From Cyanobacterium sp. Dongsha4 (GTDB lineage Bacteria; Cyanobacteriota; Cyanobacteriia; Cyanobacteriales; Cyanobacteriaceae), in NCBI RefSeq assembly GCF_036345015.1, contig NZ_CP084098.1:3299326-3363325 (forward strand): DNA of 64,000 nucleotides. The letters run 5' to 3'. Shown one piece after another: positions 1-64,000 of the stretch (its first letter is position 1; the number at the start of each line of letters is the position of its first letter). Position numbers and translations under genes: made by a program. Under the pieces are notes generated by a model, which was not told where the DNA came from, searched no databases, and saw nothing but the letters and a program-made list of their open reading frames with translations.

Positions 1-918
1 ACTTAATACTGATTCAGCAACGATAAAACTAGGTATAGAAAGGGTTGCAGAAATGATTATATAAGTAGCAGTTTGGGGCAGTATATGTTTAACAATTATA
101 TAGAATGAATTAGCACCGATCGCTCTTGCTGATTGTACGAATTCTTGTTCTTTAATGGCTAAAACTTGTCCTCTAATGACTCTAGCCAATCCAGACCAAC
201 CAATAAAAGAAGTAATCATAACTATTAATAAAAATCTTTGAGCACTGCTTAAACTGGGGGGTAAAATGGCGGCTAAAGCTACTAATAAATAAATCCCCGG
301 AATGGTCATTAAAACTTCAACTAAACGCATTAAAATACTGTCAATTATTCCGCCAAAATAACCAGCTATTCCGCCTATAAACATCCCTAAAGGAAATGAA
401 ATAAGGATACCTATAATACCAATAAATAAACTAATTCTTCCCCCATATAAAATACGACTAAATTGATCTCTACCTTGTTCATCTGTGCCTAATAAATTTA
501 TTTTTCCTTCTCCTGTTGTGCCAAACAATTTACGGTTGATGGTAAATCCTGAAAAAATTTCTCTTTCTTCAAATTTAGGGGGCAATGGTAATTTAAGGGC
601 AAAAAGTTGATAGGGTTCAGTTTTTGGGAATAACCGCAAGGGAGAAGGTTTGCTATAATCTATTTCTAAGATGCGATCGCCCGTTTGTAAATCTGTTGCA
701 CCTTGGATAGTAGGATAAACATGAGGCCCGATGAATTGTCTCTGTGAATTACGCCAATAAATAGTAGTTGGAGGTAATAATGAGCCGTTTTCCTGAACTG
801 AATAGGGATTATAAGGGGCGATAAAGTCTGCTCCAATTACCATAAAATAGAACAATAGGAGAGTAACCGCCCCCAATTTAGCAAGGGGATTTTTTCTTAA
901 TCGGCGCCACCAATTCAT
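1..918 (-). CDS. ABC transporter permease, DppC/OppC type (C-terminus beyond left edge)
   Basis: Inner-membrane permease of a peptide-type ABC importer. Reading from the ATG at 918 gives MNWWRRLRKNP, a basic start typical of DppC/OppC, then a first membrane helix and a long periplasmic stretch of about 120 residues. Next comes the stretch LLGTDEQGRDQFSRILYGG, which is the hallmark preceding the transport domain in this family. Several hydrophobic helices follow. The ATPase-contact (EAA) region, with SARAIGANSFYIIVKHILP, is also present. About 306 codons lie in the window and the frame is open at position 1, so the last helix or helices are outside. The partner ATPase, DppB-type permease and binding protein are not visible. 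The substrate (peptide, nickel or other) cannot be told from the permease alone. Confidence 0.88.
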   Translation of the reverse strand, partial: MNWWRRLRKNPLAKLGAVTLLLFYFMVIGADFIAPYNPYSVQENGSLLPPTTIYWRNSQRQFIGPHVYPTIQGATDLQTGDRILEIDYSKPSPLRLFPKTEPYQLFALKLPLPPKFEEREIFSGFTINRKLFGTTGEGKINLLGTDEQGRDQFSRILYGGRISLFIGIIGILISFPLGMFIGGIAGYFGGIIDSILMRLVEVLMTIPGIYLLVALAAILPPSLSSAQRFLLIVMITSFIGWSGLARVIRGQVLAIKEQEFVQSARAIGANSFYIIVKHILPQTATYIIISATLSIPSFIVAESVLS

Positions 919-1062
919 GTAATAACCAAATAAATAATAATTAAAGTTTAAATATAACCAGTATTGTCAATGTTAGCGAAAAATAACTGACACATCGCTT
1001 ATTTTAAGATTAAAATAAAAATTTTCTACTCATATTTATAATTCTGAAGAATCTAAGAATTT

Positions 1063-1452
1063 ATGCAATTAACAAGTCAAGAAATTAGTTATTATCGAGA
1101 TCAATTATCTGATTGCGAACCAGCGATGAAATCCCTCGATATAATAGAGGATGCGGAAGGAGACTTAGAGGATGCCGCCACTTCCATTGCTTTGGCTATT
1201 GGGCAAACTCCTGATAGGGTTGATTGGTTGGATGGTTGGGCAAAGCGTTGTCGAGTTGCTATTTGTGAAGTTAGTTTCCGCTCTGATTTAGAAGATAATT
1301 ACATTGAAAATGCGGTTAAGTATCTGTTGGAAAAAAAAATTTGTCCCCCTTTATTAATAACTCCTTTACTAATTTATGTGGTCAAAAACGGAATTGAGCA
1401 ATTTTGTGAGCCTCTTTCCTATAAGCTGGGCAACGATAACGAAACCCTGTAG
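1063..1452 (+). CDS. conserved hypothetical protein, 129 aa
   Basis: Small soluble acidic protein with no signal peptide. The N-terminal half is rich in Asp and Glu, and the C-terminal half has a hydrophobic patch (PPLLITPLLIYVV) that looks like a buried helix rather than a membrane anchor. I do not recognise a named family, although short cyanobacterial proteins of this look are common. It stands alone after the divergent permease, with an AT-rich promoter region of about 140 bases in front. Codon use matches its neighbours. Function unknown; the reading frame is well supported by composition. Confidence 0.7.
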   Translation: MQLTSQEISYYRDQLSDCEPAMKSLDIIEDAEGDLEDAATSIALAIGQTPDRVDWLDGWAKRCRVAICEVSFRSDLEDNYIENAVKYLLEKKICPPLLITPLLIYVVKNGIEQFCEPLSYKLGNDNETL

Positions 1453-1586
1453 CATTTTGTTTATATTGTCTGTAAGTTTGTAAATAATCACTAAAAATAG
1501 TGGTAATTCTCTCTCAGATAGTACTAGGTTTTTTTTAATTGCTACTATATAAAATAGTCTATTAATCAAGCAGTAACGGTTGAAGA

Positions 1587-2702
1587 ATGTCGAAATCAAA
1601 ATCAATTAGCATTGAAGTTGGTCAAATTTTTAGCTTACAGGTTGCACCGGGAAATATTATTAAAGGAGAAAATAGTCTCAGTAATAGTGGAAATGCGATC
1701 GCATCTTTTGGTCAAATGCCCTTAGTGGTGGGAGGAGAGAAAACTATAAAATTAATTGAAACTTATCTTGAACCTATTTGTAAGAAATTTAATTTAAAAC
1801 CTCGTTACGCCAGTTATTTTCCCGATTGTAGTGAAACATCTTTAAAACGTCTCGAAAAGGCAGTCAAAACCCATGAAGCCGATTTCATTATCGGTGTGGG
1901 GGGTGGAAAATCCCTTGATAGTGCAAAATTATTAGCTCACAATTGCCATTTACCAGTAATTACTATTCCTACCTCTGGGGCTACTTGTGCCGCTTGGACT
2001 GCTTTAAGTAATATTTACTCAGAATCGGGAGCTTTTCAATATGATGTGAGTTTGCGTCATTGTCCTAATTTACTTATTCTCGATTACAATATTATTGCTT
2101 CTGCTCCTAAATATACTCTGATAGCGGGAATCGGAGATGCGATCGCAAAATGGTATGAAGCTTCCGTCAGTAGCGGAAACTCTACAGCAACCTTAACCAT
2201 TGCCGCCGTACAACAAGCAAGAGTATTGAGAGATATTTTACTCCAGAAAGCCGAAACTGCTCTACAAAATCCCCTCAGTGAAACTTGGAAAGAAGTAGTT
2301 GACGCAACAGTATTACTTGCAGGAGTAAGCGGAGGTTTGGGAGGTGCAAATTGTCGAACCGTTGCCGCCCATGCCGTGCATAATGGTTTAACCCACTTAG
2401 AAGCAACTCACGGCAAATTACACGGTGCAAAAGTGGCTTATGGTATTCTCGTGCAATTGAGATTAGAAGAAACCATCGCTAATAATCAACTTGCCAAAAC
2501 TGCCAGACAACAATTAATCAAGTTTTATCAGTCTATCGGTTTACCCACCACCTTAGAAGATTTAGGCTTAACAAATATTACCTTAAGTCAACTGCGTCAA
2601 TGTGCTGAAATTACTTGTAAACCAGAATCAGATATTCACCGTTTACCTTTTAATGTGACTCCCGATATTTTACTCAGTGCAATGGTTTCAACAATGGCAT
2701 AA
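1587..2702 (+). CDS. iron-containing alcohol dehydrogenase / glycerol dehydrogenase-family protein
   Basis: A 371-residue oxidoreductase of the Fe-ADH / dehydroquinate-synthase-like fold. The nucleotide-binding motif GVGGGKSLDSAK sits near residue 105, followed by TIPTSGATCAAWTAL. The metal-site region contains the histidines of AAHAVHNGLTHL and HGKLHGAKVAYG at about 265-290, as in glycerol dehydrogenase (GldA) relatives. The family uses NAD(P)H and a divalent metal. The real substrate of the cyanobacterial members is not established, so I do not call it GldA. It is followed after 65 bases by ycf3 on the same strand, but nothing shows that they are co-transcribed. Confidence 0.85.
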   Translation: MSKSKSISIEVGQIFSLQVAPGNIIKGENSLSNSGNAIASFGQMPLVVGGEKTIKLIETYLEPICKKFNLKPRYASYFPDCSETSLKRLEKAVKTHEADFIIGVGGGKSLDSAKLLAHNCHLPVITIPTSGATCAAWTALSNIYSESGAFQYDVSLRHCPNLLILDYNIIASAPKYTLIAGIGDAIAKWYEASVSSGNSTATLTIAAVQQARVLRDILLQKAETALQNPLSETWKEVVDATVLLAGVSGGLGGANCRTVAAHAVHNGLTHLEATHGKLHGAKVAYGILVQLRLEETIANNQLAKTARQQLIKFYQSIGLPTTLEDLGLTNITLSQLRQCAEITCKPESDIHRLPFNVTPDILLSAMVSTMA

Positions 2703-2767
2703 TGGACAAGAAAAGGTTTAATGTATAAATACCAATTTTAAATTTTTCTTAGTATAAATAACATAGT

Positions 2768-3289
2768 ATGCCTAGATCTCAGAGAAACGATAACTTTATC
2801 GATAAAACTTTCACCGTCATGGCGGATATAATTCTTAAAGTCCTCCCCATTGACTCAAAAGCAAAAGAAGCCTTTGTTTATTATCGTGATGGTATGTCAG
2901 CCCAAGCAGAAGGGGAATATGCAGAGGCTTTAGAAAACTATGAAGAAGCCTTAAAACTAGAAGAAGATCCTAATGATCGCAGTGAGATACTATATAATAT
3001 GGGTTTAATCCATGCTAGTAACGGAAAACTAGAAGAAGCATTAGGATACTATCACCAGTCTTTAGACTTAAATCCCCGCAAACCTTCGGCTTTGAATAAT
3101 ATTGCCGTGATTTATCATCATTTAGGCGAAAAATCAAAACAAGCGGGAAATGAAAACGAGGCAGAAAGTTTATTTGATAAAGCCGCAGAATATTGGAAAC
3201 AGGCTATCCGTTTATCTCCTAATAGTTATTTAGAGGCTCAAAACTGGTTGAAAACCACTGGGCGCTCAGAAATTGATGTCTTTTTCTAG
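2768..3289 (+). CDS. ycf3: Photosystem I assembly protein Ycf3 (TPR protein)
   Basis: Ycf3 is a thylakoid-associated chaperone needed to assemble the photosystem I reaction centre. The 173-residue length equals the family's. The opening [20 protein letters not shown] and the motif [16 protein letters not shown] are diagnostic. Three tetratricopeptide repeats follow: residues about 35-68 ([24 protein letters not shown]), 72-105 ([13 protein letters not shown]) and 120-153 ([13 protein letters not shown]). The gene reads without interruption and ends in the usual aromatic tail (DVFF). Promoter elements are probably in the AT-rich 60 bases upstream. Confidence 0.97.
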
Positions 3290-3361
3290 TATTCTCTATT
3301 AATGATTCAGCCTTCAGTAATTAGCTTTTTATTATTAATCATCATTGTTTAGAAATTAGTT

Positions 3362-3649
3362 ATGAGTTTAAGTCAAGCAGAAGTTAAAAAAGTTGCTAAT
3401 TTAGCCCGTTTACATTTAACAGAAGCGGAAGAAGAAGCATTTGCACCCCAATTAAGCGCGATTTTAGATTATTTTGAACAGCTAAAAGAATTAGATACGG
3501 AAAATGTAGAACCTACCACAAGAGCGATCGATGTTAATAATATTATCCGTGAAGATGTACAATCTACTTATGAAGATCGGGAAAGTTTACTCAATATCGC
3601 ACCTGAAAGAGATGATGATTTCTTCCAAGTACCTAAAATTCTTGCTTAG
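3362..3649 (+). CDS. gatC: Aspartyl/glutamyl-tRNA(Asn/Gln) amidotransferase subunit C
   Basis: Small subunit of the GatCAB amidotransferase, which converts Glu-tRNA(Gln) and Asp-tRNA(Asn) to the amidated forms. Its 95 residues match the family. The N-terminal [16 protein letters not shown] is the classic GatC signature, and the mid part ([14 protein letters not shown]) plus the aspartate-rich C-terminus with FFQVPKIL complete it. gatA and gatB are not nearby, as is common in cyanobacteria. It lies 72 bases after ycf3 on the same strand and is followed by a miniature repeat element. Confidence 0.95.
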
Positions 3650-3664
3650 TATCTGACATTAATT

Positions 3665-3874
3665 AACCTGAGTTGGGGATAAATTGTCATCTATGAGTGA
3701 TGGGGAAAAGGGCAAAAGGCAAAGTTAAAAGGGCAAAGGGCAAAGGGCAAGGGGCAAAGGTAAATAGTTGATAATTAATAACTTCGTGCCTCCGAACTCC
3801 TAACTCGTTTCTCCCTAATCCCCCAAAAACCTGACACCTAACCTTATCTGATATTATTAAACCGAACTGAGGTT
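3665..3874. repeat. Miniature element, IS982-like ends (family 2, copy 1)
   Basis: A 210-base spacer element between gatC and glcF. The left end reads AACCTGAGTTGGGGATAA. The right end, read on the other strand, is AACCTCAGTTCGGTTTAA, so the two ends form imperfect inverted repeats. They resemble the ends of the IS982 element at 54265-55230 (AACCTcAGTTTTGGaTAAG and AACCTgAGTTTTGGtTAAG). The interior has no gene and includes repeats of GGGCAAA (about 3710-3760). A copy of almost identical length lies at 59562-59770. No clear target duplication was found. Confidence 0.6.
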
Positions 3875-3876
3875 AG

Positions 3877-5247
3877 TTAGGTACTCTTGATTAACTCCCC
3901 TCTAATACTATGATCTAAAAGTTCCATCGGGTGCATTACTTTTATTTCTTTTCCCTGTAATTTGAGATGTTTTGTGATTTGCAAGGCACAACCGGGGTTT
4001 GGAGAAGCAATTATACTAGCCCCTGTATTAAGAAGATTTTGAACTTTTTGTTCTCCTAATTCGTTGGCAACGTCAGGTTGTAAAAGATTATATACTCCCG
4101 CACTACCACAACATAAAGCCGCATCTACAGGCTCTTTTAATTCTAGGTTAGGTATTTTTTGCAATAATTGACGAGGTTGTAGGCTAATTTTTTGTCCATG
4201 TAACAAGTGACAAGCATCTTGATAAACTACTTTTACAGTGTCATCGGTAACTGGTGATAAATTAACATTAAAGCCTGTTTCCATCAAAAATTCATTAATA
4301 TCTCTGACTTTGCTGACAAATTCTTTTGCTTTTTCCTCATAGATGCGTGCTGCGTAGCAGTTCCCTTCGGGATCATCTTTTAAAATATGATGATATTCTT
4401 TAAGGGTATGACCACACCCTGCGGCATTAATAATAATATAATCAACTTCAGCATCTAAAAAACTATCAATCATTTGTTTAGCAAGAGTTTGGGCTTGTTT
4501 TTCTTGTCCCTGATGGGCAGGTAATGCACCGCAACATCCTTGAGATGGAGGAATCACAACTTCACAACCATTTGCTGTTAATACCCTTACAGTCGCTTCA
4601 TTTACGGGGTCAAAAAATAACCGTTGTACACAGCCTAGAATCAATCCTACCCGATATTTTTTCTCTTTTTGAGGGGGGATAGTATAAGGATATTTTTTAT
4701 TGATAGAAGCTAATTTAATGGACGGTAGGATAGACTCCATAGAAGCAATACGAGGAAAAAATTTGAATATGCCTGTTTTTCTCACTAAAGTCTGTAAGCC
4801 TGAAATTTGATAAAACCACAGTAAGGGTAAGAAAATGCTTAATCTTGCAGGATAAGGAAAAATATTAAAAATCAGAGTGCGAAGGATTTTTTCCCACCAA
4901 TTGCGGGGTTGATTTCTTTCTACTTGAGGGCGCACAGAAGCTATTAACTGATCATATTGTACCCCAGATGGACAGGTAGTAACACAAGCTAAACATCCTA
5001 AACAACTATCAAAGTGAGGACTTGTACTTTCATCTAATTTTGCTTCTCCCTGATTAATAGCATTCATTAGATAAATTCTTCCTCTCGGAGAGTCCATTTC
5101 TTTGCCAATAACTCTATAACTAGGACAAGTTGATAAACAAAAACCACAATGTACACATTGATCAATTAAATTTTGTGAGGGAGGGTTATGGTCGTCAAAT
5201 CCTTTTTCAGAGTTTATAGTATCGATAGGGGTATTAGTAATGTTCAT
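3877..5247 (-). CDS. glcF: Glycolate oxidase/dehydrogenase iron-sulfur subunit GlcF
   Basis: Iron-sulfur subunit of a glycolate dehydrogenase complex that feeds photorespiratory electrons to the membrane. It has 456 residues. Two ferredoxin-type 4Fe-4S motifs are visible, CVHCGFCLSTCP at about 31-42 and CLGCLACVTTCP at about 82-93. Two CCG (heterodisulfide-reductase-like) domains follow, with GCVQRLFFD...GCCGALPAHQG near 205-245 and QDACHLLHGQK...ALCCGSAGVYN near 345-385. The FAD subunit GlcD is not adjacent. The start gives a hydrophilic leader of about 28 residues before the first cluster. The 340-base divergent spacer towards ndhA must hold both promoters. Confidence 0.93.
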   Translation of the reverse strand: MNITNTPIDTINSEKGFDDHNPPSQNLIDQCVHCGFCLSTCPSYRVIGKEMDSPRGRIYLMNAINQGEAKLDESTSPHFDSCLGCLACVTTCPSGVQYDQLIASVRPQVERNQPRNWWEKILRTLIFNIFPYPARLSIFLPLLWFYQISGLQTLVRKTGIFKFFPRIASMESILPSIKLASINKKYPYTIPPQKEKKYRVGLILGCVQRLFFDPVNEATVRVLTANGCEVVIPPSQGCCGALPAHQGQEKQAQTLAKQMIDSFLDAEVDYIIINAAGCGHTLKEYHHILKDDPEGNCYAARIYEEKAKEFVSKVRDINEFLMETGFNVNLSPVTDDTVKVVYQDACHLLHGQKISLQPRQLLQKIPNLELKEPVDAALCCGSAGVYNLLQPDVANELGEQKVQNLLNTGASIIASPNPGCALQITKHLKLQGKEIKVMHPMELLDHSIRGELIKST

Positions 5248-5427
5248 TTAGGAATAAATATTTTAAGAACGATTCAGAAAAGTCAATTTATTTTTGTTTT
5301 ATTATAGCTTTTAATAAATTAATAGGAGGAATTAATTATCTCAATTTGGAATTAGTGATTAGGGTATTAGGGTTAGTGTTAATTAAATACCCGACGTTAC
5401 GCACTTATTCATGTGTTAAGTTAAGCG

Positions 5428-5458
5428 AGGTTTCAGGTTTCAGGTTTCGGGTTTCAGG
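5428..5458. repeat. Short tandem repeat, unit GGTTTCA
   Basis: Four near-perfect consecutive copies of the heptamer GGTTTCA/GGTTTCG lie in the glcF-ndhA divergent spacer (5248-5589). Heptameric tandem repeats are typical of cyanobacterial intergenic DNA. I see no gene in this spacer, only AT-rich promoter-like sequence on both sides. Confidence 0.7.
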
Positions 5459-5589
5459 AAATAATAAAAAGGAAAACGGAAGAATATCTTTTTTGCTATG
5501 TTGATTGTTCATTCCAAATGCAACAGCTAAGGTTAAAATAACAAAAGCTATAAGTTACGAACACTTTATATTGATAAAAGTAAATACAA

Positions 5590-6708
5590 ATGAGTGCAGG
5601 AATTGATTTACAAGGAAGTTTTATTACTTCTCTGACGGATTTGGGATTACCCCCAGAATTAGCAAAAACGCTCTGGATTCCTTTACCTTTGGGTTTAATG
5701 ATTATTGGTGCAACGGTGGGGGTATTAGTTAGTGTATGGTTAGAAAGAAAAATCTCTGCGGCTGCCCAACAAAGAATTGGTCCTGAATATGCAGGTCCTT
5801 TGGGGGTTTTACAACCTGTGGCTGACGGGATTAAATTAGTGTTTAAAGAAGATATTATCCCTTCTAAGGCTGATGGTTTACTCTTTACTCTTGGCCCCGC
5901 TATCGTTGTTATACCCGTATTCTTATCCTATTTAATCGTACCCTTTGGACAAAATTTAGTTATCACTGACCTCAATATGGGTATTTTTATTTGGATTTCT
6001 TTATCTAGTATTGCCCCTATTGGTTTACTGATGTCGGGTTATGCTTCCAATAATAAATACTCTCTACTTGGTGGTTTAAGGGCGGCGGCTCAATCTATTA
6101 GTTATGAAATACCTCTTGCTTTAGCTGTACTTGCGATCGCAATGATGTCTAATAGTTTAAGTACTATTGATATTGTGGAACAACAATCAGGCTATGGTAT
6201 TTTAGGTTGGAATATTTGGCGTCAACCTGTGGGTTTTTTAATTTTTTGGATTGCCGCTTTAGCTGAATGTGAGCGTTTACCTTTCGATTTACCTGAAGCT
6301 GAGGAAGAGTTAGTCGCAGGTTATCAAACTGAATATGCAGGAATGAAATTTGGTTTATTCTATGTTGGTTCTTATGTCAACTTAGTTTTATCTGCTCTTG
6401 TGTTTGCTGTTTTATACCTCGGTGGTTGGGAATTTCCTATTCCTCTCAATAATCTAGCTAATTGGTTAGGTGTGAGTGAAAATACCCCTTGGTTACAGGT
6501 AATTACTGCTTCTTTAGGCATCACCATGATGGTGTTAAAGGCTTATTTCCTCGTATTTATCGCTATTTTACTACGTTGGACTGTACCTAGAGTAAGAATT
6601 GACCAGTTATTAGATTTAGGCTGGAAATTTTTGCTTCCTGTTGCTTTAGTTAATCTTTTACTGACTGCGGCTTTAAAGTTAGCTTTTCCCGTTGCTTTTG
6701 GTGGATAA
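5590..6708 (+). CDS. ndhA: NAD(P)H-quinone oxidoreductase (NDH-1) subunit 1, NdhA
   Basis: Membrane subunit (NuoH equivalent) of the cyanobacterial NDH-1 complex, at the junction between the peripheral arm and the quinone site. It has 372 residues and about eight membrane helices. The conserved loop [22 protein letters not shown] lies near residues 55-75 and contains the family's RxGP motif. The quinone-chamber loop [22 protein letters not shown] lies near 228-250. In most cyanobacteria ndhA is followed by ndhI, ndhG and ndhE. Here the next 470 bases hold a palindrome and a miniature element, then an unrelated gene, so the usual cluster is split. Confidence 0.97.
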
Positions 6709-6770
6709 TTAAGCTAGGAGCGTATTTTAGTTGTCTGGTTAAGATAAAAAAAGGCAAAACCTCTCTGTAT

Positions 6771-6788
6771 CTCCCCTTTTTTGGGGAG
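6771..6788. repeat. Palindrome after ndhA (possible terminator)
   Basis: CTCCCC TTTTTT GGGGAG is a perfect 6-bp stem with a T6 loop, 63 bases after the ndhA stop. No long T-run follows, so the terminator role is weak. It resembles the CCCCTT/AAGGGG palindromic repeats found elsewhere in the window. Confidence 0.5.
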
Positions 6789-6820
6789 AAGGGCACTCAT
6801 ACAAACCCTCCTTTATCCCC

Positions 6821-7023
6821 AGCAGTAATTCAAAGTAGAAATACAAAAACGCTAAAATTATTGCCAGTAAAAGAATATAGGGTTTTAGAGCTTTGAGGAT
6901 TAAGAAGTAGTTAAAAATGTTGAGATTATCAATTTATAACCATAAACCATTAAAAACTATTGCTCATTGCCTATTTCCCATTCCCTGCCTTAACCAGAAA
7001 ATTTTAAAATGAAACAGCCCTGC
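6821..7023. mobile_element. Miniature inverted-repeat element (family 1, copy A) with target duplication
   Basis: A 203-base non-coding element bounded by the direct repeat CCTTTATCCCC at 6810-6820 and 7024-7034 (11 bases, identical). Its right end reads TTAAAATGAAACAGCCCTGC. Its left end, AGCAGTAATTCAAAG, is a decayed form of the inverted end. The interior matches copy B (26835-27212) almost base for base over about 150 bases, for example GAATATAGGGTTTTAGAGC in both. It encodes no protein. The flanking duplication shows that it arrived by transposition. Confidence 0.8.
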
Positions 7024-7179
7024 CCTTTATCCCCTAATACCCCAACATCCTAACCCCTCAACACCCTGACACCTGACATCTGCAACCTGAAATCCCTTTG
7101 ATAACTCCTAAGCCCGAATTCATTTCCCTAATTATTAGTACTTGAAAACTCAAGTCAAAAACTTACCCACATTTCGATT

Positions 7180-7686
7180 ATGAAAATATCAATTATTGTT
7201 GCTAGTAATAATAAAAATTTAGAGTTAGCCCATCAACTTAATAAAATTGCCATAGAAATGGGTCAACAAACTCAAATCATTGATTTAATTGAAGAAGATT
7301 TGCCTTTATATACCCCTAAAATTCAGGCTCAATCGGGTATTCCAGATAAAATACAATCACTATCTCAAACTCTGATTAAGACTGAGGGAATGATTTTTGT
7401 CGCTCCTGAATATAATGGTGGTATCCCCCCCATTCTCACAAATGCGATCGCATGGTTGAGTGTTAGTGGTGATGATTGGCGTAGATGTTTTAACAGTAAA
7501 CCTGCCATGATTGCTACCCATAGCGGTGGTGGTGGACAGTATGTATTATTGGCGATGCGATCGCAACTTTCCTATATTGGTATGAATGTGGTAGGAAGAC
7601 AAATTATTACTAACTATCAAAAATCTTTGAATTTAGATTCTGCCCGAGAGGTTATTTCTCAGTTAGTTGCCATGAAAATAAATTAA
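7180..7686 (+). CDS. NADPH-dependent FMN reductase family protein
   Basis: A 168-residue flavodoxin-like flavoprotein. The N-terminal strand and phosphate loop region (MKISIIVASNNKN) departs slightly from the usual GS.R. The central motif FVAPEYNGGIPPILTNAIAWLS (about 83-104) is the FMN-binding signature of the ChrR/AzoB/ArsH group. These enzymes reduce flavins, quinones or chromate at the expense of NAD(P)H, and the physiological substrate here is unknown. The gene stands alone, between a miniature element and the convergent hemW. Confidence 0.85.
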   Translation: MKISIIVASNNKNLELAHQLNKIAIEMGQQTQIIDLIEEDLPLYTPKIQAQSGIPDKIQSLSQTLIKTEGMIFVAPEYNGGIPPILTNAIAWLSVSGDDWRRCFNSKPAMIATHSGGGGQYVLLAMRSQLSYIGMNVVGRQIITNYQKSLNLDSAREVISQLVAMKIN

Positions 7687-7830
7687 TTTGATTTGGTGTC
7701 GTGATGATTTAGTTAGTTGAGGAGTTGAGGGATAGATGGATTTAGGAGAAAGAGAAAATTACCGTTAATTCTTGAACTTTTAATTGTTAATTGTTAATTA
7801 TCTTTGCTCCTTACCTTTTGCCCTTTATTA

Positions 7831-9036
7831 TTACTCCTCATCATCATCAAATTGTCTAAACAAAGCAGTTAATACTTGATTTGAATATAAAAAACCATCA
7901 GGATCACTTAAACTTAAGTTTAGAGTGTGAGTATCAAAAATAACTAAATTTGTCTTAATATAATTCTTTAAACAATCAATAATTTTTGTTTCTATATAGT
8001 CTCCAAATAGACTTTTTAACTCAGATAAATTAACTCCTTTTTTTAATCTCAAACCTAACATTAAAGTTTCTAATATTTGCTCATTTTTAGAAGTAGTTAT
8101 AGCCTCTATTTTTCCCTGATTTGCTTTTAATTGTTCTACCCATTTAAAATATTCCTGACGGGTGCGAGGGCGAGTAAAACGAATATTGTCAAAGTAACTA
8201 GCCGCTCCCATACCAAAACCATAATAGTATTGATTTAACCAATAAACTTGATTATGACGGCATTCATAGCCCTTTTGAGCATAGTTAGAAATTTCATAAT
8301 GTTCATAAAAATGTAAGCCCAATTTTTCCGAAGCGAGGCAGTACATTTGTGCGGTTATTTCGTCCATTGGTAAAGGGTTATCTCCCTCTTGATATTTCTT
8401 TCCGAATACGGTTGTCGGTTCTAATACTAAATCATAACAAGAAATATGTTTTGGCGAAAGTGCGATCGCTTTTTCCAGAGAATCCTGCCAATCATTTAAA
8501 GTTTGATAGGGTAAACCAGAGATTAAATCCAAGCTCCAATTCTCAAAACCAGCGTCATTAATCCATTCTACCCCTTCATATATATCTTTAACTCGATGAG
8601 TTCTACCAGAAAACTCTAATAAATTATCTTGAAATGCTTGAATTCCCAAACTAATACGATTAACTCCTAATTTTTTATAACTTTTTAGTTTCTCTAAGTT
8701 AAAAGTTGCGGGGTCAATTTCTAAAGAAATTTCTGCTTTTTGATTGATTCCAAAACAGTTATTTAAAGTGTTTAAAATAGTTTCTAAACCTTCTAATGCT
8801 AATAGAGAAGGAGTTCCTCCTCCAAAAAAAACCGTATCTAAAGACTGATTATTACATTTTGAAGTGATAATAATTTCTTGACAAATAAAATCAACATATT
8901 CTTGTTGCCAATTAGAGTAACTATTTCCACCATTATCCCCTAAAACAGTAATGGGAAAATCACAGTAAAAGCACCTTCTTCGACAAAATGGAATATGTAA
9001 ATAGGCAGAATTTATGCTCATATCTGAATGACTCAA
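7831..9036 (-). CDS. hemW: HemW-type radical SAM protein (heme chaperone, formerly HemN-like)
   Basis: It has 401 residues. The radical SAM cluster motif is C18-x3-C22-x2-C25 (CRRRCFYC), preceded by AYLHIPF. The next signatures are FFGGGTPSLL near 70 and the HemN/HemW region LDLISGLPYQT near 170. The C-terminal HemN-type domain extends to about 385. HemW lacks coproporphyrinogen oxidase activity in characterised members and instead delivers heme. The CxxxCxxC motif without the extra fourth cysteine of true HemN favours HemW. An alternative start is the Met at residue 7. The 300-base divergent spacer to the glycosyltransferase is very AT-rich and shows no gene. Confidence 0.9.
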   Translation of the reverse strand: MSHSDMSINSAYLHIPFCRRRCFYCDFPITVLGDNGGNSYSNWQQEYVDFICQEIIITSKCNNQSLDTVFFGGGTPSLLALEGLETILNTLNNCFGINQKAEISLEIDPATFNLEKLKSYKKLGVNRISLGIQAFQDNLLEFSGRTHRVKDIYEGVEWINDAGFENWSLDLISGLPYQTLNDWQDSLEKAIALSPKHISCYDLVLEPTTVFGKKYQEGDNPLPMDEITAQMYCLASEKLGLHFYEHYEISNYAQKGYECRHNQVYWLNQYYYGFGMGAASYFDNIRFTRPRTRQEYFKWVEQLKANQGKIEAITTSKNEQILETLMLGLRLKKGVNLSELKSLFGDYIETKIIDCLKNYIKTNLVIFDTHTLNLSLSDPDGFLYSNQVLTALFRQFDDDEE

Positions 9037-9338
9037 AATTAAATCTTAATATAAATTTATCAAATAAAAAATATTTTTTATTATTTTAAACAATTAATTT
9101 ATACCTTATAATAACTAAATATATTTGAATAAAAAAAGAATAATTAAATAAAATTATAATACTATTTATCGACAATATTTAGATTAAAGAAAATTATCAA
9201 ATCATAAAAAATGAAATTACTATTCTCCATATATAAAAAAATTAATCCCATAAAAAATGATAAAATTTGCTCAAAATAAAGTAGAATGAGCCTTGAGCAA
9301 TCTATTTTCATCATCAATTTATAGATCCATAATTCGCC

Positions 9339-11753
9339 ATGAGCAATATTCAAAAGGTAGATAATATCTCGGTTAATGATAATTTAACTAATAAAAAAAG
9401 AGCAATCTTTACTATCTGCTCTAATAATTATTTACCATATGCTAGAATTTTGTTTCACTCATTACAAAAATATCATCCTTCAGACCAAATATATCTTTGT
9501 CTTGCGGATAAAAAAGACCCCTTATTTCCCCTAGAGATAGATAATATTAATATTATTGAAGGAGAAGAATTAAATATTCCCAATTTTTATGATTTTGCTT
9601 TTCGCTACGACATAATGGAGTTTAATACTGCTCTCAAACCATATATGATGCAGTTATTGATAGAAAAATATAATTTTGATCAGGTAGTTTATTTAGATCC
9701 AGATATAGAATTATACGCTCCTTTAGATTCTGTTTTTTCAGCTTTAGATAATGGCAGTGATTTTGTAATTACCCCCCATATAACTAAACCTTCAGAAGGA
9801 GAAGGCTATCCCGGAGATATTGGAGTCATGCAAGCAGGTATTTATAACTTGGGTTTTATTGCTGTCAGTAATAGTTGTCAAGTAATTGAATTTTTACACT
9901 GGTGGGGTAGAAAATTGCGTTTTCATTGTTTAAGTGAGCAAGAAAAAGGGATTTTTGTAGATCAAAAATTTGTTGATTTATTACCAGCTTTTCATGATAA
10001 AGTGACCATTCTTAAAGATACAAATGTTAATGTTGCTTATTGGAATTTAGAACAAAGAAAATTAGAGAAAAATAATAATAATTGGTTTGTTGATAATAAC
10101 CCTTTAGTCTTTTTTCACTACAGTGGTATTGATGTGAAAAATAATAAAAGATTATCTAAATATACCCATACTTTTAATGGAAATCTTAGCCCAGAACTAC
10201 AAGAATTAGTTGACAACTATATACTCAAATTAAAACACTATAGTTTTGCCAATAAATTTAAACCAAAATATTATTATAGCTATTTTAATAATGGTTCTTT
10301 TATCCCAAGTATTTTTAGAAAATTTTATAGAAAATTAAGTGATTTCTGGTGTGATAATCCTTTTGAAAATTTTGCTGAATACTTAAAAGATTTTAATAAT
10401 CCTCTTAACAATAATCATCATATTTTTATAACCAATTTAATGTATTTTTTATGGGAATTTAGAGATGATCTTAAATTTGCATTTAATTTAAACACTGATC
10501 AAGGAAGGGTTAAATATATTCAATGGTTTATAGAAAATGCAGAAATTAATCTATTTGATGACTATTTTATTGAACCAATAATTAATATTTTGCACCAGCA
10601 ACTTTCCCATTATAAATCAACTTCTCAAGAAATTATAAAAAGTAAATCACCTGTTAACATTATTGGTTATTTAAAGACAGAAACAGGGGTTGGACAAGCG
10701 GCAAGAATGGTAATTAAAAGTTTTGATGCTGTTACTTTTCCAGTGAGAGGTTTTCATGTTGATAATAACTATACTCGCCAACAAGATCAACAAGTTAGTC
10801 AATTTTTGGTAAATCAAATTAACTCTCCTATACATATCTACAAAGTTAACGCAGATCAGTTAGAAATTGTCAAAAATCAGGTAAAACAAAAAAGTAATAA
10901 ACCTATTTTTACTATTAATATGCCAGCATGGGAATTAAGTAGATTTCCCACAGAATGGGTAAAAAATTATGACGATATTGACGAGGTTTGGGTAGAATCA
11001 CAATTTGTTCAATTCTCTCTACAGTCTAAATTAAATATTCCTGTTATTTGTATGCCACCAGCCATCAACATAACTAAGTTTACAAGAGTAGATAGAAGTT
11101 TCTTTAACCTACCGAAAGATTCCTTCTTATTTCATTTTAACTTCGATTTTTCCTCTTTTTCTAGTCGAAAGAATCCTCAAGCAGTAATTGACGCTTATCG
11201 TCTTGCTTTTCGTAATAAAAAACTAGATATTCCTACTGCTTTAGTGATAAAAACTAGGGGTTATGATCCAGACAAAAAAAATTATCAAAAACTCTTAGAA
11301 ATGATTGATGGGGAAGAAGATATTATTGTCATTAATGACTATTTAAGTCATAGTGATGTTATGGCATTGATGGATTGCTGTGATTGTTATGTTTCCTTAC
11401 ATTGTTCGGAGGGATTTGGTTATACAATGGCGGAGGCAATGTTGTTGAAAAAACCTGTTATTGCGACTAATTATTCGGGAAATTGTGATTTTATTAATAG
11501 CTCTACTGGTTTTCCTGTTGACTATCAATTAGTCTCTTTAAATGCTAATGATTATCCTTTTGCACAAGGACAAAAATGGGCTAAAGCAGATATATATCAT
11601 GCTAGTTGGTTGATGCAAAAAGTAGTGGAAAATTTATCTGAAACTGAAAAAATTGCTAGGGCTGGACAATTAAAAATTCAAACGGATTATTCTCCCATAA
11701 GTGCAGGAAAAAGATATTTACATCGTTTACAAACTTTGGGTTTAATCAAATAG
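9339..11753 (+). CDS. Two-domain glycosyltransferase (GT8-like N-domain, GT4-like C-domain)
   Basis: A large 804-residue enzyme with two catalytic modules. Residues about 18-270 form a nucleotide-diphospho-sugar transferase of GT-A type. The DxD metal site lies in VVYLDPDIELYAP near 117-125, and substrate-handling segments such as GVMQAGIYNLGFIAV follow. Residues about 440-800 form a GT-B module, with NIIGYLKTETGVGQAAR at its start and the nucleotide-sugar site SLHCSEGFGYTMAEAMLLKKP near 685-705 carrying the paired glutamates of GT4. The middle is rich in Asn and Lys. It is followed after 40 bases by a methyltransferase, which suggests a two-gene unit for surface polysaccharide or glycoprotein. 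The sugars are unknown. Confidence 0.85.
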   Translation: MSNIQKVDNISVNDNLTNKKRAIFTICSNNYLPYARILFHSLQKYHPSDQIYLCLADKKDPLFPLEIDNINIIEGEELNIPNFYDFAFRYDIMEFNTALKPYMMQLLIEKYNFDQVVYLDPDIELYAPLDSVFSALDNGSDFVITPHITKPSEGEGYPGDIGVMQAGIYNLGFIAVSNSCQVIEFLHWWGRKLRFHCLSEQEKGIFVDQKFVDLLPAFHDKVTILKDTNVNVAYWNLEQRKLEKNNNNWFVDNNPLVFFHYSGIDVKNNKRLSKYTHTFNGNLSPELQELVDNYILKLKHYSFANKFKPKYYYSYFNNGSFIPSIFRKFYRKLSDFWCDNPFENFAEYLKDFNNPLNNNHHIFITNLMYFLWEFRDDLKFAFNLNTDQGRVKYIQWFIENAEINLFDDYFIEPIINILHQQLSHYKSTSQEIIKSKSPVNIIGYLKTETGVGQAARMVIKSFDAVTFPVRGFHVDNNYTRQQDQQVSQFLVNQINSPIHIYKVNADQLEIVKNQVKQKSNKPIFTINMPAWELSRFPTEWVKNYDDIDEVWVESQFVQFSLQSKLNIPVICMPPAINITKFTRVDRSFFNLPKDSFLFHFNFDFSSFSSRKNPQAVIDAYRLAFRNKKLDIPTALVIKTRGYDPDKKNYQKLLEMIDGEEDIIVINDYLSHSDVMALMDCCDCYVSLHCSEGFGYTMAEAMLLKKPVIATNYSGNCDFINSSTGFPVDYQLVSLNANDYPFAQGQKWAKADIYHASWLMQKVVENLSETEKIARAGQLKIQTDYSPISAGKRYLHRLQTLGLIK

Positions 11754-11793
11754 TAACATCACTTATCAAGTATATATAATTATCAATTTAATT

Positions 11794-13014
11794 ATGGAAA
11801 ATAAATTTATTTCTTACGCTCAAAATTTTGAAGATGTGTTGTTAAATCGTATTTTTAGAGAACAAAATACAGGATTTTATGTTGATATTGGTGCTAATCA
11901 CCCTGTTTATGATTCTGTAACCAAGGCTTTTTATGAAAGGGGATGGAGAGGAATAAATATTGAACCAGTACCTCAATATTATAATCTGTTAGAGTGCGAT
12001 CGCATCGAAGATATTAATTTAAACATAGGTATTAGTGATGAAGAAGGAGAATTAACATTTTATGATTTAGTAGATACAGGCTTATCTACATTTGATCAGG
12101 AAATGGCAGAAAAATTGTCAAAGGAAGACGGATTTAGTGTAGAAAAATACACGGTTAAAGTAAAAAAATTAGTCGATATTTGTCATAAATATATTCATCA
12201 ACCTATCGATTTTTTGAAAGTGGACGTAGAAGGGTGGGAAGAAAAAGTAATTTATAGTGGAGACTGGCAAAATTTTCGCCCAAAAGTGATAGTGATAGAA
12301 GCTACTATTCCCAATTCTCCAGAAAGAAAAAATACTAATATTTCTAATTTTTTACATCAGTATAATTATCATCATATTTACTTTGATGGTTTAAATGATT
12401 TTTATGTAGCTGAAGAATTTAAACATTGGGAAAACTTATTTAAGACTCCTGTTAATGTTTTTGATAAATTTACCACTTATCCCGAACAAGAAAAACAAAA
12501 ATCTATCACTCAATTACAAACAGCTATTAACTCCAAAGACGAATATATCAATTGTTTAATAATGGAAAAACAAACTACATCAGAACAAATGAGTAATTTA
12601 GAAAAAATGATTAAAACTAAAGATGAATATATAAATAACCTAGAAGAAATGATAAAATCCAAAGAAGAAGATAACCAAAATTTAAAAGATGATTTAATAA
12701 AATGTAAACAATTAATTAATGAACAAGAGAAGATAATTAAAAGACAATATACAATTCATGAGGCAGAAAAAAAAGACTTAAATCATTATATTCAACATTT
12801 GCAAAGCATTTTATCTCAACAACAAGAAACACTGAAAAAATATAATCAAGAACACACTGATATTAAAAAAGATCAATCTTTAGAAATATCTAATTTACGG
12901 AAATTAATTAATGATAAGAATGCGGAAATAGAGGGAATGAAAAGTAGTAAATTTTGGAAACTAAGGAAAAAATGGTTCAAAATCAAAAAGCTAATTAATG
13001 AAGATGCTCAATAA
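11794..13014 (+). CDS. FkbM-family methyltransferase with long C-terminal coiled coil
   Basis: A 406-residue protein. Residues 1-200 are an FkbM-type SAM-dependent methyltransferase, with SYAQNFEDVLL at the start, the SAM loop FYVDIGANHPVYDS near 29-42, INIEPVPQYYN, and the catalytic-side FLKVDVEGWEEKVI near 140-155. Residues about 235-385 are an uninterrupted stretch of Lys/Glu/Gln-rich heptads predicted to form a coiled coil. The protein ends in a basic WKLRKKW tail, a form often seen at the C-terminus of polysaccharide-assembly enzymes. It lies 40 bases after the two-domain glycosyltransferase and probably shares its transcript. It likely methylates a sugar made by that neighbour, which is inference. 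Confidence 0.87.
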   Translation: MENKFISYAQNFEDVLLNRIFREQNTGFYVDIGANHPVYDSVTKAFYERGWRGINIEPVPQYYNLLECDRIEDINLNIGISDEEGELTFYDLVDTGLSTFDQEMAEKLSKEDGFSVEKYTVKVKKLVDICHKYIHQPIDFLKVDVEGWEEKVIYSGDWQNFRPKVIVIEATIPNSPERKNTNISNFLHQYNYHHIYFDGLNDFYVAEEFKHWENLFKTPVNVFDKFTTYPEQEKQKSITQLQTAINSKDEYINCLIMEKQTTSEQMSNLEKMIKTKDEYINNLEEMIKSKEEDNQNLKDDLIKCKQLINEQEKIIKRQYTIHEAEKKDLNHYIQHLQSILSQQQETLKKYNQEHTDIKKDQSLEISNLRKLINDKNAEIEGMKSSKFWKLRKKWFKIKKLINEDAQ

Positions 13015-13042
13015 ATAATCCCTCAAATAATTGTAGAAAAAC

Positions 13043-13067
13043 TAAAAAAAGGAGGCAAAACCTCCTC
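13043..13067 (-). terminator. Rho-independent terminator on the minus strand
   Basis: On the minus strand AGGAGG TTTTG CCTCCT is followed by a run of seven T. It lies just beyond the stop at 13083 of a decayed small gene read on that strand. In the plus direction there is no T-run, so it is a poor terminator for the methyltransferase ending at 13014. Confidence 0.7.
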
Positions 13068-13082
13068 TCGAATCAACTTAAC

Positions 13083-13308
13083 TTACAAAATAATCAAACG
13101 GCAACCTGAAACTGTGACAGGAGTATCAATCTCACGGTAAAGAATACCAATCCACTCCTCCTTCTCTTTAGGAAAATCCTTCCATTTAACCACTAACACC
13201 CAATACTGCTCCAATTTCAACCCCTGACGAATAATATACTATTGTTTCTGCCCAGAATTCTTCGTGTTTATCAGTACGGAGGTACTTATGTGTTGTAAAT
13301 TTGTTAGG
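13083..13308 (-). pseudogene. Remnant of a small gene, frameshifted
   Basis: Read on the minus strand, one frame gives KFTTHKYLRTDKHEEF and AETIVYYS. The reading then continues, after a one-base frame change near 13227, as RQGLKLEQYWVLVVKW and ends TVSGCRLIIL-stop at 13083. Both halves look like real protein, neither has an ATG, and a stop lies in each frame at the wrong side. A strong minus-strand terminator directly follows. I do not recognise the family. A short live gene using a rare start in the second half is possible but less likely. Confidence 0.45.
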
Positions 13309-13320
13309 TTATTAAATTAA

Positions 13321-13336
13321 CAGTGCGATCGCACTG
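13321..13336. repeat. HIP1-centred palindrome
   Basis: CAGTGCGATCGCACTG is a perfect 16-base palindrome with the HIP1 octamer GCGATCGC in the centre. It lies in the 530-base spacer before hpnJ, which otherwise holds the small-gene remnant and AT-rich promoter sequence. Confidence 0.7.
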
Positions 13337-13556
13337 CGTCATGTCTTAGACAAGATCGCCTTTTATTTGCGACTCCTATAATGTAACAAACAAGAAAATA
13401 TTTTGACAACCCCTTAAACTAAGAACTTAAATTGTCTTATCTAAGATTTTTCTCTTCGATTAAGGTATATTTTGATTAACAATTCTTGTAAATGTAATCA
13501 GACTTGGAAGAAATTGTATTCAATATTTTTGTTACAAAAATAAATACTTGTTGACT

Positions 13557-14987
13557 ATGAAAAAAACTTTATTTTTAAATCCTCCCTCCTTTGATGGTTT
13601 TGATGGTGGTGCAGGTGCAAGGTATCAAGCAAAACGAGAAATAACATCTTTTTGGTATCCCACATGGTTGGCACAACCTGCCGCTTTAGTAACTGGTAGT
13701 AAATTAATTGATGCCCCTCCTCATAATCAAACAGTAGAAGATGTGTTGAAAATAGCCTCTGATTACGAATTGGTTATTATGCACACTAGCACCCCCTCTT
13801 TAGCTAATGATGTTAAATGTGCTGAAGCCATTAAGGCTCAAAATCCTGACACTGTTATTGGTTTTATTGGGGCTCATGTGGCAGTTTTACCCGAAAAAAC
13901 TTTAGTTGATAATCCCGTATTAGACTTTGTATGTCGCAATGAATTTGATTATACTTGCAAAGAGATTGCGGAAGGTAAAGATTTTAGTGATATTAAAGGT
14001 TTAAGTTATCGAGATCAAAACGGTAGTATTATTCATAATCAAGAAAGAGAGTTAATTCATGATTGGGATGCAATGCCCAGTGTTTTGCCTATTTATGCAC
14101 AAAATTTAGACATCAAAAAATATTTTATCGGTTATTTATTGCATCCTTATATTTCTTTTTATACTGGCAGAGGTTGCCCTGCTAAATGTAGTTTTTGCTT
14201 ATGGCCTCAAACTATTGGTGGACATAATTATCGAGCCAAGTCACCAGAAGCAGTGGGTAAAGAAATGGAAATGGCAAAGAGTCTTTTCGGAGATTCTGTA
14301 AGGGAGTATATGTTTGATGATGATACTTTTACCATTGATAAGCAAAGAGCGATCGCAATTAGTGAGCATTTGAAAAAATTAAAGCTAACATGGAGTTGTA
14401 ACGCCCGTGCTAATTTAGACTATGATACCCTCAAACAACTCAGAGATAATGGCTTAAGACTTTTGTTGGTAGGATTTGAATCAGGTAATCAGCAAATTCT
14501 TGACGGTATTCGCAAGGGTATTAAACTCGAAGTTGCCCGTAAATTTATGGAGAATTGTCGTAAATTGGGTATCAAAGTTCATGGTACATTTATTATCGGA
14601 TTACCCAATGAGAATCGGGAAACCATCGAAGAAACCATCCGTTTTGCTTGTGACGTCAATCCCCATACTATTCAGGTATCCATTGCCGCCCCTTATCCCG
14701 GTACAGAATTATATCGTCAGGCATTAGAAAATAACTGGTTTAGTAAGGAAAACTTGATTTCTGAGTCTGGTATTCAAACATCAACATTAGCCTATCCTAA
14801 TCTTTCTTCTGCCCAAATTGAGGATGCAGTTGAACAGATGTATAGAAAATTTTATTTTCGCCCTCAAGCTATTATTCCCATTGTTACAGAAATGTTAACG
14901 GATACGCAGATGTTAAGAAGAAGACTTAGAGAGGGTAAAGAGTTTTTTGCTTACCTCAAGGAAAGAAAAGAAAAAGCGACTGCGTAA
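13557..14987 (+). CDS. hpnJ: Hopanoid biosynthesis radical SAM protein HpnJ
   Basis: B12-binding-type radical SAM enzyme that acts in making the cyclitol ether headgroup of bacteriohopanetetrol. It starts at the ATG giving MKKTLFLNPPSFDGFDGGAG, which is the characteristic HpnJ opening; a TTG 9 bases earlier would only add MLT. The N-terminal 170 residues form the Rossmann-like B12-type domain, with IGFIGAHVAVLPE near 100. The cluster motif GRGCPAKCSFCLWPQ lies near 203-217, followed by FDDDTFTID and VGFESGNQQILDGIRKG. The length of 476 residues is normal. It is a single-gene unit; the partner genes hpnI and hpnK are 22 and 29 kb away. Confidence 0.9.
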   Translation: MKKTLFLNPPSFDGFDGGAGARYQAKREITSFWYPTWLAQPAALVTGSKLIDAPPHNQTVEDVLKIASDYELVIMHTSTPSLANDVKCAEAIKAQNPDTVIGFIGAHVAVLPEKTLVDNPVLDFVCRNEFDYTCKEIAEGKDFSDIKGLSYRDQNGSIIHNQERELIHDWDAMPSVLPIYAQNLDIKKYFIGYLLHPYISFYTGRGCPAKCSFCLWPQTIGGHNYRAKSPEAVGKEMEMAKSLFGDSVREYMFDDDTFTIDKQRAIAISEHLKKLKLTWSCNARANLDYDTLKQLRDNGLRLLLVGFESGNQQILDGIRKGIKLEVARKFMENCRKLGIKVHGTFIIGLPNENRETIEETIRFACDVNPHTIQVSIAAPYPGTELYRQALENNWFSKENLISESGIQTSTLAYPNLSSAQIEDAVEQMYRKFYFRPQAIIPIVTEMLTDTQMLRRRLREGKEFFAYLKERKEKATA

Positions 14988-15309
14988 GTAGGTAGGCAAA
15001 ATTAATTGGATATTTAGGTGATAAAAGGGAATAGGGAATAGGCAATGGGCAATAGGGTTTTAGAGAATTTTTATTCATTTTAAAATCCACAATCTATTTT
15101 GCATCATTACTTACCTTCGTTGTTGAGCAAAAATATCGGGTGAAGGTAAGTTTGATTGTTTCAGGTGGTAGGTTTTACTTGAGTTTGATATAAAATCGTT
15201 GGTTAAGGTAGGCAAGAGGCAAAGGTAAATAGTTAATAACACAAACTCCTAACTCAGTTTAAGTTAGAATTGATTAAAACCTATTGGAAATATAGTAACC
15301 GATTGAGCC

Positions 15310-17721
15310 TTGATTGAAAAAGAGACTTTAAAACTACTAGAATGGCAAAGGTTATGTCAACATCTTGCCACTTTTGCCTCAACAAAATTAGGTGCGATCG
15401 CATCTCAAAATTTAACTATTCCCCCTACCCTTGCCCACACTAAGTTATTATTAGCACAGACTCAAGAAGTTGTTACATTAGAAACAGATATTAACTGTAA
15501 TTGGTCTTTTCAGGGTATTCATGATGTGGGTGATGGTATTGAAAGGGCAAAAATGGGCGGTATGTTGTCAGGGGACGAGTTGCTGAATTTAGCCACAACT
15601 TTGGCAGGGGTACGCAAATTAAGAAGAATTATTGATGATAAAAACGATTTAATTACTCTCCAAGAATTAATAGCAAATATTAGAACTTTCCCCGAATTAG
15701 AGCAAGAAATTCACTTTTGCATAGATGATCGTGGGGAAATCACAGAAAGAGCTAGTCCTCAATTAGCAGAAATTAGACAAAAAATCAAGTCTTTACGCAG
15801 TAAAATTCAACAAACTTTACAAGGTATTATTCAACGTTATGGCAATGCCCTACAAGAATTAGTCATCACTCAAAGGGGCGATCGCTTCGTGTTGCCTGTG
15901 AAAGCGGATCATAGTGGCATAATTACGGGTATTGTCCATGATACCTCTAGTACAGGCTCGACTTTGTACGTTGAACCGAAATCAGTGGTTGAATTAGGGA
16001 ATAAGCTACAAACTAGCCGTAATCAAGAGAAAAGAGAAGAAGAAAAGATATTAAGGGCATTATCGGAGAAAGTAGCGGAAAATTGGGAAGATTTAGAAAG
16101 AATTTTGGCAGTGGCAACCACTTTGGATTTAGCCACCGCAAGGGCAAGATATAGCCTCTGGTTAGAGGCTTATCCCCCCGAATTTGTGGATTTTGCCGAC
16201 GGAGAAAGCATCACTTTAAGACAGGTTAGACATCCTCTATTAGTGTGGCAACAAAGGCAGGAAGAAGGCAATCCAGTCATTCCCATTGATGTGCGTATCT
16301 CCCCTGAAACGAGAGTTGTAGCCATTACAGGACCTAATACAGGGGGTAAAACCGTTACTTTGAAAACCATTGGCATGGTGGCGTTAATGGCAAAAGTAGG
16401 TTTATTTATTCCTGCGAAATCCCCAGCGAGAATACCCTGGTTTAATAATGTTTTAGCAGATATTGGTGATGAGCAGTCATTACAACAGAGTTTATCCACT
16501 TTTTCGGGGCATATTCGCCGTATTGTCCGCATTTTAGACGAAATTCAAGAAAATAACTCTTTAGTATTGTTAGATGAAGTTGGAGCAGGTACAGACCCCA
16601 ATGAAGGAACTGCGATCGCAATTTCTATTTTGAAATATTTAGCTAGTAATAACCTGTTAACCATCGCTACTACCCACTATGGAGAGTTAAAAAGCCTCAA
16701 ATATAGCGATTCCCGTTTTGAAAATGCTTCGGTGGAATTTGACGACGTGAGTTTACAGCCTACCTATCGTTTATTATGGGGCATTCCGGGGCGTTCTAAT
16801 GCCATTACCATCGCCCAAAGATTGGGGTTAAATGATGATATTGTCACGGAGGCAAAAGAATTGGTAGGGGGATTCTCTGCGGATGTGAATGAGTTGATTT
16901 CTGCCCTAGAAAAACAGAGAAAAGAGCAAGAAGACAAGCATCAACAGGCACAGGATTTGTTAACCAAAACGGAGTTATTCTATCAACAGGTAGAGGCAAA
17001 AGCCATTTCTTTACAAGCAAGGGAGAGAGATTTAAAGAAAGAACAAGAGCAACAGGTGCAAAAGCTCTTATTAGACGCTAAAAGCCAAATTAACCAAGTT
17101 ATTAAGGGATTAAAGCAAAAAGGTAGCCCGACAGCCCAAGATGCCCACCAAGCAACGGAAAATCTCGGTAAAATTGGCGATCGCTTCTTAACCCCTATTC
17201 AGAAAAGTAAGCCTAAATCTAGTTATAAACCAAAAGTGGGAGAAAGAGTCAGAATTTTGAGTATTGGGCAAGTAGCGGAAGTGTTGGGGGTAGATGACAG
17301 CAACGAGCAAATTAGCGCCCGTTTTGGCTTAATGAAAATGGTTATCCCCTTCTCTGATTTAGAATCCCTTGACGGTAAACGGTGGGAAAAACCAGAAACT
17401 CCCGTGAAGGAAAAACCCCCTGTTACCCCTGCCAAAAATCCCGTCAAAACCGAGACGAAAAGCCCCCCTACAGCCATACGCACCTCCCGTAATAGTGTCG
17501 ATATTCGGGGTAAAAGGATACATTTAGCTTATCCCATCTTAGAGAGGGCGATCGCATCTGCAACGGATATGGGTACAGTGTGGATTGTACACGGTAAAGG
17601 CACAGGAAGCCTCAGAAAAGGGGTACATGAATTTTTAGATCGTCATCCCCAAGTGAGTCATTATGAATTAGCCGAGCAAAAAGAAGGAGGGGCAGGAGTT
17701 ACCGTAGCCTATTTAACGTAG
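15310..17721 (+). CDS. mutS2: Endonuclease MutS2
   Basis: An 803-residue MutS2 protein, which in characterised bacteria suppresses recombination or acts on stalled ribosomes; the cyanobacterial role is untested. Walker A (GPNTGGKT) is near 340 and Walker B (LLDEVGAGTDPNEG) near 418, followed by the helical lever and a Lys/Gln-rich coiled coil at about 520-610. The C-terminal Smr nuclease domain spans about 728-803, with VDIRGKRI and the HGKGTGSLRKG motif. The start is a TTG; an in-frame stop lies two codons before it, so no earlier start exists. An internal hydrophilic linker (about 690-725) is rich in Pro and Lys. Confidence 0.95.
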   Translation: MIEKETLKLLEWQRLCQHLATFASTKLGAIASQNLTIPPTLAHTKLLLAQTQEVVTLETDINCNWSFQGIHDVGDGIERAKMGGMLSGDELLNLATTLAGVRKLRRIIDDKNDLITLQELIANIRTFPELEQEIHFCIDDRGEITERASPQLAEIRQKIKSLRSKIQQTLQGIIQRYGNALQELVITQRGDRFVLPVKADHSGIITGIVHDTSSTGSTLYVEPKSVVELGNKLQTSRNQEKREEEKILRALSEKVAENWEDLERILAVATTLDLATARARYSLWLEAYPPEFVDFADGESITLRQVRHPLLVWQQRQEEGNPVIPIDVRISPETRVVAITGPNTGGKTVTLKTIGMVALMAKVGLFIPAKSPARIPWFNNVLADIGDEQSLQQSLSTFSGHIRRIVRILDEIQENNSLVLLDEVGAGTDPNEGTAIAISILKYLASNNLLTIATTHYGELKSLKYSDSRFENASVEFDDVSLQPTYRLLWGIPGRSNAITIAQRLGLNDDIVTEAKELVGGFSADVNELISALEKQRKEQEDKHQQAQDLLTKTELFYQQVEAKAISLQARERDLKKEQEQQVQKLLLDAKSQINQVIKGLKQKGSPTAQDAHQATENLGKIGDRFLTPIQKSKPKSSYKPKVGERVRILSIGQVAEVLGVDDSNEQISARFGLMKMVIPFSDLESLDGKRWEKPETPVKEKPPVTPAKNPVKTETKSPPTAIRTSRNSVDIRGKRIHLAYPILERAIASATDMGTVWIVHGKGTGSLRKGVHEFLDRHPQVSHYELAEQKEGGAGVTVAYLT

Positions 17722-17730
17722 GGTTAATCT

Positions 17731-17817
17731 GAGTTCGGGGTTCGGAGTTCGGAGTTCGGAGTTAAGAATAAAATTTAATTATACACTGTTCCCTGTTCCC
17801 TGTTCCCTGTTCCCTAC
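17731..17817. repeat. Two adjacent short tandem repeats (GGAGTTC and CCCTGTT)
   Basis: At 17731-17765 the heptamer GGAGTTC is repeated (with variants). At about 17784-17817 CCCTGTT is repeated four times. Both lie in the spacer between mutS2 and the restriction-modification gene. The same GGAGTTC motif, or its complement, recurs at about 22735-22790, 27138-27167, 29364-29390 and 59618-59640. Confidence 0.75.
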
Positions 17818-17854
17818 CTTCACCGACAATTTTATATCTAACTGAGGTGTTATC

Positions 17855-20800
17855 ATGGTTTTAAGTTGGAATGAAATTAAAAATAGAGCCTTAAATTTTA
17901 CCAAAGAATGGGAAAATGAAACCTCAGAAAATGCCGAAGCCAAATCATTTTGGGATGGTTTTTTCGATGTTTTTGGTGTGCCTAGAAGGCGTGTGGCTAC
18001 CTTTGAAAAATCGGTTAAAAAATTAGATAATAAACAGGGATTTATTGACTTATTATGGAAAGGAGTTATTCTTGTTGAACATAAATCCAAAGGCAAAAAT
18101 TTAGATAAAGCCTATCAACAAGCCATTGACTATTTCCCCGGATTAAAAGATCATGAATTGCCCAAATATATCCTTATTTCTGACTTTGCTAGGTTTAAAT
18201 TATACGACTTAGAAAATGATATTAACCATGAATTTTTACTCAGTGAATTTGTTAATAATGTTCACCTATTTGACTTTATAGCAGGGTATAAAAAACGAGA
18301 ATATAAAGATAGTGATCCTGTTAATATTAAAGCGGCTGAATTAATGGGACAGTTACATGATAGACTCAAAGAAATAGGTTATACTGGTCATGAATTAGAG
18401 GTTTATTTAGTACGTTTATTATTCTGTTTATTTGCTGACGATACAGGCATTTTTAATAAAAACATTTTCCAAGAATATATCGATTTACATACTAAAGAAG
18501 ATGGTAGCGATTTAGCTATGCACCTTACTTCTATTTTCCATACTTTAAACCAACCAGAAGAGAAAAGACTCAAAAATTTAGATGAAAATTTAGCACAATT
18601 TCCCTACATTAACGGCAAGTTATTTGAAGAAAATTTGCCTCCAGCTTCCTTTGACTCAGAAATGAGGGAAATGTTATTAAAAGCCTGTGCTTTAGACTGG
18701 GGGAAAATTTCCCCTGCCATATTTGGTTCGATGTTTCAGGCGGTGATGAATCCTAATGAAAGACGTAATTTAGGCGCTCATTATACCTCAGAAAAAAATA
18801 TTCAAAAAGTCATTAAACCTCTCTTTTTAGATGATTTATATACAGAGTTTGAAAAGGTAAAAACTAATCAAAATAAACTCAAGGAATTTCAGGAAAAAAT
18901 TGCTAATTTGAAATTTTTAGATCCAGCCTGTGGATGTGGTAACTTTTTAATTGTCAGTTATCGGGAATTGAGAGATTTAGAAATTTTAGTTTTAAAAGAG
19001 TTAAATAAAAAAGGACAATTAGAATTAGATATTAGCAACATTATTAAAGTCGATGTGGATCAATTTTTTGGTATTGAATACGATGAGTTTGCGGTGAGAG
19101 TGGCAGAGGTTGCCATGTGGTTAATTGATCATCAAATGAATATTAAAGTAAGTAATGAATTTGGTCAATATTTTGTCCGTTTACCTCTCAAAAAATCCGC
19201 TAAAATTGTTCATGGTAATGCTTTACAAATTGACTGGCACTCGCTCTTAAATTCCCCTCCTTTGAAGGAGGGGTTAGGGGTGGTAGAATCTAAATCTTTG
19301 AAGGATGGATTCGGGGTGTTTGAATTAACATCTGGAAAAGAAACAACAGAAAATAATTATCCCGCTTATAAATCAATAAGCAACCTTAAAGATAAAAAAG
19401 AGTTAAGAAAATCCCTAAGAAATAATGCCACTTCAGCCGAAATATTACTTTGGAAAGCCTTACAAGGGAAACAATTAGATGGTTTTAAATTTCGTAGGCA
19501 ACATTCTATTGGTAATTACATCTTAGACTTTTTTTGTCCTAGTGTTAGTCTAGCCATTGAATTAGATGGTGAATCTCATTATACTCCTGAAGCACAAGAA
19601 TACGATCGCATCCGAGACAATTTTCTTACCAATGTGGGAATTAGAGTAATTCGTTATCACAATCACGATGTATTTGATAATTTAACGGGGGTTTTAGAGG
19701 ATATTCGGCAATATCTTTATAATCCTGATGCTTCTTTTCAACGTAAATCTACCACCCCCAACCCCTCCTACATAGCAGAATCTACCACCCCCAACCCCTC
19801 CTACATAGGAGGGGAGAAAAATGTGTCTCAAAATTCCCCACCTTTTAAGGGGGGGCTAGGGGGGGTAAATAACTTTAATTTTATCTTTGGTAATCCCCCT
19901 TTTGTTGGTAAACAGTTACAAAATTCTCAGCAAAAAGCTGACATGAGTTTAGTTTTTAATGGAGTGAAAAATGCAGGAGTTTTAGATTATGTTTGTGCAT
20001 GGTATTTAAAAGCGTCTGAGTTTATTCAAAATACTAAGATTCGTTGTGCTTTTGTTAGTACAAATTCTATTTCTCAGGGTGAACAAGTAGGCATTTTATG
20101 GCAGGAATTATACACTAAATATAAGATTAAAATTCATTTTGCCCATCGTACTTTTTCTTGGAGTAATGAAGCGAAAGGTAACGCTGCCGTACATTGTGTT
20201 ATTATTGGTTTTGGTTTAGAAAATATCGATAATAAGCGACTTTTTTCCTACGAAAATATCAAAGGTGAAGCGACGGAAATTAAGGTTAAAAATATCAGTC
20301 CTTATTTAGTAGCTGGAAATGATTTAATTATTCAAAAAAGAAGTACTCAAATATCTAACTTACCTGAAATGTTAAAGGGAAGTCAACCAACTGATGGTGG
20401 AAATTTATTGATGACAGAAAAAGAAAAAATAGAGTATTTACAAAAGGAAAAATTAGGAGAAAAATTTATTAAACCCTTTATTTCTGCTGATGAATTTATT
20501 AATGGGAAAAATCGTTATTGTTTTTGGTTAATAGATATTCTACCTCAAGAATTAAAACAATTACCTTTGCTATTAAAAAGAGTAGAAGCCGTTAAGCAAA
20601 TGCGTCTAGCTAGTACAAAAAAAGCAACCCAAAAATGGGCAGAATTTCCCACTATTTTTACAGAAAATAGACAACCTAAAACTGATTATATTTTAATACC
20701 TAGAGTTTCTTCAGAAAATCGAAAATATATTCCAATGGGATTTTTTAAAAAAGAAATTATTGCTAGTGATAGTTGTATAACTATTTCTAATGGTGATTTA

Positions 20801-21208
20801 TTTTTATTTGGAATATTAACCTCAGAAATGCACATGACTTGGGTTAAATATGTCTGTGGAAGACTAAAAAGCGATTATCGTTACTCTAATTCTATTGTTT
20901 ATAATAACTTTCCCTTCCCTGAAAATGTAACGGCAAAACAGAGGGAAAAAGTAGCAAATTTAGCTCAAAAAATCCTCGATATAAGAAACAAATATCCTGA
21001 TAGTAGTTTAGCGGATTTATATAACCCTTTAACCATGCCTCCCGACTTATTAAAAGCCCATCAAACCCTTGACAAAGCCGTAGATTTATGCTATGCAAAA
21101 CAGTCTTTTTCCAGTGAGTTAAACCGCATCGAATTTTTATTTAATTTATATGAACAAATCAGCACCCCTTTGTTAAAACCTGAGAAGAAAAAAACAAGGA
21201 AAAAATGA
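17855..21208 (+). CDS. MmeI-like type II restriction-modification enzyme with inserted DUF559 nuclease domain
   Basis: A single-chain restriction enzyme and adenine methylase of 1117 residues. The N-terminal nuclease has the GFIDLLWKG...VEHKSKG (E-x-K) site near 62-80, as in MmeI. A helical spacer leads to the methylase: GAHYTSEKNI near 308, SAM motif FLDPACGCGN near 352-361 and the catalytic NPPF near 678. The C-terminal third is the target recognition region. Between HGNALQIDWHSLL (about 453-465) and FNFIFGNPPF, where relatives have a short loop, about 200 residues are inserted. These hold a complete DUF559 PD-(D/E)xK domain (about 519-620; NYILDFFCP and AIELDGESH carry the acidic residues) flanked by repeat-encoded SPPLKEG/NPSYIGGE peptides. 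The frame is open throughout. Whether the methylase still works is unknown. Confidence 0.88.
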   Translation: MVLSWNEIKNRALNFTKEWENETSENAEAKSFWDGFFDVFGVPRRRVATFEKSVKKLDNKQGFIDLLWKGVILVEHKSKGKNLDKAYQQAIDYFPGLKDHELPKYILISDFARFKLYDLENDINHEFLLSEFVNNVHLFDFIAGYKKREYKDSDPVNIKAAELMGQLHDRLKEIGYTGHELEVYLVRLLFCLFADDTGIFNKNIFQEYIDLHTKEDGSDLAMHLTSIFHTLNQPEEKRLKNLDENLAQFPYINGKLFEENLPPASFDSEMREMLLKACALDWGKISPAIFGSMFQAVMNPNERRNLGAHYTSEKNIQKVIKPLFLDDLYTEFEKVKTNQNKLKEFQEKIANLKFLDPACGCGNFLIVSYRELRDLEILVLKELNKKGQLELDISNIIKVDVDQFFGIEYDEFAVRVAEVAMWLIDHQMNIKVSNEFGQYFVRLPLKKSAKIVHGNALQIDWHSLLNSPPLKEGLGVVESKSLKDGFGVFELTSGKETTENNYPAYKSISNLKDKKELRKSLRNNATSAEILLWKALQGKQLDGFKFRRQHSIGNYILDFFCPSVSLAIELDGESHYTPEAQEYDRIRDNFLTNVGIRVIRYHNHDVFDNLTGVLEDIRQYLYNPDASFQRKSTTPNPSYIAESTTPNPSYIGGEKNVSQNSPPFKGGLGGVNNFNFIFGNPPFVGKQLQNSQQKADMSLVFNGVKNAGVLDYVCAWYLKASEFIQNTKIRCAFVSTNSISQGEQVGILWQELYTKYKIKIHFAHRTFSWSNEAKGNAAVHCVIIGFGLENIDNKRLFSYENIKGEATEIKVKNISPYLVAGNDLIIQKRSTQISNLPEMLKGSQPTDGGNLLMTEKEKIEYLQKEKLGEKFIKPFISADEFINGKNRYCFWLIDILPQELKQLPLLLKRVEAVKQMRLASTKKATQKWAEFPTIFTENRQPKTDYILIPRVSSENRKYIPMGFFKKEIIASDSCITISNGDLFLFGILTSEMHMTWVKYVCGRLKSDYRYSNSIVYNNFPFPENVTAKQREKVANLAQKILDIRNKYPDSSLADLYNPLTMPPDLLKAHQTLDKAVDLCYAKQSFSSELNRIEFLFNLYEQISTPLLKPEKKKTRKK
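19254..19814. mobile_element. In-frame DUF559 module bounded by inverted repeats
   Basis: The left arm (19254-19291) contains CCCCTCCTTTGAAGGAGGGG followed by TTAGGGGTGGTAGAATCT. The right arm (19777-19814) is its reverse complement with few mismatches: AGAATCTACCACCCCCAACC, then the CCCCTCC..GGAGGGG hairpin. A second, tandem copy of part of the right arm lies at 19748-19776, and a further left-type copy at about 19853-19868. The DUF559 domain is encoded between the arms with no stop in the host frame. The same palindromic repeat occurs outside genes, for example at 21226-21250. The unit looks like an inserted element tolerated in frame. Confidence 0.7.
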
Positions 21209-21225
21209 TAATTGTAAATAAAATT

Positions 21226-21252
21226 CCCCCCTTATTAAGGGGGGTTAGGGGG
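21226..21252. repeat. Palindromic REP-like repeat
   Basis: CCCCCCTTATTAAGGGGGG (21226-21244) followed by TTAGGGGGG, just after the restriction-modification gene. It has the same plan as the repeats bounding the DUF559 module (palindrome, then TTAGGGG) and as the one that cuts the MoxR gene near 52331. Confidence 0.75.
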
Positions 21253-21299
21253 GATCAAATTCTCCCTTATTAAACCTCACTCTTTACTCATTACTCTCT

Positions 21300-21333
21300 C
21301 TTAACCAAAAATTTGAGAATGAAACAGCCCCGG
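21300..21333. repeat. One end of a family 1 miniature element
   Basis: TTAACCAAAAATTTGAGAATGAAACAGCCCC matches, with one to three changes, the right ends of copies A, B and C. I could not find a convincing opposite end, so this is a partial or decayed copy. The rest of the 21209-21466 spacer holds the REP-like repeat and, at about 21428-21473, one end of a family 2 element in reverse orientation. Confidence 0.5.
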
Positions 21334-21466
21334 GGTGTTGGGGTATTAGGGAGAAACTCATTCCTAAACTGCATCATTACTAATTACGAACTGTTTATTA
21401 CCTTTGCCCTTTTTCTTTGCCTCTTATCCTTTTCGCTATCACTCATATATGAAAATTTATCCGAAC

Positions 21467-22678
21467 TCAAGTTAGGCGAATAAATTTCTTTTTACCCACC
21501 TGTAAAATTTTGCCTTTCAATTGAGTAGGGTCATCATAAGTTATATTAACATCAGAGATGCGATCGCCCTCTAAACGGACACTACCTCCTTGAATTTGTC
21601 TTCTACCTTCCCCGCTACTATTTACTAAACCACTAGCATTAAGAATATAAAATAATTTAGCTGGAAATTCAACACTTTCGAGAGAAAATTCGGGAACAGC
21701 TTGAGCATTAGCCATATTTTGACGACTAACTATTTCTAAAGCAGTTGTTTGAGCCCTTTTAGCCGCTTCTTGACCATGATATTGAGAAATAATCTCTACA
21801 GCTAATAATTTTTGTGCTTCTCTGGGATTTTCGGGAATTTCTGTTAAGGCAAAGTTGGTCAATAATTCATAGTAATTGGGTAGTAAAGCATCGGGAGTTT
21901 TTTCTAATTTAGAATACATAGATAAAGCATCTTCTTTTAACCCGACATAGTTATTAAGGGATTTCGACATTTTCTGTTCTCCATCCGTACCGATTAAAAT
22001 GGGTAAAAGTACGCCAAATTGTGGTTTTTGTCCAAAATGTCTCTGTAAATCTCGCCCCACTGCAATATTAAATTTTTGGTCAGTGCCTCCCAATTCCACA
22101 TCTGCGTTAACTGCTACCGAATCATAACCTTGCATTAAAGGATAGAGAAATTCATGAAGATAGATGGGAGTTTGTTGATTGTAGCGATTATTAAAACCCT
22201 CTTTTGCCAACATTTGTTGTACTGTCATGGTGGCTAGTAATTCCTGTATTTGAGCTAAATCTAACTTACTTAGCCATTCCGAATTGTAGCGAATCTCTAA
22301 TCGTCCAGGAGTATCAAAATCTAAAATGGGTCGTAATTGTTGTAAATAAGTTTCTGCGTTTTGTTTTACTTCCTCTGCACTCAATTGTTTTCTAACCTTA
22401 TCTTTCCCTGTAGGATCACCTATTTGAGCGGTAAAATCGCCAATAATAACTACCGCAGTGTGTCCTTGATCTTGAAATGCCCTTAATTTACGAAAGGGTA
22501 TGCTATGCCCCAAGTGTAAATCCGTCCCTGTGGGATCAATTCCTAATTTGACCCTCAAAGGGCGATCGCATCTATTACATAATTGTTCTAAATTTTCACT
22601 CTCTTCTTGAGAATCTGTTTGGGAGGGAAAAACTTCGGTAACGCCTCTATATAACCACTCAAAATTGTCACTTGTCAT
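21467..22678 (-). CDS. tyrS: Tyrosyl-tRNA synthetase
   Basis: A 403-residue class I aminoacyl-tRNA synthetase for tyrosine. The HIGH-type motif is HLGH at 55-58 (in [13 protein letters not shown]), and the KMSKS motif is intact ([11 protein letters not shown]) near 234-244. Tyrosine-site residues lie in [22 protein letters not shown] near 175-200. The last 65 residues form an S4 RNA-binding domain ([14 protein letters not shown]). It is monocistronic; about 290 bases of repeats separate it from the dnaK paralogue on the same strand. Confidence 0.97.
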
Positions 22679-22834
22679 CTATTTTTTGTTTCTTTATATG
22701 TACCAAAATTTCAGTCAACATCATATCATGGTTCGGGGTTCGGAGAGTTCGCTGCGCTCGTTCCGCAAAGCGGTACGGAGTTCGGAGTTATAGTCGTTTC
22801 GATTAATATTGAGACAATTCAATAAAATTTGTGG

Positions 22835-22851
22835 GGTGGGCATTGCCCACC
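22835..22851. repeat. Palindrome GGTGGGCATTGCCCACC
   Basis: A 17-base, nearly perfect palindrome in the tyrS-dnaK spacer. The same spacer (22679-22971) also holds a GGAGTTC repeat (22735-22790) and, at about 22884-22900, one end of a family 1 element (CTGTTTCATTCTTATTC). No gene is visible in it. A terminator role for the dnaK paralogue is possible. Confidence 0.6.
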
Positions 22852-22971
22852 AATAAGCATTTTGGGATAAACATTTAGATTATTAAACTGTTTCATTCTT
22901 ATTCTAAATAACTATAGAAGTTATTAATTAGCAACTATTTACCTTTGCCCTTGTATTAATTGTTAATGGAA

Positions 22972-25149
22972 TCAAAACCAATCGTCGTCATCATTCCAAT
23001 CATTTTCATAAGGAATTTCTCTATCTTTGCCTACACGATAGCCTCTTTCTGGGGGATAATCAGGAGAGCGACGAGAAGGAGTACGAGGAGGTGGAGTTGG
23101 ACGAGAAACACTGCTACCACTGTAAGGGGTATTACTCGCAGGAGGAGGAGAATAGGGATCTCGATAATCTCTGCGAGAATCACGACTGGGATTAACTCGA
23201 CCACCATAAAGGGTTGTATCAGGGCTATTGCGGTAAACATTACGACGATCGCGCGGATTATAGTCAAAGTCGTCGTCATCATCACCGATAAAGGTTTTCT
23301 TAATGGACTCAAAAAAGCCTTCTTCCTCTTCGTTATATTGCAAACGGACTTCTCGATTCAATTCATATAAAACATCCTCTAAATCTGCCTGAGAACGATC
23401 TAAACGGCGATCGTCATCTTGTTCTAAACTATCCAATATCTCCCGACAAAGATTATCTATATCTCGACGGTAAGGATTAGTGAATTGACTACCAAAATCG
23501 AGGGTAACTTCCCTTAATCTTCTTTGTGCCTGATCCGTCAAAGCCTTAGCCCGATTACGCTTCTCGACTCGATCGCGTCTTTCCCTATCTTCTCTAGCAA
23601 AATCGTCAGCTTCTTGAATCATGCGATTAATTTCTGACTGAGAAAGAGTAGAAGCACCTTGGACAATAATACTTTGTTCCCTACCAGTGGTTTTATCTCT
23701 CGCAATCACCTGCAAAATACCGTTAGCATCAATATCGAAAGATACTTGCACTTGAGGTACACCCCTAGGTGCAGGAGGAATACCCGTTAATTTAAAACGC
23801 CCTAAAGATTTGTTATCTGAAGCCATTTCCCTCTCCCCTTGCACCACATGGATTTCCACCGAGGTTTGATTATTTTCTGAAGTGGAGAAAACATCTGATC
23901 TTCTTACGGGAATAGTGGTATTACGAGGCACAAGTTTTTTGGTCACTCCCCCAATGGTTTCCACACCGATAGATAAAGGAGTCACATCAAGGAGTAAGAT
24001 GTCTTTGACTTCTCCAGCCAAAATTCCTGCTTGAACCGCCGCCCCCACCGCCACAACTTCATCAGGGTTAACATTTTGGTTAGGCTCTATGTCGATAAAA
24101 CTGCGTACTAACTCCTGCACCATGGGGATACGGGTTGAACCACCCACTAATACTACCTCATCGATTTGCACAGGAGACAATCCAGCATCCTTTAAAGCCC
24201 GAATAATGGGACGACGGAGACGGGATACCAAATCTCCACATAACTCCTCAAATTTTGCCCTAGAGAGGGTGGTTTCGATATGTTTAGGTCCATCTTCCGT
24301 GGCAGTAATAAAGGGTAAATTAATCTCTGAGGTGCTGACCCCTGAAAGTTCAATTTTTGCTTTCTCAGCCGCTTCTGTTAACCTTTGTAAGGCTTGGCGA
24401 TCGCGCCTTAAGTCCACCCCTTCAGTTTCCAAAAATTGTTCTGCTAAATAGTCAACAATCTTCTTATCAAAATCATTACCTCCTAACTGAGTATCGCCAC
24501 TGGTTGCTCTTACCTCTAAAACTCCATCCCCCACCTCAAGGATAGATACATCAAAAGTGCCTCCCCCCAAATCAAAAACCAAAATCTTCTCACTGCTTTT
24601 CTTCTCCAAACCATAAGCCAAAGAAGCCGCCGTTGGTTCATTTACAATTCTTAACACTTCCAAACCAGCAATTTTACCCGCATCCTTTGTGGCTTGACGT
24701 TGGCTATCATTAAAATAAGCAGGTACAGTAATTACTGCCCCCGTTACTTCCTCCCCTAAATACCTTTCCGCTTCCTCTGCTAGTTTACGCAAAATCATCG
24801 CTGATACTTCTTCGGGGGCAAACTCTTTTTTGAGACGAGGACAACGAATTTTAATATTATCCATCTCATCACGGCGGATAGTGTAGGGAACACGCTTACT
24901 AGCTTCACTTAATTCACCGTATCTTCTCCCCATGAAGCGTTTAATACCATAATAAGTATTTTGAGGATTCAATACTCCTTGTCGTCTTGCCATTTGTCCA
25001 ACCACTAACTCACCATCTTTGTTAAAACCTACCACAGAGGGAGTGGTGCGACTACCTTCGGCATTGGCAATTACCAGAGGCTTTCCCCCTTCCATAACAG
25101 CTACGACTGAGTTGGTTGTACCTAAGTCTATACCTACGACTCTTCCCAT
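22972..25149 (-). CDS. dnaK: Hsp70 chaperone, DnaK paralogue with long C-terminal tail
   Basis: A 725-residue Hsp70. The ATPase motifs are [14 protein letters not shown] near 4-17, [19 protein letters not shown] near 190-208 and [12 protein letters not shown] near 333-344. The substrate domain follows ([14 protein letters not shown] near 385). Beyond residue 600 comes a tail of more than 100 residues rich in Asp, Arg and Pro, ending in NDDDDWF. Cyanobacteria carry three DnaK types; the long tail fits the DnaK1/DnaK3 type rather than the 635-residue heat-shock DnaK2, but I cannot say which. No DnaJ or GrpE gene is adjacent. The tail region has shadow frames on the other strand that are not genes. 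Confidence 0.92.
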
Positions 25150-25470
25150 TGCTAGTTTTTTTCTCCAGTTTGTTGCACTACTGCGCCCCGTTGAGGCTTT
25201 TTTCTAATTTACTATGTAATCGTATCTATTTTACTTAGATCTTGCACTAACTTCAGAATATACAGTTGTGGTTTACTTAAAGGGCAAAGGGCGAAGGGCA
25301 AGGGGCAAAGGTAATAAACAAACAATTAGTAATTAGTAACTTCAGCACTTTAAGAATTAGTTTCTCCCTAACACCCCAATCCCCCAACACTGCAAACTTA
25401 AGATAACATGATATTGGGTTATACTTTTTCTTGTTGTTTTTTATCATTTCTTTGCCTCTCTCTGATTTCT

Positions 25471-26757
25471 ATGGATTTATTGACTATTGCGACTCAAGCT
25501 AAAACATCCGCTCACCATCTTGCTACTTTATCGGAATCTGCTCGAAATATTGCTTTGAATGCGATCGCATCTGCATTGAGTGAACATCAAGAAGAAATAG
25601 TGAAAGCTAATGAAAAAGACTGTAGTTTAGCTGAAAATAATATATCTTCCGCATTATATGCCCGTCTCAAGTTAGGAGAATCAAAATTACAAAGTGCGAT
25701 CGCTGGTGTTAGAGATGTGGCAAAATTAAGAGATCCTTTAGGCAGTATTTCCCTGAAACGAGAATTAGACCAAAATTTGGTTTTAGAGCGGGTATCTTGT
25801 CCTCTAGGGGTCTTAGGAGTAATTTTTGAGGCTCGTCCAGAAGCCTTAATTCAAATTGCTAGTTTAGCCATTAAATCTGGCAACGGGGTTATTCTCAAAG
25901 GAGGAAAAGAAGCTCTCCACACCTGCACTGTGTTAACAGAAATTATCCAAAAAGCCTTACAAGAAACAGAAGTTAATCCTTATACAGTGCAACTTTTGAC
26001 CACTAGAGAAGAAATAAAAGCCCTTTTAGATTTAGATGAATATGTGGATTTAATTATTCCCCGTGGCTCTAACGAATTTGTCCGCTACGTGCAGGAAAAT
26101 ACCAAAATTCCCGTTTTAGGTCATGCTGATGGAATTTGTCATCTATTTATCGATGAATTTGCTGATTTACAAACTGCCGTTAAAATCACTATCGATGCAA
26201 AAACTCAATATCCTGCCGCTTGTAACGCCATCGAAACTCTACTAATCCATGAGAAAATCGCACCTCAATTCTTACCTGCCATTGCCCAAGCCTTAGAAGA
26301 AAAAGGAGTAAAATTGAAAGGAGATGAAGCCACCAGCAAAATTATTGACTGTGAAAAAGCAGTAGAAGATGATTGGCGGACAGAATATAGTGATTTAATT
26401 CTTGCTCTCAAGATTGTAGATAGTATAGAAGATGCGATCGCACATATAAATAAATACGGTTCAAAACACACTGATGGTATTGTAACAGCTAACTTAAATA
26501 ATGCCGAGAAATTCTTAAATGAAGTGGATTCGGCTGGAGTGTATCATAACTGCTCAACTCGCTTTGCTGACGGTTTCCGCTATGGCTTTGGTGCAGAGGT
26601 AGGCATAAGTACCCAAAAAATGCCCCCCAGAGGACCTGTAGGTTTAGAAGGCTTAGTCACATATAAATATAAACTAAGAGGACAAGGACAAATCGCCGCC
26701 GATTATAGTGGTATTAATGCGAAACCTTTCACTCATAAGGATTTAGATTTCAATTAG
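25471..26757 (+). CDS. proA: Gamma-glutamyl phosphate reductase
   Basis: Second enzyme of proline synthesis: it reduces gamma-glutamyl phosphate to glutamate semialdehyde with NADPH. From the ATG at 25471 it has 428 residues, in the usual range. Starting at an ATG 63 bases earlier would add a hydrophobic leader ([13 protein letters not shown]) not expected in this soluble enzyme. Motifs seen are [16 protein letters not shown] near 112-127, [13 protein letters not shown] near 205, the catalytic cysteine in [13 protein letters not shown] near 253-257, and the C-terminal [24 protein letters not shown]. proB is not adjacent. Confidence 0.96.
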
Positions 26758-26834
26758 TCATATAAGACAAGACAAAAGGCAAAAGGCAAGAGGTAAAAGG
26801 CAAAAGTGTTTAATTAACCTCCCCTAACACTCCC

Positions 26835-27212
26835 CGGGCAGTTTCAAAGTAGAAAGACAAAAACGCTAAAACTATTGCCAGTAAAAGAATATAGGGTTTT
26901 AGAGCTTTTAGGATTAAGAAGTAGTTAAAAATGTTGAGATTATCAATTTATAACCATAAACCATTAAAAACTATTGCAAGAGTGCCTATTCCCTACCTGA
27001 GTTCGATGAAAAAAGTATCGAAAAATAAAGTGCCCTCGAGTTATCATCGAGCCAATTTTGGAATAAAAATTTATTAAATTTAGGAAAAACTCATTTACAA
27101 TCAATTTATTCAGCTTTTTTGTCAATAATTATTACTTTTAACTCCGAACTCCGAACTCCGAACTCAGGTATTCCCTGCCTTAACCAAAAAATTTTAGAAT
27201 GAAACAGCCCTG
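26835..27212. mobile_element. Miniature inverted-repeat element (family 1, copy B) carrying an internal insert
   Basis: Bounded by the direct repeat CCTAACACTCCC at 26823-26834 and 27213-27224 (12 identical bases). The left end CGGGCAGTTTCAAAG and right end TTAGAATGAAACAGCCCTG are imperfect inverted repeats. The first 150 bases match copy A nearly base for base. An extra stretch of about 170 bases (about 27000-27170), including GAACTCC heptamer repeats, interrupts the matching sequence. It fills the proA-ilvB spacer, and the remaining bases up to 27497 show no gene. Confidence 0.8.
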
Positions 27213-27497
27213 CCTAACACTCCCTATACCCTAATACCCCAATACCTTGACATCTGTACCCGAACCCCGTTCACGACTGAAAGGAGTGTATGAGCGTAGC
27301 GAACTCCCCGAACTCTCTAAACCTTTTTGTCAGAAAAACTTGATTTATGAGAGCGTATCTTGCATAGTGTAAAGAATTTAACCTAGAATTAATGTTAAAT
27401 ATGTAATCTATGAACAAAAATTAATCTTCTAATCTGTGAGTGAATCTAAAATGAAAGTATAGATACAGTCGCAGATTCGTTGAGAGAAATAAGATAT

Positions 27498-29366
27498 ATG
27501 GTAATTTCTAACACTACTTCCCCTGTCAATTTGTCGTCTTCTGATGTAGTCCCTATAAAGTGTACAGGGGCTTATGCTTTGATGGATAGTCTTTGCCGTC
27601 ATGGGGTAAAGCATATTTTTGGTTATCCGGGAGGAGCTATTCTTCCTATTTATGATGAATTATATCGCTTTGAAGCTAAAGGCGAACTGCAACATATCCT
27701 TGTTAGACATGAACAAGGGGCGGCCCATGCGGCGGATGGTTATGCTCGTGCCACTGGTAAAGTTGGGGTTTGTTTTGGAACTTCTGGACCTGGAGCAACC
27801 AATTTAGTGACTGGTATTGCCACCGCACATATGGACTCTATTCCCATGGTAATTATTACAGGGCAGGTGACAAGAGCCGCTATTGGTTCTGATGCTTTTC
27901 AGGAAACTGATATTTATGGTATCACTCTACCTATTGTCAAACATTCTTATGTTGCTCGTAATGCCGCAGATATTCCTTGGATTATTGCTGAGGCTTTCCA
28001 TATTGCTAGTACAGGCAGACCAGGTCCTGTGTTGGTGGATATTCCCAAAGATGTTGGTTTAGAGGAGTTTTACTATCAACCTGTTAACCCCGGAGAGGTA
28101 AAATTACCGGGTTATCGTCCCACTGTCAAGGGAAATCCCCGCCAAATTAGTGCGGCTTTGGATTTGATTAGTGAAGCAAAACAACCCTTACTTTATGTTG
28201 GAGGCGGTGCAGTTTTATCTAATGCCCATGCTCAAATTAAGGAATTAGCTGAACTTTTCCAAATTCCTGTAACTACTACTCTAATGGGTTTAGGTGCATT
28301 TGATGAACACAATTCTCTTTCTGTGGGAATGTTAGGAATGCACGGCACTGCTTACGCCAATTTTGCGGTAAGTGAGTGTGATTTATTAATTGCCGTTGGT
28401 GCGAGATTTGATGATCGAGTAACGGGTAAATTAGATGAATTTGCTTCCCGTGCTAAAGTTATTCATATTGATATTGATCCTGCGGAAGTTGGTAAAAATC
28501 GTCGTCCTGATGTGCCTATTGTAGGGGATGTGCGTCAAGTTTTAGAGCAAATGTTGCAACGGGCAAGGGAGTTGGATTTGTCTAACACAGACGGCTTAAC
28601 CCAAGATTGGTTAAAACGCATTGATAAATGGAAAGAAGATTATCCTTTAGTTGTACCCCATCCAGAAGATGCTCTTTCTCCTCAAGAGGTTATTGTGGAA
28701 GTTGGTCGTCAAGCACCTCATGCTTATTATACTACTGATGTGGGTCAACATCAAATGTGGTCAGCACAATTTTTGAAAACAGGTCCTCGCCGTTGGATTT
28801 CTAGTGCAGGTTTAGGCACTATGGGTTATGGTTTACCTGCGGCTATGGGGGCTCAAGTTGCTTTAGCAGATGAAGATGTTATCTGTATCAGTGGTGATGC
28901 TAGTTTTCAAATGAATTTGCAGGAATTAGCTACTTTAGCTCAATACAACATCAAAGCCAAAACCGTTATTATCAACAATGGTTGGCAGGGCATGGTTCGT
29001 CAATGGCAGGAAACTTTTTATGGAGAACGTTATTCTGCTTCTAATATGTCCACAGGAATGCCTAATTTTGAACTCTTAGCTCAGGCTTTTGGGGTTAAGG
29101 GTATTACTGTTCGTAATCGTGAGCAGTTAAAAGGTGCGATCGCATCTATGTTGGAACATGATGGTCCTGTGTTACTAGATGTTCATGTTAAGCGGGATGA
29201 AAATTGTTATCCAATGGTTGCCCCGGGTAAAAGTAATGCTCAAATGTTAGGTTTACCGAAAAAAGCACCAGAAAAACAACATTTAGAAGTACAAGTTTGT
29301 ACTAATTGCGGTACTCACAATTCTGGAGAAAGTAATTTTTGCTCTGAATGTGGCACGAAGTTGTAG
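27498..29366 (+). CDS. ilvB: Acetolactate synthase large subunit with C-terminal zinc ribbon
   Basis: Thiamine-diphosphate enzyme catalysing the first common step of branched-chain amino acid synthesis. The ATG at 27498 is preferred over a TTG 18 bases earlier, which adds only six residues. The catalytic glutamate lies in [14 protein letters not shown] near 71, after [16 protein letters not shown]. The FAD region is near 280-300 ([14 protein letters not shown]), and the cofactor motif [19 protein letters not shown] lies near 467-485. The last 22 residues form a four-cysteine ribbon (CTNCGTHN...FCSECGTKL), absent from the E. coli enzyme. The regulatory subunit gene is not adjacent. Confidence 0.95.
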
Positions 29367-29473
29367 TTCGGAGTTCGGAGTTCGGAGAGTAGGGAGTGGG
29401 GAGAAGAATCTTCATTCACCTAACATCTGAAACCTGACTTCTCTCCTAATCAATTATTCATTATTAATTCTTT

Positions 29474-30178
29474 ATGTTATTTAATCAATCAAAATTACTT
29501 CTTACTATTGGTTGTTTTGGTTTACTTTCAATGCAACCAGTTTTAGCACAAGAACAAATGTTAAAAACGATTACTGTTACAGGAGAGGGTATAGAAAGAA
29601 TACCTACTACCATTGCTAATGTACAGTTGGGGGTTGAAATCCAAGGAGAAAATGCTTCTCAAGTTCAAGAGGAGGTAGCCCAAAAAAGTAATTCTTTAGT
29701 AAACCTACTAAAATCTCGTTCTGTACAAAGACTGCAAACTAGCGGTATTCAATTAAGTCCGAATTATAGTTATAACGATAATCAGAGAAAATTAATCGGT
29801 TATGTTGCCACCAATCTTGTTAGTTTTGAGTTACCTATCGACAAAGTGGGTGCTGTTTTAGATGAAAGTGTTAAAGTTGGTGCTACTCGTATTGATAATG
29901 TTACTCTTACCGCCGAAGAAGATGCGATCGCATCTGCTCAAGAAAAAGCTCTAGTTAAGGCAACAGAATCAGCACAAAAACAGGCTAATGTTATTTTACA
30001 GACTCTAAATTTAAACCCTCAAGAAATTATCACCATCAGTGTTAATGGGGCAAATAATCCCAATCCTGTGATAATGCCCAGAATGCGTAGTGCGATGGAA
30101 GCTAGTGTGGCAAATACTCCTGTTGTCGGTGGCGAACAAACGGTTTCTGCTTCTGTGACTCTGCAAATTCGTTATTAA
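29474..30178 (+). CDS. SIMPL (DUF541) domain periplasmic protein
   Basis: A 234-residue exported protein. It has a signal peptide (KLLLTIGCFGLLSMQPVLAQ, cleavage after the AQA-like site near 25), then a single SIMPL domain: KTITVTGEGIERIPTTIANVQLGVEIQG near 32-60 and the C-terminal conserved strand VSASVTLQIRY. The family is widespread and its role in bacteria is poorly known. The gene stands alone, 107 bases after ilvB. That spacer carries GGAGTTC heptamer repeats. Confidence 0.88.
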   Translation: MLFNQSKLLLTIGCFGLLSMQPVLAQEQMLKTITVTGEGIERIPTTIANVQLGVEIQGENASQVQEEVAQKSNSLVNLLKSRSVQRLQTSGIQLSPNYSYNDNQRKLIGYVATNLVSFELPIDKVGAVLDESVKVGATRIDNVTLTAEEDAIASAQEKALVKATESAQKQANVILQTLNLNPQEIITISVNGANNPNPVIMPRMRSAMEASVANTPVVGGEQTVSASVTLQIRY

Positions 30179-30271
30179 GGGTAACAGATTTTCATTGGTG
30201 CTAGTGTACAATAAATGGATTTTAGAATAGATAAATTTCACCAAAGTATCAATTCTAAAAGCTCTAAACCT

Positions 30272-30290
30272 TGATCACATTCAGATCAAT
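30272..30290. repeat. Inverted repeat in the spacer before the symporter gene
   Basis: TTGATC-acattca-GATCAA forms a 6-bp stem with a 7-base loop in the 228-base spacer 30179-30406. It could be a weak terminator of the SIMPL gene or an operator. No T-run follows, so its role is undecided. Confidence 0.35.
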
Positions 30291-30406
30291 TTGAGGAAGC
30301 AACATTTTTGTTTTACAACTAAATTATTTTATCTTGAGAGGATGGGAGATGTTACTATATTTACCATAAAATGACTTGAGTCCATCATTCATGTAAAAAA
30401 GCCTCA

Positions 30407-31912
30407 ATGAATCAAAAAACATCCATAAATCAATCCCCTTTAAGTTCATTAATCCCCATTCTTATCGGAATTTTTGTCGGCATTTTATTGGGGGGTTTTT
30501 TACCTATCTGGGGACAAGAAGTTAAATTTTTAGGAGAATTATTTATTAATGCCTTATTAATGTTGGTTGTGCCTTTGGTTATAACTTCCATGATAGCTAG
30601 TATCACTTCTTTAGGCGATATTAGTAAATTAAAAGGTATTGGCTTAAAAACAATTATTTTTTATTTTATAACCACTGGAATAGCTGTAATTTTAGGCTTA
30701 GTTTTAGTTAATATCACTCAACCCGGAGTTGCTCAAGATGATGCGGAAAGAGTCTTATTAAGAGGTGGAGAAATTTTAACTGAAGTAGAATATAAAGTTG
30801 AAGAAAATGAAGTTTTGCTCTCAGATACAAATTTAAGAAAATCTTTTGATGATCGTTATTTTGTTTCTTTAATTGATCAAGATATTCGGGGAAATATTCT
30901 CGAAAAAACTACTATTAATAGTCAAAAAATAATTGTTTCTCAGTGGGAAAATAGTCAAGGAGAAATCGTTTCTCCTCTCAGAAGAGGAAGAGGCATAAAA
31001 ATAGATTTAACTATTGCTAAAAGAATAGAAGGTAAAGAAAAAAGTTCGATCAAAACAACCCTTGAGCAAGTAGTCACAGATTTACTTCCCCGTAATTTAT
31101 TTCAATCAATGGTAGAAAATGACGTTTTACCTTTAATCATTTTTTCCCTCGTTTTTGGTGCGATTTTAACTACCTTAGAAGATGGACAAATAGTCATAGA
31201 TTTTATCTCCGTTTTAAATAAAGCTATCCTAAAAATTGTCGATTTAATTCTTATTTTTGCTCCCATTGGTATTGGTGCATTAATCGCAGGGCGCTTAGGA
31301 GATGCAGGGGGATTTGAAGGGTTTGGCAGTGAATTTCTCTCTCTTTGGAAATATTCTAGTACAGTGATACTAGGTCTAGCTTTACACGGATTTTTCATTT
31401 TAACCTCTATACTTTACCTTATCACCTCTCGATCGCCCTTTGATTATTTAAGAAAAACATCCCCTGCCTTAATTACAGCTTTTTCCACCTCCTCTAGTTC
31501 TGCCACAATTCCTGTCACCCTTGAATGTGCCATCAAAAATAATAAAGTCGATAGTAAAATTGCTGATTTTGTTATACCTCTAGGAGCGACAATTAACATG
31601 GATGGTACAGCCCTTTATGAAGCAGTTGCCGCCGTTTTTATTGCCCAAATCTACGGTATAGAATTAAGTCTGGGGCAGTTAATTGTTATTTTCTTGACTG
31701 CAACCTTAGCGGCAGTAGGGGCGGCAGGTATTCCCGAAGCAGGACTCGTCACTATGGTAATAGTATTAAAAGCAGTTAATATACCAGTAGAGGGTATTTC
31801 CTTAATTCTTGTTATCGACTGGTTTTTAGATCGTTGTCGCACTACAATCAATGTTTGGGGAGATAGTGTTGGTGCGGCTGTTATTAATCACCTTAGTCAA
31901 GAGAATGAATGA
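30407..31912 (+). CDS. Dicarboxylate/amino acid:cation symporter (DAACS family) with large loop insertion
   Basis: Secondary transporter of the GltP/DctA (EAAT) fold. It has 501 residues against about 400-430 for the family. Family signatures are clear: the serine-rich hairpin AFSTSSSSATIPVTLECA near 364-381, the substrate and sodium motif NMDGTALYEAVAAVFIAQ near 396-413, and VDWF-type DRCRTTINVWGDSVGAAV at the end. The extra length is a hydrophilic insert of about 110 residues (about 105-215) in an early loop that contains no recognised domain. The transported substrate (glutamate, aspartate or C4-dicarboxylate) cannot be told from sequence reading. Confidence 0.92.
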   Translation: MNQKTSINQSPLSSLIPILIGIFVGILLGGFLPIWGQEVKFLGELFINALLMLVVPLVITSMIASITSLGDISKLKGIGLKTIIFYFITTGIAVILGLVLVNITQPGVAQDDAERVLLRGGEILTEVEYKVEENEVLLSDTNLRKSFDDRYFVSLIDQDIRGNILEKTTINSQKIIVSQWENSQGEIVSPLRRGRGIKIDLTIAKRIEGKEKSSIKTTLEQVVTDLLPRNLFQSMVENDVLPLIIFSLVFGAILTTLEDGQIVIDFISVLNKAILKIVDLILIFAPIGIGALIAGRLGDAGGFEGFGSEFLSLWKYSSTVILGLALHGFFILTSILYLITSRSPFDYLRKTSPALITAFSTSSSSATIPVTLECAIKNNKVDSKIADFVIPLGATINMDGTALYEAVAAVFIAQIYGIELSLGQLIVIFLTATLAAVGAAGIPEAGLVTMVIVLKAVNIPVEGISLILVIDWFLDRCRTTINVWGDSVGAAVINHLSQENE

Positions 31913-31978
31913 ATTTACTTTTAGCAATTAAAAATTAATTTCTCCCTAAGCCCCTAATCACTAATTCCAAACTAAGAT

Positions 31979-32321
31979 AACCTGAGTTTTGGTTAAGCAG
32001 ATTGAGGTGAAATCCATTCTAAGGGAAGGTGGGGCTTTTTTGGTTGATGACAATATGCGATTAACCCACATAATATATTGACACAAAAATTTATTAGTAA
32101 ACGATGACCAGAATGTTATATTTTTGAGCTGATGATTGATTGTTTCGACAATCACTCGTTTTCGAGATAAAAGTTTGTTATGAAGTCTCATTAATTTATT
32201 CTTCATATTGCGTCTGGGTTTGGCAAAAAAACTCAATGCCAAAATCTTTCAGTAGCTTTGTGGCTAATTTTTGTGAGACATAGCCTCTATCACCAAAAAC
32301 TTTTCCCCAAAAATCTTTTAA
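31979..32321 (-). mobile_element. 3' fragment of an IS982-type element
   Basis: The right end, read on the minus strand, is AACCTGAGTTTTGGTTAAG, identical to the revcomp right end of the complete element at 54265-55230. The fragment then runs back through the transposase 3' third (FFAKPRRNMKNKLMRLH and SRKRVIVETINHQLK). An 11-base deletion relative to the full copy (near 32115) shifts the frame, and the homology stops near 32321, where the 5' two thirds of the element are missing. It abuts a tRNA-Arg gene 34 bases further on. It cannot make a transposase. Confidence 0.9.
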
Positions 32322-32354
32322 TGTACACTTTTATATTAAAAGGTTTAAATAAGA

Positions 32355-32428
32355 CGAGTACGGAGGGATTTGAACCCCCGACACCCAGAACCGGAATCTG
32401 GTGCTCTATCCAACTGAGCTACGCACCC
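32355..32428 (-). tRNA. trnR: tRNA-Arg (anticodon CCG)
   Basis: The minus strand gives GGGTGCG for the acceptor arm, the D-arm region TAGCTCAGTTGGATAGAGCA, the anticodon arm CCAGA-TTCCGGT-TCTGG with CCG at positions 34-36, and the T-arm GGGGGTTCAAATCCCTCC. The closing strand is CGTACTC with discriminator G. The acceptor contains two G-U pairs. CCA is not encoded. The gene has no tRNA neighbours and lies next to an IS982 fragment. Confidence 0.93.
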
Positions 32429-32605
32429 AACTTTAGAAGTAATAATACTATCTAGTTTAGTATTTTAGTATAGCAGTTATCAATGGGTTGTGATATTTTT
32501 TATTGTATTTAAAAACATTGAAAAACTCAATCAATAACTCTCCAATAAAAACACTAAACCTCACATTTTTTAAAAGAAGCCTATCTCACAACTCCAATTT
32601 AATTG

Positions 32606-32668
32606 CTATATATCTCCCGTTAATAAAAAAAATAATAACCGTTTGGGAAAAGTTAACGGGAGTCTTTT
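32606..32668. terminator. Possible terminator downstream of rpsR
   Basis: CTCCCGTTAA (32614-32623) and TTAACGGGAG (32653-32662) form a 10-bp stem with a long AT-rich loop and TCTTTTTT after it in the plus direction. On the minus strand a smaller stem CCGTT..AACGG is followed by a T-rich run, which would suit the end of rpsR. Which strand is served is uncertain. Confidence 0.4.
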
Positions 32669-32719
32669 TTACACGTTAAAGTGATTTAAAATATTAGCGA
32701 TTAAACCTTCAAATTAAAT

Positions 32720-32935
32720 TTAACCTTCTACGTTTAAGAAAGGTAATAAAGCCAATTGTCTAGCTCTTTTTACAGCATTGGTTAAATCTCTTTGCTGACG
32801 AGCGGTTAAGCCAGTGATACGACGAGGAAGCATTTTGCCTCTTTCTGTTACAAATTTATGGAGCAATTCTAAATCTTTATAGTCTATTTTTTGATCTAGA
32901 GGAATAGGAGATAATCTTTTACGAAAATAAGCCAT
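32720..32935 (-). CDS. rpsR: 30S ribosomal protein S18
   Basis: A 71-residue small-subunit protein. Opening with [22 protein letters not shown], it carries the family core [34 protein letters not shown], complete to the last residues. It follows rpmG by 52 bases on the same strand. The rpmG-rpsR pair is a conserved cyanobacterial and plastid arrangement and is probably one transcript. Confidence 0.97.
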
Positions 32936-32987
32936 AATTTACCTTTAATTTTTTACTTTAATTTTTTGAAAATTGTCCCGAATAAAA

Positions 32988-33182
32988 CTATTTAATTTCT
33001 TTGTGAATAGTATGTTTATTGCAATGGGTACAGAATTTTTTAATTTCCATTCTACCAGTAGTATTTCTTCTATTTTTCATGGTAGTATAGCGAGAAACCC
33101 CTTTAGAACGTTTGTCAGGGTTGCTACGACACTCTGTACATTCAAGAGTGATGATAATACGGACACCTTTTTTACTTGCCAT
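32988..33182 (-). CDS. rpmG: 50S ribosomal protein L33
   Basis: A 64-residue large-subunit protein. It has [18 protein letters not shown] at the start and two CxxC pairs (CTEC near 16 and CTHC near 55) that can bind zinc, with the typical [25 protein letters not shown] core. It is first gene of the rpmG-rpsR unit. The frames on the opposite strand here are shadows. Confidence 0.97.
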
Positions 33183-33372
33183 TTTTTTAGCTTAAGTTAC
33201 TATGGGAGTAATTTTATACACAATCTACTATTATCTTATATTGACCCCTTTTTTGACAAGCCCCCGATTAAATAATCCAAGGCAAACCCACACTAAAAAT
33301 CCTCAAAGAAAAATAACTCGGTGCAAAACGAAATTCTTTTATAACTTTCACGGCTCTAAAAATGTTATATCT

Positions 33373-34380
33373 CTAACTAGCTTCAGAAATTAAACTCTCT
33401 CCAACCTCTAACCTTGTCCCATTTATAAAATTCCATGCTGACTGTAACTTTTTCCCTGCTAACTGTACTTCCAATATCAGCAATAAACCGTTTCCAGTTT
33501 GCACCACAAAACCGAAATTTTTAATAGTTTTTACAATTTCCCCAACATTGCCAGAAATTTCATTGATACCTTGTAGGTAATTAGGAAGTTTTTGAAATTG
33601 AGGTGGTAATTCTAAATTTTCAATTTCTCCTAAAGGTAAACTTTGAGTTATCTTCAGATTTTGTTCTCGGAATGTTGTTAGGCAATTAGGATAAAATCCA
33701 CGAATTTGATTATGAATTTCTAAAGCAGATTTAGACCAATCAATAATATAGTCTTCTTTGGTTATTAATCTAGCATAAGTTGCTTTTTTCTCATTCTGAG
33801 GAATAGGAGTAAGTTGTCTTAAGCTGATTTTCTCCAACGTTTCTAACAATAAATCAGCCCCTTGATTTGCTAGTTGAACAGAAAGATCATTTAAATTAGT
33901 AAATAAATTAATGGGGGTAGAAGATTTTAATAGCATATCTCCTGTATCCATACCCTCATTCATTAACATCGTGGTGATACCAGTTTCCTTCTTCCCATGA
34001 AAGAGACTCCATTGAATAGGTGCCGCACCTCTATATTCAGGCAAAATTGAACCATGAACATTGATACAACCGAATTTTGGTATTCTTAATATCTCCGAGG
34101 AAAGAATTTGTCCATAAGCAACAACTACAAAAACATCTGCATGACTATCTTTTAGTCGTTGTAAAGTTTCTTGGTCTTTTTTGATTCTTGATGGTTGCCA
34201 TATTGGTAAATTATTTTTTAACGCCACTTGTTTCACAGGAGAGGGAATCATTTTACTTCCTCTACCCCTTTTTTTATCTGGTTGGGTTACAACGGCAATA
34301 ATTTCGTGATTTTCTGTAGTAATTAATTTTTCTAAAGTAGTAACTGCAAATTCAGGTGTCCCAAAAAAAACAATACGCAT
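33373..34380 (-). CDS. fmt: Methionyl-tRNA formyltransferase
   Basis: Formylates initiator Met-tRNA using 10-formyl-tetrahydrofolate. It has 335 residues. MRIVFFGTPEFAVTTLEKL opens the Rossmann domain, the catalytic loop GCINVHGSILPEYRGAAPIQW (Asn, His and the SxLP signature) lies near 104-124, and MNEGMDTGDMLL near 141 is the folate-site region. The C-terminal OB-type domain runs from about 210. The upstream cupin gene is 26 bases away on the same strand and may share its promoter, although no functional link is known. Confidence 0.96.
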   Translation of the reverse strand: MRIVFFGTPEFAVTTLEKLITTENHEIIAVVTQPDKKRGRGSKMIPSPVKQVALKNNLPIWQPSRIKKDQETLQRLKDSHADVFVVVAYGQILSSEILRIPKFGCINVHGSILPEYRGAAPIQWSLFHGKKETGITTMLMNEGMDTGDMLLKSSTPINLFTNLNDLSVQLANQGADLLLETLEKISLRQLTPIPQNEKKATYARLITKEDYIIDWSKSALEIHNQIRGFYPNCLTTFREQNLKITQSLPLGEIENLELPPQFQKLPNYLQGINEISGNVGEIVKTIKNFGFVVQTGNGLLLILEVQLAGKKLQSAWNFINGTRLEVGESLISEAS

Positions 34381-34406
34381 TCTTTCTAAATATATAAATT
34401 ATGTGA

Positions 34407-34778
34407 TCATTCTTCATCAGGAAAACGAATTATATCATCATCCCCTAAATATTCCCCATTTTGAATTTCAATCATTACTAGAGGCACAACCCCGGGATTT
34501 TCAACTCTATGACGGGTATTCATGGGGACATAGGTTGATTGTTTGGGCAGTAAAAGTTGTTCTTTGCCATTAAAGGTTACTTTCGCTGTTCCTGCCACTA
34601 CAACCCAATGTTCACTACGATGATAGTGAAGTTGAGTGCTGATATGATGTCCTGGTTTAACTGTAATTTTGTTAATACGGTAATTTTTACCTTGTTCTAA
34701 AACCGCAACCATTCCCCAAGGGGGAGTTCTAATATTTGCTGATGATGCAGATTCGGGAAAATTAGAATTAATACTCAT
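34407..34778 (-). CDS. Cupin-domain protein, mannose-6-phosphate isomerase type II-like
   Basis: A 123-residue single cupin barrel. The metal-binding motif HHISTQLHYHRSEHWVVVAGTAKVTFNG (His pair plus Glu and later His) and the second motif YVPMNTRHRVENPG match the C-terminal cupin of mannose-1-phosphate guanylyltransferase / mannose-6-phosphate isomerase proteins. As a stand-alone domain it may isomerise a sugar phosphate. The pathway is not shown by context. Confidence 0.85.
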   Translation of the reverse strand: MSINSNFPESASSANIRTPPWGMVAVLEQGKNYRINKITVKPGHHISTQLHYHRSEHWVVVAGTAKVTFNGKEQLLLPKQSTYVPMNTRHRVENPGVVPLVMIEIQNGEYLGDDDIIRFPDEE

Positions 34779-34825
34779 GATTTATCTAACTTGGTTGAAT
34801 ATGACTCGTAGTCAAATCAAAAAGA

Positions 34826-34870
34826 AAAAGCCCCTGAGAGTCTTGCCATGTTTCGACCTCAAGGACTTTT
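34826..34870 (-). terminator. Terminator for the MscS-type gene
   Basis: The arms AAAAGCCCCTGAGAGTC and GACCTCAAGGACTTTT pair with some G-U pairs and a 12-base loop. On the minus strand the stem ends in GGGGC followed by T5-C-T5. It lies between the stop of the channel gene (34966) and the start of the cupin gene. Confidence 0.65.
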
Positions 34871-34965
34871 ACTTATTTCACTCCTCACCTACTGTTAATT
34901 ATATCCTATTTTTTCTGAATAGTTGTAAAAAAAGTTACCTTTTTTAAAAAAACTCTGAATTCAAA

Positions 34966-35841
34966 TTAACTTGACGGCTTAGTAATTGCACCATTTACCA
35001 CATAATGATGTTCTGGTACGGGATAACCTGCTTCCCCGAAAGTTTCACGAATCACTTTATTTGTGTCAAAGTAAACTTGCCAATAATTATCATTGCTACA
35101 GTATGGGCGTACTGCTAACACTGGACCAGCAAAATTAAATTCTAAAATCTCGACATCTGGTTGAGGTTCTGTAATTACATTAGGAATTTGACTTAATTTA
35201 TCTTTGAGAAGTGCGATCGCTTCTTGATGATTAACACTATGATTTAATTGGGCGACTAAATCAACTCGACGATAAGGATTAGCAGAATAATTTTGGATGT
35301 TATCGGAGAAAATTTTATTGTTACCTACCACTGTCTTTACATTATCGGGAGTGTTAATGGTTGTGACGAATAATCCGATTTCTTCTACTGTGCCTGTTAC
35401 TCCTCCTGCTGAAATAAAATCACCTACAGCGAAGGGGGTAAAAATAATTAAAAATACCCCTGCGGCGAAATTAGCTAAAAGTCCCCCCCAAGCCGCACCG
35501 ATGGCAATACCCGCCGCCGCCAACAAAGCGGCAAAAGAAGTGGTTTCGATACCAAAATATCCTAAAATAGCGACCACTAACACTATTTTTAGGGCAACGA
35601 TGAGAAAATTCGTTAAATAACTGATGAGAGTTAAATCAATTTGTTGTCTTTTCAAGACTCTGGATAATAGTTTAACCCCTTTGTTGATTAACCATTGTCC
35701 AATAATCCAAAGTGCGATCGCACCTACTAACTTTATACCAAAGTTAGCCAGTTGTTCTTTAATAGTTTGTAGGAAAACATTAACCCTTTCGACTTGAATT
35801 TCATCGATGGGTAATTGAGAAAAAAAAAGCCCTAACAACAT
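34966..35841 (-). CDS. Small-conductance mechanosensitive ion channel (MscS family)
   Basis: A 291-residue inner-membrane channel that opens on membrane tension. Three membrane helices precede the pore-lining segment AALLAAAGIAIGAAWGGLLANFAAGVFLIIFTPF near 107-140, which has the Gly/Ala packing pattern of MscS TM3. The beta domain follows (VGDFISAGGVTGTVEEIGLFVTTI near 142-165), then the alpha-beta C-terminal vestibule. The length is close to E. coli MscS (286). It is monocistronic. Confidence 0.93.
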   Translation of the reverse strand: MLLGLFFSQLPIDEIQVERVNVFLQTIKEQLANFGIKLVGAIALWIIGQWLINKGVKLLSRVLKRQQIDLTLISYLTNFLIVALKIVLVVAILGYFGIETTSFAALLAAAGIAIGAAWGGLLANFAAGVFLIIFTPFAVGDFISAGGVTGTVEEIGLFVTTINTPDNVKTVVGNNKIFSDNIQNYSANPYRRVDLVAQLNHSVNHQEAIALLKDKLSQIPNVITEPQPDVEILEFNFAGPVLAVRPYCSNDNYWQVYFDTNKVIRETFGEAGYPVPEHHYVVNGAITKPSS

Positions 35842-36268
35842 AATTTTGAGAGAAATGCTGATGATAATTATTTTAATGGGTTAATTATAATCTTAAAAAT
35901 TCCATGAAGAGATTAAATAAAATTTAAGATTTATTAAATTACAGCAACACTTTGTGGATTAGGCTAAAACTGATTGAACTTAACATTGCAGGGCAATCGC
36001 ATACTAATTTTTGGTCAACGAAGTCATAATACTTTGAACGATCACTAATGATAAAATGCTAGTAATTTTCTCAATAAAACCTGCTTTTTTGACTCTTATT
36101 GCGAAAATAATGGAGTATGCGTTCGCCCTGCTTAACATTGTGTTTTCATTGAAAATGGAGTCAATTGGCAGTACAATGGGGGGAATTAAATCCTCAAGAA
36201 AACATCAGTAAACTTCTTTAGAGTTAATTTTATCACTGTTGCCTTTTGCCCTTTTATAATTCTCTATC

Positions 36269-37404
36269 ATGATTGTTAATGTTTTTTTTTACCTCTAATC
36301 TTAGGTGCGATCGCGTTTTATGTATATAGTATCTATGGGGTAAAAAGTTTTTTTGAGGAGGAAATAGATATAAATGAAAGTTTCTTCCCAGCCATTTCCA
36401 TACTTAAGCCCTTATGTGGTTTAGAAGATAATTTAAAAGAAAATTTAACCTCTTTTATTCAACAAAATTACCCTCAATATCAGATTATTTTTTGTGTTAG
36501 AGATGTTAATGATCCCGTTATCATTTTAGTACAGGAATTAATCGCTTCTTTTCCAGAAAAAGATTTAAAATTAATAGTGTGCGATCGCATCTTTGGCTAT
36601 AATTATAAAGCTAGTAATTTAGCCAACGGCTTACCCCATTGTGACTACGATTTTATTTTAATTGCAGATAGTGATATAGAAGTTAAACCAGACTATTTAA
36701 AAACCGTTATTCAACCTTTTCAAGAAAAAAAAATAGCCGTTGTTACCTGTCTCTATGAATCTATTGGTAATCACCTTGTTTCTATTTTAGAATCTTTAAA
36801 TATGAGTGGTAATTTCATCCCCAGAGTTATAACCGCAAAAAAATTAGAAGGGGTGAAATTTGCTTTTGGCTCAACGATTATAATTAGAAAAAAAGTTTTA
36901 GAAGAAATTGGTAATTTTGATCAATTAATTAATAATATTGCCGATGATTTTTTATTGGGAAATCTCCCGACAAAATTAGGTTATCAAGTTAAATTAGTCA
37001 ACTATATAGTTACGCACCATGTAGGAAAAGAAACATTTAGCAACTATTTAACAAGGCAAACGCGCTGGTTAAAGTGTATTCGAGTTCAGCGTTTTTGGGG
37101 TTATATAGGAATGATTTTCACTCAAGGAATTGCCACAAGCACTATATTTTTTTGTATAAGCAACTTTAAATTTTCCGCATTTTTACTATTAATAATAACT
37201 TATTTTTTGAGATTGAATTTAGCCTATCAAGTAGGAATAAAATATTTAAAAAATTCAACCTGTCATCAATATTTAGGGTTAACTATACTTGTTGATTTTA
37301 TTAACTTATATATATGGATAAAAGCATTATTTGGTAATCAAATTAAATGGCGTGACAACGAATTTATTGTTAACAAAGATGGAGAATTAAGCGAACGATG
37401 CTAA
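36269..37404 (+). pseudogene. hpnI: Hopanoid glycosyltransferase HpnI, frameshifted at a T9 run
   Basis: GT2/ceramide-glucosyltransferase-type enzyme that adds the sugar to bacteriohopanetetrol. The ATG at 36269 (MIVNVFF) reads into a stop after nine codons. One extra T in the T9 run at 36282-36290 would join it to a continuous frame, LPLILGAIAFYVYSIYG (membrane helix) then SILKPLCGLEDNLKENL, CVRDVNDPV, the DSD metal site in FILIADSDIEVK, DDFLLG and the QTRW motif, to the stop at 37404. The joined protein has 378 residues, the family's length. No ATG, GTG or TTG lies in the main frame before the GTG at 36577, which would delete the first glycosyltransferase strand. So either this is a sequencing error, a mutation, or slippage rescues it. 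Confidence 0.85.
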
Positions 37405-37417
37405 TTAATATTTAATC

Positions 37418-37455
37418 ACCTTCTCGCCTTTTAAGGGGAGACATAGAGGGGTTTA
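37418..37455. repeat. Diverged palindromic repeat between convergent genes
   Basis: CTCGCCTTTTAAGGGGAG followed by ACATAGAGGGGTTT lies between hpnI and raf1. The same motif appears in reverse at about 39745-39780 and 42540-42585, so it is a dispersed repeat. It may serve as a shared terminator. Confidence 0.5.
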
Positions 37456-37480
37456 TCCCTTGCCCTTTAATTGCTAATTA

Positions 37481-38557
37481 TTAATCATCCATTTGCCAAG
37501 GTTGAGTTAAATTACCTTCATCAAGAATTTTTTTCGGTCTTAATATAACTAATAACTGACCTAATATTTGTTGTTGAGGAGAAGAATTAAACCACTTAAA
37601 AATTAAATTATCATCCTCTTGTGTTAAAAAATAATGATTTGCATTCCATTCCGTCACAGCTAAATCAACCACTATTAATAATTCTTCTGACTTATTTTGA
37701 GTTTCTTTCGGTAAATCTTTGCCCTGACAAAAAATTACAACAGGTTTTTTCGCCTTCAGAATTACTTGCCAACTAGGAATTGTTACCACCGAAACACTAT
37801 TTTGCACCTCCACAACTCCAAAAGGTTCGATCGCATCTAAAATAGGAACATGATCTAAATCTCTAACTCTCAAAGGAAATCTCCCCGCCACTGGTAAAAT
37901 ACAAGGTAACTCCTCATCACTTTCCAAACGATACATTGGTAATAACGGAGCATTTTGTTGAGGAGTCTGGGCAATATCCGTTAATAAACTCTCAATTTGT
38001 TGCCTAGCAGTAGCAGACTGAGCATATTTTAACCCTTCTGCAATCAAACGGGCTTTATCCGCCAAAGTTTTTTTCTGACGAGCATTTTTCCAATATTGAT
38101 ACGCCACCGCATCTCCCGGATTAAGAGTAAAACCACTAGGAGGTTGACTTAAGTGAGAAAACTCCTTCATTGCCTTCGCAATTTCTTTTGCCCCATCTAC
38201 ATCCAGACATTTTTCTCGGATTAACTTTGCCGCCGATAATCTCTCTTGATGATTCAAAATTCTTAACTCATATAATACATCAGAACGAGGACCTCGATAA
38301 TACTCTAATAAATCCTCTCCTGCTTCTTGTTGTCTTAAACTCTCAAAAACTTTACTTGCAACAATAACTAAGTTTTGATGACTATTTTGTAATCCCGTTT
38401 GTTCAAATATTTCCTGATTACTAACCCCATTGTCATGTAATTTCTGACAGCCTTTACCCCAATCTACCCAACATCCCTCCTTATGTAGCAATGATCTTAT
38501 TATTTCTTCCTTTTCTGCCGCAGTCAAATTTTGTTGAAGATTATTATTCTCTGTCAT
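37481..38557 (-). CDS. raf1: Rubisco accumulation factor 1 (Raf1)
   Basis: Dimeric chaperone that helps assemble the Rubisco large-subunit octamer. It has 358 residues, the usual size. The N-terminal alpha domain has LLHKEGCWVDWGKGCQKLHDNGVSNQEIFEQTGLQ near 22-56 and YYRGPRSDVLYELRILNHQERLSAAKLI near 86-113. The C-terminal beta domain begins near 205 (LPMYRLESDEELPCILPVAGRFPL). It is monocistronic and divergent from the CsgG-like gene. Rubisco genes themselves are not in the window. Confidence 0.93.
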   Translation of the reverse strand: MTENNNLQQNLTAAEKEEIIRSLLHKEGCWVDWGKGCQKLHDNGVSNQEIFEQTGLQNSHQNLVIVASKVFESLRQQEAGEDLLEYYRGPRSDVLYELRILNHQERLSAAKLIREKCLDVDGAKEIAKAMKEFSHLSQPPSGFTLNPGDAVAYQYWKNARQKKTLADKARLIAEGLKYAQSATARQQIESLLTDIAQTPQQNAPLLPMYRLESDEELPCILPVAGRFPLRVRDLDHVPILDAIEPFGVVEVQNSVSVVTIPSWQVILKAKKPVVIFCQGKDLPKETQNKSEELLIVVDLAVTEWNANHYFLTQEDDNLIFKWFNSSPQQQILGQLLVILRPKKILDEGNLTQPWQMDD

Positions 38558-38737
38558 AGATTTTTTATTTAGACAATAAACAATTGAAAACCCTAATGAT
38601 TATTAATTTGAGCAAGGTTTTTTTCAATGCTAACTAATTAATTTTATCCTGAATTAGACAAAAAATAAGCATATTAGTATAAAGATGTTGTATTTTGTTA
38701 TCAGTTGTTTGAAAAAGTAATATATAAATAAGGAGCT

Positions 38738-39730
38738 ATGAAAAAACATTTTTGCCCTAAAAACTTTTCCTTTCTGTTGATAGGCATATTATCTGCCTTT
38801 GCTATAGAAACTAACATTAACGTAGTTAAAGCAAACCCTTCCCCGTCAATTATTGCCCAAACCACTAATGATGAAAAAATTAGAATAGCAGTCTTGGACT
38901 TTGACTATAGTGCTGTTAGTAACCCTACTTGGTTAAGCTATTTTAATGGCGGAGCAAAAGGTGTTAGCGATATGATAGTTAACCAACTGGTAGAAACAGG
39001 AAAATATCGAGTTATCGAAAGAAGTCGCTTAGACGCAATTCTCGCAGAACAAAACTTAGGGGCAAGTGGTAGAGTAGATGCAAGTACTGCCGCCGAAATC
39101 GGACGCTTACTAGGAGTTGAAATGGTGGTAATAGGTTCAGTTACCCAATTTGATATTGAAAAAAGAGGTTCTAACTTTGGTTTATTTGGGGTAAGTGTGG
39201 GTAATGAAAGTTCTGAAGCCTATGTAACCCTTAATTCTCGTATTGTTAACACCAATACTGGGGAAATCTTAATGACTGCTGAAGGTAAAGGAGTTGCGAA
39301 CCAATCCGATGATAATGTCAGAGTTTTCACTATTGGCGGAGGAACAAATACCAGCAATGAAACAAAGTTACTAACTGTTGCTACTCAAGAAGCAGTAAAA
39401 GGTATCGTTTCTAAAATGTCGGAAAACGAAGCTAAATTAGCGGCAGTGCCAAAAGTTTTACCAAATGTCGATGCGGTGGTTGCTGATGTGAGTGGGGGAA
39501 CTGTTGTTTTAAATAAAGGCTCTCAAGATGGCTACCGCACAGGAATGAAAGTTTCTATAGAAAGAGTCGGTAAAGAAATTAAGGACCCAGAAACGGGGAA
39601 AGTTATTCGTCGCTTAACCACTGCTATAGGTGTTGTTGAATTATATGATGTTGATACTTCTTCTAGTTTAGGGAAAATTATTTCAGGGAATGGTTTTCAA
39701 GTGGGAGATGTTGCCACCCCAAAAGAATAA
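38738..39730 (+). CDS. CsgG/HfaB-family exported protein
   Basis: A 330-residue exported protein with a hydrophobic leader (FSFLLIGILSAFAIETN) followed by about 25 variable residues. The CsgG-type domain spans about 48-230: RIAVLDFDYSAV, MIVNQLVETGKYRVIERSRLDAILAEQNL and EIGRLLGVEMVVIGSVTQF. CsgG is the curli secretion pore, but many cyanobacterial relatives lack the lipid-anchor Cys and have unknown roles; I see no lipobox. The C-terminal 90 residues form a beta-rich domain (VSGGTVVLNKGSQDGYRTGMKVSI) of the FlgT/DUF4384 look. No csgA or csgB genes are nearby. Confidence 0.85.
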   Translation: MKKHFCPKNFSFLLIGILSAFAIETNINVVKANPSPSIIAQTTNDEKIRIAVLDFDYSAVSNPTWLSYFNGGAKGVSDMIVNQLVETGKYRVIERSRLDAILAEQNLGASGRVDASTAAEIGRLLGVEMVVIGSVTQFDIEKRGSNFGLFGVSVGNESSEAYVTLNSRIVNTNTGEILMTAEGKGVANQSDDNVRVFTIGGGTNTSNETKLLTVATQEAVKGIVSKMSENEAKLAAVPKVLPNVDAVVADVSGGTVVLNKGSQDGYRTGMKVSIERVGKEIKDPETGKVIRRLTTAIGVVELYDVDTSSSLGKIISGNGFQVGDVATPKE

Positions 39731-39787
39731 ATAGCAAGGGGCAAACTCCTCTATGTCTCCTCTTAAAAGAAACCCCTCGTTATCCCT

Positions 39788-39998
39788 AGGGCTGTTTCAA
39801 TGTAAGCTGTTTAAAATCTTGAGGTGTTAGGGTATTAGGGGATTAGGGGATTAGGGTGATTTTTAGTTTACAGATTTTAAGTAATAAGAAAAAATCTTGA
39901 AACAATCAATTAATCATTTTAAATTATCAAAACTCATTACTTATTACTCGTTACTCATTACTCCCTCTTAACCAAAAATTTTAGAATGAAACATCCCT
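39788..39998. mobile_element. Miniature inverted-repeat element (family 1, copy C)
   Basis: A 211-base non-coding element. Ends are AGGGCTGTTTCA and TGAAACATCCCT (inverted, one mismatch). The right 30 bases match copies A and B; the interior is different and contains GTATTAGGGGATTAGGGG-type repeats. No clear target duplication remains. The spacer 39731-40142 also holds, at about 40071-40115, one end of a family 2 element (CTTATCCGATATTCTTAAACC). No gene is seen before 40143. Confidence 0.7.
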
Positions 39999-40142
39999 AC
40001 CTCGAAAGGGAGGGAGGGCAAAAGTGTTTAATTAACACAAAACCTAACACCTCAATCCCCCAACAACCCGACACCTACCCTTATCCGATATTCTTAAACC
40101 GAACTTGGGCTAATTAAGGTGTGCCTTCACTCCGAAGATATT

Positions 40143-40346
40143 ATGAAGAATCATAAGCGATGCAGAAGTTATCATCTCTTGTTTAACTGCGTTAACTTTT
40201 TGTTATGTTCAATCCCTTATATCATAGTGTGTTTAGCTTTATTGTCCTGCCTCAGATTATCAAGTTTAATATTGTCTAGTCTTTCCCTTTTGTTTAATTT
40301 TTTAATTCACATCAGACGTATAATAAAAATTCTAATTAAAATTTAA
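40143..40346 (+). CDS. Possible small membrane protein, 67 aa
   Basis: From the ATG at 40143: a basic N-terminus (MKNHKRCRSYHLL) followed by about 45 hydrophobic residues (Leu, Ile, Ser, Cys) and a basic end (IRRIIKILIKI). It is 12 bases before the next gene on the same strand, which suits an operon. But low-complexity hydrophobic frames also arise by chance in AT-rich DNA, and I recognise no family. A GTG at 40119 would add eight residues. Confidence 0.3.
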   Translation: MKNHKRCRSYHLLFNCVNFLLCSIPYIIVCLALLSCLRLSSLILSSLSLLFNFLIHIRRIIKILIKI

Positions 40347-40358
40347 TTATTTGCTATT

Positions 40359-40724
40359 ATGTGGTTTTTTCATTGGGAAATTAATATTGCTATTATTACT
40401 GGTAGTTTTTTATGGTGTTTAGCATTATATCTTGGATTTGCTCAATTAAGAGAAATGGTAATTGATGGTTTATATCGTTGGTTTAATTTTGCTGAACGTT
40501 TCCTCTATACTTCCGAGGCAGAATTTGAAAGGACTCGTAAAGGTAGGGAATCTCAAAATGCTTTTTTAGCTTCTTTGATGAGTGTTATTCCTTTTCTTAT
40601 TTTGGGACTTTTATGTAATTGGTTAGTGGAGATAGGTTTAGGACAAAATTGGTCAATTAGTGTGGGAATTTTAGCAGTTATTTGTTGTGCTGTTTACGAT
40701 TTAGGAAGACGGGATTCTAATTAG
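40359..40724 (+). CDS. Conserved membrane protein, 121 aa, unknown function
   Basis: Three hydrophobic segments: residues about 8-30 (INIAIITGSFLWCLALYLGF), 75-95 (LMSVIPFLILGLLCNWLV) and 100-115. The hydrophilic middle (YTSEAEFERTRKGRESQ) probably faces the cytoplasm. I do not recognise a named family. The gene ends only five bases before the ABC-2 permease, which suggests one transcript and possibly a shared function in a membrane export system. Confidence 0.65.
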   Translation: MWFFHWEINIAIITGSFLWCLALYLGFAQLREMVIDGLYRWFNFAERFLYTSEAEFERTRKGRESQNAFLASLMSVIPFLILGLLCNWLVEIGLGQNWSISVGILAVICCAVYDLGRRDSN

Positions 40725-40729
40725 TTAAT

Positions 40730-41503
40730 ATGACATTATACGAGCAAACTATTGCTATTTTTCAAAGAATTTTACTAGAGTTGTTAAAGAGAAAACGAAA
40801 TTTAATTTTTTGGTCAGTTTTTCCTTTAACTATTCTCATTTTAAACAGTTATATTATTGCTGAAAGGGCTAAGATTGATTTGAGTTTGGCAATGAAAATA
40901 TCTGCTCCTCCGAGTTTAATGGGAGCGGCTTTATTTTTTAGTTGTTTGGGGGGAACTATTGCCACTATTGTGGGAGAAAGAGAACAAAAAACTCTCATTC
41001 GTCTATTTATTTCACCCCTGATGGGAATTGCTTATTTTTTAGGAATTTTATTAGCTCATAGTGCGATCGCATTTTGTCAAACTATTCTTATTTATGGATT
41101 ACTTTTCTTTTTAGGAAAACCAATAGAAGGCTCTTTTTTGTTAGGTTTAATTATTGTTATTTTAAGTATAATTAGTTATGTAGGAGTAGGTTTTATTTTG
41201 GGTACTCAGTTAGCAAAAAGAACAGAAGATGTTAACTCAATTGTGGCAACCTTTGGAGTACCTTTACTAATTTTAGGAGGGACTTTTTTTCCTAGTTCTT
41301 TATTCCCTGAAAAAATGAAACAATTAGCTCAGTTTAATCCTATTTTTCATATGAATGAAGCTCTAATTCAAATATGGGGAAAAGGAGAATTATTTAGCGA
41401 AATTAAAACTCATTTTTTGTTTTTATTTATATTCTCTTTGATTGTCATTTTATTAGGGTGGTGGTGTTACGAAAAAATGCTTAAGTCAGAGACAATTTTG
41501 TAG
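40730..41503 (+). CDS. ABC-2 type transporter permease
   Basis: A 257-residue inner-membrane permease with six helices, of the DrrB/CcmB-like ABC-2 class. The N-terminal cytosolic helix (FQRILLELLKRKRNLIFWSVFPLTILI) and the IVGEREQKTLIRLFISPL loop near 87-104 (ATPase-contact region) are typical, as is the late VPLLILGGTFFPSSLFPE stretch. No ABC ATPase lies next to it, so the partner must be encoded elsewhere. The substrate is unknown. It follows a small membrane gene by five bases. Confidence 0.85.
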   Translation: MTLYEQTIAIFQRILLELLKRKRNLIFWSVFPLTILILNSYIIAERAKIDLSLAMKISAPPSLMGAALFFSCLGGTIATIVGEREQKTLIRLFISPLMGIAYFLGILLAHSAIAFCQTILIYGLLFFLGKPIEGSFLLGLIIVILSIISYVGVGFILGTQLAKRTEDVNSIVATFGVPLLILGGTFFPSSLFPEKMKQLAQFNPIFHMNEALIQIWGKGELFSEIKTHFLFLFIFSLIVILLGWWCYEKMLKSETIL

Positions 41504-41827
41504 TTTAAATATTCAATAGCCATTTCAATATTGCTAATTTATCTTGATTTATCTAAGACACCTTAAACCTAGCTTTTTATTAAATAATATTATTCAAATA
41601 CTTATAGTAGTTTTTAATAAGTGAAGCGATTTAATAATAGTATTTTTATCTCAAAATGTTCATTGGTGGTTGTTTAGTGACCTACCCTGCAATTTTTAGG
41701 AAAAAGCAAGAGTTTAACAATTCTTTATCTGTCATTATCCTATAAAACCTAAAAATATGATTTTTTTTCCTAGTTTTATGAGAAAATGATCAAATTAGCT
41801 TGAGAATAAACGATTAGGAAACAGTTT
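41504..41827. other. Intergenic spacer, no gene seen
   Basis: AT-rich DNA without a supported gene. It holds T-rich stretches and, directly before the 85-residue gene, a TTTTTTTTCCTAG..GAGAAAATGATC region that may contain its promoter. No convincing hairpin or repeat family member was found. Confidence 0.5.
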
Positions 41828-42085
41828 ATGCCCAGAAAACCAGACGAGTATATAGTGCATATATTAATCAGTAATGGTCATAGGGAAGAAGTTAGATTTC
41901 CCAGTATCCAAGAGTTTCAAAAATGGTACAGTGGAGAGTTAGTACCAAAGGCGGATTCTAAAGATTTTATTAATGTACCTATCAAAAACATTCAGGGAGA
42001 ATACATGGTTGTTCGCCCTTCTTCTGTGGTGGGGTTAAGAGTTGAACCAGTATTTTTTGGCAGTGTGGACAGAAACGACATTTAG
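41828..42085 (+). CDS. Conserved hypothetical protein, 85 aa
   Basis: A compact soluble protein: MPRKPDEYIVHILISNGHREEVRF, then FPSIQEFQKWYSGELVPK and a C-terminal region with VVRPSSVVGLRVEPVFFGSVDR. The composition and clear start favour a real gene, and I believe similar short proteins occur across cyanobacteria, but I cannot name the family or function. It converges with rpmB. Confidence 0.7.
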   Translation: MPRKPDEYIVHILISNGHREEVRFPSIQEFQKWYSGELVPKADSKDFINVPIKNIQGEYMVVRPSSVVGLRVEPVFFGSVDRNDI

Positions 42086-42141
42086 TCACCTGTTCCATTA
42101 CTCACAATTAAGATAACTTTGTCAACTCTTAGGAAAATGGT

Positions 42142-42390
42142 TTAGTTTTCGCACTTGAATTGTCTTAAGTCTAAACCAGCCTCTCTTGCCATAGCATTAA
42201 TACCTTTTTTATCAAGGGTTTTTAAGGCTTTAGTTGATAAGCGTAATCTAACGAAACAGTTACCTTCTGCCCACCAAATTTTTTTATCTTGTAAGTTAGC
42301 GTGTTGTAACTTTTTGGTACGGCGATGGGAGTGAGAGACGGCAAAACCATTATTCGCCCTTTTTCCTGTCAACTGGCAAACACGAGCCAT
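42142..42390 (-). CDS. rpmB: 50S ribosomal protein L28
   Basis: An 82-residue ribosomal protein. The start [27 protein letters not shown] is diagnostic, followed by [27 protein letters not shown]. Slightly longer than the common 78 residues through its C-terminal tail ([10 protein letters not shown]). It is a single gene; the spacer 42391-42670 upstream contains an AAGGGGAGAAAGG-type diverged repeat at about 42540-42590 and no gene. Confidence 0.96.
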
Positions 42391-42670
42391 AATAAATTAT
42401 CTCCTAATGTTAATTTAATATTTAATTTAGTAAGCAAATTACCATTTTACTCTGATTTTGTCTTGATCTGCAAATTTATTGAGCTAGTTTTGCATTGAAA
42501 TTGTTGGGTGATGGTGGGGAAAAGGGAAAAGGGAAAAGACAAACCCCTCTTTATTGCCCCTTTTCTTTTAAGGGGAGAAAGGCAAAAGTGTTTAATTAAC
42601 CTTCTACCTGAAATCTTGTATATTTTTTTAGTAATCATTAATCACGACGGGAAGCAAAATAGCCAGATTT

Positions 42671-43495
42671 ATGAGTGGATTTCTTTATTTAGTGGCAACA
42701 CCTATCGGTAACTTGGAAGATATTACTTTTCGAGCTATTAAGGTTTTACAATCAGTGGATATTATCGCCGCCGAGGATACTAGACATACGGGCAAGTTGT
42801 TAAAATATTATCAAATTAATACTCCGACTATTAGTTATCATCAGCATAATCATCAAAGTCGTGTACAAGAGTTGCTAACTAAACTTGAAGATGGTTTAAG
42901 TATTGCTTTAGTTACTGATGCTGGTACTCCTGCTATTTCTGATCCGGGTTATCATTTAGTATCGGCTTGTATTGAGCATCAAATTAATATTATACCAATA
43001 CCTGGTGCGATCGCAGCTATTAATGGTTTAATTGCTTCTGGTTTGAGTAGTGATAGGTTTTGTTTTGAAGGATTCTTGCCCCAGAAAAAGAAGGAAAAAG
43101 ATAATTTACTTAAGGATTTACAAGGGGAAAAAAGGACGATTATTTTTTATGAAGCCCCCCATCGTCTTTTAAAAACTCTAAAGGATTTTTCTCAGTATTT
43201 TGGAGATAGTCGCCGTATCACCCTAGCCAGAGAATTAACTAAACTCCATGAAGATTTTTGGCGCGGTACGATTAAAGATGCGATCGCATTTTATCAAAAT
43301 CAAAATCCAAAAGGAGAATTTACTATTATTTTAGAGGGAAATCAACATCAAGATACAGTAGAATTATCACCCATTCAGATAAAAGAAGAAATTGAACAAC
43401 TAATGGCAAAAGGTATGACAAAAAGTGAAGCCTGTCAGGAGTTAGCAAAATATAGTAACTTGTCTCGTCGGGAAATATATAAGTTATCGGTTTAA
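42671..43495 (+). CDS. rsmI: 16S rRNA (cytidine-1402-2'-O)-methyltransferase RsmI
   Basis: SAM-dependent tetrapyrrole-methylase-fold enzyme that methylates ribose of C1402 in 16S rRNA. It has 274 residues. Signatures are LYLVATPIGNLEDITFRAI near 5-23, AAEDTRHTGKLLKYY near 34-48, ALVTDAGTPAISDPGYHLV near 80-98 and the central PIPGAIAAINGLIASGL. The C-terminus has the LSRREIYKLSV helix usual for RsmI. It is followed by tRNA-Gln on the same strand. Confidence 0.96.
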   Translation: MSGFLYLVATPIGNLEDITFRAIKVLQSVDIIAAEDTRHTGKLLKYYQINTPTISYHQHNHQSRVQELLTKLEDGLSIALVTDAGTPAISDPGYHLVSACIEHQINIIPIPGAIAAINGLIASGLSSDRFCFEGFLPQKKKEKDNLLKDLQGEKRTIIFYEAPHRLLKTLKDFSQYFGDSRRITLARELTKLHEDFWRGTIKDAIAFYQNQNPKGEFTIILEGNQHQDTVELSPIQIKEEIEQLMAKGMTKSEACQELAKYSNLSRREIYKLSV

Positions 43496-43530
43496 GATTC
43501 TCAAAGCTGAAGAAAAAAATATTTTTACTC

Positions 43531-43560
43531 TTGACAAAATTGGTTAGGTTTCGCCATAAT
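43531..43560 (+). promoter_or_regulatory. Sigma70-type promoter for tRNA-Gln
   Basis: TTGACA (43531-43536) and CATAAT (43555-43560) are separated by 18 bases. The tRNA begins 22 bases after the -10 box, so transcription would start within about 15 bases of it. This is the clearest consensus promoter in the window. Confidence 0.6.
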
Positions 43561-43582
43561 ATTTAATGTGCGTTAAACGCAA

Positions 43583-43654
43583 TGGGGTGTCGCCAAGCGG
43601 TAAGGCAGCGGGTTTTGGTCTCGCCATTCCTGGGTTCGAATCCTAGCACCCCAG
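43583..43654 (+). tRNA. trnQ: tRNA-Gln (anticodon TTG)
   Basis: TGGGGTG and CACCCCA form the acceptor stem, GCC-AAGCGGTAA-GGC the D-arm, GCGGG-TTTTGGT-CTCGC the anticodon arm with TTG at 34-36, and CTGGG-TTCGAAT-CCTAG the T-arm. Discriminator G; CCA not encoded. It lies 26 bases before the GTG start of hpnK, so read-through from its promoter may also express hpnK. Confidence 0.95.
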
Positions 43655-43680
43655 TTTTTATCAGATAATTCGGTGAAGAA

Positions 43681-44508
43681 GTGAAAGTTGCTGATAAGTA
43701 TGTGGTGGTCAATGCCGATGATTTTGGTTACTCTGATGAGGTAAACGAGGCAATCATCGAAGCTCATCAAAATGGTATTCTTTCTAGTACCAGTTTAATG
43801 GTGACAGCAGAAAAAGCGGAATCTGCTGTAAAGTTAGCTAAAGAGAATCCGAGTTTAGGGGTTGGTTTACATTTAGTTTTATGTTGCGGTAAATCTGCCC
43901 TGAATCCTGAGCAAATACCTAATTTAGTAAATAAAGAAGGATTCTTTCATGATAGCGCTGCGATCGCAGGTTTGAAATATCAATTTATCCCCTCTGCCAG
44001 ACAAGAGTTAAAACGAGAAATTAAGGCACAATTAGATCTATTTAGGGAAACTGGCTTAAAATTATCCCATGTGGATGGACATCTGCACTTACATACCCAT
44101 CCAATTGTCATTCAAATTCTTGCACAATTAGCTTCAGAATATCAAATCAAATTTATCCGCCTTCCCTATGAAGAATTAAATTTTACCCTAAAACTCGATC
44201 GTACCAATACTATCTTAAAAATTATTTATGCCAATATATTTCGTTGGTTAAGAAAATCAGCAGAAAAACCTTTATCAACATCTGGAGTTCAATTTTTAGA
44301 TAGAATCTATGGATTACTCCAAACAGGTAATATGTCAGAATCTTACTTATTAGGCTTAATTCCTCAGATAAAAACTATTTATAATGAAATCTATTTTCAC
44401 CCTCAATCCCTCACAGATAAAGAATTTCAAGCACTCTGTAGTCAAAAAGTTCAAGAAATAATATCAACAGAAGGTTTTAAAGTAGTTAATTACCTCCAAC
44501 TAGGCTAA
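43681..44508 (+). CDS. hpnK: Hopanoid biosynthesis deacetylase HpnK (YdjC/ChbG fold)
   Basis: Carbohydrate deacetylase of the YdjC family, assigned to removal of the N-acetyl group from the sugar placed on bacteriohopanetetrol by HpnI. It has 275 residues, starting with GTG. The metal and catalytic residues are visible in VVNADDFGYSDEVNEAI near 8-24, GVGLHLVL near 62 and HVDGHLHLHTHP near 122-133. HpnK and the generic ChbG branch differ mainly in loops. I favour HpnK because hpnI and hpnJ are in the same window. It follows tRNA-Gln by 26 bases. Confidence 0.82.
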   Translation: MKVADKYVVVNADDFGYSDEVNEAIIEAHQNGILSSTSLMVTAEKAESAVKLAKENPSLGVGLHLVLCCGKSALNPEQIPNLVNKEGFFHDSAAIAGLKYQFIPSARQELKREIKAQLDLFRETGLKLSHVDGHLHLHTHPIVIQILAQLASEYQIKFIRLPYEELNFTLKLDRTNTILKIIYANIFRWLRKSAEKPLSTSGVQFLDRIYGLLQTGNMSESYLLGLIPQIKTIYNEIYFHPQSLTDKEFQALCSQKVQEIISTEGFKVVNYLQLG

Positions 44509-44594
44509 GCAAAGTTAGAAAGGCAAGAGGTAATGATAATTAATTAGTTTCTCCCTAATACCCTAATACCCTAACTTCTGACTCCTATTCATTA

Positions 44595-45791
44595 CTACTC
44601 ATTTGCACTGCCGATAAGCTGAGTTAGAGGAGAAGTAATCCAATTCATCGCAACCGCCATTTGATGCTCAAAAGTGGGTAAGCGGTAAAGGTAAATTAAT
44701 CTTCTTGCTAAATAGCCCAAACCACCGCCAAGAGATAAACCTAAACCACTAATAGTTGCACTATCTTTGCCCAGTGCTAACATTTCCCCAAGAGGTTGAT
44801 ATTTAAAAGCTAAAAGGGGCTTATTTTCAATGGTTGCCCAAATATTCCAAGCACAGTAATCCGCTTGTTGAAAAGCAACTTGGGCAGTAGCTGGTAATTT
44901 CTTTCCTTGTTGATCATAACACTCAACTAAGTCACCCAAAGCCCAAACTACTGAATTATCTTTAACTTGTAGATAGGAGTTGATTTCTATTTTTCCTTGA
45001 GCATTAGTGGCAAAGGGAAATTTTTTCTCTAACATTACAGGTTTTGTTCCTACCGTCCATAATACTAAATCAACGGGAATGGTATCAATTTGATTTTTGT
45101 AAGATAAGCTGATGTCTTTTTCCGTAATATTAGTTACTTCGGTTTCTAAATCAGTCCAAATAGTGCGATCGCATAGGGCTTTTTCGGCTGTTTTTCGATT
45201 AAATTCAGGAGAATCTGATAAAATTTCTGAACCCCTATCAACTATCCTAATTTTACCCTTTTTTCCTAAACGATCAGCCACTTTTAAGGCTAATTCAACC
45301 CCACTATAACCTCCCCCCACGACGACAACTCTAATAGCTTCCAAATCAGAATTTTCTAAAACCCTCAATTTCTCCTTAACTCGGTAAGCATCTTCTAAAG
45401 TACGAAAAGGAATAGCAAAATCTGAAGCCCCTGATACTTGGTTAACAGGAGTTTTTCCTCCTAGTGCCATTACCAAATAATCATAAGATAAATTACCATT
45501 ATTTTTTAAAGAAATCTGTCTTGCAGTGTCATCAATCTCTGTAACAGTATCTTGAAGAAAACGAATAGAAGTATTGCTCAATAACTCATAATAAGAAGGT
45601 GCGACTTCCCAACTCTGCATTTCATCCGTAATTAATTCATATAGTAACGGAGAAAATAAAAAACGATCATTTTTATCAATTAAAACAATTTCAGGATTTG
45701 ACTCTTGCCACGGAAATTGAGCTAATTTAATGGCAGTATATAAACCACCAAAACCACCGCCAAGAATAACTATTTTATTCACCTTAACCAC
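44595..45791 (-). CDS. Type II NAD(P)H dehydrogenase (NDH-2 family)
   Basis: A 398-residue FAD flavoprotein that passes electrons from NAD(P)H to quinone without pumping. Two nucleotide-binding motifs are clear: FAD at KIVILGGGFGGLYTAIKLA near 6-24 and NAD(P) at VVVVGGGYSGVELALKVADRLG near 155-176. WALGDLVECYDQQGKKLPATAQVAFQQADYCAWNIW near 280-315 is the second FAD and membrane-side region. Cyanobacteria have three such proteins (NdbA, NdbB, NdbC); some act in redox sensing or vitamin K1 synthesis. I cannot assign the type. It is divergent from cytM with 187 bases between. Confidence 0.88.
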   Translation of the reverse strand: MVKVNKIVILGGGFGGLYTAIKLAQFPWQESNPEIVLIDKNDRFLFSPLLYELITDEMQSWEVAPSYYELLSNTSIRFLQDTVTEIDDTARQISLKNNGNLSYDYLVMALGGKTPVNQVSGASDFAIPFRTLEDAYRVKEKLRVLENSDLEAIRVVVVGGGYSGVELALKVADRLGKKGKIRIVDRGSEILSDSPEFNRKTAEKALCDRTIWTDLETEVTNITEKDISLSYKNQIDTIPVDLVLWTVGTKPVMLEKKFPFATNAQGKIEINSYLQVKDNSVVWALGDLVECYDQQGKKLPATAQVAFQQADYCAWNIWATIENKPLLAFKYQPLGEMLALGKDSATISGLGLSLGGGLGYLARRLIYLYRLPTFEHQMAVAMNWITSPLTQLIGSANE

Positions 45792-45978
45792 AACTCCTTG
45801 CTTAACTATTCTTAATATTTTAATCTATGACACTTCCTATGAGAAATTATTAATGAACCGAAAACCGATAACATTTATTAATCGATCATAAATCTTCATA
45901 AAATCTTAAATAGTGGCATGAATGAGACAAAATATTGCAAAATGTTAATTAAGTCAACTAAAAATTAACAATGAGCTA

Positions 45979-46365
45979 GTGAATAACCAGTTACTTGAAA
46001 CACAACTTAATGATAATTCCACCCAGAATAAAACCACTGGGAATATATTGGCAATAGTTATTATTGTCCTCATATCTTTAACTATATGGTGGTTATTTCC
46101 TATTTCAGATCCTTACGTGCAAGAAGTTTTATCTCTGGAAGGCAACAAAACAAGAGGAGAAGCTATTTTTCAAGTAAACTGTGCAGGTTGTCATGGATTA
46201 AATGGTGCAGGTAATGTAGGCCCTAGCTTACTTAACGTGACTAAACACAAATCAGATTCACAAATTATTAAACAAGTTATTAGTGGAAAAACTCCTCCCA
46301 TGCCTAAATTTCAAACTTCTACAGAAGATATGGCAGATTTACTCAACTACTTACACCAATTATGA
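45979..46365 (+). CDS. cytM: Cytochrome cM
   Basis: Membrane-anchored c-type cytochrome of cyanobacteria, implicated in adjusting respiratory and photosynthetic electron flow in heterotrophic or stress conditions. It has 128 residues with a GTG start. One hydrophobic anchor (ILAIVIIVLISLTIWWLF) spans about 23-40. The heme site is CAGCH near 69-73, the stretch SDPYVQEVLSLEGN before it is a cytM signature, and the axial methionine is in TPPMPKF near 110. The N-terminal 20 residues are polar and variable. It stands beside the NDH-2 gene, divergently. Confidence 0.9.
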   Translation: MNNQLLETQLNDNSTQNKTTGNILAIVIIVLISLTIWWLFPISDPYVQEVLSLEGNKTRGEAIFQVNCAGCHGLNGAGNVGPSLLNVTKHKSDSQIIKQVISGKTPPMPKFQTSTEDMADLLNYLHQL

Positions 46366-46399
46366 TTCTGGTCTTAATTTCTATTTTTTCACTCAAATT

Positions 46400-46873
46400 T
46401 TAAGTATTTTCTCTTATAGATTTCCAAAGAATTAAAGCGTCTTCTCCCGTTTTTTTATAGTATTTTTTTCTTCTTCCCGCTTCTTTAAAACCAAATTTTT
46501 GGTATAAATTAATAGCTTTCGTGTTATTCTCTCCTACTTCTAAAGTTGCCCTTTCCAATTTTCTATTAACAGCTTCTTTAAGCAAATTTTCTAGTAATAG
46601 ACTACCTAAACCTTGCCCCTGAAAATCAGGATGAATAGCAAGAATTGTTATATGTGCTTCTTCTAAAATTGCCCAAAAACAACCAAAACCAATAACTCTT
46701 GTCTCCGACTTAGTATTTACTGTGATGATTAATAAATAACTATTAGGACTTTCTATTTCTCTTTTATAGCTGTCTAAACTCCATAAACCACCAAAACAAA
46801 TTTTATCAAGTTCTAACACCTGTTCCAAATCTTTGTCTGTTAAAACCTGAAACTGTATTTCTGCTAAACTCAT
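46400..46873 (-). CDS. rimI: Ribosomal protein S18-alanine N-acetyltransferase (GNAT)
   Basis: A 157-residue GNAT acetyltransferase. The acetyl-CoA loop is HPDFQGQGLGSLLLENLL near 81-98, and the family motif ATLEVGENNTKAINLYQKFGFKEAGRRKKYYKKTGEDALIL lies near 110-150. This matches RimI, which acetylates the N-terminal Ala of S18. Cyanobacterial RimI may act on wider N-termini. The 500-base region upstream holds a possible structured element and a family 2 miniature copy. Confidence 0.87.
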   Translation of the reverse strand: MSLAEIQFQVLTDKDLEQVLELDKICFGGLWSLDSYKREIESPNSYLLIITVNTKSETRVIGFGCFWAILEEAHITILAIHPDFQGQGLGSLLLENLLKEAVNRKLERATLEVGENNTKAINLYQKFGFKEAGRRKKYYKKTGEDALILWKSIRENT

Positions 46874-46956
46874 TTTCGATGATGGTGTGAGAGTGAGATA
46901 ATGTATTTAATTAAAGGCTGAGATAGAAAAAAAACAAATCTTTGTTTATGCTTACT

Positions 46957-47110
46957 AACTGCGGATTTCCCTCTAAATTCTAAAATTATTGACCACTACG
47001 CCGTTTTACCTCAGTTTATGACCTGGTATGTCCAGGTGGAGACCAACGTTTCCGTTTCCGTTTCCGAGTACAAAAGCTCGGTTTACTACCACTGGAAATC
47101 TGTCGGTTTC
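46957..47110. other. Possible structured RNA or folded DNA region
   Basis: Several complementary segments lie close together: GCGGATTTCC (46961-46970) with GGAAATCTGT (47094-47103), CCTGG-tatgt-CCAGG (about 47022-47036) and CCGAG-tacaaaag-CTCGG (about 47063-47081). Three copies of GTTTCC lie at about 47048-47065. There is no reading frame. I cannot match it to a known RNA. It may belong to the rimI leader (minus strand) or be an independent small RNA. Confidence 0.35.
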
Positions 47111-47223
47111 CTCATAATTCAAGTATAGATCAAAAAACTTGATTGGCAGTCACCAACGCAGTAGCCTTGTTATTATCTATGATAATAATTTAATCCTCTT
47201 TGAGCAAGGATTTATCTAATTCT

Positions 47224-47375
47224 AACCTCAGTTTGGTTTAAGAATAACGGGTAAGGGTAGGTTTCAGGTGTTAGAGGATTGGGGTTTTAGGATTCGTGTT
47301 AATTAAACACTTTTGCCCTTTGCTGAGACAGCCCTTTTCGCCATCACTATATTTCATGCGATGATTAAGCAACGC
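47224..47375. repeat. Family 2 miniature element, reverse orientation, decayed
   Basis: Its start reads AACCTCAGTTTGGTTTAAG, the family 2 right end in reverse. The other end (TTTTCGCCATCACTATATTTCAT, reverse of ATGAGTGATGGCRAAAA) is decayed. The interior holds GGTTTCAGGTGTTAG-type sequence without a gene. Length about 150 bases, shorter than the 210-base copies. Confidence 0.45.
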
Positions 47376-47388
47376 CCAAATCTATTTA

Positions 47389-49800
47389 CTACTTGCTAGT
47401 TATCATTATATCATTTGTGGGGAAAATTTCCCTGATTAACCAGTAATTTCCATACTTATTTAAAACCACTTTAATAGCATCAGTCATACTAACTTCTAAA
47501 TCATTTTGATTAATTGCGACTATCATTTTATAAATTAATTCAAAGATAACTCTTGCTTCTTTATTTATTATTAAAAATGAGCCATTTTCAGTATAATTTA
47601 ACTTATCAATTTCTTCTAATCCTACTTTTCCTGTAATGTAACCCTCTTTTTTATCCCTTAATAAATAAAATTTAATATTACGGTTAGATATAACCAATTG
47701 GTTAAAATTTTTAATTCTGGATGTAAAAGCTGAACCACCTATATTTAAAAAACCTACTGCTAATTTTAGCTTATTTCTCGTTATTAGTAAATTTTCTGGA
47801 ATTACCTTTTTTCCTAAAGGTAAATGATCTATATTAATACTTGAATCATAGCTTTTAAATGCCTCCATAATTGTTACTAATTTTCCATACTCATCATCAT
47901 CGGTAATAATGTTAGGGTTGTGATATTTATCAGCAATTAAACGTTCATTTTCTTCTAAGTATTTTAAAATAGGATCATTTGAAGTAATTATTGGTGGTTT
48001 TGGTGGGGGTGTTGGTCCTATTTTCCCCTCAATTTCTTTTACTAATGTTTCTAATTGCTGTAAAGCATTTTCTAATTTATCTAATCTTTCTTCTACAGAA
48101 ATCTTCTTAGGAGGGGGGGGTAAAGGTATGCTTAAAATTCGATAATGATAGTAGTCTGAGGCTTTATTAATTACTTTTCTAATGGAAGATTGTCTCAAAA
48201 TTATTTGTAAATCTTCGGGTTGAAATAACTCCTCTAAAGTTGTGCCAACTCTTTCGCATTTCATCCCTAACATTTTTCTTAATTCATCACTAGAGGGAGT
48301 TTGTAAAATTAGTTGATTAGTGGATAATCTGTCAATGGTAGAATTGTCAAAATATCCTTGAAAACTTTGCCAACGATCTGGAAAAAGATTAACTACAATT
48401 AAAGAGTTAGGAACATGGGTTATAATTTCCCTTAAAGCATTGCCAAAACTGGTAAGAATATCGAGTTTATGAATTAGATATTCCAGTTGGTCAAAGACAA
48501 TAATTAATGGTTCATCTAAAGTCGATAATTGCCCAAATAAACGGATTCCTTCTAAGGCAAAATCTTCTCTGCTGAGATTATCTTCTTGCCAATTATTTAA
48601 GCCTATTTCTTCACAAATTTGACTGTCTAATTCGTTGCCTGTTAACCATCTTCTAACTTTATCTTTGATTTTCAGATCTTTATAGCTACAATATTTAATG
48701 ATACCTTGAAGAATATTAGGGGCGTAACCACTAGCGGAATAATTATTTTCCCACCATTGAGTAATTTTAGTTTCTATATATTTCCAATTATCCCTATTTC
48801 TTTGAGTATTTTCTCCTCCTAAACGTTCATATAAACTTAGACTATCATTTTGTAAAAGTTTAATGATTTGTCCTAATTTTTGGCTTTGATATTCCTGCTG
48901 AATTGTTTTTAAAATATTGACAAAAACATGGGCTAAAAGTAAGTCTAATTGGGTGCGTTGACTGCCTTCGATGTCAACTTTTTGAGCAAAACTTTCTAGT
49001 ATTCTTGAATAGATATGATGCATCACGGAGTTAGGATTGTTAGGTTGACGCACATATAAGAGGCGATTGGTTTTTAAGGTGGCTTTGGCTAACCGCATTA
49101 TCAGGTGAGTTTTTCCGCTTCCTGCTTCCCCCAGTATTAACGCACCTCGACTTTGTTTGTTTTCCCTATCTTGTCTGATTTCTTCCACTAGGGATGTTAG
49201 ATGATAAAATTGGCTTTTGTATATATGCTCAAAGTCTAAATGATTTTGGTAAGGATCATCCACACGACTGCTACTAAAGGGATTTTTAACAGAGGGTGTT
49301 GTCACAATTTTTTCTACTGTCATCGCTGGTTTATCTTCTATTCGGGAGTGAGAAGTTAAGTATAAATATAATTGTAAGGTAAATTGTGCATCATAACGAG
49401 CTCGATGGGCTTGAACTTTTCTAAAATAAAGATTATCCACTTGTAGGAAGAATCTACGGCTTAGGTTACCGAGTTGATAACTGTCGAGGTTGGGGTGTTT
49501 TTCTTGTGCTAATTCAAGGGTGCAGATAAATTGTACTTGGGGTAATTGTTGTCGGCATCGGCGGAAACTCTTATGAAGAATCGTGCGATCGTGTTGTGCA
49601 TTATGACAGATAATGTTTTGGTTAGGTAGAATATTTTGTAAGTCTCTGACTATTTCTGTTAGGGGTTTGTGATTCAGTCTTTTTGTTGTACTGCCTCTTG
49701 TTCTGACAAAGGCTTCGTAAATTAATTTTCCGTCTTGGTTGATAATGGCTATTTCTCTGAGGGTGTCACTTCCTTCGGTGTCGATAACAATAAAATTCAT
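47389..49800 (-). CDS. DEDDh exonuclease fused to a P-loop ATPase, unknown system
   Basis: An 803-residue fusion. Residues 1-150 form a DnaQ-type 3'-5' exonuclease with the full DEDDh set: D7 and E9 (VIDTEG), D71 (HNAQHD), and H132 with D137 (HRARYD). Residues about 185-560 form an AAA/STAND-like ATPase: Walker A GEAGSGKT at 224-231, Walker B LIIVFDQLEYL near 432-442, and a downstream helical part. A proline-rich linker with a short coiled coil (KLENALQQLETLVKEIEGK) lies near 580-610. The last 180 residues form an unknown domain (ITRNKLKLAVGFLNIGG, SRIKNFNQLVISNRNIKFYL). It is a lone gene next to toxin-antitoxin and MoxR genes. A defence or DNA-processing role is inferred from architecture only. 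Confidence 0.8.
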   Translation of the reverse strand: MNFIVIDTEGSDTLREIAIINQDGKLIYEAFVRTRGSTTKRLNHKPLTEIVRDLQNILPNQNIICHNAQHDRTILHKSFRRCRQQLPQVQFICTLELAQEKHPNLDSYQLGNLSRRFFLQVDNLYFRKVQAHRARYDAQFTLQLYLYLTSHSRIEDKPAMTVEKIVTTPSVKNPFSSSRVDDPYQNHLDFEHIYKSQFYHLTSLVEEIRQDRENKQSRGALILGEAGSGKTHLIMRLAKATLKTNRLLYVRQPNNPNSVMHHIYSRILESFAQKVDIEGSQRTQLDLLLAHVFVNILKTIQQEYQSQKLGQIIKLLQNDSLSLYERLGGENTQRNRDNWKYIETKITQWWENNYSASGYAPNILQGIIKYCSYKDLKIKDKVRRWLTGNELDSQICEEIGLNNWQEDNLSREDFALEGIRLFGQLSTLDEPLIIVFDQLEYLIHKLDILTSFGNALREIITHVPNSLIVVNLFPDRWQSFQGYFDNSTIDRLSTNQLILQTPSSDELRKMLGMKCERVGTTLEELFQPEDLQIILRQSSIRKVINKASDYYHYRILSIPLPPPPKKISVEERLDKLENALQQLETLVKEIEGKIGPTPPPKPPIITSNDPILKYLEENERLIADKYHNPNIITDDDEYGKLVTIMEAFKSYDSSINIDHLPLGKKVIPENLLITRNKLKLAVGFLNIGGSAFTSRIKNFNQLVISNRNIKFYLLRDKKEGYITGKVGLEEIDKLNYTENGSFLIINKEARVIFELIYKMIVAINQNDLEVSMTDAIKVVLNKYGNYWLIREIFPTNDIMITSK

Positions 49801-49904
49801 TATAAAAACAAAATTACGAACTTTTATTAATTTTAGTCATGTAAAGAATTATCTTTTTTTGTGCTAATTTATCCAGTGTTTTTAATTCCTTCCCCGCCCG
49901 TGAA

Positions 49905-50123
49905 TCAATGCGAATCTTCCAAGTCAAGACTTTTCTTCCATTCATCAAGGGTTATATAAAATTCGGGATTATCTAAGCGGTATTGTGCATCTCTGACATC
50001 TTCTAAATCTTCTAAATAAGAAATAATTGCTTCTTGTAATAAATCATCTTCTTTTTGCCCCGACTCCATTGCTAAAACTCTATAACGACTTTCGATATTC
50101 TGGCTTAAGTTGACAGTCATCAT
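49905..50123 (-). CDS. Antitoxin-like ribbon-helix-helix protein, no toxin partner seen
   Basis: A 72-residue protein with NIESRYRVLAMESGQKEDDLLQEAIISYLEDLEDVRDAQYRLD, the look of RHH antitoxins of the RelB/DUF6290 group (DNA-binding strand at the start, then two helices). The C-terminal EFYITLDEWKKSLDLED would be the toxin-binding part. Usually a RelE/ParE toxin follows on the same strand, but the next 105 bases to 49800 hold none, so it is an orphan. Confidence 0.7.
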   Translation of the reverse strand: MMTVNLSQNIESRYRVLAMESGQKEDDLLQEAIISYLEDLEDVRDAQYRLDNPEFYITLDEWKKSLDLEDSH

Positions 50124-50182
50124 AAACTATAGTTTTTCTAACCTTTATAATCTTTATAAATTAATTATCCCATAAATATTCT

Positions 50183-51556
50183 CTAGTAAATCTTAACTAC
50201 TTCTCCAAAGGGAAATTTATCCATATCTAATCCCCCCGGCACAACTACCCATAAAACGGGTAAACTTGGTTTATCTCTGGGAAAATCTCCATAACCGTCT
50301 GTTAAATAAACACAAACTCCTTGTAAACATAAGTCTCTGGTTTTTTCTACTTGTTCAAAAAAGGGAATAAATGATGTGCCACCACCGCCAATGGGTTTGG
50401 GAATGTCATCGTTAGCTTTTAGTTCATAACCTCCATAAATGTTAGCATCGGCATAGTATAATTGGCATTGGAGATGAGGATATGCTCCTAATATTCCCTG
50501 TAGTTCACTACAAAATAAATTCATCTGATGATCTGATATTGAACCGCTAGTATCAATGCAAACATATACTTGCACTGATTCCCCTGCTAAAGTATCTAAA
50601 TATAAACCATGAGAGATAAAACGGCGATCGAACCCTTGAAAATCCGTCGGAGTTTGCACTAAATACCGCCAAAGATAAGTACGCCAATCGATTTGTGCTG
50701 ATTGTAATTCTTTGAACTGCCTTTCCATCCCTGCTGGTAATTTACCTTGATTAGTGGTTCGAGCAACGATATTCGCTTGTTGCATGGCATTCTGCCAATA
50801 GGCTTTTAATTCCCCTTGTTTATGTTCTTGGATTGAACCTGTTAATTCTATCTCTAAATTAATATCATTATTTGCTGAAAATTTGTCTTTACTTCGAGTC
50901 TGATTACCATTTTTAGGAGATTCATCAATGATTTCTTGCTGATTATTATCCTTATTATCAGGAGATTTATCGATGGTTTCCTGCTGATTATTAGCAGATT
51001 TATTAATAGTTTTTTGAGGATTATTCTTCTTATTATTAGCAGATTTATTAGTAGTTTCTGGTTGATTATTCTCCTCGTCGTCAGAATCACAAAGAGGTTG
51101 ATTAAGTAAATCTGGTATTAACAGACTAGGTTTAGATTCATCAGGCTGTTGTAAGAGTAATTCGTAAATCTCCTCAACGCTTTTAGTTTCCCATTCAGGT
51201 TTACGGATTCCATTGGGGGGTAATTCATAATTTTTATCCTCAGCGATTAAACCGTTAACCACTATATCACAAGCAATATTCCATAACTGACATTCTCGAT
51301 GGTGTCGGCGAATAGTATGGAATAAAGCCATGTGCAAGATTTCATGTAAAATTAAACCATCTTGCTGTGCTGTCGGTAAAGAAATTAAATATTCGGGATG
51401 ATAAAAAACTGTTTTACCATCTGTAGCGGCGGTATCAATGGCATAACTAGCTTTAAACTGGGCAAATAGGGCTAAAGTAGCAAAAAAGGGGGATTTTACC
51501 CTCATTCTTAATCTGCTATGACTAATTAATTGTTCACTTTGCTCGATCTCACTCAT
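50183..51556 (-). CDS. Metallopeptidase-VWA protein (DUF2201-type), MoxR partner
   Basis: A 457-residue protein. The N-terminal putative peptidase domain carries HEILHMALFH at 71-80, an HExxHxxxxH zinc motif. The C-terminal VWA-like domain has the metal site DTSGSIS near 335-341 and LTDGYGDFP near 420. Between them (about 165-225) is an Asn/Lys/Gln-rich linker with repeats of about 17-22 residues around NNQQETIDKSPDN. Such proteins are encoded beside MoxR AAA ATPases and are thought to act with them as chaperone-like modules. Here the MoxR gene lies 18 bases upstream and has lost its first part. Confidence 0.85.
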   Translation of the reverse strand: MSEIEQSEQLISHSRLRMRVKSPFFATLALFAQFKASYAIDTAATDGKTVFYHPEYLISLPTAQQDGLILHEILHMALFHTIRRHHRECQLWNIACDIVVNGLIAEDKNYELPPNGIRKPEWETKSVEEIYELLLQQPDESKPSLLIPDLLNQPLCDSDDEENNQPETTNKSANNKKNNPQKTINKSANNQQETIDKSPDNKDNNQQEIIDESPKNGNQTRSKDKFSANNDINLEIELTGSIQEHKQGELKAYWQNAMQQANIVARTTNQGKLPAGMERQFKELQSAQIDWRTYLWRYLVQTPTDFQGFDRRFISHGLYLDTLAGESVQVYVCIDTSGSISDHQMNLFCSELQGILGAYPHLQCQLYYADANIYGGYELKANDDIPKPIGGGGTSFIPFFEQVEKTRDLCLQGVCVYLTDGYGDFPRDKPSLPVLWVVVPGGLDMDKFPFGEVVKIY

Positions 51557-51574
51557 AATATATACAACTAAAAA

Positions 51575-52323
51575 TTAGAGAATACCGATAATATTTTGAA
51601 AATCCTTGAAAAAAGTTTGTAATTGTTTTTCCGTTTTTATTAGCTTACTTAAAGCTCCTAATTGTCCTTTTTCCCTCATTATTCTCATTAAATCCACAGC
51701 AAATAACTGTATCCATTCATTACCTGCCTTATCAATCAACCAGCGAAAACCATTTAACGCTTCATCGGCATTTTTCCCCCTAATAGCAAGGGCGATGGCA
51801 GTAGCGTAACGGGTAGATGCTTCTGTGGGAAAGTCGATTTTTTCTCCTTTACCCTTTAAAATCCCGTCAATATCAGGTAAATTTTGATATAACGCCACAA
51901 AAGCATTAAACTCTGCACTTGCACCCTCTCCCACCGCAGGAGTAATATCTATTTGATTAGAGTGTAACTTACTCGCCATTTCCCATGTGCGAGGAGAAGC
52001 CCAAGCATGACTTTGAATATCTAGTTTATGTAATAATTCGCTACGGTAGCTGAGAAAAGCGATAATTTGTTCATGAAAGTTATTTGTCAGGGCGTAGGCT
52101 TTAAAACTATCAAAATCAACAGTTACCTCCAAATGTAGAAAACGATTAGCTAAAGGAGAGGGCATTTCAAATATACTCGCTCTATCTTCTTTACGATTAC
52201 CTGCCGCCCAAATAAACCACCCTTCAGGCACTTCATAAGCCCCTACTTTCCGATCTAAAATTAACTGTTGTGCCACTCCCTGCATGGTAGGCGGTGCCAT
52301 ATTTAACTCATCTAAAAAGAGAA
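51575..52323 (-). pseudogene. MoxR AAA ATPase, 5' end lost to a repeat insertion
   Basis: The remaining frame begins inside the Walker B motif (ILFLDELNMAPP), continues through sensor 1 (WFIWAAGNRKEDRA), the arginine-finger region (PSPLANRFLHLEV) and the lid helices to the end at 51575. Everything before, including Walker A, is missing. Upstream of 52323 the sequence changes to a GGGGGGTTAGGG repeat with an in-frame stop, and no P-loop is found in the next 400 bases. About 90 residues appear lost relative to a full MoxR. An internal ATG at 52300 could make a 241-residue product, but without the P-loop it should not bind ATP. It probably was the partner of the metallopeptidase-VWA gene 18 bases downstream. 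Confidence 0.85.
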
Positions 52324-52347
52324 TACCCTAACCCCCCTTAAACAAAG
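52324..52347. repeat. Half of a REP-like palindrome that interrupts MoxR
   Basis: CCCTAACCCCCCTTAAACAAAG at the MoxR break matches the REP-like family (on the minus strand: TTAAGGGGGGTTAGGG). The other half (AACAAAGGGGGAAC) lies at 52621-52634, so the palindrome is split by the element at 52348-52617. Confidence 0.75.
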
Positions 52348-52617
52348 TCGGCGTAAAATTATATTTTATTAGTTCAATTCATTGAACGTTATCTATTAGC
52401 TTTGTCAATTTATTGCAAAGCGAGTTATGGGATGAAACCCTTACCCCGCAATGAAATCAATTTCATTGCTAATAGCTCTCGTTAAATAAATTTAACCCAA
52501 TTTGGCTGAAAAATATTATTTTTTTTATAATTGATTAATTAATAGTTAAAAAGCTCTGTATATAGCAGTATTTATTAGTTTCAGAAATTAACATTTTTGA
52601 GAATGAAAACACCCTGT
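52348..52617. mobile_element. Miniature element inside the REP-like palindrome (family 1, diverged)
   Basis: A 270-base non-coding element bounded by the direct repeat TTAAACAAAG (52338-52347 and 52618-52627; 10 identical bases). Its right end GAGAATGAAAACACCCTGT resembles the family 1 end GAATGAAACAGCCCTG, and its left end CGGCGTAAAAT is a weak inverse of it. It was inserted after the palindrome had already broken MoxR. Confidence 0.7.
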
Positions 52618-52707
52618 TTAAACAAAGGGGGAACTTATTTTAAGTTTCTCATGAATGATTTAGGATTTCTATAACTAATTGATCGCACTCTATTAATTTA
52701 ATATAAA

Positions 52708-52911
52708 TTATGTTGGTTTTTGTTCTTTTCTCATTTCTTCAATTTCACACCAAAATTCTGCTCTAGTAGTATTTTTTAATGTATCTTGACGCTCTTTTGT
52801 ATAATCACCATTTCCCCAACCCATTTCTTGTAAAAAACGAATGGTGTCAACTTGTCCTAATTCTTTTACTAATACTTGATAACCTTTTTGTTTTAATTCA
52901 GTTGGAATCAT
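52708..52911 (-). CDS. Probable antitoxin, 67 aa
   Basis: A 67-residue protein that follows the PIN toxin by 3 bases on the same strand. KGYQVLVKELGQVDTIRFLQEMGWGNGDYTKERQDTL suggests a short DNA- or toxin-binding helical protein. It resembles small partners of PIN toxins in cyanobacteria, but I do not recognise a named family. The order toxin then antitoxin is less common than the reverse. Confidence 0.6.
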   Translation of the reverse strand: MIPTELKQKGYQVLVKELGQVDTIRFLQEMGWGNGDYTKERQDTLKNTTRAEFWCEIEEMRKEQKPT

Positions 52912-52914
52912 TTT

Positions 52915-53373
52915 TTAATCTCCTTTTAATAAAATATTATTCATTAACCAAATAACTGGATTGTCCAATTTAACTTTTAATAAATCCTGGTATTTTAATG
53001 CTTTTTTGAGTAATCTATCATCGGTTGTTAATAGCACATCTACCATAGCATATTCAGCACTAGCAATATGAAAAGAATCATATAATCCAAAGCCTAGTTT
53101 TTCTAATTCTTGAGATCGAGCGTCAATTTCTTGATTTAAGATTATGGTATGGTCTGCTTTTTTTAGCAGGTTTTTTATTTGTTTTAATTTATCAAGGTTT
53201 TTCATTTTTCTAAGTTCAACTTCAACTACTTCACTACTAACTAATTTATATTGCTCAGAATTAAAAAGTTGAAGAATTGAAGTTACAGATTCTCCTTCTA
53301 AACGATTTCTTTCATAACTCCAATCATCAAAAGGACGATTTAGACAGCAGACATCAAGATAAATTTTAATCAT
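52915..53373 (-). CDS. PIN-domain ribonuclease toxin
   Basis: A 152-residue PIN nuclease. The first catalytic aspartate is D7 in IKIYLDVCCLNRPFDD. A conserved glutamate lies near 50 (VSSEVVEVELRK), and the second acidic cluster is GLYDSFHIASAE near 96-107 followed by VLLTTDDRLLKKA near 112-124. This fits a VapC-like toxin that cuts RNA. It forms a two-gene unit with the 67-residue gene that follows. Confidence 0.85.
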   Translation of the reverse strand: MIKIYLDVCCLNRPFDDWSYERNRLEGESVTSILQLFNSEQYKLVSSEVVEVELRKMKNLDKLKQIKNLLKKADHTIILNQEIDARSQELEKLGFGLYDSFHIASAEYAMVDVLLTTDDRLLKKALKYQDLLKVKLDNPVIWLMNNILLKGD

Positions 53374-53463
53374 GATTATAAAGTAAAAATTATTTTAAGA
53401 TGCGCTCATCGAAGATGCCGCTTTGCGGTTCGCACTCCTTCAGAAAAAAAATATGATCGCACC

Positions 53464-54039
53464 CTAATTTGATAGATTAAATATTTTATGTGCTAACTCA
53501 ATGGAGGTAATAAGAACATAACGTTTATCTTTATCATCCTTTCTTTTTCCCTCAACAAGATACCAACCTTGATCACTTCCTTCTATTGTAATAAGATACA
53601 ATTCCTTATCTTGAGAAAATCCATATATTTGATTAGAGAAATTATCAGGGCATTTATCTGACTTAAATCCCAAGCAATAACCAAAAAGACTATTTTCTTC
53701 TAATGTATCTTGATTAATATATCCATAATGGATATTCTCGTCTTCAACTCTTTTTGTAATTCTTAAAGTTCCTTTATTAATTTTATCCTCATCTTTTTTA
53801 TGCTGAAAAGAAATTTCATAACCAGAACAGTGTAGATTTTCTAATAAAATTTTTAATTGTTCTCTCTCAGATTTTATTTTATCAAGTAACTTTATTTGAC
53901 TTTTACAAGGATTTTTATATAAATATTCCTGTACTTTGTGATAACCCCAATTATTCCAGACGGGATGACGGGGAATGCAAATAGCTTCTAATTCTTTCTC
54001 TAAGGTTGATAGACTAAAGTTGTAGGACATGACTTTCAT
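53464..54039 (-). CDS. Hypothetical protein, 191 aa
   Basis: A soluble protein with no signal peptide or membrane segment. The N-terminus (TLEKELEAICIPRHPVWNNWGYHKVQEYLYKNP) is helical, and the C-terminal half is beta-rich (YGFSQDKELYLITIEGSDQGWYLVEGKRK). The first Met may be the one at residue 4. I do not recognise a family. It is the last gene of the accessory stretch before the IS982 element. It has no clear partner. Confidence 0.6.
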   Translation of the reverse strand: MKVMSYNFSLSTLEKELEAICIPRHPVWNNWGYHKVQEYLYKNPCKSQIKLLDKIKSEREQLKILLENLHCSGYEISFQHKKDEDKINKGTLRITKRVEDENIHYGYINQDTLEENSLFGYCLGFKSDKCPDNFSNQIYGFSQDKELYLITIEGSDQGWYLVEGKRKDDKDKRYVLITSIELAHKIFNLSN

Positions 54040-54264
54040 TTAGTGTTGTCATTGTTTGTATCATAAAACAAAAAAATAAGACATTATATTGCAAATTGTT
54101 AAGACAAAAATATTTTTTTCCTACTACTGCATAATTTGACTAAATGGACTTGATCTCAGTACAGGACAAAAAAATAAAGAAAGGGGTTGCAATGTGGGAA
54201 GGTAGGAGGTTTGATAGAAGTTAACAAAAAATCACACAAATCCTCCTATGAATCAGGTTAACTT

Positions 54265-55230
54265 AACCTCAGTTTTGGATAAGAAAACAGGCAGATAGTA
54301 AGCTGAATATAACAAACCATCAACTAACTACTGCCCTATGTTTAATTTAGATTATTTATTTTGTCATGTCGATGATTTCTGCCAACAATTTGAGCCTCAA
54401 TGGCAACAAAAACTTATCTCTCATGGTGCTGTCCAACGTGTTCGTACTAAAAGTCTGTGTTTAAGTGAAATTATGACTATTCTCATTGCTTTTCACCAAA
54501 ATCATTACCGTAATTTCAAACATTTTTATCTTAATCACGTTCAACAATATTGGACTTCTGCTTTTCCCAAACTTCCCAGTTATCAACGTTTTGTCCAATG
54601 GATTCCATCAACGATTATTCCCTTGTGTGTTTACCTCAAGCACTGTTTTGGTAACTGTACCGGAATTAGTTTTATTGATTCTACTAAGATCCAAGTTTGT
54701 CATAATCGCCGTATTCGCCAACATAAAGTATTTAAAAATTTAGCTCAAAGAGGCAAAACCTCTGTGGATTGGTTTTTTGGTTTTAAACTCCATCTGGTAG
54801 TCAATGAACTGGGGGAAATTGTGAATATGAGTTTAACCCCAGGTAATGTCGATGACCGTAAACCTGTAGTCGATCTTTTAAAAGAGCTTTGGGGAAAAGT
54901 TTTTGGTGATAGAGGTTATGTCTCACAAAAATTAGCCACAAAGCTACTGAAAGATTTTGGTATTGAGTTTTTTGCCAAACCCAGACGCAATATGAAGAAC
55001 AAATTAATGAGACTTCATGACAAACTTTTATCTCGGAAACGAGCGATTGTCGAAACAATCAATGATCAGCTCAAAAACATATCACAAATAGAACATTCTC
55101 GTCATCGTTCACCAATAAATTTCTGTGTCAATATATTATGTGGGTTAATCGCATATTGTCATCAACCAAAGAAGCCCCACCTTCCCTTAGAATGGATTTT
55201 ACCTCAATCTGCTTAACCAAAACTCAGGTT
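54265..55230 (+). mobile_element. Complete IS982-family insertion sequence
   Basis: A 966-base element. The left end is AACCTCAGTTTTGGATAAG and the right end, read on the other strand, is AACCTGAGTTTTGGTTAAG (inverted, two mismatches over 19). One transposase gene fills it. I do not see a convincing target duplication in the flanks (GGTTAACTT before, AGAAACATT after). A truncated copy in reverse orientation lies at 31979-32321, and the family 2 miniature elements share its end sequence. Confidence 0.85.
54338..55216 (+). CDS. IS982-family transposase
   Basis: A 292-residue DDE transposase. The N-terminal region with LSEIMTILIAFHQNHYRNFKHFYLNHV precedes the catalytic core: ISFIDSTKIQVCHNRR near 108-123 (first Asp), KVFGDRGYVSQKLA near 187-200 (second Asp), and the C-terminal SRKRAIVETINDQLKNI near 229-245 (Glu). 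This is the IS982 family layout. The frame is intact, so the element may still be active and could mobilise related miniature elements. Confidence 0.93.
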   Translation: MFNLDYLFCHVDDFCQQFEPQWQQKLISHGAVQRVRTKSLCLSEIMTILIAFHQNHYRNFKHFYLNHVQQYWTSAFPKLPSYQRFVQWIPSTIIPLCVYLKHCFGNCTGISFIDSTKIQVCHNRRIRQHKVFKNLAQRGKTSVDWFFGFKLHLVVNELGEIVNMSLTPGNVDDRKPVVDLLKELWGKVFGDRGYVSQKLATKLLKDFGIEFFAKPRRNMKNKLMRLHDKLLSRKRAIVETINDQLKNISQIEHSRHRSPINFCVNILCGLIAYCHQPKKPHLPLEWILPQSA

Positions 55231-55563
55231 AGAAACATTAATAACTAGAGGTTATGGAAAAACAGTTTTTGTCAATGTAGTTAAATGTTTGCACCCATTT
55301 TTATTCCTTTACAAGTTGCGTAATAGTCTTTTTCCCAAAACACTGTAAATTGTTTTTTTCCCATGTTGACAGAAAAAAGCCCCCCAAGGAAAACAGGGAG
55401 AAATCTTACACTGTTCTGCTTGAGAGGTAATAGTTTATATAAATAAAACTAATTATTTGTTATGATTTTATTTAACTTATCCGTAATTTAGGGTAATTTA
55501 AGTAAAAGTCTTATTCAAAAACACCTTCACCTAAAGAATAAAAACTTATAGATAGCTTACAAT
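55231..55563. other. Intergenic spacer, no gene seen
   Basis: AT-rich sequence between the IS982 element and the secreted-protein gene. No supported frame on either strand. GCCCCCCAAGGAAAACAGGG near 55379-55398 is a GC-rich island without a good stem. Nothing else recognised. Confidence 0.45.
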
Positions 55564-56040
55564 CTAGTTAGGAGGCAATACACCGCCACCAGTGAAAGCA
55601 TCAATGACAGAACCAAAGGTGATTACACCACCACCAATAAGATCTCCGTTACTAGCAATTAAAGCTAAACCATCAATTTCATTTTCTTGGGCAGTATCTA
55701 AATCGCGATCGCCTCTGTCACCGGAAGATTCTATAAAGTTAATATCAATAGCATTAATTTCATCAATAGTAATAGGGCTACTAGAACCTAAAGCAGCCGC
55801 AGAACCGTTAAAAGTGCTACCATCAGTTTCAAAAAAGGCAGATGCGGCTGCATCGGTTTTACCAATACCAACAGCCGCCGCAACACCATTAACATTTTGG
55901 TTACTATCTACCGTAAATGAAACAGCCGCCGCTAAACCACCTTGTCCTGCTTGTGCAGAATTCTGATTCATCAATATAGGTAAACTTAGTGCCGTTACTC
56001 CAGCAACAGCCAATGAGCCATACTTAAGTAATTTTTTCAT
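55564..56040 (-). CDS. Small exported Ala/Gly-rich protein, unknown function
   Basis: A 158-residue exported protein with a clear signal peptide (LLKYGSLAVAGVTALSLPILM, cleavage after SAQA near 31). The mature part is rich in Ala, Gly, Ser and Val, with segments such as GGLAAAVSFTVDSNQNVNGVAAAVGIGK and ASAFFETDGSTFNGSAAALG that look like repeated beta strands. An acidic stretch with Asp/Glu/Arg (GDRGDRDLDTAQENEID) lies near 107-123. No family recognised. It follows a large exported protein by 123 bases and may be co-transcribed with it. Confidence 0.75.
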   Translation of the reverse strand: MKKLLKYGSLAVAGVTALSLPILMNQNSAQAGQGGLAAAVSFTVDSNQNVNGVAAAVGIGKTDAAASAFFETDGSTFNGSAAALGSSSPITIDEINAIDINFIESSGDRGDRDLDTAQENEIDGLALIASNGDLIGGGVITFGSVIDAFTGGGVLPPN

Positions 56041-56107
56041 TATTTTTTAGTGAAATTTTCCTAGATTGTTTTAACTAGATTATACAAAAAAATTCAAAAT
56101 GTTATTT

Positions 56108-56140
56108 AAAGTTTTTATAAAGTTTTTATAAAGTTTAACA
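56108..56140. repeat. Direct repeats of AAAGTTTTTAT upstream of the small exported gene
   Basis: Two and a half consecutive copies of AAGTTTTTATA lie in the 123-base spacer before the 158-residue gene (read on the minus strand). A single similar copy (GTAAAGTTTTTATAAAG) precedes mreB near 58474. They may be promoter or operator elements, or simply AT-rich sequence. Confidence 0.4.
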
Positions 56141-56163
56141 ATTACTTTTTGTGTCAGATTTAC

Positions 56164-58293
56164 TTATCCTCCAAAACGAATTAATACTTGGAAAACATCA
56201 TCTTTTTGAATTAAATCATCTCCTTGAGGAGTCGTACCAAAATCGTAACGGTATTGACTCCAATTAAAACTTAAAAATGGACTATTAAAGTTCTGCCCAA
56301 GGCGAAAATTAATTCCTGCACTAGCTTTTATACTTGATGAGTTTTCATCAATAGGGGCAAAATAACCAGACAAATTGACAAATGGACTAATATTTAACGT
56401 AGTTCCTATAAACAGTTGATTTTTTAAAGAATTAGGTAAAACACTACCAAAGTTATTTCCAATTCTCAAAGAAAACCAATCCCAATTATATTGACCTTCT
56501 AATATTAAAAAACTAGCTAAAGAAGGAAATATAGCCTCTGCAAAATTACTCGCTTGAACCGGTCGATCTATTGCATAATTAAAACGACCTACTAAAGTAA
56601 AATTCTGATTATCACTTAAGGGAAAATTCTTAGTTATACTCCCCCATGTTTGACTGTAATATTCTCGATTCGGATTAATATAACCGATCGCGCCTATATT
56701 CAAATCAAGATCATTGGAGAGATTCTGATTATAGTCAGCACCCAAGTAAGATCTAACATCATCACTAAAAATAGTTCCTAAGTAATAGCGAAAAACCCTA
56801 TCTGTATAAGTCAAGTTTCCCGTAAAACTAATATGAGGAGCATAAATAGTATCCTCATCAACAATAGTCTGATTAATCGCATTTACCTCTGTGGTAAAAA
56901 AACGGGCATAAGCTTGAACATAAAATCGACTTAAATCATCAGGATTAATAATTTGGTTGCTAAAACTAACAATAGAATTGATATTACTAAAATCAGCTAC
57001 ACCTCCTTCCCCTCCTGCACTTTCAATTAGCCTTTCCGAACCAAGAATTTCTAGGTAAGAACGATTATGGAGAGAAATTCGTACATCAGGAGAAAAACCA
57101 AACCAAATGCTGTTATACATAGCAGAAGGTAACTGACTCAATTCTTCTACCTCTGACTTCGGGGTATCCGCTTCTCCCACTCCAATTTGATACACGACAA
57201 AACTGGCAGGAGGTAAACGAGCATTATTACTGGCTAAGAATAGATTACGATTGGCACGAGGATCAACAGGTTTATCACTACCTTCTAATTTTGGATCTAT
57301 GGTTGGCAAAAGAAAACTCGCCCCTGATGAGAGAGTGTAAAGCCAAGGTTCTTCTCCTTCAGGAATAATAGGGATACCCCTAACAGTACGTCCTAAAACA
57401 GCTTTTTCATGGTTAACTTTAACAATTTGTTCAATAGTAGAAAAAGACCCTGCTGGTAATACGTCAATTTCTTCTTGCCGACGAATAGTTGTTTGACGAC
57501 TGATAGAATTACCAAACACAGCCCCCGCATTGGGAATATATAAATCTATACCGATTTCTTGTCCCTCTATACCTCTTTGGAAGCCGGGTTGACGAATAAA
57601 GTTTAAATTTTCTTGAGAAATTACTGTTCCAACTCGACTTGTTTGGGAAATACTTTTAGGAAAAAGGGTTTCAGGATTTATGTTATCTTCTTTGTCAATA
57701 ACAACACCGGGGGTTAAAGTACATTGATCTGTGGTGTTTGAACCAAGGTAAAATAAGTCACAATCTCCTGTAAAACTTAATTGTAGTTGAAACCCTAGTA
57801 ACGTTTGAGGTATCTTTGTTGTAGTGGTAATGGTTTTTTTACTTCTAATGGTTCTAGCTTGAAGGTAAGAGCCAGTGTATTTACGCACAAAAATATTGTC
57901 GTTACTCAAACTCTCCTCTACTTGAGAAGATAAGGTAAAAATGCTGTTGAAAGAAGGTTGATAATTTATGTTATCTCCGAAAGTGCTACCACCGAGAATT
58001 TGCCACTCTGTCAGATGGCTTACGGCAATACCATTAAGAGAAAAAGAAGTGGTTTCTTGACTTACTTTCTCTTTTGGTACGATTCTTGGAGGAATACGAT
58101 AATTAGGGTCAATATATAATTGTTTTTGTCCAGTCTCTACGGAGTTTTGAGAATCTTGTTTTTCTTTTTGAGAAGATGTTTCTGTTGTTGTTTGGCAATT
58201 TCCTTTCTCAGCAAGGGCAAAAACTACAGAAAATACTATCAGGATATAGGTGGAAGATAATAATAATTTATAAGTGGAGAATTTTTTGGTCAT
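56164..58293 (-). CDS. Large exported protein, probable outer-membrane beta-barrel
   Basis: A 709-residue protein if started at the ATG at 58293 (a TTG at 58299 would add two residues). The signal peptide (YKLLLSSTYILIVFSVVFALAEKGNCQ) ends near 33. A low-complexity polar region follows. From about residue 390 the protein is made of short alternating strands with Asn and aromatic residues (FGFSPDVRISLHNRSYLEIL, FYVQAYARFFTTEVN, LILEGQYNWDWFSLRIGNN, LNISPFVNLSGYFAPID, PFLSFNWSQYRYDFG), typical of a porin-like barrel. It ends FQVLIRFGG rather than with a terminal Phe. No family recognised. It precedes a small exported protein. Confidence 0.72.
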   Translation of the reverse strand: MTKKFSTYKLLLSSTYILIVFSVVFALAEKGNCQTTTETSSQKEKQDSQNSVETGQKQLYIDPNYRIPPRIVPKEKVSQETTSFSLNGIAVSHLTEWQILGGSTFGDNINYQPSFNSIFTLSSQVEESLSNDNIFVRKYTGSYLQARTIRSKKTITTTTKIPQTLLGFQLQLSFTGDCDLFYLGSNTTDQCTLTPGVVIDKEDNINPETLFPKSISQTSRVGTVISQENLNFIRQPGFQRGIEGQEIGIDLYIPNAGAVFGNSISRQTTIRRQEEIDVLPAGSFSTIEQIVKVNHEKAVLGRTVRGIPIIPEGEEPWLYTLSSGASFLLPTIDPKLEGSDKPVDPRANRNLFLASNNARLPPASFVVYQIGVGEADTPKSEVEELSQLPSAMYNSIWFGFSPDVRISLHNRSYLEILGSERLIESAGGEGGVADFSNINSIVSFSNQIINPDDLSRFYVQAYARFFTTEVNAINQTIVDEDTIYAPHISFTGNLTYTDRVFRYYLGTIFSDDVRSYLGADYNQNLSNDLDLNIGAIGYINPNREYYSQTWGSITKNFPLSDNQNFTLVGRFNYAIDRPVQASNFAEAIFPSLASFLILEGQYNWDWFSLRIGNNFGSVLPNSLKNQLFIGTTLNISPFVNLSGYFAPIDENSSSIKASAGINFRLGQNFNSPFLSFNWSQYRYDFGTTPQGDDLIQKDDVFQVLIRFGG

Positions 58294-58509
58294 TCTCAAG
58301 GAAATAATTTAGTTTTTTTATATTCTCATTCATATTACTAGACTATTTAAAGAATAGTAAGTGGTCAATTTTTATGAAAAATTGTAAATCATGCTCTTGA
58401 ATTGATAAAACATGATTAGTCATTTGTTTAGCTACCAAAAAGAAAAGAAGTGAATTAAGATAATGTGATTATGTAAAGTTTTTATAAAGAATCATTTGAG
58501 GTAGTATTA

Positions 58510-59541
58510 ATGGGTTTATTTGAATTTTTTTCTGAGTCCCAAGATATGGGTATTGATTTAGGTACGGCTAATACCTTAATTTATATGCCGGGGAAAGATA
58601 TTGTTTTGGATGAGCCATCAGTGATTGCTATTGATGAAGATAAAAAAGAAGCCATTGCCGTGGGGAAGGAAGCCCAAAGAATGTTAGGACGCACCCCTAA
58701 AAATGTCCGTACTATTCGTCCTCTGAAAGATGGTGTTATTACTGATGTGAAAGAAACAGAAATGATGTTACGAGAGTTTATCAAAAAAGTTAGAGGTAAT
58801 ACTAATCTGACTCGTTCCCGTATTATTATTGGTGTTCCTAGTGGAATTACAACTGTAGAGAGAAGGGCGATCGAAGAAGCAATGGAGGCATCAGGTGCGA
58901 TCGATAATATAGAATTTATTGATGAACCCGTAGCGGCGGCCATTGGGGCGGGTTTACCTGTGGATGAACCTGTAGGAAGTATGATTGTTGATATTGGTGG
59001 CGGTACAACTGATGTTGCGGTGTTAAGTTTACAGGGAATTGTTTTAAGTGACTCGGTAAGGGTTGCAGGGGATGAAATAACTGAATCCATTAAACGTCAT
59101 TTGAAAAGAAATTATAATGTTATTGTAGGAGAACGCAGTGCAGAACAAGTAAAAATAGAAATAGGTTCTGCTTATCCAATGGATGATGAGCCTCAAGGGA
59201 TGGAAATTAGAGGTTTGAATGTGGTTTCAGGGCTTCCCAAAACTGTTAATGTAACGACAGAAGAAATCCGAGAATGTATTGCAGACACTGTTAGTTTAAT
59301 TATTGATGCTATTAAGAAAACTTTAGAGCAAACACCACCTGAATTGGCAGGGGATATTATTGATAGAGGAATTATGTTAGCGGGAGGGGGAGCATTACTT
59401 AGAGGTTTAGATAGTTTAATTGCAAATGAAACGGGTATTATTACTCATGTTGCTCAAAATCCTCTCAAATGCGTTGTTTACGGCACTGGTAAAGTTTTAG
59501 AAGAATATGAGCGTTTGAACAGAAGTAGCAGAAAAAAATAA
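58510..59541 (+). CDS. mreB: Rod shape-determining protein MreB
   Basis: Bacterial actin that guides side-wall synthesis. It has 343 residues. Phosphate-1 loop GIDLGTANTLIYMPGK near 14-29, VGVPSGITTVERRAI near 117-131, phosphate-2 and adenosine loop IVDIGGGTTDVAVLSLQGIV near 161-180, and the connect-2 and adenosine motif GIMLAGGGALLRGLDSL near 289-305 are intact. In most bacteria mreC and mreD follow. Here a family 2 miniature element and then a convergent gene follow, so mreB is alone. Confidence 0.97.
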   Translation: MGLFEFFSESQDMGIDLGTANTLIYMPGKDIVLDEPSVIAIDEDKKEAIAVGKEAQRMLGRTPKNVRTIRPLKDGVITDVKETEMMLREFIKKVRGNTNLTRSRIIIGVPSGITTVERRAIEEAMEASGAIDNIEFIDEPVAAAIGAGLPVDEPVGSMIVDIGGGTTDVAVLSLQGIVLSDSVRVAGDEITESIKRHLKRNYNVIVGERSAEQVKIEIGSAYPMDDEPQGMEIRGLNVVSGLPKTVNVTTEEIRECIADTVSLIIDAIKKTLEQTPPELAGDIIDRGIMLAGGGALLRGLDSLIANETGIITHVAQNPLKCVVYGTGKVLEEYERLNRSSRKK

Positions 59542-59561
59542 GAGTATTACCAATCTAAACT

Positions 59562-59770
59562 AACCTGAGTTTGGGATAAATTTTCATTTATGAGTGATGG
59601 CAAAAAAGCAATCATTTGAGTTCGGAGTTAGGAGTTAAAATGAAAAAGAAATTTCCCCCCAATACCCCAATACCTTATTTCTCTCTAACACCCTAAGCCC
59701 CTAATTCACTCCAATACTCTAATACCTTAAACCTACCTCAATTAAATATTCTTGTCATTATACTGAGGTT
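59562..59770. repeat. Miniature element, IS982-like ends (family 2, copy 2)
   Basis: A 209-base spacer element after mreB. The left end is AACCTGAGTTTGGGATAA, and the right end read on the other strand begins AACCTCAGT. The left 45 bases match copy 1 (3665-3874) closely, including ATGAGTGATGG. The two copies have almost the same length (209 and 210). Interior with GGAGTT and TAATACC repeats, no gene. Confidence 0.6.
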
Positions 59771-61025
59771 AATCAATTACAGTATCTTTGGAAGAGAAAA
59801 TACCAAAAACGGAAGTATAACCATGTAAAAAAGTGTTACCTGCTACTGGGCCTATTTCTCCGTTACAAAAGAAACCTGCAATGGGAATATCAGTTACATA
59901 GTCAAGAAACAATTGAGAATCAAAATTAGGTTTGCCATATAACCCTTCTCCTCTACCTAAGCAGGAAAACATTAACGCACCAATGGTTTGATCTAAAGAT
60001 TGTTTATTATTGTAATAAGTAGCTAGTAACGTTTCTAAATCGTCAGCAGAGGCTTTGGCATCTCTTAAATGAAATTTGATTCTTTGTCCTGTTCTAATTC
60101 TATCTCCAACTGCGATCGCACCATATTTAGGATCAACTCCAACCAAATTACGAATTAAAAAATCTCCAGCTCCCAACTCCAACTTAAACTCATCTCTTGC
60201 AATGCCCATAAATAAAGCATATTGAGCTAATTCTTGATCCTCTCCACTCAAACTATTAATCAATTCTCGCAGTAAATTTAACGGACTATCTATTTTTCCT
60301 TCTTTATCACTCATCTCTAAAATAACATTCCTTTGTCCTTTTGTTACCTGATAAGTTTCACCAATAGCACGGCAACCCTGAGCAACAATAGATTCTACTT
60401 GGATATTCCCCGTCAATGCAATACCTACTGTGCCTTCGGTGCGAAATAATTGATCAGAATTAGAGCCATCATAATAGAATAAACCACTTCCAACTCCCAT
60501 AGTACTGGTACTGGCTAAACCACCAATTTTTACCGCCCCCGGATAAGCAAAATCCACTCCTTCCAATAATTCATTAATTTTCGCTGAAAAAGGGTCAGAT
60601 AAAAGAATAAAATGAGGCTCTTTTTGCATTTCTACTCCGATCATACTCCACCAAGCCGAAGGAGGACTATCTAAATCTGGTAAATCATCAGGAATAATAT
60701 GAAAAGGAGTAATTTCAACATCAGGCAAACTAGCAACCGTTAAACTTAAAGCGGGATTTCCTTCTATTTCTTGAGGTTGATAATCATTTTTCATGCCCAC
60801 AATGCCCCCTCCCCCACAACCAATCACACAGGGCAAAGGTAGTTTATCTAACAGTATCGGCATTAAACGGGGATAATCACTAGCAAAAGCCGAGGAAATG
60901 AAAATTATACCTAAATCAGCATTACCATCAAATTTACTCTTAATCTTCTCTACTACTTCATCAATCGCCTTTTCTAAAGAAGGATTTATCGATAAAGCAT
61001 TAATCCATTGCATTTTGTTTGCCAT
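59769..61025 (-). CDS. FIST-domain protein
   Basis: A 418-residue soluble protein with a FIST N-domain (residues about 30-230, with IIFISSAFASDYPRLMPIL and VIGCGGGGIVG) and a FIST C-domain (about 250-400, with LVGVDPKYGAIAVGDRIRTGQRIKFHLRDAKAS and the closing GAFFCNGEIGPVAGNTFLHGYTSVFG). FIST domains are proposed to sense small ligands, possibly amino acids, in signalling proteins. Here there is no output domain, so it may be a stand-alone sensor. Its start at 61025 is 97 bases from the divergent esterase. Confidence 0.9.
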   Translation of the reverse strand: MANKMQWINALSINPSLEKAIDEVVEKIKSKFDGNADLGIIFISSAFASDYPRLMPILLDKLPLPCVIGCGGGGIVGMKNDYQPQEIEGNPALSLTVASLPDVEITPFHIIPDDLPDLDSPPSAWWSMIGVEMQKEPHFILLSDPFSAKINELLEGVDFAYPGAVKIGGLASTSTMGVGSGLFYYDGSNSDQLFRTEGTVGIALTGNIQVESIVAQGCRAIGETYQVTKGQRNVILEMSDKEGKIDSPLNLLRELINSLSGEDQELAQYALFMGIARDEFKLELGAGDFLIRNLVGVDPKYGAIAVGDRIRTGQRIKFHLRDAKASADDLETLLATYYNNKQSLDQTIGALMFSCLGRGEGLYGKPNFDSQLFLDYVTDIPIAGFFCNGEIGPVAGNTFLHGYTSVFGIFSSKDTVID

Positions 61026-61122
61026 AATTCTTCTTTCCCCAACTAATACTTTCCATTTATATTTACTATTAACAATTCATTATTCCGTATTCCTTATCAA
61101 TTATCAAAACTCTCTAATTTTT

Positions 61123-61797
61123 ATGAGTAATTATCTACATTTATATTTACACGGTTTTGCATCTAGCCCTAATTCCACCAAAGCCCTTTATTTTCAACAA
61201 AGGTATCAACAAATCAATACTCCCCTCACAATTATGGATTTTAATCAACCTGATTTCACTAATTTATCTCTTTCTCGGCAAATTAATCAGGTAACAAAAG
61301 TAATTATAGATAAACAAGAATCTTTGGAAGGGCAAAGAATACATCCACAATTTATTTTAATTGGTTCTAGCTTTGGAGGTTTAACTGCCAGCTGGGTAGC
61401 CCACAACAATCCCGATAAAATTAAAGCCTTAATTCTTCTTGCACCAGCTTTTAACTTTGCCTTGCACTTAAAAAATCTACAAACACAAGAGGCTTTTCTT
61501 CAATGGCAAAAAGACGGTTTCTTTCCTATCTATCACTATGGCTATAAACAACAAATGTTTTTAAACTATAATTTCTGGACAGATTTACTATCCTACGACG
61601 AGTCGTTAATTAATCATTCCATCCCCACTCTTATTTTTCATGGTATAAACGATGAAACTATACCAATCCAATCTAGTCGAGATTATCTCAAAAAACATAA
61701 TAACGCTACTTTAATCGAACTAAATAGCGATCACAGTTTGAATAATTGTCTGGATAACATTTGGCAAGAGTTACAATTATTTTGGAAAAATCTTTAA
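61123..61797 (+). CDS. YqiA/YcfP-type alpha/beta hydrolase (esterase)
   Basis: A 224-residue alpha/beta hydrolase. The start at the ATG giving MSNYLHLYLHGFASSPNS is chosen because the family begins directly with the LYLHGF strand; a frame open further upstream overlaps the divergent FIST gene. The oxyanion and nucleophile elements are HGFASS near 9 and GSSFGGLTASW near 82-92 (Ser in G-S-S-F-G). The acid is in HGINDETIP near 177-185 and the histidine in NSDHSLNN near 203-210. The substrate is unknown. Confidence 0.88.
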   Translation: MSNYLHLYLHGFASSPNSTKALYFQQRYQQINTPLTIMDFNQPDFTNLSLSRQINQVTKVIIDKQESLEGQRIHPQFILIGSSFGGLTASWVAHNNPDKIKALILLAPAFNFALHLKNLQTQEAFLQWQKDGFFPIYHYGYKQQMFLNYNFWTDLLSYDESLINHSIPTLIFHGINDETIPIQSSRDYLKKHNNATLIELNSDHSLNNCLDNIWQELQLFWKNL

Positions 61798-61892
61798 TTA
61801 TTCTCAATAAACTTGATAATTGCTGTTAAGTATATCTTGCTCTCCCTATATTATTTTTCACAGTTTGCTCTTTTTGTCTTACCTTAATTCTG

Positions 61893-62072
61893 CTATCTTA
61901 CTTGACGTTGAGCCATTGCTTCTTCAATCACTTTACAAGCATATTCTGTACAACAGCCACAATGCTTAGTAACAGAGGTTTTTGCTGATAATTGGTCTAG
62001 TGAACAAATACCTCCTTCAACGGCTTTATGAATATCTTTTTCTGTTACACCATTACAAATACAAACGTACAT
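61893..62072 (-). CDS. bfd: Bacterioferritin-associated ferredoxin-like [2Fe-2S] protein
   Basis: A 59-residue protein too short for automatic listing. MYVCICNGVTEKDIHKAV gives the first two cysteines (C-x-C at 4 and 6), and HCGCCTEYACKVIEEA near 37-50 gives the second pair. This is the BFD-like [2Fe-2S] fold, which reduces heme in bacterioferritin to release iron, or acts in electron transfer. No bacterioferritin gene is nearby. Confidence 0.85.
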   Translation of the reverse strand: MYVCICNGVTEKDIHKAVEGGICSLDQLSAKTSVTKHCGCCTEYACKVIEEAMAQRQVR

Positions 62073-62131
62073 AACGACTCCTACTAACTGACTTTTATTT
62101 TAATTCTAGTTATTGCAAAATTTTATCATTA

Positions 62132-62890
62132 TTGTCTAAAAAAAACAACCCCGAAAAGATGAAATTTGATCAAGAGATAATTTTTTCTCGATATCATAAT
62201 ACTAAAATTGTCAAAAACGGTTTTGGTTTTGCTCGTGGTCAACAAAGGTTTAAATGTAAGCACTGTAACTATCAGTTCACTACTGATAAGATCGAGCGAG
62301 GTAAACCTATGTGGATGAAACTAGAAACAGTAATTCTGTATTGCAGTGGAATGTCTATGAATTTGATCGCAAAGCTCCTTAATGTTTCTGCTCAGACTAT
62401 TCTAAATTGGATTAGAGCTTTGGCACTAGAAAATTATGAAAAGCCTGAACCCTGCGAAGGGGTAGTTGTGGAACTAGATGAACTTTGGCATTTTATAGAG
62501 TCAAAAAAAACAAGTTATGGATCTGGAAAGCTTATGACCGTAACACTAACAGACTTATCGACTGAGAATTGGAAAACCGTGATAGTGAAACCCTCAAAAA
62601 ACCTTTAATTAGATTACTAAAATGGGATGTAACAGTCTACTGTACCGATAATTGGAAACCGTACCAAGAGTTATTATCTCAACATCCAGATGCTGATGCT
62701 GATCATGTGATTACAAAAAGGGAAACTGTAGCCATAGAAAGAAATAATTCCGATAATCTTTCATAGAAAAACAAAAGTAGTATCAAAATCAAAAGAAATG
62801 GTGGATTTAACAATGGGACTATTTGCAAAATTTAGAGTAAATGGAACGATCGATTCGTTAATAAATCAAAGATTAACATTACTTAGTTGA
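62132..62890 (+). pseudogene. IS1-family transposase, broken
   Basis: An IS1-type transposase in fragments. The first frame gives KIVKNGFGFARGQQRFKC, MNLIAKLLNVSAQTILNWIR and VELDELWHF (first acidic part), but the N-terminal zinc-binding cysteines expected before KIVKNG are lost. At the A8 run (62503-62510) the reading must shift by one base to continue as NKLWIWKAYDRNTNRLID. A TGA then stands where relatives have a Trp codon (62562-62564). The next part is ELENRDSETLKK..VYCTDNWKPYQELL..ETVAIERNNSDN. A small deletion follows (after 62757), and the end KTKVVSKSKEMVDLTMGLF reaches 62890. At least three disabling changes make it inactive. Confidence 0.85.
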
Positions 62891-62983
62891 AGCTCTCGTA
62901 AATTATAGTAATATTTTTACTATTGCTACCCTGACTGCTTAAAATTAAGTTATCATTGGTCAAAGTTATAACCATTGGGCATT

Positions 62984-63196
62984 ATGAGTAAAACAGTTCA
63001 AGAAATTTATAGCGAAGTTGTAGAGATATTACCCTTAGATGAAAGATTAAGACTAGCAACCATGATATTAAACGACTTAACAAATAAAAACATTAGCCTT
63101 GTAAATTATAGTGATATTTGGACGCAAGAAGATCAAATAGATATTGTGAACTATTCTTTACAAAATATTGATGATCAACGTGAGGAAATTTACTAA
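62984..63196 (+). CDS. Probable antitoxin of a MazF-type module
   Basis: A 70-residue protein from the ATG at 62984 (a TTG at 62975 would add three residues). SKTVQEIYSEVVEILPLDERLRLATMILNDLT resembles the cyanobacterial short antitoxins that precede PemK/MazF toxins. Its stop is directly next to the ATG of the toxin gene (63197), which supports translational coupling. The acidic C-terminus would bind the toxin. Confidence 0.75.
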   Translation: MSKTVQEIYSEVVEILPLDERLRLATMILNDLTNKNISLVNYSDIWTQEDQIDIVNYSLQNIDDQREEIY

Positions 63197-63532
63197 ATGG
63201 AATTTAAAAGTGGAGATGTTATCACGGTTGACTTTCCGGGAGTAAAAGGGATTAAACGTCGCCCTGCTGTAATTGTATCTTCTTCTCTCTATCATGAAAA
63301 TCGCCCCGATGTAATTATGGGATTGATTACCAGTCAGACAAAAAATGTAGGAGTTACAGATTATATTTTACAAGATTGGTCATGTGCGGGGTTAAAAGTA
63401 CCATCGATATTTAGAAGTTTTTTAGTCACTATACCATCATCAAATAATTTAGTTTATATTGGTCATTTATCGGAACGGGATTGGAAAGGTATTTGTGATT
63501 GTTTAAAAATTGCATTAATGGGAATTAAATAA
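63197..63532 (+). CDS. MazF/PemK-type toxin endoribonuclease
   Basis: A 111-residue toxin. KSGDVITVDFPGVKGIKRRPAVIVSSSLYHENRPDVIMGLITSQ near 4-48 is the PemK/MazF SH3-like fold with its RRPAVIVS signature. These cut mRNA at short motifs. It is intact, sits immediately after its antitoxin, and is 300 bases from a broken IS1, which fits a mobile-gene neighbourhood. Confidence 0.88.
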   Translation: MEFKSGDVITVDFPGVKGIKRRPAVIVSSSLYHENRPDVIMGLITSQTKNVGVTDYILQDWSCAGLKVPSIFRSFLVTIPSSNNLVYIGHLSERDWKGICDCLKIALMGIK

Positions 63533-63609
63533 TCAAATCATCGCCATTAAATAAGCTAAAGTAGTTAATTAACATAACTTTATAGAACTTCTCATAATCT
63601 TAATCATCT

Positions 63610-64000
63610 ATGAAAAGCCGATTTTTAGAAAGACTACACAGCAGCGATCTCCCCGTGCTAGTATTTGATGGTGCGATGGGTACAAATCTGCAAGTGCAAA
63701 ACCTGACAGCCGAAGACTTTGGCGGTGCAGAATACGAAGGATGTAACGAGTATTTAGTCCATACTAAACCCGAAGCAGTAGAAACTGTGCATCGAGGCTT
63801 CTTAGAAGCAGGTGCAGACGTTATCGAAACCGACACCTTTGGGGGCACTCCCTTAGTTTTAGCAGAATATGACCTAGCAGATCGCTCCTATTATCTCAAC
63901 AAAACCGCCGCCCAACTTGCCAAAAGATTAGCCGATGAATACTCAACCCTTGAAAAACCCCGTTTCGTGGCAGGTAGTATGGGACCGGGTACAAAATTAC
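63610..64000 (+). CDS. metH: Cobalamin-dependent methionine synthase, N-terminal part
   Basis: The first 130 codons of a homocysteine S-methyltransferase domain running off the right edge. [28 protein letters not shown] is a typical MetH start. [36 protein letters not shown] near 46-81 holds the homocysteine-site residues, and [11 protein letters not shown] continues the domain. The later folate, cobalamin and activation domains are outside. A stand-alone MmuM/BhmT-type enzyme is possible but the long-insert form favours MetH. No cobalamin riboswitch is seen in the 77 bases upstream. Confidence 0.88.

Follow-up and report, generated by a model that had tools for sequence, protein, structure and literature searches.

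The window analysed here, a 64,000-nucleotide stretch of the genome of Cyanobacterium sp. Dongsha4, contains a gene for an MmeI-like restriction-modification (R-M) enzyme in which a second nuclease, of the DUF559 family, lies in the same reading frame. This locus raises the question of how the nuclease came to be there, and whether the inverted repeats around it are incidental or belong to it as the ends of a mobile element. The original prediction, made from the letters of the window, described a module with the shape of a mobile element that enters genes without breaking the frame, and whose nuclease might act on its own repeats, by analogy to REP-associated transposases. Here this proposal is examined by comparison with DUF559 loci in other genomes.

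Results

The insert and its host enzyme

The open reading frame that carries the insert (17855-21208) encodes MmeI_N, MmeI_hel, MmeI_Mtase, MmeI_TRD and MmeI_C, all above the Pfam cut-off and in this order, with MmeI_Mtase split into two stretches. Its closest relative of solved structure is MmeI itself (PDB 5HR4), which can be aligned with it by phmmer on both sides of the insert (query residues 1-467 with MmeI 1-472, and 675-1114 with MmeI 476-913) but has no DUF559 insert of its own. These flanking alignments therefore define residues 468-674 as extra and confirm the predicted position of the module, between MmeI residues 472 and 476 and directly N-terminal of the NPPF motif; in the insert-free relatives L216 and L222 the spacing from HGNAL to GNPPF is 27 residues. 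DUF559 (PF04480, E = 1.3e-30) is the sole domain that Pfam finds in the insert; it retains the conserved residues of its family, and a known transposase catalytic domain is absent. Apart from the MmeI domains and DUF559, a Pfam search of the whole protein to E 0.1 gave nuclease or methylase relatives and no Y1_Tnp domain, for which reason membership among the RAYT transposases was rejected. Because residues 472-680 contain no Met, the insert is probably produced only as part of the enzyme, GTG and TTG starts still being possible. The gap upstream of the gene holds short tandem runs of TTCGGAG and CTGTTCC units (17730-17820).

Table 1 Features of the MmeI-type gene, its insert and the neighbouring repeats (positions in the window)
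Feature	Position	Strand	Remarks
MmeI-type restriction-modification enzyme (host gene)	17855..21208	+	1117 aa with insert; Pfam, 5HR4 alignment
Left inverted repeat	19254..19291	+	Palindrome CCCCTCCTTTGAAGGAGGGG (19254-19273), then TTAGGGGTGG tail toward the nuclease
In-frame insert	about 19256..19876	+	aa 468-674 (207 residues); phmmer against 5HR4
DUF559 (PF04480) PD-(D/E)XK / Vsr-like nuclease domain, intact	19394..19717	+	aa 514-621
33-bp unit, two tandem copies	19746..19811	+	97% identical; peptide STTPNPSYI; local expansion of right repeat
Right inverted repeat	19777..19814	-	Tail, then palindrome CCCCTCCTACATAGGAGGGG (19795-19814)
Third palindromic repeat, of a different type, in frame	19831..19867	+	Peptide NSPPFKGGLGGV; between element and host gene
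Intergenic repeat CCCCCCTTATTAAGGGGGGTTAGGGGG	21226..21252	+	Dispersed, other family; resembles those beside DUF559 locus L002

The long inverted repeats predicted around the module are present as arms of 39 nt (19253-19291 and 19777-19815) that are 90% complementary. The insert DNA opens with the palindrome and its TTAGGGGTGG tail, and the DUF559 part closes with the same, reversed. The motif CCCCTCC-N3..8-GGAGGGG occurs twice in the window, at 19254 and 19795, and in none of 60 Markov-1 simulated windows; with no mismatch allowed, these are also its only two places in the whole 4.3 Mb genome. The exact palindrome is not dispersed across the 4.3 Mb searched, and a genome-wide set of targets is not apparent for the window copy. 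In the congener G001 the exact palindrome is found solely at both ends of the DUF559 insert, and in G014 as one copy adjoining a freestanding relative (L012); one further copy was found in G008 and none in G012, G010 or G020. GTAG is present in the left arm of the window copy, 10 bases past the palindrome and at the end of the tail.

The same repeat plan had been predicted at two further places in the window. At 21226-21252 the plan holds but the sequence differs, CCCCCCTTATTAAGGGGGG resembling the palindromes at the two remaining DUF559 loci in the genome. At 52331, described as a break in a MoxR gene, half a repeat (CCCTAACCCCCCTTAAACAAAG) is present and the full repeat is not.

Palindromes bound DUF559 loci in many genomes

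Three DUF559 matches were found in this genome, namely the window copy, a locus with one internal stop and palindromes on both sides (L002), and a truncated one with palindromic repeats on one side (L003). Other DUF559 frames bounded by palindromes, whose absence was to have spoken against the original prediction, proved plentiful in and outside genes. CCC/GGG hairpins within 170 bp lie on both sides of 39 of 52 cyanobacterial loci and on either side of 50; in 13 loci at least one side has none, and in 2 of these neither side has any. The corresponding values are 0/30 and 4/30 for Uma2 nuclease genes and 0/98 and 18/98 for shifted positions. These 52 loci (1 from the genome itself, plus 24, 7 and 20) are not all independent and leave out L002, L003, L011, L022 and L024-L026; the group of 7 stems from a set of 20 regions picked for long frames. 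When inverted repeats common to both 300-bp flanks were sought, 23 of 45 cyanobacterial loci had them (the weak partial matches L024-L026 being excluded, and loci at contig edges falling out of the flank counts), compared with 0/30 for Uma2 and 0/48, 0/47, 1/45 and 0/45 at shifted positions.

A similar picture was obtained in a multi-phylum set, comprising the best 80 of at least 585 named loci for a query built from in-gene copies (13 of them cyanobacterial by title; L135 and L136 coincide with L067 and L066). Among its 72 testable loci, 39 passed the inverted-repeat test, against 0/68, 1/69, 3/69 and 1/67 at shifted positions, and hairpins were found on both sides of 46 and on either side of 62 (shifted, 0/131 and 14/131). 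In a test rich in f43, a small-genome lineage of the same phylum that we presume to be a gut group, 11 of 16 testable loci passed (15 of the 16 being from f43) against 0/32 shifted positions; 14 of the 30 input loci had no recognisable motif. A gene flanked by inverted palindromic repeats, which is a RAYT-type feature, was thus found for the window copy and for most loci surveyed, with the tail of the repeat directed inward at some loci and outward at others. A chance origin of the palindromes was rejected on the flank controls, the genome-wide uniqueness of the motif and the Markov-1 simulation. Distant homologues with DUF559 at a similar position and no repeats, which would suggest an old fixed fusion, have partial counterparts: HsdR proteins of this kind exist in an archaeon, a spirochaete and a member of the Bacteroidales and gave 0/3 in the inverted-repeat test, yet repeat-derived peptides adjoin them.

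Host proteins that carry DUF559 in frame

About 23 distinct in-frame host contexts of DUF559 were recognised with Pfam or NCBIfam support, and 16 of them are DNA methylase or R-M genes. These include MmeI-like enzymes (the window enzyme, L071, L134 and L172), Eco57I-type enzymes (L063, L066, L068, L070 and L190), HsdM at two sites (L157/L201 and L196), HsdR, HsdS, a type ISP enzyme (L065), an N6_N4 methylase (L142) and DUF1156 (L067), which we count, by assumption, as a methylase or R-M gene. The other seven are PriA, HrpA, valyl-tRNA synthetase, MobA, HisF, IspE and EPSP synthase/NUDIX, the HisF and IspE cases being N-terminal fusions. The R-M bias is itself uncertain, as the input was partly selected for long frames or consisted of the best 80 of at least 585 loci found with an in-gene query, and many of the host examples come from metagenome assemblies. 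Other long DUF559 frames (for example, L164 and L183) are among those without a named host or outside the scan; as a control, no frame exceeds 300 aa among the Uma2 matches listed. Pfam found no splicing (Hint) family in the window protein or the other scanned hosts, and identity with an intein was rejected on this ground.

Filled, empty and repeat-only sites

The empty sites that the original prediction called for were found, and filled alleles stand beside empty or repeat-only ones at the MmeI, L063-type, PriA and intergenic sites. Of 18 loci retrieved for the MmeI site, 12 were readable and six could not be located; the 12 have nothing (L216, L222), palindromic repeats only (L214, L220, L227, L228), other repeats (L218, L219) or DUF559 (L213, L215, L217, L230). 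In G020 the MmeI-type gene is present three times, once with one repeat, once with four repeats and once with DUF559. DUF559 occupies this same MmeI site in four genomes. Because three relatives share it, the window copy may be old, and the four-genome distribution, together with dN/dS values of 0.06-0.10 among the MmeI-site copies (some with saturated dS), fits old retention. Judged from these sequences, the window copy is probably an old insertion that was retained and that the enzyme now has as an additional domain.

The Eco57I-type gene of L063 has DUF559 in L231 and L233 and is empty in L232, which is 97% identical across the 651-bp left-flank query. Two more distant loci, L234 and L235 (65% and 64% identical in the left flank), have another protein and other repeats at this site. 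At about 2230-3129 of L234 and L235, the Eco57I-type gene thus contains in frame a RAYT-like Y1 transposase that has repeats of its own, Y1_Tnp being recognised by Pfam in L234, the locus scanned.

For PriA, 30 of 33 genomes of one genus gave the locus: 13 are without a repeat, 11 have a longer, different sequence, 1 has a palindrome fragment (L304), 4 have DUF559 and 1 is cut by a contig end. A nuclease-free, repeat-like sequence fills the PriA loop in L305, L306, L311, L312, L316, L317, L319, L320, L322, L323 and L329. Where G219 has the intergenic element L094, G332 and G303 have a single repeat and lack DUF559, the flanks being about 88-94% identical; the loci of the other two genomes of this genus, G331 and G270, do not span the site. 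A clean target-site duplication was seen at none of the sites compared in this respect (the intergenic L094 site and PriA).

Traces of movement between sites

Members of the element pairs L089/L094, L137/L138 and L014/L016 are 83-95% identical, while their flanks have no further DNA similarity except repeats, and the similarity between the copies stops at or near the palindromes. Other near-identical pairs, such as L087/L093, have common flanks and look orthologous. A tree of 142 DUF559 sequences (145 rows less L011, L135 and L136, which duplicate other loci) requires no fewer than 15 switches between the in-gene and the free state and no fewer than 31 from one host label to another; it is built on few columns, many of its forks are weak, and the branch of L162 is very long. 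HsdM and HsdR copies from several phyla (L146, L151, L177, L157, L175 and L201) group in a single DUF559 clade, as though a lineage had specialised on type I R-M genes; the grouping is compatible with spread along with the host gene. The mobile-element shape proposed for the module is supported by recurrent bounded frames across phyla, by repeat-only and empty counterparts and by near-identical elements in unrelated flanks, and mobility over evolutionary time is well supported by these comparisons.

Repeat type follows nuclease clade

In 41 of 46 cases (5.8 expected) a repeat and its best partner came from a single DUF559 clade. With same-genome and orthologous pairs removed (four MmeI, five ISP and two L063-type copies judged orthologous by hand, plus 34 blastn pairs), the count was 33 of 46 (4.7 expected; r = 0.616), and none of 2000 permutations reached this level. 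For nine pairs that share a genome but belong to different clades, the mean repeat score was 14.9 (range 8-24), the comparison scores being 13.7 for unrelated pairs and 33.3 for same-clade pairs. Counts were made by eye in 117 genomes of one family, a nuclease of at least 70% identity to L089 being taken as cognate: one repeat type is present in 21 of 25 genomes with the cognate nuclease versus 8 of 92 without it, and in 14 of 25 versus 8 of 92 when copies at the element are excluded (p = 1.3e-6, uncorrected for kinship). In 4 of the 25 genomes the cognate nuclease is present and the repeat pattern absent. The 10.7 Mb genome G350 has 114 copies of a close repeat variant, and its sole DUF559 match in this search is 46% identical to L089. 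The link between nuclease and repeat, first suggested from one locus, is supported indirectly, by the match of repeat types to nuclease clades and by the higher frequency of one repeat family in genomes that have its nuclease; as far as sequences can tell, the partnership is well supported.

Nuclease-free repeats in the same genome

A pattern for the palindromic repeats marks 25 places in this genome, of which 20 were examined, leaving aside both places in the window, L002, L003 and a further one. The repeat lies in frame within a long open frame at 13 of the 20 (L283-L288, L290, L292-L294 and L296-L298), in hosts that include IleRS, Mfd, PutA, GltB, CobN/Mg-chelatase and PanC-Cmk, and is read as a Pro/Gly-rich linker. 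The gene of L292 holds DUF559 in the relative G036 (L070), apparently at the same site by peptide comparison. The notion that the palindromes are specially stop-free failed, as 89 repeats are open in 3.43 of six frames versus 3.76 for shuffled letters. Nothing therefore appears specially built for in-frame insertion, and the in-frame repeats are probably what selection has left. Four of the 13 nuclease-free in-frame hosts are R-M genes; since repeats without the nuclease also lie in such genes, a functional reason for the R-M bias of DUF559 was set aside.

The nuclease

Thirteen residues are invariant across 80 DUF559 sequences, in-gene copies included. E24, H70 and D79 are invariant in these 80 and D53 is present in at least 90%, and it is our own reading that they correspond to the EDxHD motif. 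An AlphaFold model of the domain (pLDDT 91) matches 3hrl and I-Bth0305I (3r3p), and Vsr more weakly, in Foldseek searches. Profile searches agree on 3hrl and 3r3p, and 3r3p, matched at E 1.4e-5 by profile and 2.4e-4 by Foldseek, has the catalytic fold of the EDxHD family. Among in-gene copies, dN/dS is 0.03-0.20 in 10 of the 11 pairs that gave a value and 0.37 in one recent pair, several pairs having dS >1 and three giving no value; six free pairs have 0.23-0.49. On comparison, these ratios show the nuclease to be under purifying selection.

We take YcjD to be an E. coli protein of the DUF559 family. Passages of PMC1189080 treat it as a putative PD-(D/E)XK enzyme, and in passages of PMC9403480 a DUF559 gene is placed in the EDxHD homing endonuclease family. 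The word DUF559 occurs in 14 of 5.39 million open-licence PMC papers. Among the papers listed for DUF559 (PF04480/YcjD), none has a title or abstract opening that connects the family with palindromic repeats.

Discussion

The reading that we favour, and consider likely, is that the DUF559 insert is a mobile, homing-like nuclease element that has its own palindromes as ends and is tolerated in frame inside proteins. Comparison of the loci reveals that the structure is bounded, that it has repeatedly arrived at or been lost from given sites and that its hosts are many and unrelated, which suggests a form of mobile DNA, not described before, hidden in working proteins. Such an element would consist of a short DUF559 gene of the Vsr or EDxHD type (about 110 residues) between two inverted copies of a GC-rich palindrome. 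Because palindromes in an open frame yield Pro/Gly-rich linkers, copies that fall in protein loops would be tolerated and kept in working genes, and copies that break a gene would presumably be lost. The nuclease may recognise and cut its own palindrome or a similar site, and, much as happens in homing, repair from a nuclease-bearing copy could then install the element. In the window the element sits in a loop of MmeI that also takes repeats alone. Simple homing leaves the arrival of repeats at new sites unexplained. A broader proposal, which could well hold although we stop just short of favouring it, is that DUF559 and its palindromes form a separate class of mobile elements in bacteria and archaea, homing-type nucleases for which the palindromes are both ends and target, and which become hidden domains of host proteins, core enzymes among them, and seed nuclease-free linker repeats.

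It is unlikely, in our estimate, that the insert is simply an old domain fusion, in which DUF559 was recruited to R-M enzymes as a useful extra nuclease and the palindromes are incidental linker DNA. The preponderance of methylase and R-M genes (16 of 23 host contexts), the MmeI site common to four genomes with its dN/dS of 0.06-0.10, and the insert without Met all agree with a fusion. However, seven contexts lie outside R-M (PriA, IspE, HrpA, EPSP synthase/NUDIX, ValRS, MobA and HisF), freestanding copies have the same kind of palindromes, repeats match the nuclease clade, and the DUF559-free repeats found in frame in R-M genes here (4 of 13) had no nuclease to recruit. Less probable still is that a different enzyme moves the palindromic repeats and that DUF559 is cargo trapped between two of them. 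Such a passenger role would accord with the DUF559-free repeats, which outnumber the DUF559 copies in this genome and lie in many genes, with the 8 of 92 genomes that have the repeat without its cognate nuclease, and with the RAYT-like Y1 transposase and other repeats at the same Eco57I-type gene site in relatives, yet repeat type goes with the DUF559 clade from genome to genome and is not shared by different clades of one genome, and the exact palindrome of the window clade is found solely at the element. Finally, that DUF559 is a Vsr-like repair enzyme with palindromes nearby through chance or selection, as might be thought from passages of PMC12907096, where the Caulobacter DUF559 protein VsrA is proposed to be such an enzyme and causes SOS induction in the absence of the methylase ScmA, is very improbable, for it leaves the inverted palindromes at two ends, the in-frame copies in unrelated genes and the filled and empty alleles unexplained.

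If the homing-like element is real, it would give a role to the large and little-studied DUF559 family, offer a candidate enzyme for dispersed palindromes unlike the GTAG-tagged REPs, and account for in-frame Pro/Gly-rich insertions in many proteins. It also makes testable the entry of short palindromes into coding sequence without destruction of the gene, and the addition of domains by nucleases to restriction enzymes and housekeeping proteins.

Among known systems, the RAYT transposases with their REPs and REPINs resemble the DUF559 element in that inverted palindromes flank a nuclease gene, cognate repeats are dispersed in some genomes, and repeat type matches the enzyme (for RAYTs in part from passages of PMC3733652). 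The predicted comparison with REP-associated transposases stands as an analogy, but the enzymes are unrelated, DUF559 being of the PD-(D/E)XK or Vsr-like type and not a Y1 HUH enzyme, its whole gene often lies in frame in proteins, and GTAG, the RAYT-type tag, lies within 5 bases of the palindrome foot in 2 of 89 repeats. With the EDxHD homing endonuclease I-Bth0305I the element has a related catalytic fold in common; it differs in having no surrounding intron or intein, in its palindromic ends and in its many different host genes, and its homing is inferred. Rickettsia palindromic elements (RPE) and intragenic GTAG/CGTC REPs are alike in placing palindromes in frame in coding genes. To our knowledge neither carries a nuclease gene, whereas a DUF559 nuclease lies between the palindromes here. 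Passages of PMC3733652 describe both as inserted in frame in protein-coding genes. A last likeness can be drawn at the level of the host protein. DUF559 inserts recall inteins with a homing endonuclease, which are in-frame nuclease insertions in core genes and for which empty alleles exist; unlike these, the DUF559 insert has no splicing domain in Pfam and presumably stays in the mature protein.
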